Source: a virus. From it: a DNA stretch of 31,129 bases. A model generated the notes under the pieces. The model worked only from the letters and a program-made list of their open reading frames with translations. It searched no databases and had not been told where the DNA came from. The stretch is taken from positions 1-31,129 of the IMG/VR virus record IMGVR_UViG_3300031841_000887; one strand, given 5' to 3'. The translations under genes were made by a program, and so were the position numbers. Shown here piece by piece: positions 1-31,129 of this stretch (its first letter is position 1; the number at the start of each line of letters is the position of its first letter).

Positions 1-59
1 TTATGGTTTTTGACGAATTATTGTCAGATAGCCAAATGAATGAATTGACAAGCGTATGA
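1..59 (+). CDS. 3' end of lectin-like adhesin gene (continues from window end)
   Basis: Bases 1-59 are the last codons and TGA stop of the 428-residue adhesin whose full copy lies at 29811-31097. This is not a separate gene. Its stop overlaps the ATG of the next gene as ATGA, the normal junction style in this genome. Confidence 0.9.
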   Translation, partial: MVFDELLSDSQMNELTSV

Positions 60-91
60 CACATATATTTAAAAAATACGAATTCAAAACG
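1..91. repeat. Terminal direct repeat, left copy (circular overlap)
   Basis: These 91 bases are identical to the last 91 bases of the window. The repeat cuts through the stop of the adhesin gene and the start of the next gene, which argues for an assembly overlap of a circular or circularly permuted molecule rather than a biological terminal repeat. Removing one copy leaves 31,038 bp. Confidence 0.95.
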
Positions 92-373
92 CAGGAAAAA
101 GCACAGGAAAGAATTGAAGATCTAGATCCTAGACACATTTTTGTTGAGTTAGGTTTTATTATGATCGAAGAACCTACGTTTGACGAGAACGAAGAAGTAG
201 TTACAGAAGCAGTTTATAGCGATATGTATTCAGTAGATGTATTGTGGCAAAAAGATTTAATTACAGACGAGAATGGAGAAATTGATGAACCGTATGGTTG
301 GAGATCAAAAGAAATAGTAACAGACGGCAATGGTACTCACACCTTTGCAGGATATAATTACACAGAGGAATGA
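56..373 (+). CDS. Acidic 105-aa protein of unknown function between adhesin and lysis genes
   Basis: I do not recognise a named domain. The protein is 105 residues, acidic and rich in aromatic residues, with no signal peptide or membrane segment. It overlaps the adhesin stop by ATGA upstream and the small membrane protein downstream by ATGA, so it is probably co-transcribed with adhesin and lysis genes. Small acidic proteins at this spot can be adhesin partners or chaperones, but nothing in the sequence proves it. The first codons recur at the right end of the window because of the terminal overlap. Confidence 0.8.
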   Translation: MTHIFKKYEFKTQEKAQERIEDLDPRHIFVELGFIMIEEPTFDENEEVVTEAVYSDMYSVDVLWQKDLITDENGEIDEPYGWRSKEIVTDGNGTHTFAGYNYTEE

Positions 374-531
374 GTTTAAGCGATTTAAGATTATATACAT
401 TGAACGCAGGAAGTTTTGCAATTAGTTTGACAGATATAGATGTTATGTTAAAGTTGGTGTTATTGGTAGTTACTATTGGCTACACTATTCACAAGTGGTA
501 TTTAATGAATGAACGCCAAAGACGGAAGTAA
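370..531 (+). CDS. Small single-span membrane protein, holin-like candidate
   Basis: A 53-residue ORF starting with ATG inside the ATGA junction of the previous gene. The N-terminal half is polar to weakly hydrophobic and ends in an aspartate-containing turn. A hydrophobic stretch at about residues 26-40 (LKLVLLVVTIGYTI) follows, then a basic tail ending in QRRRK-like residues. One membrane span with a positively charged C-terminus, just before an amidase gene, suits a holin or pinholin-like role. A second holin candidate lies at 1202, so the division of labour is unclear. Size, coding-frame continuity and overlaps on both sides support a real gene. Confidence 0.65.
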   Translation: MSLSDLRLYTLNAGSFAISLTDIDVMLKLVLLVVTIGYTIHKWYLMNERQRRK

Positions 532-679
532 AAACACGACAAACACGGAAGTTATGATAAAAGCATTAAGAAATATAGCAAATTTATTAGAGTTTGGTAA
601 ATGTAGATTGCATAATTGGTGGAACGCTAAATTAGACGGTTTAAAATTCAAATGTCAATGCGAAAGATTAGCAAAATAA
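509..679 (+). CDS. Unknown 56-aa basic protein with C-terminal cysteines
   Basis: ATG at 509 lies 23 bp inside the preceding membrane-protein gene, and the frame stays open to TAA at 677. The product is 56 residues with an amphipathic middle, a tryptophan pair (HNWWNAK) and two cysteines near the end (KCQCER). It overlaps the amidase start by 28 bp. I recognise no family. Its tight packing in the lysis region suggests it is translated, but function is unknown. Confidence 0.5.
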   Translation: MNAKDGSKNTTNTEVMIKALRNIANLLEFGKCRLHNWWNAKLDGLKFKCQCERLAK

Positions 680-1080
680 TAGTTCACTGCACAGCGACTA
701 AAAAAGACTTTGACGTAACAGTAGAAGATCTACGAAAATGGCACGTAGAAGAAAGAGGTTGGTCAGATATTGGCTATCATTTTTTCATTGATCTTAAAGG
801 AGAAGTACACGAATGTAGACCTCTGGAACGTACAGGTGCTCACACCAAAGGAGAAAATTTTGACAGCATAGGAGTGGCATACGCAGGTGGTTTAGGATCA
901 GACACAGCGTGGCACGATACTCGTACTCCAGAACAAAAAGATGCGTTAGAAGATTTATTGTGCAGACTAAAAGGATTGTATAGCAATGCTGTAATTTACG
1001 GTCATAAAGATTTCAGCAGCAAAGCGTGTCCAAGTTTTGACGCAAGGGAAGAATACGAATGGATAAGTAAGCAATTCTAA
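652..1080 (+). CDS. N-acetylmuramoyl-L-alanine amidase (T7 lysozyme/PGRP type), endolysin
   Basis: Predicted zinc amidase that cuts the bond between N-acetylmuramate and L-alanine in peptidoglycan to release phage. The family residues are visible: zinc ligands His12 (IIVHCTAT), His118 and Cys126 in GHKDFSSKACPSFD, plus Tyr42 and Lys124. These match T7 lysozyme His17, Tyr46, His122, Lys128 and Cys130 in both order and spacing. At 142 residues it is a bare catalytic domain with no wall-binding module and no signal peptide, so it needs a holin. ATG at 652 or at 658 could be the start; both precede the core. Confidence 0.93.
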   Translation: MSMRKISKIIVHCTATKKDFDVTVEDLRKWHVEERGWSDIGYHFFIDLKGEVHECRPLERTGAHTKGENFDSIGVAYAGGLGSDTAWHDTRTPEQKDALEDLLCRLKGLYSNAVIYGHKDFSSKACPSFDAREEYEWISKQF

Positions 1081-1205
1081 TGGCGAAGATAGCAGTACAC
1101 GTATATCGTAAAAAGAAAAACAAGAAACGACCAAATGTACATAGCAAAAACGCTAGTAGAGGACAGGTTGGTTTCAAAAAAAAATATAGAGGTCAAGGAA
1201 GATGA
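1080..1205 (+). CDS. Very basic 41-aa protein ending KKYRGQGR
   Basis: Starts at an ATG whose first A is the last A of the amidase stop (TAATG), and ends in a TGA that overlaps the next ATG. The 41 residues contain more than a dozen Lys/Arg and no acidic residue. The C-terminal KKYRGQGR tail resembles short basic proteins I recall from other Bacteroidetes phages; that resemblance is from memory. Possible roles are nucleic-acid binding or virion packaging, both inferred only from charge. Confidence 0.7.
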   Translation: MAKIAVHVYRKKKNKKRPNVHSKNASRGQVGFKKKYRGQGR

Positions 1206-1594
1206 AAAAAATACTGCAATTTTTAACAGGAGACGTAATCGGATCAATAGGTAAAGTAATAGACGATATCTTTACTAATGATGAAGAACGGATCAAAGCA
1301 AAAAACGAATTGATCAAAGTAATTCAACAAAAGGAATTAGAATTACAGCAAATGCAGACTGATATTATAATTGCAGAAGCAAAAGGAAACTGGTTGCAAA
1401 GATCGTGGAGACCAATACTTATGTTATCATTTGGTTTTATCGTAATTTATGTTAAATTTATTGCACCGTTATTCGACTTGAAGATCCCAGAATTAGAAAA
1501 CGAGTTCTGGAATTTACTGCAATTAGGTATTGGAGGTTATGTCATAGGTAGATCTGGAGAAAAGATAATAGAAAGTTATGTTAATAAAAAATAA
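1202..1594 (+). CDS. Holin of the 3TM / GTA-holin-like family
   Basis: 130 residues. The N-terminal 60 residues are amphipathic and charged, with a coiled-coil-like segment (KNELIKVIQQKELELQQ). An SWRPI motif follows, then a hydrophobic segment at about residues 73-92 (LMLSFGFIVIYVKFIAPLF) and a second one near 107-117. SWRP before the membrane hairpin is typical of the 3TM holin family first noted in gene-transfer agents. It directly follows the amidase, which it would release. The start is the ATG overlapping the previous stop. It is the last gene before the 178-bp noncoding segment. Confidence 0.82.
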   Translation: MKKILQFLTGDVIGSIGKVIDDIFTNDEERIKAKNELIKVIQQKELELQQMQTDIIIAEAKGNWLQRSWRPILMLSFGFIVIYVKFIAPLFDLKIPELENEFWNLLQLGIGGYVIGRSGEKIIESYVNKK

Positions 1595-1631
1595 CCGTAT
1601 TGTTTGGAAAACCTAAAAATAACGTTTTATT

Positions 1632-1647
1632 CTACTGTATACAGTAG
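1632..1647. repeat. 16-bp perfect palindrome CTACTGTATACAGTAG
   Basis: The sequence equals its own reverse complement across all 16 bases. Symmetry of this length in an otherwise noncoding control region suggests a binding site for a dimeric regulator; a cruciform or replication role is also possible. Confidence 0.85.
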
Positions 1648-1651
1648 TATA

Positions 1652-1675
1652 CTAGATATGTAAATATCTAGATAT
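1652..1675. repeat. Nested inverted repeats CTAGATAT-GTAA-ATATCTAGATAT
   Basis: CTAGATAT at 1652-1659 pairs with ATATCTAG at 1664-1671 across a 4-base loop. The right arm also forms a 12-bp palindrome at 1664-1675, and CTAGATAT occurs once more at 1683-1690. Overlapping dyads imply several protein sites or an unwinding element. Confidence 0.8.
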
Positions 1676-1686
1676 ACATATACTAG

Positions 1687-1734
1687 ATATATAGACAGGA
1701 TATATAGACGTTTAATAGTAGTTTTTAGACGTTT
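1687..1734. repeat. Short tandem-like direct repeats (ATATATAGAC x2, TAGACGTTT x2)
   Basis: ATATATAGAC is present at 1687-1696 and 1700-1709. TAGACGTTT is present at 1705-1713 and 1726-1734, with a degenerate further copy (gttttaagac) at 1731. The iteron-like layout upstream of the first early gene fits a replication or transcription control site. Confidence 0.7.
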
Positions 1735-1772
1735 TAAGACACTCAAAACACAAACCCAACACAATACACAAT

Positions 1773-2012
1773 ATGAATGAGATGTACAGGGAAAAAGCAG
1801 ATAAGGTGGTTTCATACAAAACCTACACAGACGCAAAAAAAATAGATGCTTTACTGGAGATAAATTCGGATCAGTATTGTAATCTAGGAACAGACAGCAC
1901 GAAAACGGAAGTGAATAATGCTAGATTGACTAGCAGGTATATATTTAGGTTGATCAAAACAATGGATCACGCACTAGGTAATATGCTATTAAGAGACAGT
2001 ATACAAGGATAG
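1773..2012 (+). CDS. Unknown 79-aa early protein, first gene after the control region
   Basis: No domain is recognised. The product is 79 residues, basic to neutral, predicted mostly helical, without membrane segment. It begins at the first ATG after the repeat-rich noncoding segment and ends one base before the NinG-like gene, so the two are a likely pair. An ATG at 1782 is a possible later start. Its position suggests early expression and a role near DNA metabolism or regulation, which is inference only. Confidence 0.7.
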   Translation: MNEMYREKADKVVSYKTYTDAKKIDALLEINSDQYCNLGTDSTKTEVNNARLTSRYIFRLIKTMDHALGNMLLRDSIQG

Positions 2013-2414
2013 ATGCCTAGAAAACCCTCACGTAAGACGTTAGTAAAAAAACTAGACAAGGTTTTCAGCGACTATATACGACTACGTACAGCAGACAAGC
2101 AAGGAATTGTAGAATGCGTAACGTGTGGTAAAAAGGATCAGTGGAAATCTATGGACTGTGGACACTTTATGTCCAGAAAGCATATCAGCACAAGGTGGCA
2201 CGAAGATAATTGTCAAGTGCAGTGTAAAGCGTGTAACGTGTTTAGGTACGGAGAGCAGTATAAGTATAGTCTGTGGTTAGGTCAAGAAAAGTCAGCAGAA
2301 TTATTGCAGTTGTCTAAACAGACGCTAAAATTATTTGACTATGATCTAGAAGATATGATAAAAATATATTCAGAAAAGGTTGCAAGTCTAAAAAAATCAC
2401 TACATTTGGTTTAA
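2013..2414 (+). CDS. ninG: NinG/Rap-like recombination nuclease
   Basis: 133 residues matching the NinG (Rap) family of lambdoid phages, structure-specific nucleases that resolve branched recombination DNA. The metal-binding core is visible: ECVTCG (Cys35, Cys38), then DCGHFMSRKH (Cys49, His51), then CQVQCKACN (Cys67, Cys71, Cys74), followed by YGEQYKYSLWL. The basic N-terminus (MPRKPSRK) would contact DNA. It acts with the exonuclease and helicase encoded further along. A terminator follows its stop. The start abuts the previous gene's stop. Confidence 0.88.
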   Translation: MPRKPSRKTLVKKLDKVFSDYIRLRTADKQGIVECVTCGKKDQWKSMDCGHFMSRKHISTRWHEDNCQVQCKACNVFRYGEQYKYSLWLGQEKSAELLQLSKQTLKLFDYDLEDMIKIYSEKVASLKKSLHLV

Positions 2415-2458
2415 CTTTGTCGTAGTAATCAACGACTGTTTTTGTTTAAAAGGAAAAG

Positions 2459-2487
2459 GGTAGCTAGGCATATGGCTACCTTTTTTT
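2459..2487 (+). terminator. Rho-independent terminator after ninG-like gene
   Basis: GGTAGC (2459-2464) pairs with GCTACC (2475-2480) across a 10-base loop and is followed by seven T. A second weaker hairpin, GTCGT/ACGAC at 2419-2436 with a T-rich tail, precedes it. Together they close the 1773-2414 unit. Confidence 0.85.
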
Positions 2488-2496
2488 GTTGTTCAC

Positions 2497-2527
2497 TTGT
2501 TTATTAACAAATTTTTACTAACTTTAC
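2497..2527 (+). promoter_or_regulatory. Class A promoter (Bacteroidetes type) for 2548-3295 operon
   Basis: TTGTTTA (2497-2503), 15 bases, then TAACTTTAC (2519-2527). The spacing is identical to sites at 5761 and 14416, and it fits the Bacteroidetes primary sigma pattern of TTG near -33 and TAnnTTTG near -7. It sits directly after a terminator and about 20 bp before the ATG at 2548. The site overlaps a possible TTG start at 2497, which I therefore reject. Confidence 0.8.
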
Positions 2528-2547
2528 AAAAATCTAAACAAAATAGT

Positions 2548-2682
2548 ATGAATGATTATTTACGTACTAGAATAGATGCCTTGACTAGGGAGGTGTCTAG
2601 ACTAGAAAAAAAAGTTGAATTCCTAGAAGCAGTTCTCGAAGTAGAACATAATAATAACTATAAACATAAAACAGAATGTTAG
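2548..2682 (+). CDS. Small coiled-coil protein, 44 aa
   Basis: Starts at ATG 2548, downstream of the class A promoter. The frame extends to TTG 2497 but that lies inside the promoter. Residues 5-32 are a heptad-like helix (IDALTREVSRLEKKVEFLEA), then a polar tail. It overlaps the next ATG by 7 bases. A short peptide of similar look is at 4262. Function is unknown; a small multimerisation or accessory peptide of replication is possible. Confidence 0.6.
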   Translation: MNDYLRTRIDALTREVSRLEKKVEFLEAVLEVEHNNNYKHKTEC

Positions 2683-3017
2683 ACAAAGTAATCAAAATCA
2701 AAGATGACGGAGAGTATAACGGACGTCCCAAGTGGAAAGTCCAACTCCAGAAAAACGGAGAATTTACGTTCTTCACAAACTTCGATGCAAAGGTCGGAGA
2801 TCAAATTGACTTCAAGATCAATAATGAAAAGTACAAAACTGCAAAACTTGTAAGTGTAGCAGGTGCTGTACAGCCAAAATCAAATTACGATACTGGTCAA
2901 TCTATATTGAGACAGGTAGCATTTAAAGGTGCTATTGAATTAGCAGTATCTGGTAAAATTGATATTGCAGAAATAGAAGATTTCACTAATGAATTTCACA
3001 ACACACTAAACAAGTAA
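2676..3017 (+). CDS. Putative OB-fold single-stranded-DNA-binding-like protein
   Basis: 113 residues. The N-terminal 65 residues alternate short beta-like strands (KVIKI, WKVQL, EFTFFT, DQIDFKI, KTAKLVSV) in an OB-fold-like order. A helical C-terminal part carries QSILRQVAFKGAIELA, a pattern I associate with phage proteins next to single-strand binding proteins. The next gene ends in an SSB-type tail and a helicase follows after a terminator, so a replication role in coating or loading on ssDNA is likely. No direct proof; assignment is by shape and context. Confidence 0.55.
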   Translation: MLDKVIKIKDDGEYNGRPKWKVQLQKNGEFTFFTNFDAKVGDQIDFKINNEKYKTAKLVSVAGAVQPKSNYDTGQSILRQVAFKGAIELAVSGKIDIAEIEDFTNEFHNTLNK

Positions 3018-3019
3018 AA

Positions 3020-3295
3020 ATGAATAACGCAGAATTTGTAAACAGTATAATTCCAAAAGAAAGTCAGTTAGACTTTGTAGTATGTAAACTCAATATCAAG
3101 GTAGAGGAATTGCAACAGTTTTTAGAAACTAAAAAAACCTTTGCTAAAGATAATAACGGTTTTATTGTTGTAGATATATTACGCAGCAAAAAAGATCCTA
3201 GCAAGGTATACAGCAAGTATAGCGAATGGACACCTAAAAAGGCAGTTACCAACGCACAGCATATGCCAGACAGAGAGGACGATATGCCGTTCTAA
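3020..3295 (+). CDS. Small replication protein with SSB-type C-terminal tip (DDMPF)
   Basis: 91 residues; the fold is not recognised. The end, DREDDMPF, copies the acidic-hydrophobic tip of bacterial SSB proteins (E. coli SSB ends DDDIPF), the peptide that recruits host replication and repair enzymes. It lies 2 bp after the OB-like gene and before a terminator. The two proteins together may supply the functions of one SSB: OB domain in one and recruiting tail in the other. That split is my inference. Confidence 0.65.
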   Translation: MNNAEFVNSIIPKESQLDFVVCKLNIKVEELQQFLETKKTFAKDNNGFIVVDILRSKKDPSKVYSKYSEWTPKKAVTNAQHMPDREDDMPF

Positions 3296-3302
3296 AATAT
3301 AG

Positions 3303-3326
3303 GGGGGTAAATTACCCCCTTTTTTT
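3303..3326 (+). terminator. Rho-independent terminator after SSB-like pair
   Basis: GGGGGT (3303-3308) pairs with ACCCCC (3314-3319) around AAATT, followed by seven T (3320-3326). Strong GC stem in an AT-rich genome. The helicase gene begins 24 bp later; only a -7-like TACCTTTA at 3328 is seen there with no upstream TTG. Confidence 0.88.
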
Positions 3327-3350
3327 ATACCTTTAAACAAAAAACAGAAG

Positions 3351-4265
3351 ATGATAATAAACACAGAGAACACCTTTGACTATCTGCAACAGGTAAGAAG
3401 TGGAGAAATCAAGGAGGGCATAAAATTAGGTATACCAGATGTAGATCAGTATATACGTTTTAAGCCAAGTAATTTTAACGTAGTATTAGGACACGCAAAC
3501 GTAGGTAAAACAACAGTGATCCTATATTTGATGTTATGTTACACGAAAAAACATAATTTGAAATGGTTGGTATTCAGTAGTGAAAACGAACCTCATAGTA
3601 TAATTAGAAAACTGGTGGAGTTCCTAGAACAGAAGCCAATAAACAAAATAAGTGATGAAGCATTTAAAAAACACTTTGATTATATTGTTAGACATTTTAA
3701 GGTGGTCAATAACGATACCCTGCATACCTATCGTACTTTGTTGGAGTTTGCTAGGTCGTTTAAAAAAGACTTTGACTATCAAGGACTATTGATTGATCCA
3801 TATAACAGTTTAAGTAAGGACGAAGAATTGATGAAAAAATTAGGTGGACACGAATACGATTATCTAGCGACTACTGAAATGCGTATGTTCTGTAAAAAAT
3901 ACGGTGTAAGTATCTGGTTAAACACTCACGCAAACACAAATGCTTTACGGATCAAGCACCCAGTAGGACACGAATACGTAGGACACCCTATTCCACCGTT
4001 AGCATCAGACGTAGAGGGTGGAGGTAAATTTGTTAACCGTGCAGATGACTTTTTTGTAGTGCATAGATATGTGCAGCACCCTACTGAATGGACATACTCG
4101 CATATACACGTTAGAAAAGTAAAAGAAGTAGAGACAGGAGGTAGACCAACACCAATAGACAATCCAATACGTATGCGTTCAATAGTGAACAATGTAGGGT
4201 TCGAAATAAACGGTGTAGATGCTTTGCCTACTGAAATTAAAGATCCAAATAACGTACCGTTTTGA
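3351..4265 (+). CDS. DnaB/RecA-fold replicative helicase-like ATPase
   Basis: 304 residues, RecA-like core without a primase or N-terminal domain. Walker A is GHANVGKTT (47-55), the H1a-like SSENE follows at 76-80, Walker B is GLLIDP (145-150), and NTHAN near 191-195 takes the sensor/H3 place. This is the pattern of short phage DnaB-type helicases that unwind the fork. The C-terminus, DPNNVPF, again ends in Pro-Phe after a polar stretch, like the SSB tip next door. Bacteroidetes-phage homologues are usually similar in length. No separate primase was recognised, so host DnaG is probably used. Confidence 0.85.
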   Translation: MIINTENTFDYLQQVRSGEIKEGIKLGIPDVDQYIRFKPSNFNVVLGHANVGKTTVILYLMLCYTKKHNLKWLVFSSENEPHSIIRKLVEFLEQKPINKISDEAFKKHFDYIVRHFKVVNNDTLHTYRTLLEFARSFKKDFDYQGLLIDPYNSLSKDEELMKKLGGHEYDYLATTEMRMFCKKYGVSIWLNTHANTNALRIKHPVGHEYVGHPIPPLASDVEGGGKFVNRADDFFVVHRYVQHPTEWTYSHIHVRKVKEVETGGRPTPIDNPIRMRSIVNNVGFEINGVDALPTEIKDPNNVPF

Positions 4266-4384
4266 AAACTAGACAGACACAATCAGCAAAAATTAAAAGA
4301 CTAGAAAAAGCAATAGGAGAATTGTATGCAATAGTCCAGATACTAGCAAAGAAAGTTGAGCAATTAGAAGAAGATAAAAAATGA
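4262..4384 (+). CDS. Small coiled-coil peptide with TTG start, 40 aa
   Basis: The TTG at 4262 overlaps the helicase TGA and no ATG occurs in this frame. The 40-residue product is a basic N-terminus followed by a long amphipathic helix (KRLEKAIGELYAIVQILAKK). Its TGA overlaps the ATG of the next gene. The exact fit between two genes supports translation, but the non-ATG start lowers confidence. It resembles the 44-residue coiled coil at 2548 in style. Confidence 0.5.
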   Translation: MKTRQTQSAKIKRLEKAIGELYAIVQILAKKVEQLEEDKK

Positions 4385-4515
4385 ACGGATCATACGCACA
4401 GTTTGTACTAATTAGTGGTTTTGTTGTAGGATTGCTACATCAAGTAAATGAAGATAATACGCAAGAAGTATTGTTGTGTGTAGGTTTGTTTGGTATAAAA
4501 ATAGTGTGGTGGTAA
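4381..4515 (+). CDS. Small two-span membrane protein, 44 aa
   Basis: 44 residues with two hydrophobic segments, about 8-19 (FVLISGFVVGLL) and 31-43 (LLCVGLFGIKIVW), joined by an acidic loop. ATG overlaps the preceding TGA, and its TAA overlaps the start of the sigma-like gene. A small early membrane hairpin could be an exclusion or host-takeover factor, but nothing specific is visible. Confidence 0.6.
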   Translation: MNGSYAQFVLISGFVVGLLHQVNEDNTQEVLLCVGLFGIKIVWW

Positions 4516-4985
4516 ACGTACTAGAAAAATTAGCAAAGAAGCACAATGACTGGATCAAGATAGTCCAGTCTTTTGGTTGTGATCTTATGACTAGTGAAGA
4601 TCTGGTGCAAGATATGTATATCAAAATTCACTACTGGTATAAAGACCGAAACGACAGGTCGATAATGTTTAACAAAGACGAGATAAACTACTATTTTATA
4701 TACAAGGCATTGCGTACAGTTTGGTTGAATTATGTCAAAGAAGCGAACAGAAATAAAGACATTGATATTAGCACGTTGCATAGATCCACAGCATCAGAAT
4801 ATAACGCACAAGATCTATTAGACGCTGCAGAAGAAAAGTTGCAAGAATTGTACTGGTACGATAGAAAGATATTTGAGTTAGTATATAAAGACGGCATAAG
4901 TATGTTGCAGATCAGTGAAAAAACAGGTATTGACTATTGTAGCATAAAAAGAACAATTAGAAAAGTAAAAAAAAATTTGAGATGA
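4509..4985 (+). CDS. Sigma-factor-like protein (sigma-70 regions 2 and 4)
   Basis: 158 residues from the GTG at 4509, chosen because it overlaps the previous stop minimally; GTG 4476 and 4506 are alternatives. An N-terminal region-2-like helix (SEDLVQDMYIKIHYW, 29-43) is followed by an aromatic-rich stretch and an acidic linker. A C-terminal helix-turn-helix follows (about 121-156, KDGISMLQISEKTGIDYCSIKRTIRKVKK), as in sigma region 4. Such proteins replace the host sigma factor to switch transcription. The separate class B promoter motif before the virion operons is a natural candidate target; the pairing is inferred. Confidence 0.75.
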   Translation: MVNVLEKLAKKHNDWIKIVQSFGCDLMTSEDLVQDMYIKIHYWYKDRNDRSIMFNKDEINYYFIYKALRTVWLNYVKEANRNKDIDISTLHRSTASEYNAQDLLDAAEEKLQELYWYDRKIFELVYKDGISMLQISEKTGIDYCSIKRTIRKVKKNLR

Positions 4986-5140
4986 AGTTAGGAGATGCAG
5001 TTTATTGGATCACAAAAAACACAGGTATTCACTGGTTAGTAAAGACGATCAGCAAACTACTAGGAAAAGATTGTGGTTGCGATGAAAGAAGACAGCGTTG
5101 GAATAAGTACGAATTTAAACGAAGCACAGATGAAAGTTAA
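4982..5140 (+). CDS. Unknown 52-aa protein with CGC motif
   Basis: 52 residues, starting at an ATG overlapping the sigma-like gene stop. The order GDAVYWITKNTGIHWLV, then GKDCGCDERRQRWNKY is a pattern I recall from many small Bacteroidetes-phage proteins (TGI ... GKDCGC ... R ... LN). The CxC pair could bind a metal. Function unknown. Confidence 0.65.
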   Translation: MKLGDAVYWITKNTGIHWLVKTISKLLGKDCGCDERRQRWNKYEFKRSTDES

Positions 5141-5141
5141 A

Positions 5142-5348
5142 ATGACAAAAGACGATCTAGAAAACTGGAAAAAATTTAGATCCTCAAAATCAAGCAGAAT
5201 AAGTAAGAATGAAGTAGAATTGATCGCAAAGTTGTATTCGAAATATATGAATAAAAAGTATGTTGTTCCTTGCACGTGTAATGGCAAGAGAATACAGGGG
5301 TGGATAGATCAAATAAACAAGGTATATGAGTTTAGCGTCAGTGCATAA
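5142..5348 (+). CDS. Unknown 68-aa basic protein with PCTC motif
   Basis: ATG 5142 lies one base after the previous stop and is preferred; in-frame ATGs at 5082 and 5130 would overlap the previous gene by 59 and 11 bases. The C-terminal half, YVVPCTCNGKRIQGWIDQIN, resembles a short module (PCTCNPKTWNxWIxxLN) repeatedly seen in flavobacterial phages and carries two cysteines. Helical, basic N-terminal part. A small DNA-binding or adaptor role is possible. Confidence 0.6.
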   Translation: MTKDDLENWKKFRSSKSSRISKNEVELIAKLYSKYMNKKYVVPCTCNGKRIQGWIDQINKVYEFSVSA

Positions 5349-5745
5349 ATTTGAAAAAGCAGTTATTTGGTTTCTGAACAGTATGGAGGGTTGGAATTTA
5401 ACGCATACAGGCAAAGATTATGAAATCTACGATGCGAAAGGGTACACTCCAAAGGGAAATAAGTGCGTTATAGAGATGAAGTTTCGCAAAACATACTATC
5501 CCACCAAAATGATCGAGTTAGACAAATACAGACGTTTAATGGCTTTACCAGACGATATTGTAAAGATCTATTTTGTAAGCGATCCAGAGGGTACGTATTT
5601 TTTTTGGTTAGACGGACTAGAAAAGATGCAAAAGGTAGAAAAGTATTGTCCTAAAACAACGTTGTGGAATAATCAGCGTAAAAAAAAAGAAGTATACCTT
5701 TTAGATGAAAGTCTAGCGTCCTACGTCAACAAAGTGAACGAATAA
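5326..5745 (+). CDS. PD-(D/E)XK nuclease-like protein
   Basis: 139 residues. A beta-hairpin with Asp36 (DYEIYDAKGYT) is followed by KCVIEMKFR, giving Glu50-x-Lys52, the D...ExK arrangement of restriction-endonuclease-fold proteins. Downstream are YYPTKMIELDKY, similar to the helix after the ExK strand, and a strand in which phage homologues read out substrate (IYFVSDPEGTYFFWL). ATG overlaps the preceding gene by 23 bp. Likely a DNA nuclease in early metabolism; substrate unknown. Confidence 0.6.
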   Translation: MSLASVHKFEKAVIWFLNSMEGWNLTHTGKDYEIYDAKGYTPKGNKCVIEMKFRKTYYPTKMIELDKYRRLMALPDDIVKIYFVSDPEGTYFFWLDGLEKMQKVEKYCPKTTLWNNQRKKKEVYLLDESLASYVNKVNE

Positions 5746-5760
5746 TTTTTGTTAATAATT

Positions 5761-5791
5761 TTGTCAATTAAAAATAATTGTATAGGTTTAC
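5761..5791 (+). promoter_or_regulatory. Class A promoter for the 5818-8522 operon
   Basis: TTGTCAA (5761-5767), 15 bases, TAGGTTTAC (5783-5791). Same spacing as at 2497 and 14416. GTTTA (5786-5790) and TAAAC (5797-5801) form an inverted repeat over the -7 box and start site, a possible operator. The first ATG is 26 bp downstream. Confidence 0.82.
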
Positions 5792-5817
5792 ACCGTTAAA
5801 CACTTAAAACAGTTATT

Positions 5818-6051
5818 ATGAAATTATTTCAATCCACGACAGGTAGACAAAATGTACTTGTTATGATCGACTTGACCGATCCAAATTTAGTAGACAATCT
5901 TTGGAATTGGTTAGAACAAAAACACTCTGAAATTTTCTGGGACATCGAAATGCACGAGGGTGGCAAAATAATCATCTCCAGTGATTGTATCGAATTTTCT
6001 GGAGACAATGGAATTTGGACTTTGGAGGAATGTGAAACTGAAACATTGTAA
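5818..6051 (+). CDS. Unknown 77-aa acidic protein, promoter-proximal
   Basis: First gene after the class A promoter. 77 residues, acidic, tryptophan-rich, predicted alpha/beta; no recognised motif and no membrane segment. The acidic tail (EECETETL) and immediate early position would suit a host-takeover or regulatory protein. No function can be assigned. Confidence 0.72.
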   Translation: MKLFQSTTGRQNVLVMIDLTDPNLVDNLWNWLEQKHSEIFWDIEMHEGGKIIISSDCIEFSGDNGIWTLEECETETL

Positions 6052-6053
6052 TT

Positions 6054-6263
6054 ATGTCGGAATTAAAATTTGCTCGTTACAAACAAAATCTAACGTTAGT
6101 AACAATACACGGAGAAACCTTTGTAAAAAGTTACAGTACACTTGTTGCTAAAGTAGATCACTTAAAACAAACCGTACATCAGTTAGGTTACTGGAGTATG
6201 ACTACGCAGAAGCATATAAATTATGCAGCGAAACAGTTAAATTATGAATTAAACAAAAACTAG
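6054..6263 (+). CDS. Unknown 69-aa protein, DUF8033-like
   Basis: 69 residues. The order SYSTLVAKV ... YWSMTTQKHINYAAKQL follows a short phage-protein pattern (SYxTxVA, then W/YSxTTxKHxNxxA) that I associate with the DUF8033 family; the name is from memory. It follows the previous gene by 2 bp and shares its promoter. Role unknown. Confidence 0.68.
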   Translation: MSELKFARYKQNLTLVTIHGETFVKSYSTLVAKVDHLKQTVHQLGYWSMTTQKHINYAAKQLNYELNKN

Positions 6264-6267
6264 TATT

Positions 6268-6405
6268 ATGGACAAAAAAACATATTTATTAAAGCAAATT
6301 GCAGATGCAAAGTGGGATATAGACTATTATAACCAAAAACTTGTGGAAGCAGATTACAAGTTGGAACTATGTTATAAGGAATTGGATCAACTAGAAGATG
6401 AATAA
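6268..6405 (+). CDS. Small helical acidic peptide, 45 aa
   Basis: 45 residues, ATG 4 bp after the previous stop, ending 8 bp inside the next gene. Predicted to be one long amphipathic helix with an acidic end (LDQLEDE) and many tyrosines. No family recognised. Confidence 0.55.
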   Translation: MDKKTYLLKQIADAKWDIDYYNQKLVEADYKLELCYKELDQLEDE

Positions 6406-6700
6406 GTATATCAGTAATCAAAATGACTTGCTGTACTACACGGATATGGAATTGTTGTCCAGTCTTGTTTTAAAATGGGTTAAAGCAAAACCAGATAACA
6501 AGGAATTAAAAGCAATCAGTGATGCAGTAGTTAGTATCACTGTTTACGTCAATAGTTTGCAAATGGATCGTTACAGTTACAATCAGTTAATCAGTGAATG
6601 GCGATCCGAAAGAAACAATGCAATACTAAAATGTAGAGCAGCAGAAGAAAAAATAGAACAATTACAAGAACAGTTAAAAACAGCGAAATATGAATTATGA
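6398..6700 (+). CDS. Unknown 100-aa coiled-coil protein
   Basis: 100 residues. The middle (WVKAKPDNKELKAISDAVVSI) is followed by a long charged helix with heptads from about residue 65 (RSERNNAILKCRAAEEKIEQ) to the end. The overall order resembles small early proteins of other Bacteroidetes phages. It overlaps both neighbours by about 10 bp. Function is unknown; self-association through the coiled coil is expected. Confidence 0.68.
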   Translation: MNKYISNQNDLLYYTDMELLSSLVLKWVKAKPDNKELKAISDAVVSITVYVNSLQMDRYSYNQLISEWRSERNNAILKCRAAEEKIEQLQEQLKTAKYEL

Positions 6701-6836
6701 CGATTGGTTAGTTTGGCAAGAACACGAATACAGGGGTTGGAATGATCCAGAATTTGAATGTCCAGAATGTGGGACACCAGTAGAAAAGGAATTTCAACAC
6801 TGCAGTGGTAATTGCTTTGAAGCATCTATGTTATGA
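6690..6836 (+). CDS. Small zinc-ribbon-like protein, 48 aa
   Basis: 48 residues with CPEC at 24-27 and CSGNC at 38-42, giving a Cx2C-x10-Cx3C zinc-ribbon-like spacing after an aromatic, acidic N-terminus. It overlaps the upstream gene by 11 bp and the downstream ATG by 4. A nucleic-acid or protein contact role is usual for such ribbons; the target is unknown. Confidence 0.65.
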   Translation: MNYDDWLVWQEHEYRGWNDPEFECPECGTPVEKEFQHCSGNCFEASML

Positions 6837-7315
6837 AACAAGGTACGATGCAATACCCTCCACTGATTAACGAACAGGCACTTTATGTGGGTGGGTTGCG
6901 AGATATAACAAATGCCTATATGAACGAATTACAGCCAAAGTACAAGCGAGGTAACTTGCAGGTGGATCAACTAGGTTGTAAATGCGAATTGATAGCACAG
7001 TATTTTTTCTGGAGTAAAGGTTTAAAATACAAAGCAGATCAAATGTTGGGAGGTAGACCTATACACAATTACGATATAAGCGTTTCTAAGATGCAAATAG
7101 ACGTTAAGGGTATATGGGCATACCAAACAGAATTAAGAGTAAACTACGATGCTCACAATAAGGATAAGAACATAACACACTATTTGTTTATACAGCCAGT
7201 GTCGGATCAACTTGATAATGATAAGGCAATATGGTGGTTATATGGTAAAGATTATATAAACGAATGGTCAGTTAGTGAATTAAAATACAGTAAAGCATAT
7301 ACATTAAAATTATGA
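6833..7315 (+). CDS. PD-(D/E)XK-fold-like protein, possible nuclease
   Basis: 160 residues. Glu52 in a helix (LGCKCELIAQYFF), Asp81 (HNYDISV) and QIDVKG with Asp90-x-Lys92 are arranged as in restriction-endonuclease-fold enzymes. A strand with YLFIQPV comes next. It precedes the RecE/Cas4-like exonuclease with a 4-bp overlap. The fold call rests on the spaced acidic residues and DVKG; it could bind rather than cut DNA. Confidence 0.55.
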   Translation: MKQGTMQYPPLINEQALYVGGLRDITNAYMNELQPKYKRGNLQVDQLGCKCELIAQYFFWSKGLKYKADQMLGGRPIHNYDISVSKMQIDVKGIWAYQTELRVNYDAHNKDKNITHYLFIQPVSDQLDNDKAIWWLYGKDYINEWSVSELKYSKAYTLKL

Positions 7316-8109
7316 AAATTAAATTATTAGACGGTAAGCAATATGACAAGGATCTTTTGCTAGACAATATGTACGAAGACGATTTCTATTATGGGGAGTT
7401 GTCAAAATTAGCGTTATCATCATCAGCGATGAAGTTGCTATTAAGCAGTCCAAAAAAATACTATTATGTAACAAAGTACAGCGAAAACCTAGACACGCAA
7501 GGAATTAGGGACGGCAGACTTTTGCATACATTGGTATTAGAACCTCATAAGTTCGAGGAATTTGTATTTGTAGACGTTGCTAGTAAAAACACGAAGACGT
7601 ATAAAGAAGCAAAAGAAAAATACGGTACGGTATATACACGTACAGAAAAAGAACAGGCAGAAAAACTAGCAGATCAGTTGTTACGTAACGAAGCAGCAAT
7701 GCAATTATTAACTGGTTGTGAATTTGAAGTTCCTGCAATAGATCTAGTACAGGGTATGCCATTTCGTGGGAAAGCAGATATATTAAGCGACAGTCATATT
7801 TGCGACATTAAGACTACAACCGACATAGGTGGTTTTAAGTATGCAGCAGTAAAGTATGGATATGACGTACAAGCGTACCTCTACTGTGAATTGTTCAATA
7901 AGCAATACTATGACTTCAAGTTTCTAGTAATAGACAAGGGAAGTTGTGATTTAGCCATATTTGACGTAAGCGAGGAATTTTACTTGCAAGGTAAAGCAAA
8001 GGTTGAATTTGCAATAGAAAGGTATAACGAATACTTCGCCAATAAAGACTGGAATACAACAGAGATAGCAGAAGATTTAGACAACTATATTATTAGAGAC
8101 ATTTTATGA
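7312..8109 (+). CDS. RecE/Cas4-like PD-(D/E)XK exonuclease (DUF3799 type)
   Basis: 265 residues. LSSSAMKLLLSSPKKYYY (35-52) is the usual opening of this family. GRLLHTLVLEP supplies His72, FRGKADIL supplies Asp156, CDIKTT gives Asp165-x-Lys167, and YDVQAYLY supplies the Q motif near 187. This is the RecB-nuclease core of phage 5'-3' exonucleases that make single-stranded ends for recombination. No phage annealing protein was recognised beside it, though the SSB-like pair at 2676-3295 could serve. ATGA overlaps on both sides place it in the operon. Confidence 0.85.
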   Translation: MKIKLLDGKQYDKDLLLDNMYEDDFYYGELSKLALSSSAMKLLLSSPKKYYYVTKYSENLDTQGIRDGRLLHTLVLEPHKFEEFVFVDVASKNTKTYKEAKEKYGTVYTRTEKEQAEKLADQLLRNEAAMQLLTGCEFEVPAIDLVQGMPFRGKADILSDSHICDIKTTTDIGGFKYAAVKYGYDVQAYLYCELFNKQYYDFKFLVIDKGSCDLAIFDVSEEFYLQGKAKVEFAIERYNEYFANKDWNTTEIAEDLDNYIIRDIL

Positions 8110-8522
8110 AAAGTTCATATAGAGAAATAGCAGCACGGATCAACAAGCATAGAAACGTTGATATATTTAAAAATACCAGACAAAGAGAGGTGGTAGAAGC
8201 AAGAGCAGCATTCACGTATATATTGTCCGAGTACTTTCGGTTAGGTTGCAGTGCAATACGAGATATATACAGATCACAAGGTAAGAATATGAACCACGCT
8301 ACAATCCTACACGCTTTAAAAAACTGGGAGATATATGTATTCAATGACAATACGCTAAACGACTTGGTAATAGAAGTAATGGGAGGTACTAATTTCGAGC
8401 AGGATCAAGTAAAGATTAACTGGATCAAGCACAAGTTGACATATCTAGATAGCGAACAGGTGCAGGACATATACGAAAAGGTAGAAGAAAAATTTGAGGA
8501 ATTATGTTTGGTTCAATCCTAA
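8106..8522 (+). CDS. DnaA domain IV-like DNA-binding protein
   Basis: 138 residues. Residues 24-75 run TRQREVVEARAAFTYIL ... NMNHATILHALKNWE, matching the DNA-binding domain IV of DnaA. In DnaA the helix-turn-helix ends in a DHxTVxHA signature; here it is NHATILHA at 63-70. No AAA+ ATPase part is present. The C-terminal 55 residues are a charged helix. It could bind DnaA-box-like sites at a phage origin or interfere with host DnaA; both are inferences. It is last in the class A operon starting at 5818. Confidence 0.7.
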   Translation: MKSSYREIAARINKHRNVDIFKNTRQREVVEARAAFTYILSEYFRLGCSAIRDIYRSQGKNMNHATILHALKNWEIYVFNDNTLNDLVIEVMGGTNFEQDQVKINWIKHKLTYLDSEQVQDIYEKVEEKFEELCLVQS

Positions 8523-8540
8523 AAAATACCTATTTTTAAC
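8508..8540 (+). promoter_or_regulatory. Probable class A-like promoter for the modification cassette
   Basis: TTGGTTC (8508-8514) and TATTTTTAAC (8531-8540). The distance from TTG to TA is 23 rather than 22 bases, and the match is weaker than at the other three sites. It overlaps the end of the DnaA-like gene and lies about 20 bp before ATG 8561, where a 38-bp gap interrupts otherwise overlapping genes. Confidence 0.5.
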
Positions 8541-8558
8541 AAAAATATAAACAAAACA

Positions 8559-8575
8559 GTATGTTGCACACAGGT
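8559..8575 (+). repeat. 17-bp direct repeat, copy 1 (spans start codon)
   Basis: GTATGTTGCACACAGGT occurs here, covering the ATG of the DUF488 gene, and again at 8650-8666 inside that gene in a different reading frame. TATGCCAA follows each copy at similar distance. A repeat in two frames is not protein-driven and may be a regulatory site. Confidence 0.8.
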
Positions 8576-8989
8576 TACTATGCCAAGATCAAATCACACG
8601 CAGATCAGCAAAACATTGTTAGTATCAGCGTATCAACACCCAAGTGGTTGTATGTTGCACACAGGTATCAAGCACTTATGCCAAAATACCAGTTGTTGCA
8701 AAACTTTCGAAACAATCGTATCACGGAACAGCAGTATGTCGAACAGTATAACGCTATGTTGTATGCACTCGATCCACAGCAGGTTTATGACGATTTGCAC
8801 AAGTTAACTCAAAAACCAATTATCTGTTGCCATTGCAGTACCAAGCATATGTGCCACAGGCATCTAGTTGCAGACTGGTTGCAGTCTAGTTTGTCAATCA
8901 AAATACCAGAATACAAAGTAGGTAATTTAACACGTTTTCACGGACGCATCGTGCCGTCCGATCCAAGCGTACAATTAAATTTATTATGA
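8561..8989 (+). CDS. DUF488 family protein
   Basis: 142 residues with the family landmarks: an N-terminal beta strand and YYAKIK, the segment SISVSTPKW, and near the end ICCHC (88-92) then MCHRHLVADWL (97-107). The latter corresponds to the cysteine plus CHR signature of DUF488. Biochemical activity of the family is not established; conserved Cys/His residues suggest catalysis or metal binding. It is first in the enzyme cassette, 38 bp after the DnaA-like gene, with a probable own promoter, and overlaps the GNAT gene by ATGA. Confidence 0.82.
   Translation: MLHTGYYAKIKSHADQQNIVSISVSTPKWLYVAHRYQALMPKYQLLQNFRNNRITEQQYVEQYNAMLYALDPQQVYDDLHKLTQKPIICCHCSTKHMCHRHLVADWLQSSLSIKIPEYKVGNLTRFHGRIVPSDPSVQLNLL
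8650..8666 (+). repeat. 17-bp direct repeat, copy 2
   Basis: Second copy of the 17-bp sequence at 8559-8575, 91 bp downstream and within the DUF488 coding region, read in another frame. Confidence 0.8.
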
Positions 8990-9393
8990 TAGTAAAAAAA
9001 GTAACACACAAAAACCTCCACAAAGTACAGGAGTTAATCGACAACGTAGAAGACAGTAACGTTTTTTACAAAAACAATGAATACATAACCGAGACGATAG
9101 TCAAAGACGGATTGAGTATTATTGCGTATGAAGACAAAAAGCCAGTTGGCTGTATATTGGTATGTGCAGGTAACACGATAGACACAATAGTTTCGACAGA
9201 AGCAGGTGTTGGATCAAAGATGTTAGAAAAATTGCCAGAGGGTAGTTATACGGTTTTTATACACCCAGATAATGAAAGAAGTATAGCATTGTTCAGTAAA
9301 TTCAATTTTTTAAAACGAGAGAATAGAGCATTAAATTATGGAGTAAGAACAAGGTATGTTGGTAACATTAAAAAAAGAGCAGTTAAAGAATAA
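8986..9393 (+). CDS. GNAT-family N-acetyltransferase-like protein
   Basis: 135 residues. Strand pair SIIAYEDKKPVGCILV (44-59) is followed by the acetyl-CoA loop region EAGVGSKML (72-80). HPDNERSIALFSKFNF (93-108) then matches the GNAT late motif with N...A...Y/FxKxGF. Aminoacyl or acyl transfer to an amine is the family chemistry. The usual R/QxxGxG is here TEAGVG, so the CoA site may be altered. It overlaps the racemase-like gene by 38 bp, implying coupled translation. Confidence 0.75.
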   Translation: MIVKKVTHKNLHKVQELIDNVEDSNVFYKNNEYITETIVKDGLSIIAYEDKKPVGCILVCAGNTIDTIVSTEAGVGSKMLEKLPEGSYTVFIHPDNERSIALFSKFNFLKRENRALNYGVRTRYVGNIKKRAVKE

Positions 9394-10066
9394 CCTGCAA
9401 GAAATCAAATCTCGTGACAGTAATGTGGTGTTTTTAATTAAACGCCAATTATTGTTTGAAGACCTATGCGAAACGTTAAAAGACGAAAAGGTATACAGCA
9501 CTGGATCGGATCAATACGAAAACATATACGACAGCGAAGATTGTGTAGTAGTTGATGCATTCGACAATAGAGAGGGTATTACACTAGACGAAGCCAAAAC
9601 GTATAACAAGAAAAAGACTGCAATAGTAAACTTTGCTTGTTGTAATGGATTGTTGCCAACAGCACAAGAAGTAAACGAAATATACGACAAGTTGAAATCG
9701 TATGGTTGGGAAAAAGTAAGTATGGGTGGTAGTTTAATGTTGTGGTACGAAAATATCAAGGCAGACGAAATACGTGTAGGAGAAGCATTTTTAACAGGAT
9801 ATAGCACGATATACAACGAGTATTATGCAAACTGTAAAAACCCTTTCGAAGTGTTAGTAGATATACACAAAGAGAATAAAGACAACTGGATCATCAATAC
9901 AGGTTTTGAATATCTAGGTGGTTTTACGAATTGTACGCCAGAATGTGTAAATACAGACTTCACAGTAATAAGTAAAAAGCATAAAATTAAAGTAGGTAAT
10001 AAGTTGAGGTTAGAACCAGATTATTACACGCTTATGAAACTAGCATTTAATGGATATATTAGATAG
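9356..10066 (+). CDS. Compact ornithine/alanine-racemase-like PLP barrel protein
   Basis: 236 residues, whereas full fold-III racemases have 350-370. N-terminal LKNNLQEIKSRDSNVVFLIKRQ aligns by eye with the opening strand holding the PLP lysine, here Lys29. PTAQEVNEIYDKLKSYGWEK, then MGGSLMLWY (123-131) and ADEIRVGEAFLTGYSTIY (136-153) follow ornithine racemase PTEEN...GGNSS...NHLRIGEAILLG. The end (VGNKLRLEPDYYTLMKLAFNGYI) matches its C-terminal barrel domain. The middle barrel strands are shortened. A PLP enzyme making a D-amino acid or related precursor is suggested; binding-only is possible. Confidence 0.68.
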   Translation: MLVTLKKEQLKNNLQEIKSRDSNVVFLIKRQLLFEDLCETLKDEKVYSTGSDQYENIYDSEDCVVVDAFDNREGITLDEAKTYNKKKTAIVNFACCNGLLPTAQEVNEIYDKLKSYGWEKVSMGGSLMLWYENIKADEIRVGEAFLTGYSTIYNEYYANCKNPFEVLVDIHKENKDNWIINTGFEYLGGFTNCTPECVNTDFTVISKKHKIKVGNKLRLEPDYYTLMKLAFNGYIR

Positions 10067-12047
10067 AACGTTTGGACTAGAATTAGAATTTGGAGATGTA
10101 GATCGTAGTAAGGTAAAACTTCCTGCAGGTTGGGGTTGGTCTCCAAACGAAAGATCAATAGTAAACAGTAACGCTACAAAATGTACGCCCACAGGCAATA
10201 TCGGTGGAGAACTTAATACTAGACCTCTAAAAAGAACGTTAGGCGATTACAGGGAGTTAAAACAAGTAATAGACGCTTGTTATAGTGCAGGTGGTGTCAA
10301 TATGTGGAATACAGGTTTTGACGGACATTTGTATATAGGAGATCTAGAACTAGAGGATCTTAAAAAGTTATTCGTATTAGGTTATTATACGCAGACGCTT
10401 ATGTTAAAAGTGTTTGACTTCCCAGACTGGTTTGACATTGAGCATTTGTGTCCGAAGATCAAGCATAATTTTGTAGGCAGGGTAAAAGGTGCAAAAAGTA
10501 TATCAGCACTTAAAAACATATTTGCGAATTCTAGTAACGTTGGTCATTTTAGGTTTGTGATAAACATTATGCCGTACTTCAAAACAAAGACGTTGGAGTT
10601 TAGGTTTTTCAATGGTACGAGACGATATAGAGAAACGTTAGAAACTATCAATTTTATGTACAGTTTTCTGGAATACGCATTAAGCCACGATGAAGAAGAC
10701 TACAAGAAAATAGATACCGAAGAAAAATTCATAGAAGCATTTGGTATAAAGTACGATATGCCTAGACGTACAGATCCATTGATCTTTGCAGAAAGTTACG
10801 AAGTAGCAGTACGCAATATATCAAAAGGGTTTGCACCTACACGTAAGATCCTAACTGCAATTCTGCATCACACAGAGGGAAAGATCTCACTAGTCAATCC
10901 ATTTAATTACGTCAGCGAATTAGCGTTATACAGCAAACGTAAGATCAAGATATACAACAATAACGAGCATAACAAAATTGTTATGAGTTTAGCGTTAGGA
11001 GAATTAGATCTAACGTATGATAATCACTTTGCAGTATTGAATGGCTACAAAGACGGCACACCAGAACGTGAATTGTGTTTGTTTTTTATATTCAGTAAAA
11101 CGCAGAAGTTCGATATGAAGTATGACTATGCGAACCTAGAATGGCAAAGTTATCGTGCAAGAATTAAAGACAGCATTGAAAAGATCAATCCGACAGCATT
11201 AGAAATGATCAAAATGTTTAGCGAGGTAGAATATGTAGACGGCACAATAATTGACGCACTAAACAATAAAGAGACCGTAGTATATCAGCAAGAGTACAAT
11301 AGTAAAAACAATTCAACAGTAACAGCGTTAAAAAAGAACAGCAATTACAACGGATCTTATGATAGGCAGTTAGTTAGTCATCACGATCTAAACGTTTGTA
11401 GTCATTTGTTGTCGGTTAGTAAGAATGAATTTTTGCCATACGAGACAGTAGCCAAAGATATGTCGATTAGGTTATACAGCAATAAGCCAAAATACGAGGG
11501 TTTAAGGACACCAGATTTAACGCCTAAACAAATTACATATAAAACACCTCCAGACGAATTTAAGATAACGCCAGATAGCAATATAACGATACAAGAGATA
11601 CCAGTTAATATGTTTTCTGTAATACAGCAAAAGTGTGTAAAGAAAGTAAGCAAATTTAGGTCTCCTGTTTTCTCGTATGTTATTATGTGTGATGATATGG
11701 TATTAGGTGCAGTAGGTTTTGACTGGGGTAAAAATATGAAAAGCGAATACGATCTATTCGTGTTGTCAGATTTCTGCACGAACAACAATATACGACTTAT
11801 GAGTAAGTTTATACTGTTTTGCATTAAAACAAAGGAGATGAAAAAACTTGTAGAACGTAAAGGAGTACAGGCAATGAATAAAGGGTATACGTTGGTATAT
11901 ACGACTATGCCAGTATCAATGAAATACAGAGGTGCATTTAAAAAAGTAAAGAACGATAGTCCCAGAAGTTTAAAGTATGAATTTGAATTTGGATCAATGG
12001 GTACGATCAAAGACGCAATTAAGGAATATATAAAACGAACGAAATGA
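10050..12047 (+). CDS. Amidoligase-like protein fused to a Mom/acetyltransferase-like domain
   Basis: 665 residues, the second-largest gene. Residues 8-210 carry the amidoligase_2 (COOH-NH2 ligase) pattern: FGLELEFG (8-15), GGELNTRPL (52-60), GFDGHLYIG (89-97, in place of CGxHVH) and KTLEFRFFNGT (180-190). These make an ATP-dependent amide bond in the glutamine-synthetase-like fold. A middle part (about 230-510) is unassigned. Residues 520-650 (VLGAVGF, LMSKFILFCI, YTLVYTTMPVSMKYRGAF) look like Mom-type or GNAT-type acyl-transfer proteins. The fusion suggests activation and transfer of an amino-acid-like group. The reduced CGxH motif is odd. Overlaps the racemase-like gene by 17 bp. Confidence 0.65.
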   Translation: MDILDRTFGLELEFGDVDRSKVKLPAGWGWSPNERSIVNSNATKCTPTGNIGGELNTRPLKRTLGDYRELKQVIDACYSAGGVNMWNTGFDGHLYIGDLELEDLKKLFVLGYYTQTLMLKVFDFPDWFDIEHLCPKIKHNFVGRVKGAKSISALKNIFANSSNVGHFRFVINIMPYFKTKTLEFRFFNGTRRYRETLETINFMYSFLEYALSHDEEDYKKIDTEEKFIEAFGIKYDMPRRTDPLIFAESYEVAVRNISKGFAPTRKILTAILHHTEGKISLVNPFNYVSELALYSKRKIKIYNNNEHNKIVMSLALGELDLTYDNHFAVLNGYKDGTPERELCLFFIFSKTQKFDMKYDYANLEWQSYRARIKDSIEKINPTALEMIKMFSEVEYVDGTIIDALNNKETVVYQQEYNSKNNSTVTALKKNSNYNGSYDRQLVSHHDLNVCSHLLSVSKNEFLPYETVAKDMSIRLYSNKPKYEGLRTPDLTPKQITYKTPPDEFKITPDSNITIQEIPVNMFSVIQQKCVKKVSKFRSPVFSYVIMCDDMVLGAVGFDWGKNMKSEYDLFVLSDFCTNNNIRLMSKFILFCIKTKEMKKLVERKGVQAMNKGYTLVYTTMPVSMKYRGAFKKVKNDSPRSLKYEFEFGSMGTIKDAIKEYIKRTK

Positions 12048-12712
12048 TAGATAAGTGGAAAGTAAAGCAGGTAGGTGTAGAAGAAATACAGCATACCGAA
12101 GTAAACGCAAATAGTATGAGCAGAACAATGTTTGCCAGACTAAAAGCGAATATCAAAAAATCTGGATTGAGTAGTATGATCAGTTGTTATTTAACTCCAG
12201 AGGGCAAGTACGTGATCATTAGTGGAAACCACAGGTATAAAGCGTGTATTGAATTAGGGTATACGAAACTAAACATTATGTACACCGAGCAAGAAAATTT
12301 AAGTAATGACGAAATCATTGCATTGCAGTTAAGCCACAATAGTGTAACAGGAAACGATGACAAGGGTATACTTAAAAGACTATTCGAAGAAATCAGTAGT
12401 ATAGAATTTAAAGAGTTTGCTAGTATTAGTGTAGACGATATGGAAATAGAGGATCTGTTCACTGGATCAATAGTACCAGTGCAGGAACACTATCGTGTAA
12501 GTTTAATTTTGTACAGCAAGGATATTGAAGCATTGCAGGATCTGTTGCAAATCACTAAACAGGAAGTCAATACAGCAGATATGGTAATAGTAGCAGACGG
12601 AGACAACGAAAGTTACTTTATTGAGCAAATGAGTAGGATCAAAAAAGAATTTGAAATCAAAAGTAGCAGTATAGCATTTAGCAAGTTGCTAGAAATAAAA
12701 CTAGAAGAATGA
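12044..12712 (+). CDS. ParB/Srx-fold protein next to terminase
   Basis: 222 residues. The N-terminal 90 residues fit the ParB/sulfiredoxin fold: HTEVNANSMSRTMFARLKANI, then YVIISGNHRYKACIELGY (56-73), where GNHRYKA is the GxxRxxA motif of ParB nucleotide-binding nuclease domains. A charged helical middle and an alpha/beta C-terminal part follow. ParB-like proteins commonly sit just before the small terminase in related phages, so it may aid packaging or site recognition. It also ends the modification cassette with an ATGA overlap, and could have a role there instead. Confidence 0.82.
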   Translation: MIDKWKVKQVGVEEIQHTEVNANSMSRTMFARLKANIKKSGLSSMISCYLTPEGKYVIISGNHRYKACIELGYTKLNIMYTEQENLSNDEIIALQLSHNSVTGNDDKGILKRLFEEISSIEFKEFASISVDDMEIEDLFTGSIVPVQEHYRVSLILYSKDIEALQDLLQITKQEVNTADMVIVADGDNESYFIEQMSRIKKEFEIKSSSIAFSKLLEIKLEE

Positions 12713-13062
12713 AGAATATAAAGCAGAAAGATATTATTGATGTGTTCAGAAAGAAAGGTTGTAATATATCAGCCACTTGTAACGCACTGGGTATCAGTAG
12801 GCAAACGTACTATAATTGGTTGAAGAATGACGAGGATCTAAAAATAGAAATAGAAGATAGCAAGGAAGCAGTATTAGACAATGTAGAAAGCAAATTATTA
12901 GCAGCGATCAATGACGGCAATATAACGGCAATCATTTTTTACTTAAAGACCAAAGGTAAGCATAGAGGATATGTAGAACGAAACGAAATAACAGGTGCAG
13001 ACGGAGAAAAACTGTTTGAGGTAAAAATAATAGATACGATTGAGGACGATACTGACGAATAA
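12709..13062 (+). CDS. terS: Terminase small subunit
   Basis: 117 residues. An N-terminal helix-turn-helix (KGCNISATCNALGISRQTYYNWLKND, near 16-41) would bind the packaging start site. The following helices and AIIFYLKTKGKHRGYVER (74-91) are the typical end of Bacteroidetes-phage small terminases. It overlaps ParB-like gene and large terminase. The DUF-like tail is acidic. Confidence 0.87.
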   Translation: MKNIKQKDIIDVFRKKGCNISATCNALGISRQTYYNWLKNDEDLKIEIEDSKEAVLDNVESKLLAAINDGNITAIIFYLKTKGKHRGYVERNEITGADGEKLFEVKIIDTIEDDTDE

Positions 13063-14194
13063 GGTATTTAAGAAATTACAGAAATGTGATCAGAAGATAC
13101 ACGTACAGCAAGGAGGTACGAGATCTGGTAAGACATATAACATACTGTTGTGGATCATTTTTGCGTATTGTCAACGTGAAAAAAACAAAATGGTTACGAT
13201 AGTTAGAAAATCATTCCCTGCAGTTAGAGGTACAGTAATGCGAGACTTTTTTCAGATCTTGCAGGATCACGAATTGTATCACGAGGACTTTCATAGCAAA
13301 TCAGAAAGCACGTATAAGATCAATAGTAATACGGTAGAATTTATAAGTTTGGATCAACCTACCAAAATACGAGGTAGAAAACGAGACTTGCTATATGTGA
13401 ACGAATGCAATGAATTGAATTACGAAGATTGGCAACAGTTGATATTCAGAACAAGCGAGAAAGTAGTAATTGACTACAATCCGTCAGATGAATTTCACTG
13501 GATCTACGATAAAGTACTCACGAGAGAGGACTGTGCATTTCACAAGACAACGTATAAAGACAATCCGTTTTTAAGTAAAGTGATCATAGACGAGATAGAA
13601 CGCCTTAAAGAAACAGACGAACAGTACTGGAGGGTATACGGTCTAGGAGAAAGAGGACAAAACAGAAGTTTGGTATTCAAGTTTCAGACGTGTCCGAAAG
13701 TACCTGCAACAGCAAAGTTGATCGGCAGAGGTATGGACTTTGGTTTCACGAATGATCCAACAGCATTAGTAGAAACGTGGGCAGACGGTACGAATATGTA
13801 CATTAGGGAATTGATATTTAGACGAGGTATGACAAACAAGGATATTGCAGATGAATTGAAATCGCTAGGTCTAGATAGACGAGATGAAATCTGGTGTGAT
13901 AGTGCAGAACCAAAAAGTATTGAGGAATTGCATAGATTAGGTTGGAATACGAAAAGCACGTATAAAGGAGAAATCAATTTAGGTATTGATATGTTGCGAA
14001 GATATACGCTGCACGTTACAGAAGATAGTACGAACGTAATTAAGGAGATGCGTAACTACAAGTTTATAGAAGACAAGTCTGGAAACCTCACAAACAAGCC
14101 AGAGGACAAAAACAATCACAGTCTAGATGCCCTGCGTTATAGTATATTAAACAAGTTAAGCCGTCCGAATTATGGAAAGTATGCAATCAGATAA
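13040..14194 (+). CDS. terL: Terminase large subunit, packaging ATPase and nuclease
   Basis: 384 residues. Walker A is GGTRSGKT (25-32), Walker B LLYVNE (117-122) with the catalytic Glu. The C-terminal RNase H-like nuclease has Asp233 (GMDFGFTND), Asp288 (WCDSAEP) and Asp363 (SLDALRYS). This is the headful-type Terminase_3/6 pattern. No ATG exists before the Walker A motif; the only plausible start is TTG 13040, 23 bp inside the small-subunit gene, suggesting translational coupling and low initiation. The gene is separated from the portal by 13 kb. Confidence 0.93.
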   Translation: MRTILTNKVFKKLQKCDQKIHVQQGGTRSGKTYNILLWIIFAYCQREKNKMVTIVRKSFPAVRGTVMRDFFQILQDHELYHEDFHSKSESTYKINSNTVEFISLDQPTKIRGRKRDLLYVNECNELNYEDWQQLIFRTSEKVVIDYNPSDEFHWIYDKVLTREDCAFHKTTYKDNPFLSKVIIDEIERLKETDEQYWRVYGLGERGQNRSLVFKFQTCPKVPATAKLIGRGMDFGFTNDPTALVETWADGTNMYIRELIFRRGMTNKDIADELKSLGLDRRDEIWCDSAEPKSIEELHRLGWNTKSTYKGEINLGIDMLRRYTLHVTEDSTNVIKEMRNYKFIEDKSGNLTNKPEDKNNHSLDALRYSILNKLSRPNYGKYAIR

Positions 14195-14205
14195 ATTAAA
14201 AGATT

Positions 14206-14367
14206 ATGCCAGATATTACAATGTGTGAGGGTACAGGTTGCCCTATGAAGAATATATGTTATAGATACACTGCAATACCGTCAAGCAGACAATCGTACTT
14301 TATGAAGTCTCCAAATGACGGAGTAGAATGTGATTACTTTGTATTAGATAAGGAAACGTCTAGTTGA
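14206..14367 (+). CDS. Four-cysteine 53-aa protein
   Basis: 53 residues with Cys7, Cys12, Cys18 and Cys42 in the order CEGTGCPMKNICYRYTA ... QSYFMKSP ... CDYF. I recall this arrangement from short proteins in many Bacteroidetes phages; it would suit a zinc or iron-sulfur site. It starts 12 bp after terL. Function unknown. Confidence 0.7.
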   Translation: MPDITMCEGTGCPMKNICYRYTAIPSSRQSYFMKSPNDGVECDYFVLDKETSS

Positions 14368-14415
14368 ATTAGCGAAAATTTACTTCTTACAGGTTAAAAA
14401 ATATGTGTTTTTGTT

Positions 14416-14446
14416 TTGTCAATACAAAATACCTGCATAGTTTTAC
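14416..14446 (+). promoter_or_regulatory. Class A promoter for the 14476-16324 operon
   Basis: TTGTCAA (14416-14422), 15 bases, TAGTTTTAC (14438-14446), in a 108-bp gap. It is the closest match to the 5761 site (same TTGTCAA and TAGkTTTAC). Its ATG is 30 bp downstream. Confidence 0.83.
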
Positions 14447-14475
14447 ATCATTATTAACAAAATAATTCACAAATT

Positions 14476-14784
14476 ATGCAAGTTTATCACACAGGTTTAG
14501 TTACTTTAAACGATGACAAAACACGTTTACAATCAGTACGTTACTTTCCTTCTAAATTCCGTAGGGAGTTGGGGGACACAATCAATTATGACGGTAAAAA
14601 ATATACTGTTGGCGTTATTGCCGATGATCGTAATTCTGTAATACGTACACTCAACGACTTAATCAAAAAACAAAATTCTGTTGTTCGTCAAGAAAACAAA
14701 ATTGCTAACGCAAAATTCAATGCAGAATTTAACAAAACTTTGAACCACATCTTTGGTCAAATCAAATCTGATTTAAACATATAA
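14476..14784 (+). CDS. Unknown 102-aa basic protein
   Basis: 102 residues, first gene after a class A promoter. The N-terminal half is beta-like (VYHTGLVTLNDDKTRLQSVRYFPSK broken here), with a YDGKKYTVGVI strand. The C-terminal half is a charged amphipathic helix. Basic overall, no recognised domain. Codon choice is richer in TTC/CTT-type codons than in nearby genes, which would suit high expression. Stop overlaps the next ATG. Confidence 0.7.
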   Translation: MQVYHTGLVTLNDDKTRLQSVRYFPSKFRRELGDTINYDGKKYTVGVIADDRNSVIRTLNDLIKKQNSVVRQENKIANAKFNAEFNKTLNHIFGQIKSDLNI

Positions 14785-15083
14785 TGCAGGATCACATTTT
14801 TAACATATTCGGTTATCACGTTGACTACTGGGTTAATGGCAAATACTGTGGACACGTCCGTATACAAAAACCAGATCGTAAAATTATGTCGTACTCTGGT
14901 CGGATCACTGAAACACTTGCTGAACCAGTACAAACAAACAAAACCACGTTACCTGTTGGTGCAACAGTTACCCACGAATGTATACCGTTATGTGGATCAA
15001 TACACGGTAGTACGCTAGAAGAACGCATAGCAGTACTTGCCGACTATCACAATCGCGTTCCTTACAAAAACAGAAATAAGTAA
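14784..15083 (+). CDS. Unknown 99-aa beta-rich protein
   Basis: 99 residues, mostly short strands (YHVDYWVNGKYCGHVRI, TTLPVGATVTHEC), one C-terminal helix, two cysteines in HECIPLCG. No match recognised. TAATG overlap with the previous gene, 4-bp gap to the next. Small early protein of unknown role. Confidence 0.68.
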   Translation: MQDHIFNIFGYHVDYWVNGKYCGHVRIQKPDRKIMSYSGRITETLAEPVQTNKTTLPVGATVTHECIPLCGSIHGSTLEERIAVLADYHNRVPYKNRNK

Positions 15084-15087
15084 AACT

Positions 15088-15450
15088 ATGACACGAGACA
15101 TTTTAGAATTTATTGCTAACGATCTAAATTTAGACATCAGCAAAGATGAGGTTCGATCTATTGAACACGAAATCAAAACAGGCGAAGAAGACTTCACGGC
15201 AGATATTGACGGAGAAGAATATAGGTTTATTCACGAAGACGAAATCTGGGACATATATGTAGAGGAAATTAAAGAAATTACAGAAGACTGCTACACAGGT
15301 AAAATGGAATGGTGGATTGCTATTGACTGGGAAAAAACAGCAGAAAATTGCCACCAAGACGGTTACGGACATACGTTTGCTACCTATGACGGAGAAGAAC
15401 ACGAAGTAACAATAGACGGAGATCTATACCACGTATTTAGAATATACTAA
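15088..15450 (+). CDS. Highly acidic 120-aa protein, possible DNA mimic
   Basis: 120 residues from ATG 15088; the open frame continues upstream to TTG 15037 inside the previous gene, which I reject. I count 35 Asp/Glu against about 9 Lys/Arg, spread along the chain, with many Trp/Tyr. Such density, in a small early protein just after a promoter-proximal pair, is typical of DNA mimics that block restriction or host DNA-binding proteins. No family match is visible, so the idea rests on composition alone. Confidence 0.7.
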   Translation: MTRDILEFIANDLNLDISKDEVRSIEHEIKTGEEDFTADIDGEEYRFIHEDEIWDIYVEEIKEITEDCYTGKMEWWIAIDWEKTAENCHQDGYGHTFATYDGEEHEVTIDGDLYHVFRIY

Positions 15451-15451
15451 T

Positions 15452-15607
15452 ATGAGAACACAGTTAGACGATCTAAAAGACAAGTTAAAAGACACACGCT
15501 ACAATCTAGCGTATTGCAAACACAAAGGTATAGAGGGCAGCGAAATGCACAAGTACCTAGTAAACAAAGAACAGGAGTTAATTTCATTCATAAACAATAT
15601 CAGATGA
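15452..15607 (+). CDS. Small coiled-coil protein, 51 aa
   Basis: 51 residues, ATG one base after the previous stop, TGA overlapping the next ATG. LDDLKDKLKDTRYNLAYCKH and EMHKYLVNKEQELISFI are amphipathic helices that could form a hairpin. No family recognised. Confidence 0.62.
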   Translation: MRTQLDDLKDKLKDTRYNLAYCKHKGIEGSEMHKYLVNKEQELISFINNIR

Positions 15608-15876
15608 CACAGTACGAAACAGATCTTAAAAAGACAGTAAGGTTCAATGACGGTTTTATGTCAGTAGCCACGTATAACTTGCTAATAAGCATACGAGACG
15701 TTAAATTATTCAAAGCAGGTTTGAAACCACACCGTAATTGGCGTTTAAAGGACGTTAAATGGTACTTCGGTATAAAAGGTAACACAGATACCATACTGCA
15801 GGAGTTGACACGCTTAAAAGCGATCCAAGACAATGTAAAAGATAACATAGAAAATATACAGCAAGATGCGAAATAG
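15604..15876 (+). CDS. Unknown 90-aa basic protein
   Basis: 90 residues from ATG 15604, the ATGA junction with the previous gene; an open frame extends to 15514 but would bury the upstream gene. Predicted helical, basic (KLFKAGLKPHRNWRLKDVKW), ending in a charged helix. A nucleic-acid contact is plausible. It overlaps the next ATG by 11 bp. No family recognised. Confidence 0.62.
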   Translation: MTQYETDLKKTVRFNDGFMSVATYNLLISIRDVKLFKAGLKPHRNWRLKDVKWYFGIKGNTDTILQELTRLKAIQDNVKDNIENIQQDAK

Positions 15877-16021
15877 AATTGTACAATATAAACAACTACC
15901 GTCTGGAGTACACGTAACAATAGATAGTAGAGGAAAGATCAAAGCATATACACCTAGCGAATGGCTATACAAACAGCAAACAGTATGGTGGAAGAAAATA
16001 GTAGACAAGTACTTTTCGTAA
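15866..16021 (+). CDS. Unknown 51-aa basic protein
   Basis: 51 residues: a beta hairpin (RIVQYKQLPSGVHVTIDSRG) then an aromatic basic helix (SEWLYKQQTVWWKKIVDKYF). ATG overlaps the previous gene. Function unknown; the amphipathic Trp-rich tail could touch membrane or DNA. Confidence 0.58.
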   Translation: MRNRIVQYKQLPSGVHVTIDSRGKIKAYTPSEWLYKQQTVWWKKIVDKYFS

Positions 16022-16060
16022 GGATAAAACTTGACAAAGTTGACACACATAAAAAAGAAG

Positions 16061-16324
16061 ATGAAAGAAACATTTATTTTAAGAACAGTAACGCTGCACA
16101 GCACAAGAGGTGTAGTGCATATTGAAAGTATCGGTTACGAACCAGAAGACAATACGTATATTGAATACGATGCACGACAGTTGCTAGAAGACATACCGTC
16201 ATTATACCGTATGGCGAAACAGGCAATTAAGGAAGATGAAGAATACGAACTCAAAAGGTTTGTCGATTTCAAAAAGGAATTGGCAGATGACTGGAAAGGT
16301 AAGAGGGGTAGAAAGAAAGGTTAG
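16061..16324 (+). CDS. Unknown 87-aa protein with basic tail
   Basis: 87 residues from ATG 16061; TTG 16031 is an upstream alternative. N-terminal beta hairpins (FILRTVTLHS, RGVVHIESIGYE), a charged helix, and a C-terminal KGKRGRKKG tail. Last gene before a strong terminator that ends the early/middle region. No family recognised. Confidence 0.65.
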   Translation: MKETFILRTVTLHSTRGVVHIESIGYEPEDNTYIEYDARQLLEDIPSLYRMAKQAIKEDEEYELKRFVDFKKELADDWKGKRGRKKG

Positions 16325-16350
16325 ATTTGTTTCTAATTTGTGAGGAAAGG

Positions 16351-16379
16351 GGGTAGCCAAATGGTTGCCCTTTTTTTTT
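16351..16379 (+). terminator. Rho-independent terminator separating early and virion regions
   Basis: GGGTAGCC (16351-16358) and GGTTGCCC (16363-16370) pair with G-U wobbles around AAAT, followed by nine T. It is immediately followed by a class B promoter. Confidence 0.87.
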
Positions 16380-16388
16380 GGATCTAAT

Positions 16389-16414
16389 AATTGTCATTAA
16401 AAATTTGTTATATA
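16389..16414 (+). promoter_or_regulatory. Class B late promoter for the tail operon
   Basis: AATT (16389-16392), 14 bases, GTTATATA (16407-16414). The other three sites have AGTT at the same distance. Unlike them the ATG is 19 bp downstream (16434), so this site fixes a normal promoter reading. It also contains TTGTCA at 16391, a class A-like -33, so it may be used by both sigma forms. Confidence 0.7.
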
Positions 16415-16433
16415 GTATATAAGCCGTTTTAAG

Positions 16434-17099
16434 ATGCGAATAGAAATAGACATACCCACTAAACTATCAGAGATAACGTTAGATCAATACAGACGTTATT
16501 TAAAGTTGGCAGAAAGCAACACAGAGGGAGAACACAAAGACAGGTTTTTAGCATTGAAGATGTTAGAGATCTTTTGCAATATACCGTACAAAACAGGTAT
16601 GCAGTTAAAAATGTCAGATGTGAACAAAGCAATAGATCATTTGATAGGTTTGCTAAACAGCAATCCAGATCTAGTTATGCAATTTGAAATTGGAGATACG
16701 AAGTTTGGCTTCATTCCAAAATTAGATGATATGACGTTTGGAGAATTCATTGATCTAGACAAGTCATTAGGAGACTGGGACAAGATGCATCAAGCAATGG
16801 CAGTATTGTATAGACCGATAAAGAAACAGGTAGGTCAGTTTTACAGTATACAGGAATACAGGGGAGACAACTTCCACGAAGCAATGATGCTCACGCCACT
16901 AGACGCAGTATTTAGTAGTATAGTTTTTTTTTACAATTTAGGGATCGACTTATCGAAACTTACAGCGAACTATATGACGGAGGATCAGAACAGCCGACAG
17001 GACTTGCAGCAGGGTTTGGTAGAAAGTGGGGTTGGTATCAATCAGTTTACGCACTCTCTCAAGGAGATGTTAGACGGTTTGAGCATATCACAGGAATGA
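16434..17099 (+). CDS. Tail assembly chaperone, zero-frame product (gpG-like)
   Basis: 221 residues. Starts with MRIEIDIPTKLSEITLDQYR, a helical protein with FGFIPKLDDMTFGEFIDLDK (91-110) and HQAMAVLYRPI, typical of the first product of tail chaperone genes in Bacteroidetes siphophages. A nine-T run (GTT TTT TTT TAC) near codon 165 is a probable slippery site; a short zero-frame tail follows it. It precedes tail completion and tape-measure genes, as gpG does in lambda. Chaperones bind the tape measure during tail assembly. Confidence 0.75.
   Translation: MRIEIDIPTKLSEITLDQYRRYLKLAESNTEGEHKDRFLALKMLEIFCNIPYKTGMQLKMSDVNKAIDHLIGLLNSNPDLVMQFEIGDTKFGFIPKLDDMTFGEFIDLDKSLGDWDKMHQAMAVLYRPIKKQVGQFYSIQEYRGDNFHEAMMLTPLDAVFSSIVFFYNLGIDLSKLTANYMTEDQNSRQDLQQGLVESGVGINQFTHSLKEMLDGLSISQE
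16924..16932 (+). promoter_or_regulatory. Slippery site for probable -1 programmed frameshift
   Basis: Nine T in a row read in frame zero as GTT TTT TTT TAC, so T TTT TTT is an ideal heptamer. A -1 slip joins the upstream protein to the 84-residue open frame ending at 17185. That frame has no ATG, GTG or TTG before its conserved tryptophan motif. Confidence 0.72.
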
Positions 17100-17185
17100 A
17101 TGTGCATACGTGTATGTTAGCATTATGTTTCGAAAAAGAAAAGGCAGAAGTAGAAAGCAAACAGATAAAAAGTAAATTTAAGTAA
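16931..17185 (+). CDS. Tail assembly chaperone -1 frame extension (gpT-like part)
   Basis: 84 codons in the -1 frame, open from 16919 (TAG just before, at 16916). The product contains FGRKWGWYQSVYALSQGDVRRF, then a helix ending FEKEKAEVE, a pattern I know from the downstream part of tail chaperones (WGWYxxLY...LAxGDI). No start codon precedes this motif, so it can only be made by slipping at 16924-16932, giving a 250-residue fusion. Its TAA overlaps the next ATG (TAATG), the usual gene junction here, which supports real translation to this point. Confidence 0.75.
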   Translation, partial: LQFRDRLIETYSELYDGGSEQPTGLAAGFGRKWGWYQSVYALSQGDVRRFEHITGMNVHTCMLALCFEKEKAEVESKQIKSKFK

Positions 17186-17688
17186 TGGCACTCACAAACG
17201 GAAGTAAAGCATTTTATCAAGCGACAGAACGGATCAAGAATTTCTTGTTAGGTCTAGACGAAGTGAATACAGTTACATTTGGCGATATAAGAGAGATTGA
17301 TCTAAACAAACAAACTATATTCCCACTAGCACACGTAATGGTCAATAACGTACAGTTAGCATCTGGTACGATGTCGTTTAATATGACAGTATTAGCAATG
17401 GACGTAGTACACGTAAACAAACTTGAATATACAGATCCACCAAACGCAGAAGTAGATAATACATTTTATGGTATAGACAACGAGCAGGACGTATTGAACG
17501 AACAGTTGGCAGTAGTTAATTTGTTAAACCAGTCTTTGTCCAGAGCCACGTTGCGAAATGATCTATTCGAATTAACAGGTCAAGGATCTTGTGAGCCATT
17601 CACAGACAGGTTTGAAAATAAGTTGGCAGGTTGGGCGTACACGTTCACTGCATTTGTACAAAACGATATAAACATTTGCACAGAGTAA
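17185..17688 (+). CDS. Tail terminator/completion-like protein
   Basis: 167 residues. An N-terminal helix, LLGLDEVNTVTFGDIREID, then strand-rich IFPLAHVMVNNVQL and SFNMTVLAMDVV follow the outline of tail terminator or tail completion proteins that cap the tail tube. The C-terminal part ends in FTAFVQNDINIC. Position between tail chaperone and gp10-like neck protein supports the role. No catalytic motif expected. Confidence 0.65.
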   Translation: MALTNGSKAFYQATERIKNFLLGLDEVNTVTFGDIREIDLNKQTIFPLAHVMVNNVQLASGTMSFNMTVLAMDVVHVNKLEYTDPPNAEVDNTFYGIDNEQDVLNEQLAVVNLLNQSLSRATLRNDLFELTGQGSCEPFTDRFENKLAGWAYTFTAFVQNDINICTE

Positions 17689-18194
17689 TGGATCTATTAA
17701 ACACAGAAGAAGCATTGCGACAGTATGTTGATCTGATAATAGCGTCAGCAAAAAAGAATTTAGCAGACGAGGGTATCAATGCATCTGGTAGTTTATCGAA
17801 AAGTATTAAACCGAAAACAGTAGCGTTCACAGAAAACGGTATTGAAGCAGGTGTAGAAATGAATTATTATGGAGAGTTTATAGACAAGGGTGTAAATGGT
17901 AGAAAGTCAGCGTATACAACGCCTTACAGTTACAAAGATAAGATGCCACCACCTAGTAAACTAGACAAGTGGGTAGTGAAACGTAAAATAGCACCTAGAG
18001 ACGATAAGGGAAAGTTTCTACCTAGAAAGTCAGTGTTGTTTGCAATAGCAATGGGTATATACCAAAATGGTATCAAGCCAACGTTGTTTATGACCAAGCC
18101 ATTTGAAAAGATGCGAAAAGATTTGCCAGTGAAATTGATCACAGCATTTCGTGAAGATGCAAAAGTAGAATTGAAAACAGTATTTGAACAATGA
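17688..18194 (+). CDS. HK97 gp10-like neck/tail completion protein
   Basis: 168 residues from ATG 17688 (TAATG overlap); an open frame from 17631 is discarded. SASGSLSKSIK-like serine-rich segment (INASGSLSKSIKPK), then GVEMNYYGEFIDKGVNGRKS match the HK97 gp10 family of head-tail joining proteins (small loops LRxSI...YAxyvEfGT). A basic extension and a C-terminal helix follow. It acts at the neck between portal complex and tail. Confidence 0.78.
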   Translation: MDLLNTEEALRQYVDLIIASAKKNLADEGINASGSLSKSIKPKTVAFTENGIEAGVEMNYYGEFIDKGVNGRKSAYTTPYSYKDKMPPPSKLDKWVVKRKIAPRDDKGKFLPRKSVLFAIAMGIYQNGIKPTLFMTKPFEKMRKDLPVKLITAFREDAKVELKTVFEQ

Positions 18195-19336
18195 GTACAC
18201 TAATTAACGTAAGAAGTCCGTATTATATAAAGATAGAGCCAACGAACCCAAGCAATACATTGGAGTATGCTCAAATGGAGTTGTATATATACGTAGGTGC
18301 ATTTCAAAGCACACCGACAAGTGCAGAATTAAGATACACGCTAACAAAGAACCCAATAGGGACAAACAATTTTGTAGTATTTGAAATCAGCGAATTGATA
18401 AGAGACTATTTAGAAATTGAATTCAATGGAGACTACAATAGTTATGCAGTATGGGTGCGTCCAGTATTTGAATATAAGACAACCGAAGCAGGAGTAATCA
18501 ACCCAACGCCTGTTGACTATATAGGTATAGACGGCTATGGTTATTTTGAACAAGGTGCAAACTACACGTTGACAGATGAAGTTGGTTTAATGATGACTAA
18601 TCACACGTTGTACGTACAAAGTAATTACGATTTACACGTGCCAGTGTTTTCAGAAAAAAATACAACAGTAGATTTCTATTGTGGTAATGAATTAGTGCAT
18701 ACCGAAGCAACAGCAGCAGTAACTAATACAGATGATATGATAGTTTATGCTCAATTAGAAAACGCAGAGGACTATCAAGACAGGGTAGAAACAGCAGGAG
18801 GTACATTTGTAGGTAGTACTTGTTTAACTTCGTTTATGGAAGCATTAGAAAGTTGCGTTACGCAAGTTGTAGTAAACACAGCATCAAGCAGCACAACGGT
18901 TAATGTATATTATTTAGACGAATGTAGGTATACGCCACACAGAGTTACATTTGTAAACAAGTTTGGTGCATTTCAAGACATTTGGTTTTTCAAGAAATCA
19001 GTAGAAAGTTCAAGCGTAAAAGGAGAACAATATAAAGCAAGTATATTTAGTCAAGCAGATCTATCGTACAAAACGTATCAGCATCAGCAACAGTCATTCC
19101 TAGTGAACGGTAAAGACAGCATAGTAATGAATACAGGTTTTGTAAATGACGATTATAACAATGTGATCAAAGAGTTAATGTTAAGCGAACAGATCTGGTA
19201 TTTAGATAATGGACAAACGATACCATTGCAGATTAAGACAAAAGACGTTACGTATAAGACAAGCAATAACGAAAAGTTAGCAGATTATACAATAGAATTT
19301 GAAAGAGCATTTGACATAATAAACAATATCCGATAG
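18191..19336 (+). CDS. Tail-tip/baseplate-like structural protein, 381 aa
   Basis: 381 residues, beta-rich, without signal peptide. The opening INVRSPYYIKIEPTNPSN and the region VFEISELIRDYLEIEF are standard in a large unnamed family from Bacteroidetes siphophages located before the other tip protein. Several cysteines and NTASSSTTVNVYYLDECRYTP in the middle are conserved-looking. Assembly role at the distal tail is inferred from position. Overlaps neighbours by ATGA and TAGTG. Confidence 0.62.
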   Translation: MSTLINVRSPYYIKIEPTNPSNTLEYAQMELYIYVGAFQSTPTSAELRYTLTKNPIGTNNFVVFEISELIRDYLEIEFNGDYNSYAVWVRPVFEYKTTEAGVINPTPVDYIGIDGYGYFEQGANYTLTDEVGLMMTNHTLYVQSNYDLHVPVFSEKNTTVDFYCGNELVHTEATAAVTNTDDMIVYAQLENAEDYQDRVETAGGTFVGSTCLTSFMEALESCVTQVVVNTASSSTTVNVYYLDECRYTPHRVTFVNKFGAFQDIWFFKKSVESSSVKGEQYKASIFSQADLSYKTYQHQQQSFLVNGKDSIVMNTGFVNDDYNNVIKELMLSEQIWYLDNGQTIPLQIKTKDVTYKTSNNEKLADYTIEFERAFDIINNIR

Positions 19337-21387
19337 TGCAAAGTATTCAGTTATATATAGAGGGACAAAGAGTTGATATGTTTAAGGACGAAAGCGTAAC
19401 AATCACGCAGTCGATCCAAAACGTAAGAGACATTGCAAAAGTGTTTACAGAGTTTACAAGAACGTTCACTATCCCAGCATCAAAAAAAAATAATAAGGTC
19501 TTTAAGCACTACTATAATTTCGATATAGACGGTGGTTTCGATGCAAGGATCAAGATAGATGCTACATTAGAATTAAACCAGTTGCCGTTTAAAAATGGAA
19601 AGGTAAAATTAGAGGGAGTAGATTTAAGAAACAGAAGACCATACGCATACAGGATCACGTTCTTTGGAAATACGGTAAGCATCAAAGATTTAATAGGAGA
19701 AGACAAATTAGGAGTATTGCCTTTGTCTAATTACAATGAAGAATATAGTGCAGGAAACGTTATAGATTTATTAAAACAAAACCCAGACAACGCAGATGTA
19801 ATTATACCATTGATTACGCATACGCAAAGATTGTATTACGATAGTGGAGATAACACTCACGAGACTGGAAATTTGTACTACAATAGTGGTAACAAACACG
19901 GAGTAAAGTGGACTGATCTTAAAATGGCATTAAGGGTACACAAAATAGTTGAAGCAATCGAACAGAAATACGGAATTACATTTAGCACTGATTTCTTTAA
20001 TGACACAAACGAAAGATATTACAATTTGTTTATGTGGCTGCATAGAAAAAAGGGAGTTGTAGCCAATCCAGAACAAGTACAATGGGTAGATACAGCAATA
20101 CACCCACCAGGTGACGGACAATTATTTTATACTTATAATGATGATGCAGGAACGTTTGGTTTTTATCCTGACGATTTTTATTATTCTTCAATAAGATACT
20201 ACTGGGGTAGAAACAACGCAGATCCAATTCAAATAGTTGTATATAAAAACGGAATACTTTTCTATCAAACTGTAACATTGACCAGTGCAACAGGTTTTGT
20301 TACTTTATCTGATAGTACTGCAGAGTACAATATAGTAATTAGACACAGAACAACGACAACGCTATCACTCTCGGAAGTACGCATCACTGCAAATGCACCA
20401 CTCGATCCACCTATCACAGAAGAACCAGAATTCAGTCCATTGACTTTGCAAGATGTAAAAGAATTTAGCGTACCTCAACAGATACCAGAGCAAAAAACTA
20501 TTGATTTTTTAACTGGTTTGTTTAAGATGTTTAACTTGACTGCATACGTTTTAGATGACGGCACAGTATACGTAGATACGTTAGATAATTTTTATGCTAA
20601 CCAAAGATCGACAACAGACGCATACGATATAAGCGAATATGTAGATGTAACAAAAAGCCAAGTAGACGCAGCGTTGCCATATAGACGGATCAATTTAAAG
20701 TACAAAGATACAGATACATTTTTGGCAGCGTTTCACGAAATGCAATTTGGCAAAGAATGGGGAGAAGAAAACTATACACAGAAAGTTGGAGACAAGTATG
20801 TAGACGGACAGATATATAACGTTGAAGCACCATTCGGACATATGAAATATGAAAGACTTTACGACCTTGATGATGAAAGTTTAACTACTGTTCAATGGGG
20901 TTGGAGTGTAGATGATAATCAAGAAGCATATTTGGGAGATCCACTTTTGTTTTATCCAGTTTATAGACAGATACAAGACGGAACGACAAACGAACAAATA
21001 TCTATTATTGTTGATTTCAATTCAGACGGAACAATGAAACAAAATCAAGATGTTGGTGGTCGCATCAATATGCCGTCAAATAGTGTATCGTTCAATCCTG
21101 CAACGTCAAAAGCAAACATACATTTTTATCACGAAAATAATGAATTTACAGGAGGTACAGCATTTGACGAAACTTTGTACAAGACGTATTATAAAACGTA
21201 TATTGAAAACGTATTTAATACGAAAAGACGAATGACAAAGGTTACTGCATATTTGCCTTTAAAGATATTGCTAAATTTCACGTTAGCAGACAGATTTGAT
21301 ATTAACGGAAGAAGATATTTGATCAACAGCATAACGACTAATTTAGAAACAGGAGAAAGCAGAATGGAATTATTAAACGAAGTTTAG
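19336..21387 (+). CDS. Tail-tip/baseplate hub-like protein, 683 aa
   Basis: 683 residues from GTG 19336, inside the TAGTG junction. N-terminal 120 residues (VTITQSIQNVRDIAKVFTEF, TRTFTIPASKKNN) are a repeated signature of Bacteroidetes-phage tip proteins. C-terminal 220 residues return to this type (RRMTKVTAYLPLKILLNFTL). Between them, about residues 255-370, lies a beta-rich insert with different codon style (TCT, GAT, CCT) and few GATC sites, probably a swapped receptor-contact domain. No enzyme motif seen. Confidence 0.65.
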   Translation: MQSIQLYIEGQRVDMFKDESVTITQSIQNVRDIAKVFTEFTRTFTIPASKKNNKVFKHYYNFDIDGGFDARIKIDATLELNQLPFKNGKVKLEGVDLRNRRPYAYRITFFGNTVSIKDLIGEDKLGVLPLSNYNEEYSAGNVIDLLKQNPDNADVIIPLITHTQRLYYDSGDNTHETGNLYYNSGNKHGVKWTDLKMALRVHKIVEAIEQKYGITFSTDFFNDTNERYYNLFMWLHRKKGVVANPEQVQWVDTAIHPPGDGQLFYTYNDDAGTFGFYPDDFYYSSIRYYWGRNNADPIQIVVYKNGILFYQTVTLTSATGFVTLSDSTAEYNIVIRHRTTTTLSLSEVRITANAPLDPPITEEPEFSPLTLQDVKEFSVPQQIPEQKTIDFLTGLFKMFNLTAYVLDDGTVYVDTLDNFYANQRSTTDAYDISEYVDVTKSQVDAALPYRRINLKYKDTDTFLAAFHEMQFGKEWGEENYTQKVGDKYVDGQIYNVEAPFGHMKYERLYDLDDESLTTVQWGWSVDDNQEAYLGDPLLFYPVYRQIQDGTTNEQISIIVDFNSDGTMKQNQDVGGRINMPSNSVSFNPATSKANIHFYHENNEFTGGTAFDETLYKTYYKTYIENVFNTKRRMTKVTAYLPLKILLNFTLADRFDINGRRYLINSITTNLETGESRMELLNEV

Positions 21388-21388
21388 T

Positions 21389-21550
21389 ATGTTAGAAAGT
21401 ATTATAGCATTGTTAGGTATAAATTACAAACAAAGCACCCACAGGGTAGATATTGCACAAGGCAAATACAAACTACCAGAAAATAGAAAAGAGTTGTTAC
21501 AGGCGATTAAAATGATGAATAAGCAATGGAAAAGTTCACGTTCGAAATAG
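21389..21550 (+). CDS. Small 53-aa protein before tape measure
   Basis: 53 residues, starting ATG 21389 one base after the tip protein's stop and running 25 bp into the tape-measure gene. N-terminus is hydrophobic (MLESIIALLGINYK), then a basic helical part. No family is recognised. Placement directly before the tape measure suggests a tail role, unproved. Confidence 0.55.
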   Translation: MLESIIALLGINYKQSTHRVDIAQGKYKLPENRKELLQAIKMMNKQWKSSRSK

Positions 21551-23457
21551 AAGCAAAGTTAGACAAGGCAACAAAAAGCGTTGAAGCACTAACTGATAGC
21601 GTAGAAGAATTAAAGGAAGCACAGAAAAAGCAAGTAGAGGGTTTAGAACAGCAGGTCAAAGATCTAGAAAAACAAAACTCAAAAACGACAAAAGCAGTTA
21701 AAGGACTTGCAAAAGGTTTTAAGGGTGTTGGTCTTGCGATGAAAGCAGCAGGTATAGGTATTGTATTAGCACTGGTAAACAAACTAGGCGAAGCAATGAT
21801 GAAAAACCAAACAGTTGCAGATCTAGTAGAAACAGCATTCACGGCTATTGGTATGGTATTCAAAGAAGTCAGCGACAGATTGATTTCAGTATACAATAGT
21901 GTAAGCGAAGCAACAGGAGGTTTTGATGCGTTAAAAAAAGTATTAGGTGGTGCATTGACAATAGCAATAAATGTTATAGTAGGTGCAATACAGGGGATAG
22001 TACTCGGTGTGCAAAAAGCACGGTTGGCTTGGGAAGATAGTTTTCTTGGAGGTAAAGATCCAGAAAAGATAAAACAGTTACAGGCAGACATAGATGCAAC
22101 GCAGGAAAAATTAGCAGAAACTGGAGAACGTATTAAAACAGCAGGTAAGCAAATAGGAGACAATTTTGTTGAAGCAGTTACAGAAGTAGGTACACTAGCA
22201 CAAGCAGTTGCAGAAGAAACAGCAAATGCAATACAAGACATAGATATGGAGACTATCGCTAGTAATGCTGAACGTGTAGTGCAGAACAAGAAAAACTATG
22301 CTTTAATGGAAGCACAGTCCAGAAGACTAATTGAGCAATACGATCTCGAAGCAGAAACGCAAAGGCAGATACGTGATGATGTTAGTTTAAGTATAGAAGA
22401 CAGAATAAAAGCGAATGAAGAATTAGGCAAAGTATTGCAACGTCAGTCAGATGAAGAAAAAGAAGCAATCCAAAATAGGATCAATGCTTTATTAGAACAG
22501 CAAGAATTAGAGGGTAAAAGCCACGAACTTACCACACAGTTGTATGATCTGCAAACAGAAATGTTGGCTATTGATGCAAAGGTGGCAGGGTTCAAGTCTG
22601 AACAGTTAACAAACGAAGTTGGTCTAAAACAAGAGTTGTTAGATCTAGATAAAAGCAAGGCACAAAGTCTTAATGAATTAGCAATAGCAGAAGCGAATTT
22701 TGCAGCAGAACAAGAGACGAACGAATTGTCAAAAGTATATGCTAAACAGGCAGCATTTGAATTAGAAAAGGAGTTAGAATTAGAAAGGTTGCAATTTAAT
22801 ATAGACAACACAAAAGCAGGTACACAGGCACGTATAGATGCAGAAGCAGAATTAGCAGCAAAGCAACAAGAATACACGCATCAAAGGGTTGAGTTAGATA
22901 AATTAGAAGCAGAGACTAAAAAAGCAATGGTGCAACAAGGTTTAGATGCAGCGATCAACGCAGCAGGTGCAGAAAGCAAAGTAGGCAAAGCATTGTTTGT
23001 AGCAAAACAGGCATTAGCATTAAAGGAGTTAATTATGAACGCCAAGTCTACATTAGGTAAAGCGACAATGAACGCAGCAGAAAGTGGAACGGATCTAGCG
23101 AAAGGTGCAGGTAAGGCAGCGTCATCAGCACCACCTCCGTTTAACTTAATACCGATAGCGATGTTTGCTGCACAGGCAGTAGGTATTGTATCGAGTATCA
23201 AAAAAGCAATGTCCAAAACTAAACAAGCGACAGCAGCAGCAGGTGGAGGTGCAGGTGTAGGTAGTATATCAGCACCAACTTCGACTGGTTCAGCAGCACC
23301 TAGATTTAACGTAGTAGGTGCAAGTCAGACAAGTCAACTAGCAGAGACAATAGCAGGTAAGGAACAAAAACCAATAAAAGCATATGTAACGTCAAGCGAT
23401 GTAACGTCTGCACAAAGTTTAGATAGAAACATAGTAGAAGAAGCAGGACTAGGATAG
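21526..23457 (+). CDS. Tape measure protein
   Basis: 643 residues. N-terminal coiled coil (1-60), then hydrophobic spans near 70-88 and 141-162, a long Ala/Glu/Gln-rich coiled-coil middle (175-470), a third hydrophobic patch around 545-565, and a glycine-serine-rich flexible end. This is the standard tape-measure layout: it sets tail length and later leaves the tail during DNA entry. At about 0.15 nm per residue the tail would be near 95 nm, implying a siphovirus. Chaperone products from 16434 would assist it, here located 4.4 kb upstream. Confidence 0.9.
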   Translation: MEKFTFEIEAKLDKATKSVEALTDSVEELKEAQKKQVEGLEQQVKDLEKQNSKTTKAVKGLAKGFKGVGLAMKAAGIGIVLALVNKLGEAMMKNQTVADLVETAFTAIGMVFKEVSDRLISVYNSVSEATGGFDALKKVLGGALTIAINVIVGAIQGIVLGVQKARLAWEDSFLGGKDPEKIKQLQADIDATQEKLAETGERIKTAGKQIGDNFVEAVTEVGTLAQAVAEETANAIQDIDMETIASNAERVVQNKKNYALMEAQSRRLIEQYDLEAETQRQIRDDVSLSIEDRIKANEELGKVLQRQSDEEKEAIQNRINALLEQQELEGKSHELTTQLYDLQTEMLAIDAKVAGFKSEQLTNEVGLKQELLDLDKSKAQSLNELAIAEANFAAEQETNELSKVYAKQAAFELEKELELERLQFNIDNTKAGTQARIDAEAELAAKQQEYTHQRVELDKLEAETKKAMVQQGLDAAINAAGAESKVGKALFVAKQALALKELIMNAKSTLGKATMNAAESGTDLAKGAGKAASSAPPPFNLIPIAMFAAQAVGIVSSIKKAMSKTKQATAAAGGGAGVGSISAPTSTGSAAPRFNVVGASQTSQLAETIAGKEQKPIKAYVTSSDVTSAQSLDRNIVEEAGLG

Positions 23458-23460
23458 ACC

Positions 23461-23486
23461 AGTTTAAAAAATTTAATTGTTATATA
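23461..23486 (+). promoter_or_regulatory. Class B late promoter for the protease operon
   Basis: AGTT (23461-23464), 14 bases, GTTATATA (23479-23486), then GAT and the ATG at 23490. Spacing matches the three other class B sites. No room exists for a normal leader, so the transcript may begin at or beside the ATG. Confidence 0.78.
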
Positions 23487-23489
23487 GAT

Positions 23490-24545
23490 ATGAAGATAGT
23501 AGAATTGATCCTTTCAGAAGACGAATTAAGTGCAGGAGTAGAAGCAATTAGTATTGTGGAAGAACCTGCAATAGAGGAAGACTTTGTTGCACTTAAAAAC
23601 CAAGAGGTAAAGGAGTATAAGTTTGCAGAAGTAGACAAAGAAAAGAAGATTTTAGTAGGTGCATTGCTAGTACCAAATAGACCAATTTACAGACAAGATA
23701 GCGAGGGCGAGGAATACTATATATATTTCAGCAGAGATACGGTCTTAAAAGCGTCTCAAATGTTCTTAAAAAATGGGTATCAAGCAAACTCAACACTAGA
23801 ACACGAGGACAAAATCACTGGTTTGACGCTTGTAGAAAGTTGGATCGTAGATGATCCAGAAATGGATAAGTCTAAATTATACGGTATGAACTTGCCAAAA
23901 GGTACGTGGGCAGGTACTGTAAAAGTAGACAATGAAGACATCTGGAATGAATATGTGAAGACAGGTAAAGTAAAAGGTTTCAGTATAGAGGGTTATTTTG
24001 CTGATAAGGCAGAACGTCCAAAAGAAGCGTTACCAGAAGAATTGTCAAAAGACGAACAGGCACAAAACGTACTGGATCAATTACACGAAATGTTGCTAAC
24101 GTTCCAAGAAACAGGTAAAGTATGCCTAGAAAGTTACAGCGACTACCCTAGTGGAGTAAAGAACAACGCAAAAAGGGCGTTAGAATGGGCAGATAAAAAC
24201 GGTTGGGGATCTTGTGGAACTCCAGTAGGTAAGCGTAGAGCAAATCAATTAGCAAAAGGTCAGCCAATAAGTGTAGAGACAATCAAAAGAATGGCAGGTT
24301 TTCTTAATAGACATAGAGGAAACTACAAAGACGCAAATTCATATGATGACGGCTGTGGATCTTTAATGTACGATGCGTGGGGAGGTAAAGCAGGTCTTCG
24401 TTGGGCGAATAAAAAACTCAATGAACTAGATATGTCAGCAATGGAGATATTAAAAGAACCTTGTTGGGACGGTTACGAGCAGATAGGCACAAAAATGAAA
24501 GACGGTAAAGAAGTGCCGAATTGCGTACCGATAAAACGAAAGTAA
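23490..24545 (+). CDS. XkdF-like prohead protease with C-terminal extra domain
   Basis: 351 residues. The first 175 match phage serine proteases of the XkdF group: ILVGALLVPNRPIYR (54-68), His105 in STLEHED, ESWIVDDPE (117-125) and Ser165 in VKGFSIEGYF. Residues 217-300 form a second module (YPSGVKNNAKRALEWADKNG, then SCGTPVGKRRANQLAKG and WGGKAGL). The tail CWDGYEQIGTKMKDGKEVPN recurs in prohead proteases of marine phages, from memory. The protease trims scaffold and capsid during maturation. The extra module might bind the head; its role is unknown. Confidence 0.8.
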   Translation: MKIVELILSEDELSAGVEAISIVEEPAIEEDFVALKNQEVKEYKFAEVDKEKKILVGALLVPNRPIYRQDSEGEEYYIYFSRDTVLKASQMFLKNGYQANSTLEHEDKITGLTLVESWIVDDPEMDKSKLYGMNLPKGTWAGTVKVDNEDIWNEYVKTGKVKGFSIEGYFADKAERPKEALPEELSKDEQAQNVLDQLHEMLLTFQETGKVCLESYSDYPSGVKNNAKRALEWADKNGWGSCGTPVGKRRANQLAKGQPISVETIKRMAGFLNRHRGNYKDANSYDDGCGSLMYDAWGGKAGLRWANKKLNELDMSAMEILKEPCWDGYEQIGTKMKDGKEVPNCVPIKRK

Positions 24546-24697
24546 TGAAACAAACAGAATTTATAACGCCAAGCAATACAAGTCCAGTGAGAAGCAATCG
24601 TGCTTGTTTATGTAAAGACGAGGACACGTATAGGATAGATTGTTGCAATGGATATTTAATCAATCAAGGCATAGGGAATATCAGTAGAACTTCTTAA
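24545..24697 (+). CDS. Small cysteine-rich structural-region protein (CLC...CC), 50 aa
   Basis: 50 residues, ATG overlapping the protease stop (TAATG). The core NRACLCKDEDTYRIDCCNGY then INQGIGNI matches a short conserved pattern I recall from flavobacterial phages near protease or head genes. Four cysteines could bind metal or form disulfides in the virion. Function is unknown. Confidence 0.72.
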   Translation: MKQTEFITPSNTSPVRSNRACLCKDEDTYRIDCCNGYLINQGIGNISRTS

Positions 24698-24703
24698 ACG
24701 CCC

Positions 24704-24729
24704 AGTTAGTAATTTTTAATAGTTATATG
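24704..24729 (+). promoter_or_regulatory. Class B late promoter for scaffold and capsid
   Basis: AGTT (24704-24707), 14 bases, GTTATATG (24722-24729), then TAT and ATG at 24733. An in-frame ATG at 24727 lies within the box, so 24733 is the better start. Confidence 0.78.
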
Positions 24730-24732
24730 TAT

Positions 24733-25344
24733 ATGAAAGCAACCGATATTTTAAAACGTTTCGAAGCATTTTTGAAAAGGTACGAGTTTGCTCAAATGAA
24801 ACTTGAAAACGGAACTATTCTAGAAGCAGAAGAATTTGCAGCAGAAAGTCCAGTTTTTATTGTAACAGATGATGAACGTGTGCCACTACCTATCGGAGAT
24901 TATGAACTTGAAAACGGATCAACACTGATCGTAGCAGACGAGGGAGTAATTGGTAGCATCGGAGAAGTAGAAAGTGCAGAGGAAAAAATCAAAGAAGATA
25001 TGAAAGAAAATCTTGAAGAAGTAAAAGAAGAAGTAGTTGAAGAAACTACAATGGGTTACGTTTCAAAAGAAGAACTTGAAGAAGCGAAAGAAGAACTCAA
25101 AGAAATGATCGAGGAAGTGAAAGCGAAACTCGAAGAAGCAAAGGAAGAAGTTAAAGAGGAAGTAGAAGCAGAAGAAGAAGAAAAAGAAGAATTGAAAGCA
25201 GAACTTTCAAAACCTGCAACAGAACCTTTGAAACACAATCCAGAAGCAGAAAAAACTGTAAGTCTTAAAAAGATCGGAAAGAAAAGAACGCAGTTGTCTG
25301 TAATGGATAGAATAATGGAAAAAATTAGTAACATCGAAAATTAA
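24733..25344 (+). CDS. Head scaffolding protein
   Basis: 203 residues from ATG 24733. Residues 20-80 are a small domain (LENGTILEAEEF ... PLPIGDYELENGSTLIVAD) that opens many Bacteroidetes-phage scaffold candidates. A long Glu/Lys coiled coil (about 82-160, many EE pairs) and a basic end (KKIGKKRTQLSV) follow. Position directly before the major capsid gene and the coiled-coil/basic-tail plan fit a scaffold that is removed by the protease upstream. The two genes share a class B promoter. Confidence 0.83.
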   Translation: MKATDILKRFEAFLKRYEFAQMKLENGTILEAEEFAAESPVFIVTDDERVPLPIGDYELENGSTLIVADEGVIGSIGEVESAEEKIKEDMKENLEEVKEEVVEETTMGYVSKEELEEAKEELKEMIEEVKAKLEEAKEEVKEEVEAEEEEKEELKAELSKPATEPLKHNPEAEKTVSLKKIGKKRTQLSVMDRIMEKISNIEN

Positions 25345-25352
25345 AAAGAGAA

Positions 25353-26279
25353 ATGGCACAACCACAACCAACAATCACGACTACCTATGCAGGAGAGTTT
25401 GCAGGAGAGTATATTTCGGCAGCACTTTTGTCTGGTAATACTTTGGCTAATGATCTTATCACAGTAAAGCCAAACGTAAAGTACAAATCTGTATTAAAGA
25501 CTTTCGCAACAGATACATCTAGCATTGTAGATGCGTCTTGTGATTTCACAGATACAGCAGATATTTCACTAGCAGAAAAAATCCTTGAACCTAGCGAATT
25601 TCAGCAGAATATGATCTTGTGTAAGGATCAGTTTCAGTCAGACTGGGAAGCAGTACAAATGGGTTTCTCTGCATTTGATAACTTGCCACCTAAATTCAGC
25701 GACTTCTTAATTGCTCACGCATCACAGCAAGTTGCTCAATTCGTTGAAAACAACATCTGGGACGGTGCAGGTACAGCAAACACTTTCGAGGGTTTCACTG
25801 CAAAACTAACAGCAGACGGAGACGTTAATGACGTAGTAGGTACTACTGTAAACGCAGGAAACGTAATTACAGAATTAGGAAAAGTTGTAGATGCAATTCC
25901 TAGTGCAGTATATGGTAAAGACGATTTATTCTTGTATGTTCCTCAAAACGTTGCTCGTGCTTATGTACGTGCGTTAGGTGGGTTCGGTACTGCAGGTGCT
26001 AATGGTGTAGACAACAAAGGTACACTATGGTATGGAATGGGTAACGACCTTGCATTTGACGGTGTTAAACTTGCAGTTGCAAATGGTCTTAGAGACAATA
26101 CAATCATTGCTGCACAGAAATCAAACTTGTACTTTGGTACTGGTCTACTTTCAGATCACAACGAAGTACGTGTTCTAGATATGGCAGAAATTGACGGATC
26201 ACAACAAGTCCGAGTAGTAATGCGTTTTACAGCAGGTGTACAGCACGGTATTGGTAGCGACATCGTATTGTATTCGTAA
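25353..26279 (+). CDS. Major capsid protein (HK97-like)
   Basis: 308 residues. It begins ITTTYAGEFAGEYISAALLS, continues with KSVLKTFATDTSSI, and has the FTAGVQHGIGSDIV ending of Bacteroidetes-phage HK97-fold capsid proteins. It lies between scaffold and a strong terminator. Codons shift to GCT, GTT, CTT, TTC and ATC, consistent with heavy expression. No obvious delta domain or decoration protein is present. The strong terminator at 26304 gives it a separately stoppable message. Confidence 0.9.
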   Translation: MAQPQPTITTTYAGEFAGEYISAALLSGNTLANDLITVKPNVKYKSVLKTFATDTSSIVDASCDFTDTADISLAEKILEPSEFQQNMILCKDQFQSDWEAVQMGFSAFDNLPPKFSDFLIAHASQQVAQFVENNIWDGAGTANTFEGFTAKLTADGDVNDVVGTTVNAGNVITELGKVVDAIPSAVYGKDDLFLYVPQNVARAYVRALGGFGTAGANGVDNKGTLWYGMGNDLAFDGVKLAVANGLRDNTIIAAQKSNLYFGTGLLSDHNEVRVLDMAEIDGSQQVRVVMRFTAGVQHGIGSDIVLYS

Positions 26280-26303
26280 TTAGATTTAGTTAATAACCGA
26301 AAG

Positions 26304-26337
26304 GGGTAGGTTGGAATAGTCTTGCCTACCCTTTTTT
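26304..26337 (+). terminator. Rho-independent terminator after major capsid gene
   Basis: GGGTAGG (26304-26310) pairs with CCTACCC (26325-26331) across a 14-base loop, then six T. The tail tube gene begins 19 bp later without a recognisable promoter, so partial readthrough is expected. Confidence 0.87.
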
Positions 26338-26355
26338 AGTAAAAAGAAAAATAAT

Positions 26356-26904
26356 ATGGCTTGTAATTTAACAACAGGAAGAACAGAACCGTGCAAGGAT
26401 AGTGTAGGTGGTTTGACAAAGGTTTACTTTGTAGACTTTGAAGACTTTACTATTGACGGTGTGTCTTACGTAGGATCAACAGATGCTATTGATGCTATCA
26501 CGGCAGCAGATACGTCTATCACGGCTTATCAGTATGATTTAAAGGGTACATCTTCGTTCGAGCAAACAATCACATCTAGCAGAGAAAACGGTACGACATT
26601 TTATGATCAAAACTTGACACTACAATTTAAGAAATTAGATAGTGCAACACACGATGAAATTGCTTTGTTGGCAGTTGCTCGTCCACACGTATTTGTAGAA
26701 GACAATAACGGAAACATTTTCTCAGCAGGTCTGGAATTTGGTATGGACGTAAACGGTGGAACAATCGTAACAGGTGCAGCAATGGGAGATTTGTCTGGTT
26801 ATACTTTGACACTTCAAGGTATGGAGAAAAAACCTGCAAACTTCTTATCGCAATCACTAGCATCAACAGGTGTAACAGTTTCAGCGACACAGATCAATCC
26901 GTAA
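26356..26904 (+). CDS. Major tail tube protein
   Basis: 182 residues. The start MACNLTTGRTEPCKDSVGGL followed by KVYFVDFEDF is the usual opening of tail tube proteins in this phage group. Beta-rich throughout, with SSFEQTITSSRENGTTFYDQ and a final LTLQGMEKKPA. It polymerises into the tail tube on the tape measure. It is bracketed by two terminators. Confidence 0.85.
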   Translation: MACNLTTGRTEPCKDSVGGLTKVYFVDFEDFTIDGVSYVGSTDAIDAITAADTSITAYQYDLKGTSSFEQTITSSRENGTTFYDQNLTLQFKKLDSATHDEIALLAVARPHVFVEDNNGNIFSAGLEFGMDVNGGTIVTGAAMGDLSGYTLTLQGMEKKPANFLSQSLASTGVTVSATQINP

Positions 26905-26927
26905 TAGGATCATTTAGAAGCAGAAAG

Positions 26928-26953
26928 GGGACGTATATCGTCCCTTTTTTTTT
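26928..26953 (+). terminator. Rho-independent terminator after tail tube gene
   Basis: GGGACG (26928-26933), loop TATAT, CGTCCC (26939-26944), nine T. A class B promoter follows at 26965. Confidence 0.9.
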
Positions 26954-26964
26954 ACCCTTGCACC

Positions 26965-26990
26965 AGTTGTAATTTTTTTCTTGTTATATA
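26965..26990 (+). promoter_or_regulatory. Class B late promoter for the portal operon
   Basis: AGTT (26965-26968), 14 bases, GTTATATA (26983-26990), AGT, then ATG at 26994. Same layout as at 23461 and 24704. Confidence 0.78.
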
Positions 26991-26993
26991 AGT

Positions 26994-27377
26994 ATGGAGA
27001 TATTAAGTACAACAGGAAATAGTACGATCAAAGTTATACCTAGAAAGGAAGTAAGCAATGCCTTTGTTCTGTATAAAAACGTTTCAACAAACAGAGATAG
27101 ATCAGTTTTTGATCTTGACTTAACGTATTTAGAAAACCACGTATCTTTTGTTTTAGAAGAAGACACGAAAACTGTTTTAAAAGTAAAAGAGGGACAGTTT
27201 GTACATTTCGAATTATACGAGGGTACTACACTTGCCGAAACAAACAATCTGTTATATAGAGGTCGGATCTTTTTTACCGATCAAACAATAAACCAAAACG
27301 CAGGAGATACATACAGCGTTAATAAAGACGTTTACGAAGAAGCACAAGTGGGCAATAATGACTACATAATTTACTAG
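26994..27377 (+). CDS. Unknown 127-aa beta-rich virion protein before portal
   Basis: 127 residues. STIKVIPRKEV, LTYLENHVSFVLEEDT and FVHFELYEGTTLAETNNLLY are repeats of beta strands seen in small conserved proteins that come between tail tube and portal in related phages. ATG 3 bp after the class B box, 2 bp gap to the portal. A head-tail joining or decoration role is inferred only from place. Confidence 0.68.
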   Translation: MEILSTTGNSTIKVIPRKEVSNAFVLYKNVSTNRDRSVFDLDLTYLENHVSFVLEEDTKTVLKVKEGQFVHFELYEGTTLAETNNLLYRGRIFFTDQTINQNAGDTYSVNKDVYEEAQVGNNDYIIY

Positions 27378-27379
27378 TA

Positions 27380-29218
27380 ATGAGTGAAATAAAAATAGTA
27401 CAATTAAAATCGTACACTTCGCCAGATATTAAAATAGAAAAGCGAAAAGATTACGTAACATACGGAAGCAAAAATAACTACTTTTCGTACTTAATAGACA
27501 GGTATACAGGTAGTCCGACTAACAATGCAGTGATCAACGGTATCAGTCAAATGGTTTTTGGTAAAGGACTAGATGCAACAGACAGCAACAAAAAGCCAGA
27601 AGAATACGCACAGGCAGTAACATTGTTTCACAAAGATTGTGTACGCAAGTTAGTGTACGATCTCAAACTTATGGGACAGTGTGCAATACAGGTTATTTAT
27701 TCAAAAGACAGAACAAGAATAGCACAGATCGAGCATATGCCAGTAGAAACACTTGCAATGGAGAAGTGCAATGACAAGGGAGAAATAGAGGGGTTCTATT
27801 ATTGCAGTGATTGGAGTAAGATCAAATCGAACGAAACGTTAAAGCGTATACCTGCATTTGGAACTAGCAAGGAAGCAATAGAAATACTGTATGTACGCCC
27901 TTATGTAGCAGGACATTATTATTATAGTCCAGTAGACTATCAAGGAGGTTTGCAATATGCAGAATTAGAAGAAGAAATAAGCAACTATCACTTGAACAAT
28001 ATATTGAATGGTCTAGCACCCAGTATGCTAGTTAATTTCAATAACGGTGTGCCGAATGAAGAAGAACGTGCAAACATTGAAAAACGGATCTATGACAAGT
28101 TTAGTGGATCTAGCAATGCAGGTAAGTTTATATTGTCATTCAACGAAAACGCAGATACGGCAGCAAGTATAGAGCCAGTGCAATTATCAGATGCTCACAA
28201 TCAATATCAGTTTTTAAGTGATGAGAGTATGAAAAAGATAATGGTGGCACATAGAGTGGTAAGTCCAATGTTACTTGGTATTAAGGATCAGACAGGTTTA
28301 GGGAATAATGCCGATGAACTAAAAACAGCCAGTACGTTAATGGATAACGTTGTAATCAGACCATTGCAGAATTTATTGATAGATGCGTTTGATAAGATAC
28401 TAGCGTATAACAATATCAGTTTAAACCTTTACTTTAAAACACTGCAGCCACTAGAATTTGTTGATCTAGAAAACGTAGTAGATGCAGAAACACGAGAAGA
28501 AGAAACAGGTCAAAAGATAGAAGAAAAGGTAACAGAGACACTTGCTAAATTATCAGCAGAGGATAAAGGAGATATTGAATTAAGCGATGACGAATATCTA
28601 GGTATATTGTCAGAATTGCACCCAGACATAATTACAGACGAATGGGAAGAAGTTGTCTCACGTCCATACAGCGTTTCTAACGACACTAACGAGGAATGGG
28701 CATCACAATATATCAAAGCAAAGGAAACAACGCTACAAAAGTTGGCAAATGCCGTTACAGCAAAACCTAGTGGGTTCAGTTATTTGGACAAATCGTTTTA
28801 CAAGATACGATATAGATACCAAGAAAGACACAGCAGTGATAATACACGTAAGTTTTGCAAGGCAATGATGTCAAGAAGTGGCAGAGGGTTAGTATACCGA
28901 TTAGAAGACATTGATAAGGCAAGTAGAGACGGTGTAAACAGAAGTTTCGGACACAAAGGTAAGCCGTATGATTTATTTCGTTTTAAAGGTGGAGTAAATT
29001 GTGGACACTACTGGGAACAGGTATTGTACAGATTAAAGAAAAAGACAGACGGATCGTATTACAAAGACACAGGCAATATAGGTCAGTTTGAGGAAACAGA
29101 TAGCATACCGAAAACGTATGTAGCAAGTCCAAGAGGATCGAAAGACAGCGTAATTGCACCTGCAGATATGCCAAACAATGGACACCACCCAAACTGGAAA
29201 CCTAGTAATAAGAAGTAA
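27380..29218 (+). CDS. Portal protein with MuF-like C-terminal domain
   Basis: 612 residues. The first about 380 form the portal fold: RKDYVTYGSKNNYFSYLIDRY, GISQMVFGKGL, LGIKDQTGLGNNADELKTAS. The acidic linker at 380-440 precedes a C-terminal region (479-570) with FCKAMMSRSGRGLVYRLEDI and GGVNCGHYWEQVLYR, resembling the Cys/His-rich end of MuF/SPP1 gp7-type minor head proteins fused here. Portal rings form the DNA gate. A separate head morphogenesis gene was not found, so the fusion probably supplies it. Confidence 0.85.
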   Translation: MSEIKIVQLKSYTSPDIKIEKRKDYVTYGSKNNYFSYLIDRYTGSPTNNAVINGISQMVFGKGLDATDSNKKPEEYAQAVTLFHKDCVRKLVYDLKLMGQCAIQVIYSKDRTRIAQIEHMPVETLAMEKCNDKGEIEGFYYCSDWSKIKSNETLKRIPAFGTSKEAIEILYVRPYVAGHYYYSPVDYQGGLQYAELEEEISNYHLNNILNGLAPSMLVNFNNGVPNEEERANIEKRIYDKFSGSSNAGKFILSFNENADTAASIEPVQLSDAHNQYQFLSDESMKKIMVAHRVVSPMLLGIKDQTGLGNNADELKTASTLMDNVVIRPLQNLLIDAFDKILAYNNISLNLYFKTLQPLEFVDLENVVDAETREEETGQKIEEKVTETLAKLSAEDKGDIELSDDEYLGILSELHPDIITDEWEEVVSRPYSVSNDTNEEWASQYIKAKETTLQKLANAVTAKPSGFSYLDKSFYKIRYRYQERHSSDNTRKFCKAMMSRSGRGLVYRLEDIDKASRDGVNRSFGHKGKPYDLFRFKGGVNCGHYWEQVLYRLKKKTDGSYYKDTGNIGQFEETDSIPKTYVASPRGSKDSVIAPADMPNNGHHPNWKPSNKK

Positions 29219-29221
29219 GAT

Positions 29222-29734
29222 ATGGCAACAGCGTTATTGATAAGTAGAACAGATCTAGTAAGAAACACGATAGTTGACGGTAATGTCGACACTGATAAGT
29301 TTATACAATTTATACGTATAGCACAGGAGATCCATATTCAGAACTATTTAGGTACGTCTTTGTTAGAAGCAATACAGGCAATGATTATTGCAGGTACGTT
29401 AACGGAAGAAGACAATCCAGATTATTACAATTTGGTAAACGACTATGTAAAAGATATGTTAATACATTATGCAATGGTAGACTATATACCGTTTGCAAGT
29501 TACCAGATCCAGAATAAAGGAGTATTTAAGTCCACTAGCGAAAACGGAGAAATACCAGAAAAAGCAGAGATAGATTATTTGATAGATAAACATAGAAATT
29601 TTGCACAGTTTTTTACACGTAGATTTCTGGACTACATTTGCAACAATATGAGCAAGTTCCCAGAATACACAAGTAATGATCAAGAAGATATGTTTCCAGA
29701 TACGACTGCAGATTTCACAGGTTGGGTATTATGA
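29222..29734 (+). CDS. Head-tail connector/adaptor-like protein (DUF6712-like)
   Basis: 170 residues. IQFIRIAQEIHIQNYLGTSL and DYYNLVNDYVKDMLIHYAMV, then FASYQIQNKGVFK and FPEY at 150-153 follow an adaptor-type helical pattern that I associate with DUF6712 in Bacteroidetes phages. Adaptors bind the portal's outer face. The gene follows the portal by 3 bp. Confidence 0.72.
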   Translation: MATALLISRTDLVRNTIVDGNVDTDKFIQFIRIAQEIHIQNYLGTSLLEAIQAMIIAGTLTEEDNPDYYNLVNDYVKDMLIHYAMVDYIPFASYQIQNKGVFKSTSENGEIPEKAEIDYLIDKHRNFAQFFTRRFLDYICNNMSKFPEYTSNDQEDMFPDTTADFTGWVL

Positions 29735-29814
29735 AAAAAAGAATAAGCAAACCAAAAAAGAAAAACGTAGAATTGTTATTGAGGTTTCTTAATAAGAAAA
29801 AATCTAAAAAATGA
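29731..29814 (+). CDS. Tiny basic peptide, 27 aa
   Basis: 27 codons joined on both sides by ATGA-type overlaps with the connector and adhesin genes. The peptide is strongly basic (MKKRISKPKKKN and a KKKSKK end) with a short hydrophobic centre. The exact fit is the only evidence; it may be translated merely to couple adhesin translation. Confidence 0.45.
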   Translation: MKKRISKPKKKNVELLLRFLNKKKSKK

Positions 29815-31097
29815 GTTTGTACAAAGACGCAAGTATTGTTTTTATACCTAGTGGATATGACACAGGAAAATTATTTTGCCCACGTCCCAAAGACGGAGGT
29901 GTAGATTTAGATTTTGCGAGAACAGGTAGTGCGTGGCGAGTTAAAGATGACGGATATATGGAGGTTGTTTCTGGATCAGATATACCACGTTTAGATTACA
30001 GAAAAAGCAGTTGCCCTACATTGTTGCAAGAGCCAGAACGCACCAACCTTTTTAATTGGTCGGAAAATTATGGCTATCAATGGCAAAAGAATTTCGTAAC
30101 GGCAACGCAAACGACTGATGTAAAGGATTTGTTTGGGAATAATAAAGCGATAAAATTACAAGTAGTCAATTCTGGTGGAGGTGGATATGCTACGCTTTAC
30201 AAATCATTCACACCAAGTCCAAGTGCTTATTATACATTTAGCAAGTTTGTCAGAAAAGGCAGTACAAATTGGTGCAAGTTACGAATGGTTGCAACAGGTG
30301 GAACGTACTATTCTTATTTCGATTTAGAAAATGGTGTGATAGGAACAAATAATGTAGGTGCACAAGACGCTACACACATTGAAGAATATCCGAATGGTTG
30401 GTATAGATGTTCTATATCAAGATATTATGGTAGTGGTGCAAGTGGAACATATAATTGCTCGGTTAGATTAGCCGAAGCAGACAATGATGATTATATACCA
30501 TTAGACGGACAAACTTATATTTATGCCTTTGGTGGGCAAGTTGAAAGAATAGGGAAAGCAGACAATTTAAGTCCAACTTCATACATACCGACATTAGGTA
30601 GTATAGTAACAAGAAACGCAGAGACTACTGAAAAATTAAACGTAGCGAGTTACATCAATAGCAAAAAAGGTGTATTGTATGGCGAGTACGCTATGGATCA
30701 AGAAAATTTGAATGGTGTATTGAATAGAATAAATCTGTACGGAACAAATGCAAATATATCAATAGGATATTATGCAGGAGGTGGAAATCAGATACGAGCC
30801 AAGTACGTTAAAGAAAGTACTGTTTACGATACTATTGGTAAGTTCGAGGGCGATGAAACCAAGTTTATTAAAGTTGCATTTCGTTGGCAAGAGGGGTTGC
30901 ACACTTTGTATGTAAACGGAGAAAAGATTAAAGAAACAACACCACCGAGTTCGGCAGTATATGCAGATGATACTTTAAAAAATATCAGATTTGGAAAGCC
31001 AGAGGGGGACGCTTGGTTTGATGGACATATAAAAGAATTTATGGTTTTTGACGAATTATTGTCAGATAGCCAAATGAATGAATTGACAAGCGTATGA
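29811..31097 (+). CDS. Lectin/LamG-like receptor-binding adhesin
   Basis: 428 residues. The N-terminal 60 residues (DFARTGSAWRVKDDGYMEVV, then a proline-rich PTLLQEPERTNL) are the family's virion-attachment start. Residues 85-260 and 285-425 are two beta-sandwich regions; the second (GVLYGEYAMD ... HTLYVNGEKIKE ... FDGHIKEFMVFD) matches LamG/concanavalin-like carbohydrate-binding domains. It probably contacts host surface sugars. The gene has only two GATC sites and different codon style, so it may be a recent exchange. It overlaps the 105-residue gene at the circle joint. Confidence 0.78.
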   Translation: MSLYKDASIVFIPSGYDTGKLFCPRPKDGGVDLDFARTGSAWRVKDDGYMEVVSGSDIPRLDYRKSSCPTLLQEPERTNLFNWSENYGYQWQKNFVTATQTTDVKDLFGNNKAIKLQVVNSGGGGYATLYKSFTPSPSAYYTFSKFVRKGSTNWCKLRMVATGGTYYSYFDLENGVIGTNNVGAQDATHIEEYPNGWYRCSISRYYGSGASGTYNCSVRLAEADNDDYIPLDGQTYIYAFGGQVERIGKADNLSPTSYIPTLGSIVTRNAETTEKLNVASYINSKKGVLYGEYAMDQENLNGVLNRINLYGTNANISIGYYAGGGNQIRAKYVKESTVYDTIGKFEGDETKFIKVAFRWQEGLHTLYVNGEKIKETTPPSSAVYADDTLKNIRFGKPEGDAWFDGHIKEFMVFDELLSDSQMNELTSV

Positions 31098-31129
31098 CAC
31101 ATATATTTAAAAAATACGAATTCAAAACG
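31039..31129. repeat. Terminal direct repeat, right copy
   Basis: Exact copy of bases 1-91. It holds the last codons and TGA of the adhesin gene and the first 12 codons of the 105-residue acidic protein. The arrangement shows that the two window ends join without loss of sequence. Confidence 0.95.
31094..31129 (+). CDS. 5' end of acidic 105-aa protein (continues at window start)
   Basis: First twelve codons of the gene annotated in full at 56-373. Present twice only because the window ends overlap by 91 bases. Confidence 0.9.
   Translation, partial: MTHIFKKYEFKT

Follow-up and report, generated by a model that had tools for sequence, protein, structure and literature searches.

Five overlapping genes on the plus strand of a 31,129-nt viral DNA stretch (hereafter the window, meaning the whole stretch analysed), spanning positions 8561-12712, form a real, mobile module that leads directly into the terminase genes. 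On balance, we think that it encodes a modular phage pathway by which a non-standard amino acid is amide-linked onto the phage's own DNA before packaging. The cassette comprises DUF488, GNAT-like, racemase-like, amidoligase fusion and ParB-like genes (ORF1 to ORF5), arranged with their neighbours as follows:

8561..8989, plus strand: ORF1, DUF488 protein (N3a 'active' subclade), 142 aa, DUF488-N3a match; module core gene
8986..9393, plus strand: ORF2, putative small GNAT-like acyltransferase, 135 aa, weak GNAT matches; accessory
9356..10066, plus strand: ORF3, predicted compact fold-III PLP enzyme, 236 aa, from a structural model and Foldseek
9440-9442, plus strand: PLP Lys29 of ORF3, which follows strand 24-28 in the model
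10050..12047, plus strand: ORF4, three-domain protein (amidoligase, degenerate DAM-like, GNAT-phage-like), 665 aa; Pfam, and phrog_2443 (amidoligase enzyme) at 3.4e-42
10050..10754, plus strand: amidoligase (COOH-NH2 ligase) domain of ORF4, residues about 1-235; Amidoligase_2
10851..11279, plus strand: degenerate 'DNA adenine methylase-like' domain of ORF4, residues 268-410; PF22556 DAM-like-phage2, 1.9e-18
11574..12041, plus strand: GNAT-phage-like domain of ORF4 (PF22559), residues 509-664; 3.3e-25, 89 bits, cut-off passed
12044..12712, plus strand: ORF5, ParB/Srx-like protein (phrog_7405), 222 aa, with an SGNHR motif; profile matches
12709..13062, plus strand: terminase small subunit; 4-nt overlap with parB
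13040..14194, plus strand: terminase large subunit; Terminase_3, 1.3e-25

The original prediction of five overlapping genes was borne out, with successive overlaps of 4, 38, 17 and 4 nt, and the motifs it had named are all in place: CHRH in ORF1, HPDNERSIALFSKF in ORF2, Lys29 and RVGEA in ORF3, and GGELNTRPL, GFDGHLYIG and KTLEFRFFNGT in ORF4. It had also proposed a search for a conserved neighbourhood, and indeed the order DUF488-(GNAT)-RAC-amidoligase-ParB recurs in divergent phages with unrelated terminases, which places the cassette beyond chance association. The terminase small subunit adjoins it in nearly all amidoligase-type loci. No near-identical match to the window DNA was found among GenBank phages, and PADLOC, which covers known defence systems, returned only weak matches to a DUF488 candidate and a ParB-methyltransferase. 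Our search of the open-access literature yielded no published description of the cassette, and the module may have been recognized earlier, for example by the Pfam curators who named its domains.

To survey such loci, we used a scan seeded solely with the C-terminal GNAT-phage-like domain, which found 319 loci, part of which were surveyed. In 36 amidoligase-type loci, ParB was present in all and DUF488 in 35, while a further 32 loci carried a methylase-like domain in place of the amidoligase (DUF488 in 26/32). Among the controls (51 DUF488-selected and five stand-alone-amidoligase loci), the other cassette partners were almost never present, and the stand-alone amidoligase loci (L009-L013) had none. 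Exactly one amino-acid-altering enzyme occurs in 32 of the 35 non-redundant amidoligase systems, and two never do: the enzyme is racemase-like in 14, an opine dehydrogenase in 13 (Octopine_DH, 1.6e-27; PDB 1bg6, 2e-18) and a saccharopine-type dehydrogenase in five (PDB 8dda, 1e-27). None of the three was found in the methylase-like-type loci. Absence of the other enzymes was verified over the full length of the records, using positive controls. The tree shows only two enzyme swaps, so that the mutual exclusion does not represent many independent events. Many amidoligase systems, including all 13 of the opine type, also carry a D-Ala-D-Ala-ligase-like ATP-grasp gene (Dala_Dala_lig_C, 2.5e-14).

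ORF1 was correctly recognized from its CHR motif as a DUF488 protein (PF22751, 44.3 bits vs the 27-bit cut-off, 2.6e-11); C90-H91-C92 and C98-H99-R100-H101, the latter being the CHRH motif, are invariant. ORF2 gave only weak GNAT matches (E 0.03, Pfam), its STEAGVGSKM stretch resembles an acyl-CoA loop, and in locus L004 a GNAT of this type is fused to a CxxxxCxxCC (YkgJ-like) domain.

ORF3 has no Pfam or NCBIfam match; its model (pLDDT 89.9), however, agrees with the fold-III racemase-like barrel expected from the sequence (Foldseek against PDB, prob 1.00, E 4e-9), with D-threonine aldolase, alanine racemase and D-serine dehydratase as the best folds. K29, R72-E73-G74, C95, R140, G142 and Y223 are invariant across the alignment, and the PLP lysine is kept in 8/8 rows of relatives, or in 8/9 when divergent members are included, the ninth being trimmed at that position. 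The more specific label 'ornithine-racemase-like' did not hold, as no ornithine racemase is named among the 50 best folds, and neither Pfam, NCBIfam nor PDB yielded a sequence match. We propose that ORF3 is an amino-acid epimerase. A search with the protein found no match in GenBank phages, BFVD gave no viral structure resembling it at E<=0.001, and neither the racemase profile nor the amidoligase protein matches PDB by sequence.

The amidoligase assignment of the ORF4 N-terminus proved sound: Amidoligase_2 (PF12224) matches residues 54-205 with 30.7 bits vs the 22-bit cut-off (3.8e-7), a cut-off also passed in loci L026, L030 and L110. Residues E11, E13, E54, H93, R168 and T181-x-E183-x-R185 are conserved in ORF4 relatives, with E11, E13, E54, H93, R168, E183 and R185 kept in at least 95% of the 35 systems. 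The middle domain, PF22556, had been missed in the original prediction. HHalign shows it to be a homologue of DAM-like-phage1 (prob 94.5, E 8e-8), and its reading as methylase-like is based on the Pfam name and motif resemblance. A true DNA adenine methylase was rejected, since there is no G-rich SAM motif I and no (D/N/S)PP(Y/F/W) motif IV: at the corresponding places ORF4 has VNPFNY and YQQEY, and relatives have GCSGNFT and a variable SFPPTY or NPPT. By sequence, this domain gave only chance matches in PDB, none of them a methyltransferase.

The C-terminal domain, with the signature SDF...TxxYTxxPVSMKYRG, had been described as a 'Mom-like end'. The domain has a GNAT fold, as a model of moderate confidence (pLDDT 71 overall) matches several GNATs in Foldseek (prob 1.00, E 3.5e-4), and no RxxGxG acyl-CoA loop is evident in it. 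The link to Mom was not upheld: HHalign comparison with eight Mom proteins (family PF25680), using shallow and deep profiles, gave E 0.06 (prob 0.9%) and then E 0.004 (prob 8.5%), neither significant, Mom proteins match their own Pfam family only, and the solved Mom structure 8bv8 is absent among the 50 best fold matches.

The ParB assignment of ORF5 stood in part. The protein is ParB-like, with a ParB_N match (5e-5) that falls below the cut-off (23.7 vs 26.3 bits), and it shows similarity to the ParB portion of DNA methyltransferases from phages (phrog_498, 2e-12; PADLOC MTase_II, 4e-5). It is not a canonical ParABS partition ParB (TIGR00180, 27.7 vs the 58.45-bit cut-off), and no AAA_31 match indicative of a ParA-type ATPase was found in the 31-kb record, which may be incomplete, while control genomes were positive.

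The pathway that we favour would be built on a constant core of DUF488, ParB and a protein of two or three domains, the last of which is GNAT-phage-like. The window belongs to the amidoligase branch, where the building block would be prepared by a single exchangeable enzyme, a PLP racemase/epimerase in this phage and an opine or saccharopine-type dehydrogenase, joining an amino acid and a keto acid, in sister phages. Activation of a carboxylate with ATP and formation of the amide would fall to the amidoligase, alone or together with its ATP-grasp partner, the GNAT domains would add or transfer an acyl group, and the degenerate methylase-like domain together with ParB would bring the activity to DNA. 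DNA is the probable target because of the DAM-like homology, the methyltransferase-type ParB likeness and the slot adjoining the terminase genes; ParB-like and amidoligase proteins have non-DNA roles too. Protection against host nucleases may be the purpose, which we infer, as we do the catalytic activities, the order of steps, the amino acid and the DNA target. As to the amino-acid-handling, amide-forming route that had been suggested originally, the PLP barrel, the amidoligase residues and the dehydrogenase swaps speak for it, while its Mom and ornithine-racemase identities have fallen away. More tentatively, DNA bases might be decorated with opines or D-amino acids, the building-block enzyme being exchanged around a constant ligase-transferase-ParB core.

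Thymidine hypermodification pathways also place amino-acid-derived groups on phage DNA via PLP and acyltransferase enzymes, using kinase/pyrophosphorylase chemistry on hydroxymethyl-dU, but they are not known to combine an amidoligase with a racemase or opine dehydrogenase, unlike the cassette. Phage amidoligase modules with GGCT/ATP-grasp (PMC11945000, PMC11318856, where Iyer et al. 2009 is cited for such modules) share with it the amidoligase domain and sometimes ATP-grasp, whereas no DUF488, ParB, GNAT-phage-like domain, racemase or opine dehydrogenase is described for them. The adenine-modifying phage Mu Mom (PDB 8bv8) is likewise a GNAT-superfamily phage enzyme, sometimes beside a ParB gene, and its action on DNA just before packaging, according to the record note, is a further likeness; it differs in domain context, lacks amidoligase, racemase and opine enzymes, and has no significant profile link. 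Phages combining DAM-like-phage1, GNAT-phage-like and ParB (Gordonia phage Clawz gp29-30, Mycobacterium phage Megabear gp70-71, Faecalibacterium phage Brigit and Microbacterium phage ValentiniPuff gp1-2) share with the window a homologous GNAT-phage-like domain (HHalign prob 99.3), a homologous methylase-like domain and an adjoining ParB, and Brigit, Megabear and ValentiniPuff also have a DUF488 gene; unlike the window, they have no amidoligase or amino-acid enzyme. Annotations of their DAM-like-phage1 and GNAT proteins go no further than hypothetical protein or DNA methyltransferase.

Rather less probably, the amidoligase, ATP-grasp and GNAT enzymes conjugate the amino acid or opine to a protein, for which ParB, the terminase small subunit, another virion protein and a host protein such as RNA polymerase are candidates. 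Protein modification is known or predicted for GNATs, ATP-grasp ligases and amidoligases, ParB and the terminase small subunit are always nearby, and protein N-terminal acetyltransferases (Naa50, NatC) account for many of the GNAT structures matched by the C-terminal domain. Such a target is also consistent with PMC7824862, which describes phage GNATs whose substrate is RNA polymerase, along with ATP-grasp proteins predicted to be peptide ligases. However, GNAT fold matches are uninformative on substrate, the core is paired with a methylase-like domain in nearly half of the loci, and the ParB found nearly everywhere is similar to that within phage DNA methyltransferases.

We consider it unlikely that the product is a free D-amino-acid/opine conjugate or an altered host peptidoglycan, serving for example in superinfection exclusion, even though cell-wall and opine metabolism are the classic settings of racemase, opine dehydrogenase and D-Ala-D-Ala-type ligase, and the cell wall or surface is the proposed site of action of phage amidoligase modules (PMC11945000, PMC11318856). 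Those modules have a gamma-glutamyl cyclotransferase or aminohydrolase, neither of which is seen in the cassette, no transporter or secretion gene is prominent near it, and its amidoligase shares one polypeptide with DAM-like and GNAT domains, with ParB always and DUF488 nearly always adjoining. Finally, it is highly improbable that the cassette acylates adenine in the manner of Mom, with the GNAT-phage-like domain as the one part that counts and the amino-acid genes as mere accessories or in decay, in spite of the shared superfamily and the adjoining Mom and ParB genes in Microbacterium phage Antuna, as Mom is missing from both the significant profile matches and the top fold matches, and the conserved motif residues of the amidoligase and racemase show that the amino-acid genes are not decaying.

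To our knowledge, genomic DNA bearing an amide-linked amino acid or opine was not previously known. If DNA is indeed the target, as we think probable, this would be the first such modification and would carry its own means of varying the attached group, as an arms race against restriction enzymes would lead one to expect, and decoration by exchangeable enzymes, if true, would amount to an interchangeable DNA-decoration toolkit; if the target is a protein, the cassette would represent a new phage route for conjugating non-standard amino acids. The simpler branch is present in cultured Mycobacterium, Gordonia, Microbacterium and Faecalibacterium phages, and part of the proposal is therefore testable at once. 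With either target, the cassette enzymes constitute unexplored ligases and racemases.

The proposed modification cassette is a real, conserved and modular unit. In the window it is arranged as follows:

8561-12712, plus strand: five ORFs (DUF488, small GNAT-like, racemase-like, large and ParB-like proteins) with consecutive overlaps of 4, 38, 17 and 4 nt
10050-12047, plus strand: the large protein (665 aa), with amidoligase, DAM-like and GNAT-phage-like domains
652-1594, left end: lysis genes, Amidase_2 (1.6e-15) and a GTA-type three-TM holin (3e-13)

A further 4-nt overlap joins the last cassette ORF to the terminase small subunit, followed by the large subunit; the record is that of a phage. 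Pfam matches exceeded the cut-off for DUF488-N3a (2.6e-11) and, in the large protein, for Amidoligase_2 (3.8e-7) and GNAT-phage-like (3.3e-25); ParB_N (5e-5) fell slightly under it, and the second ORF matched GNAT weakly. Every motif quoted in the original prediction is present in these ORFs. A third domain of the large protein, PF22556 “DAM-like-phage2” (residues 268-410, 1.9e-18), had been overlooked.

The order DUF488-(GNAT)-racemase-amidoligase-ParB was found again in comparison loci L002/L003, which are close relatives, and in L004, L016-L019, L020, L026 and L030/L031. In L004 the large protein is 54% identical, and the terminase, only 27% alike, lies upstream; L020, which binning assigned to a Gastranaerophilales MAG, has a terminase of a different type. 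Metal-binding-type CxxxxCxxCC proteins accompany some of these cassettes: they are inserted in L016-L019 (L016:1652-2074, L019:8151-8591), fused to GNAT in L004, and placed after parB in L020 (10709-11104), the only one matching PF03692 (CxxCxxCC; 5.5e-11). With the GNAT-phage-like domain as sole query, a scan of viral contigs yielded 319 relatives. The 80 best, those closest to the window's own domain, supplied 73 newly fetched loci, where IMG/VR contigs may be fragments: 36 were of the amidoligase type (ParB in 36/36, DUF488 in 35/36), 32 of the methylase-like type (31/32 and 26/32), and 5 were incomplete. Among 51 control loci selected by DUF488, ParB occurred in two and the GNAT-phage-like domain in one, and none of five stand-alone amidoligase loci had any cassette partner. 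Three cultured phages encode DUF488 as well: Brigit, where it adjoins the pair of DAM-GNAT and ParB genes, Megabear and ValentiniPuff.

The amino-acid enzyme of the amidoligase branch is exchangeable. In some systems an opine dehydrogenase (Octopine_DH, 1.6e-27; PDB 1bg6, N-(1-D-carboxylethyl)-L-norvaline dehydrogenase, 2e-18) stands in for the racemase, and in others a saccharopine-type dehydrogenase (PDB 8dda, 1e-27) does. The non-redundant systems comprise 14 with racemase, 13 opine, 5 saccharopine-type and 3 with none (one on a cut-off contig), and two enzymes never occur together. In the records tested, whole-record searches with positive controls turned up neither a racemase among the opine and saccharopine types nor an opine dehydrogenase among the racemase and saccharopine types. 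Wherever home-made profiles were used, E-values refer to small sets. On the tree, opine and saccharopine-type systems each form one clade inside the racemase systems, with two enzyme changes in total. A D-Ala-D-Ala-ligase-like ATP-grasp gene (2.5e-14) is present in 13/13 opine, 4/14 racemase and 0/5 saccharopine-type systems. None of these enzymes was found in the surveyed methylase-like loci (best 80 of 319).

The saccharopine-dehydrogenase-like (lysine-ketoglutarate reductase type) gene lies right after parB in L104 (5221-6426), L107 (6940-8169), L109 (4058-5269), L105, L106, L108, L113, L115 and L116. The opine (octopine/nopaline-type) dehydrogenase is flanked by DUF488 and the amidoligase gene in L126 (4329-5414) and 13 other loci of its gene cluster, except in L117, where it is downstream. 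The opine clade also includes a DUF4417 gene in L128 (9392-10168) and in L133 (4660-5385, 8.7e-33), which lacks all three exchangeable enzymes; PMC12704722 reports phage proteins in which DUF4417 is joined to a ParB fold.

The window's racemase-like protein has no sequence match in Pfam, NCBIfam or PDB. Its AlphaFold2 model (pLDDT 89.9, pTM 0.86), one of two on which the fold claims rest, resembles D-threonine aldolase, alanine racemases and D-serine dehydratases (probability 1.00, E 4e-9), so that ornithine racemase, as first proposed, was too specific; no BFVD viral structure matches it at E<=0.001. Lys29, the proposed PLP lysine, immediately follows strand 24-28 and is kept in 8/8 close relatives and in all divergent ones with a readable column; R72-E73-G74, C95, R140, G142 and Y223 are also invariant. 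D-serine dehydratases keep a metal-binding His and Cys. Since the racemase-like family has P-D/N-Y at the equivalent site, its members seem more likely to act as epimerases or racemases than as dehydratases that depend on a metal.

Across 35 non-redundant systems, 95% or more retain the amidoligase motif residues of the large protein. HHalign matches the middle domain to DAM-like-phage1, a domain found in other phages, along 172 columns (probability 94.5, E 8e-8). In those relatives a methylase-like motif I reads GCSGNFT, and motif IV varies, being NPPT in Brigit and SFPPTY elsewhere; the window domain has lost both motifs and has VNPFNY and YQQEY in their place, suggesting that it is probably a non-catalytic remnant, perhaps retained for DNA binding. 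The C-terminal domain has a GNAT fold (moderate model, pLDDT 71) and is homologous to the GNAT-phage-like domain of Clawz-type proteins (probability 99.3). Its description as Mom-like was wrong: no significant link to Mom emerged, and the solved structure 8bv8 was outside the top 50 matches. In outline, the original prediction was otherwise good.

An archaeal ParB-DUF488-HTH fusion, reported to bind CTP (PMC12704722), is a second link between the ParB and DUF488 families. In L063 (6890-8143) a ParB-like gene directly follows DUF488, with no GNAT-phage-like gene. Microbacterium phage Antuna (L037:2469-3621, gp48-49) has a Mom-family acetyltransferase gene immediately after a ParB-like gene; ParB pairing therefore extends beyond the GNAT-phage-like family. 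A putative ThiF/E1-like gene with PRTRC-like neighbours lies just upstream of the cassette in L103 (2491-3288) and L110 (2010-2819).

The products expected of the three exchangeable enzymes are non-standard amino acids, either epimerised or carrying a keto-acid substituent on the nitrogen. These enzymes are strictly coupled to the amidoligase, which speaks for the latter using up the product. Conjugation to a protein or to a small molecule is possible. DNA is favoured as the target, short of proof, because of the methylase-like ancestry, the similarity of the cassette ParB to the ParB portion found in phage DNA methyltransferases, the adjoining terminase genes and, as general logic, the fit of variable-chemistry modification to defence against nucleases. 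The individual domains are already in Pfam; the system, apparently undescribed in the literature searched, and the enzyme swap seem new. Since the methylase-like, GNAT, ParB and DUF488 core occurs elsewhere without amino-acid enzymes, the amidoligase branch looks like a core modification machine upgraded with a custom building block.

Follow-up and report, generated by a model that had tools for sequence, protein, structure and literature searches.

Motif copies at three virion operons

Three virion operons of a phage known from an IMG/VR record each begin with an ATG that lies 3 bases after the same box, which raises the question of whether their transcripts start on the start codon itself and, if so, which sigma factor reads the box. 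We analysed the whole stretch of 31,129 nt (positions 1-31,129 of virus record IMGVR_UViG_3300031841_000887, one strand), here called the window. The exact pattern AGTT-N14-GTTATATR-N3-ATG occurs three times (23461-23492, 24704-24735 and 26965-26996), with no further copy on either strand; 100 dinucleotide shuffles gave 0.01 on average and never more than 1. The identical spacing that a sequence-only reading had described before the protease, scaffold and portal operons is thus exact, and in each case the ATG is where the first gene of the operon starts (23490, 24733 and 26994). The upstream side is CCAGTT in all three copies, with no other full match at that spacing in the window. When the ATG is left out and up to two mismatches are allowed, AGTT-N14-GTTATATR is not enriched (17 matches, 12.5 expected by chance); the signal resides in the exact pattern and its position.

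A fourth copy with a 19-base leader, also part of the sequence-only reading, was borne out, with one mismatch. Its gene (g16434) is leadered in the window and has the leaderless geometry in many relatives. ORF callers begin the scaffold-like gene at 24727, an ATG within the box; we place its start at 24733 because the relatives conserve that codon. Since the probable capsid gene is the second cistron of its operon, the capsid is not itself leaderless, and neither is the portal cistron; in the capsid operon the leaderless cistron would be that of the scaffold. Strong terminators lie after the capsid gene and right before P3, so the portal operon needs a start of its own, and a T-run ahead of the equivalent promoter recurs in relatives (Table 1).

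Table 1. Features of the window that bear on the predicted late promoters.
Feature	Position	Strand	Details
Phage-encoded ECF-like sigma factor	4506..4985	+	sigma2 + sigma4, ~160 aa; start GTG 4506 or 4509
Fourth promoter copy P4	16389..16414	+	AATT variant of -35; ATG 16434, 19 bases downstream
Late promoter P1	23459..23489	+	-35 CCAGTT 23459-23464; -10 TGTTATATA 23478-23486; T-1 23489; predicted start A of ATG 23490
Head maturation protease (Peptidase_S78_2)	23490..24545	+	predicted leaderless first cistron
Late promoter P2	24702..24732	+	-35 CCAGTT 24702-24707; -10 AGTTATATG 24721-24729; predicted start A of ATG 24733
Scaffold-like gene	24733..25344	+	predicted leaderless first cistron
Probable major capsid protein	25353..26279	+	second cistron; no promoter motif; A-rich internal start region
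Intrinsic terminator after capsid	26299..26336	+	stem with T6, -21.2 kcal/mol
Intrinsic terminator directly 5' of P3	26922..26953	+	stem with T-run, -16 kcal/mol
Late promoter P3	26963..26993	+	-35 CCAGTT 26963-26968; -10 TGTTATATA 26982-26990; predicted start A of ATG 26994
Portal operon, small first gene	26994..27377	+	predicted leaderless first cistron
Portal gene	27380-29218		follows the 26994..27377 gene

Conservation in related phages

With the capsid and protease proteins as queries, IMG/VR yielded several hundred related stretches (more than 500 with a capsid match), and the best 80 of each search were used. Counted as non-redundant upstream clusters per gene, the first base of GTTA is at -11 from the ATG in 22 of 42 clusters for the protease, 14 of 18 for the portal-operon gene, 17 of 36 for g16434 and 7 of 52 for the scaffold, where shuffling predicts 0.1-0.3. 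Among eight other genes (capsid, portal, tail and five more) the same match was found in only 0-1 clusters. The sequence-only reading had made its case depend on related phages, and these keep the motif ahead of the corresponding genes, with the distance to the ATG unchanged, and lack it at the control genes.

The profile of 93 sites reads C-12 G-11 T-10 T-9 A-8 T-7 A-6 T-5 A-4 N-3 R-2 T-1 ATG, with G-11, T-10, T-9 and T-1 (counted from the A of the ATG) each at about 97% and an A-rich box at about -31 to -27. Many protease and scaffold genes of relatives have no motif and are apparently co-transcribed; for the protease genes, the sequence upstream generally appears to be coding. In some relatives this promoter is followed by a leader of 1-28 nt. 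Thus, leaderlessness is favoured at particular genes; it is neither obligatory nor required by the promoter.

One relative is in culture. The portal protein of Nonlabens phage P12024S (Inhavirus) is 37% identical to that of the window, and the phage, which infects Nonlabens sp. IMCC12024, carries a sigma factor of the same family (P12024S_33), annotated in its record as Sigma-70 region 2. Six CGTTA sites lie exactly at the annotated starts of its genes 01, 05, 08, 41, 44 and 45, most with an upstream AAACAAA box; the AUGs concerned are at 179, 3031, 5412, 23961, 25201 and 26802. P12024S therefore has the -10/ATG geometry of the window phage, at six operons, but differs from it in the recognition helix of the sigma factor and in the details of the -35 box. 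From this relative we infer that the host of the window phage is a bacterium of the Bacteroidetes.

A probable phage sigma factor and the -35 boxes

The gene at 4506-4985 appears to encode a divergent ECF-type sigma factor. Its own match to PF08281 (Sigma70_r4_2) is weak (E=3e-4, 20.8 bits against a gathering cut-off of 25.7), and PF04542 was matched in 17 of 45 sigma relatives and above the cut-off in 3 of 28 records. PDB searches with single sigma sequences returned nothing useful and an alignment profile was required; the profile of the 45 relatives matches SigL across both domains. In the AlphaFold2 model the protein has two helical domains (pLDDT 86.8), and its top Foldseek neighbours in the PDB are SigE, SigL, SigH, AlgU, SigK and SigW. 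Nearly all of the first 25 PDB matches are ECF sigma factors aligned over both domains; global TM-scores are low because the domain orientation differs. The model thus points to the two-domain ECF architecture, sigma2 and sigma4 only, in a protein of about 20 kDa. The gene is present in 23 of 27 partial relative records that carry late genes, and in P12024S.

The recognition helix of the window sigma is DYCSIKRTIRKVKK. Phages with SIKRT helices (the window and relatives G001, L010/L166 and L175) have CCAGTT or ACAAGTT in six of eight sites, and the other two are the close variants CCAGTAG and CCACTTG. With SLYNT or SLRNT helices the -35 box is (C/T)AAA in 38 of 39 sites from 19 records, and the helices of other classes pair with other boxes. 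The -35 box (CCAGTT or CAAAA) changes together with the recognition helix, a covariation that is strong but, given the few independent transitions, not conclusive. It gives indirect backing to the prediction that the protein joins the RNA polymerase core and directs initiation.

This covariation bears on a first alternative, that the host housekeeping sigma reads the late promoters, perhaps with a phage activator at CCAGTT or CAAAA, and that the mRNAs are leaderless all the same. The box is AT-rich and -10-like, no phage RNA polymerase was found in 25 records (a search whose control gave no signal), which makes use of the host enzyme probable, and the small sigma of the phage may have other targets. 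Against this stand the pairing of the -35 box with the phage helix and a G-11T-10T-9 core that is of ECF type (PMC6411747). The boxes also have no TTTG and so do not fit the Bacteroidetes element TANNTTTG (PMC6847099); the sigma ABfr promoter TTTG/TANNTTTG (-33/-7) has one chance-level match in the window, away from the boxes. A scan of the window for sigma70-type promoters gave fewer matches than shuffled sequence, and we set it aside. We regard reading by the housekeeping sigma as improbable.

Initiator and predicted transcription start

If the phage sigma reads the box, the position of the start can be predicted from ECF promoters. In Mycobacterium tuberculosis SigH, a crystal structure and mutagenesis place the -10 element at G-11T-10T-9 from the start site (PMC6411747), and a CGT-type -10 box has been reported for ECF-controlled promoters of Flavobacterium psychrophilum (PMC9723704). 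The phage motif has G-11, T-10 and T-9, at 97% each, when counted from the A of the ATG. Because the two numberings match, the A of the AUG is the predicted +1, give or take about 1-2 nt, and the proposal that the transcript starts at the ATG agrees with ECF -10 numbering (PMC6411747). The -10 element is thus placed for a start on an AUG that is also the start codon, the arrangement expected at sequence level of a leaderless mRNA. Up to G-11 the spacer measures 14 bp with CCAGTT as the -35 box and 15 bp with CAAAA; taking TACAAA or TGCAAA at -33 to -28 as the -35 element makes it 16 bp. The SigH optimum is 17 bp (PMC6411747). Typical ECF spacers of about 16-17 bp are not strictly defining, and those of the phage, at 14-15 bp, are shorter than that of SigH.

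A gene-independent scan used the -35 and -10 parts only. Its loose set of leadered sites was noisy, and we relied on a stricter set of 75 non-redundant sites with a downstream gene. The ATG follows GTTATA by exactly 5 nt in 46 of these 75, with at most four sites at any other offset; in the loose set it occupies the +1 position in 65 of 173. Neither GTG nor TTG was found at the leaderless position of any promoter site. The ATG is more distant at 23 strict sites, among them terminase small-subunit genes with leaders of 22-28 nt, and in 18 of the 23 the T-1 and the purine at +1 have not moved. The initiator therefore belongs to the promoter, and the ATG has been placed on it. T-1 by itself proved a weakened promoter mark: the capsid gene, like several others, has a preference for A or G at -1, and g26356 and the portal gene also favour T. 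Its persistence at the promoter-defined position of leadered sites is the stronger point.

These results also weigh on a second alternative, namely that the element is a promoter whose start lies inside the gene or a few bases 5' of the AUG, the annotated AUG being wrong or the leader short. The discriminator is short if the -10 element is read as TATATA, SigL promoters function with 4-7 nt between the -10 element and the downstream duplex (PMC6372665), and in some relatives the ATG lies 1-4 nt further downstream. However, the protein N-termini are conserved from the AUG of the motif, the initiator keeps its exact spot even where no ATG follows, and the starts in P12024S were annotated independently. 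A shifted start is, on balance, improbable.

Much less probable is that the element acts in translation or RNA processing on longer transcripts. The fixed distance to the start codon would suit such a role, but the element has a conserved partner box one promoter spacing upstream, occurs in leadered copies, is absent from internal cistrons, co-varies with a sigma factor and, at P3, adjoins an upstream terminator, and the RNA at P1 and P2 shows no noteworthy folding. The earlier view that the motif is a promoter and not a ribosome-binding signal is upheld by its -35 partner, the co-varying sigma, the leadered copies with unchanged initiator and the terminators between units. The TATA directly 5' of the start is similar to T7-type promoters at -4 to -1, and this placement of the box would allow a phage single-subunit RNA polymerase to start right after it and leave a 3-nt leader, a reading to which we give hardly any credence as the window has no unassigned ORF of suitable size; PF00940 (T7-like RNA polymerase) had no match in 25 records, a weak result because the control gave no signal either.

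Proposed mechanism

We consider it likely, from the sequence and comparative evidence together, that the late operons, each with a leaderless first cistron, are transcribed under the control of an ECF-like sigma factor of the phage. The phage would make its own small ECF-type sigma (4506-4985), which with the host RNA polymerase would recognise late promoters composed of a -35 CCAGTT and a -10 (T/C)GTTATATA. For the protease, scaffold and portal operons, the first transcribed base would be the A of the AUG or a base no more than 1-2 nt away, and a start on that A makes the first cistron of each operon leaderless. Later cistrons, such as capsid and portal, would be translated from internal A-rich start sites. 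The motif, its spacing and conservation, the sigma gene and the helix/-35 covariation can be read directly from the genomes. The action of the sigma factor on these promoters, the exact start, the late timing and translation from a 5'-AUG are what we infer from them. Read-through from upstream could also yield leadered transcripts.

A coupled late switch of transcription and translation, in which the ECF-type phage sigma purposely makes leaderless mRNAs and the infected ribosome pool favours a 5'-AUG over leadered host mRNAs, seems to us rather unlikely. The ribosome pool in that case might involve, for example, 70S initiation or ribosomes altered by infection.

Leaderless mRNAs in the presumed host phylum

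Leaderless mRNAs make up 5.5% of mRNAs in F. psychrophilum (PMC9723704), about 3.7% of Bacteroides thetaiotaomicron mRNAs have a 5' UTR shorter than 10 nt (PMC7366714), and in F. johnsoniae 87% have leaders longer than 10 nt (PMC6847099). The sequence-only reading held that leaderless capsid mRNA would be unusual in Bacteroidetes. "Unusual" is fair, though not absolute in view of the F. psychrophilum figure, but the capsid, as a second cistron, was the wrong gene to name.

Comparison with known systems

Phage late sigma factors (T4 gp55, SPO1 gp28 and gp33/34, AR9 gp226) and leaderless mRNAs are each already known, and the lambda cI mRNA made from PRM is leaderless, with the promoter start on the AUG. 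Lambda cI thus resembles the window in having a phage promoter that starts at the AUG; unlike the window it is a single regulatory gene served by host sigma70, with no conserved late arrangement of several operons. The late sigmas of T4, SPO1 and AR9 are, as the window sigma would be, phage specificity factors that divert a multisubunit RNA polymerase to late promoters. The window sigma differs from them in its ECF type, in its predicted recognition of both -35 and -10 elements and in promoters that coincide with start codons; 5' UTRs of AR9 are 26-491 nt (PMC5312081).

Leaderless genes of Actinobacteria and Deinococcus-Thermus have a -10 signal about 10-12 bp 5' of the start codon (PMC3160421), and there, as in the window, its placement makes the transcript start at the AUG. 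Those genes, however, use the housekeeping TANNNT, whereas the window phage has the ECF-type CGTTATATA, and it belongs to phages of a phylum with few leaderless mRNAs.

Known ECF sigma factors (M. tuberculosis SigH and SigL, Escherichia coli SigE, Bacillus subtilis SigW) share with the phage protein the restriction to sigma2 and sigma4 in about 160-200 aa, the fold found by Foldseek and the -10 core GTT at -11 to -9 (PMC6411747). The phage sigma is unlike them in being phage-encoded and very divergent (below Pfam cut-offs), with no anti-sigma identified, and in its -35 CCAGTT or CAAAA, its 14-15 bp spacer and its predicted service to virion operons. Among the open papers that we searched, an incomplete set, none describes a phage sigma of the ECF type whose promoters run into the start codons of virion operons.

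The arrangement is rare in known hosts and can be tested in cultured phage P12024S. It supplies, for a large phage group that is mostly uncultured and has a cultured representative, a concrete candidate pair of sigma and promoter, and would offer a natural test of leaderless translation for essential, presumably abundant proteins in a phylum without Shine-Dalgarno signals. The pairs of -35 boxes and recognition helices form a natural series for ECF specificity.

Predicted late promoters in related viruses

In two related virus sequences from IMG/VR (L041 and L086), the scaffold-like gene carries an in-frame N-terminal extension whose ATG falls exactly at the transcription start predicted from the promoter. 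This placement suggests that the leaderless position is retained even where the scaffold coding sequence shifts. At terminase small-subunit genes in relatives, the same promoter as elsewhere is followed by a leader of 22–28 nt, and a sequence resembling GATTGAATAA or GATTAATCAATC recurs in several of these leaders.

Divergent and distant sigma factors

A clade whose phage-encoded sigma factor has the recognition helix SIFDT, comprising L241/L242 (G005), L248 (G008), L078 and L083, carries a divergent box, TAACA...GGTTAACCTATT, immediately 5' of the ATG; helix and box form a further predicted sigma/promoter pair. The sigma family may also include gut phages, since a sigma factor with 28% identity to that of the window is present on a phage fragment from human faeces.

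Two other window proteins were noted: a small one with an HTH-like domain of the DnaA C-terminal (DnaA-box binding) type, and one of 665 aa that combines the Pfam domains amidoligase_2, DAM-like-phage2 and phage GNAT-like.

Positions of the genes discussed
Feature	Sequence	Position
Terminase small subunit, leadered promoter	L182	6934
same	L185	6855
same	L192	15526
same	L237	8104
same	L179	15056
same	L188	11121
Sigma factor	MT839689.1	2270-2701
DnaA-C-like protein	window	8106-8522
Multidomain protein	window	10050-12047
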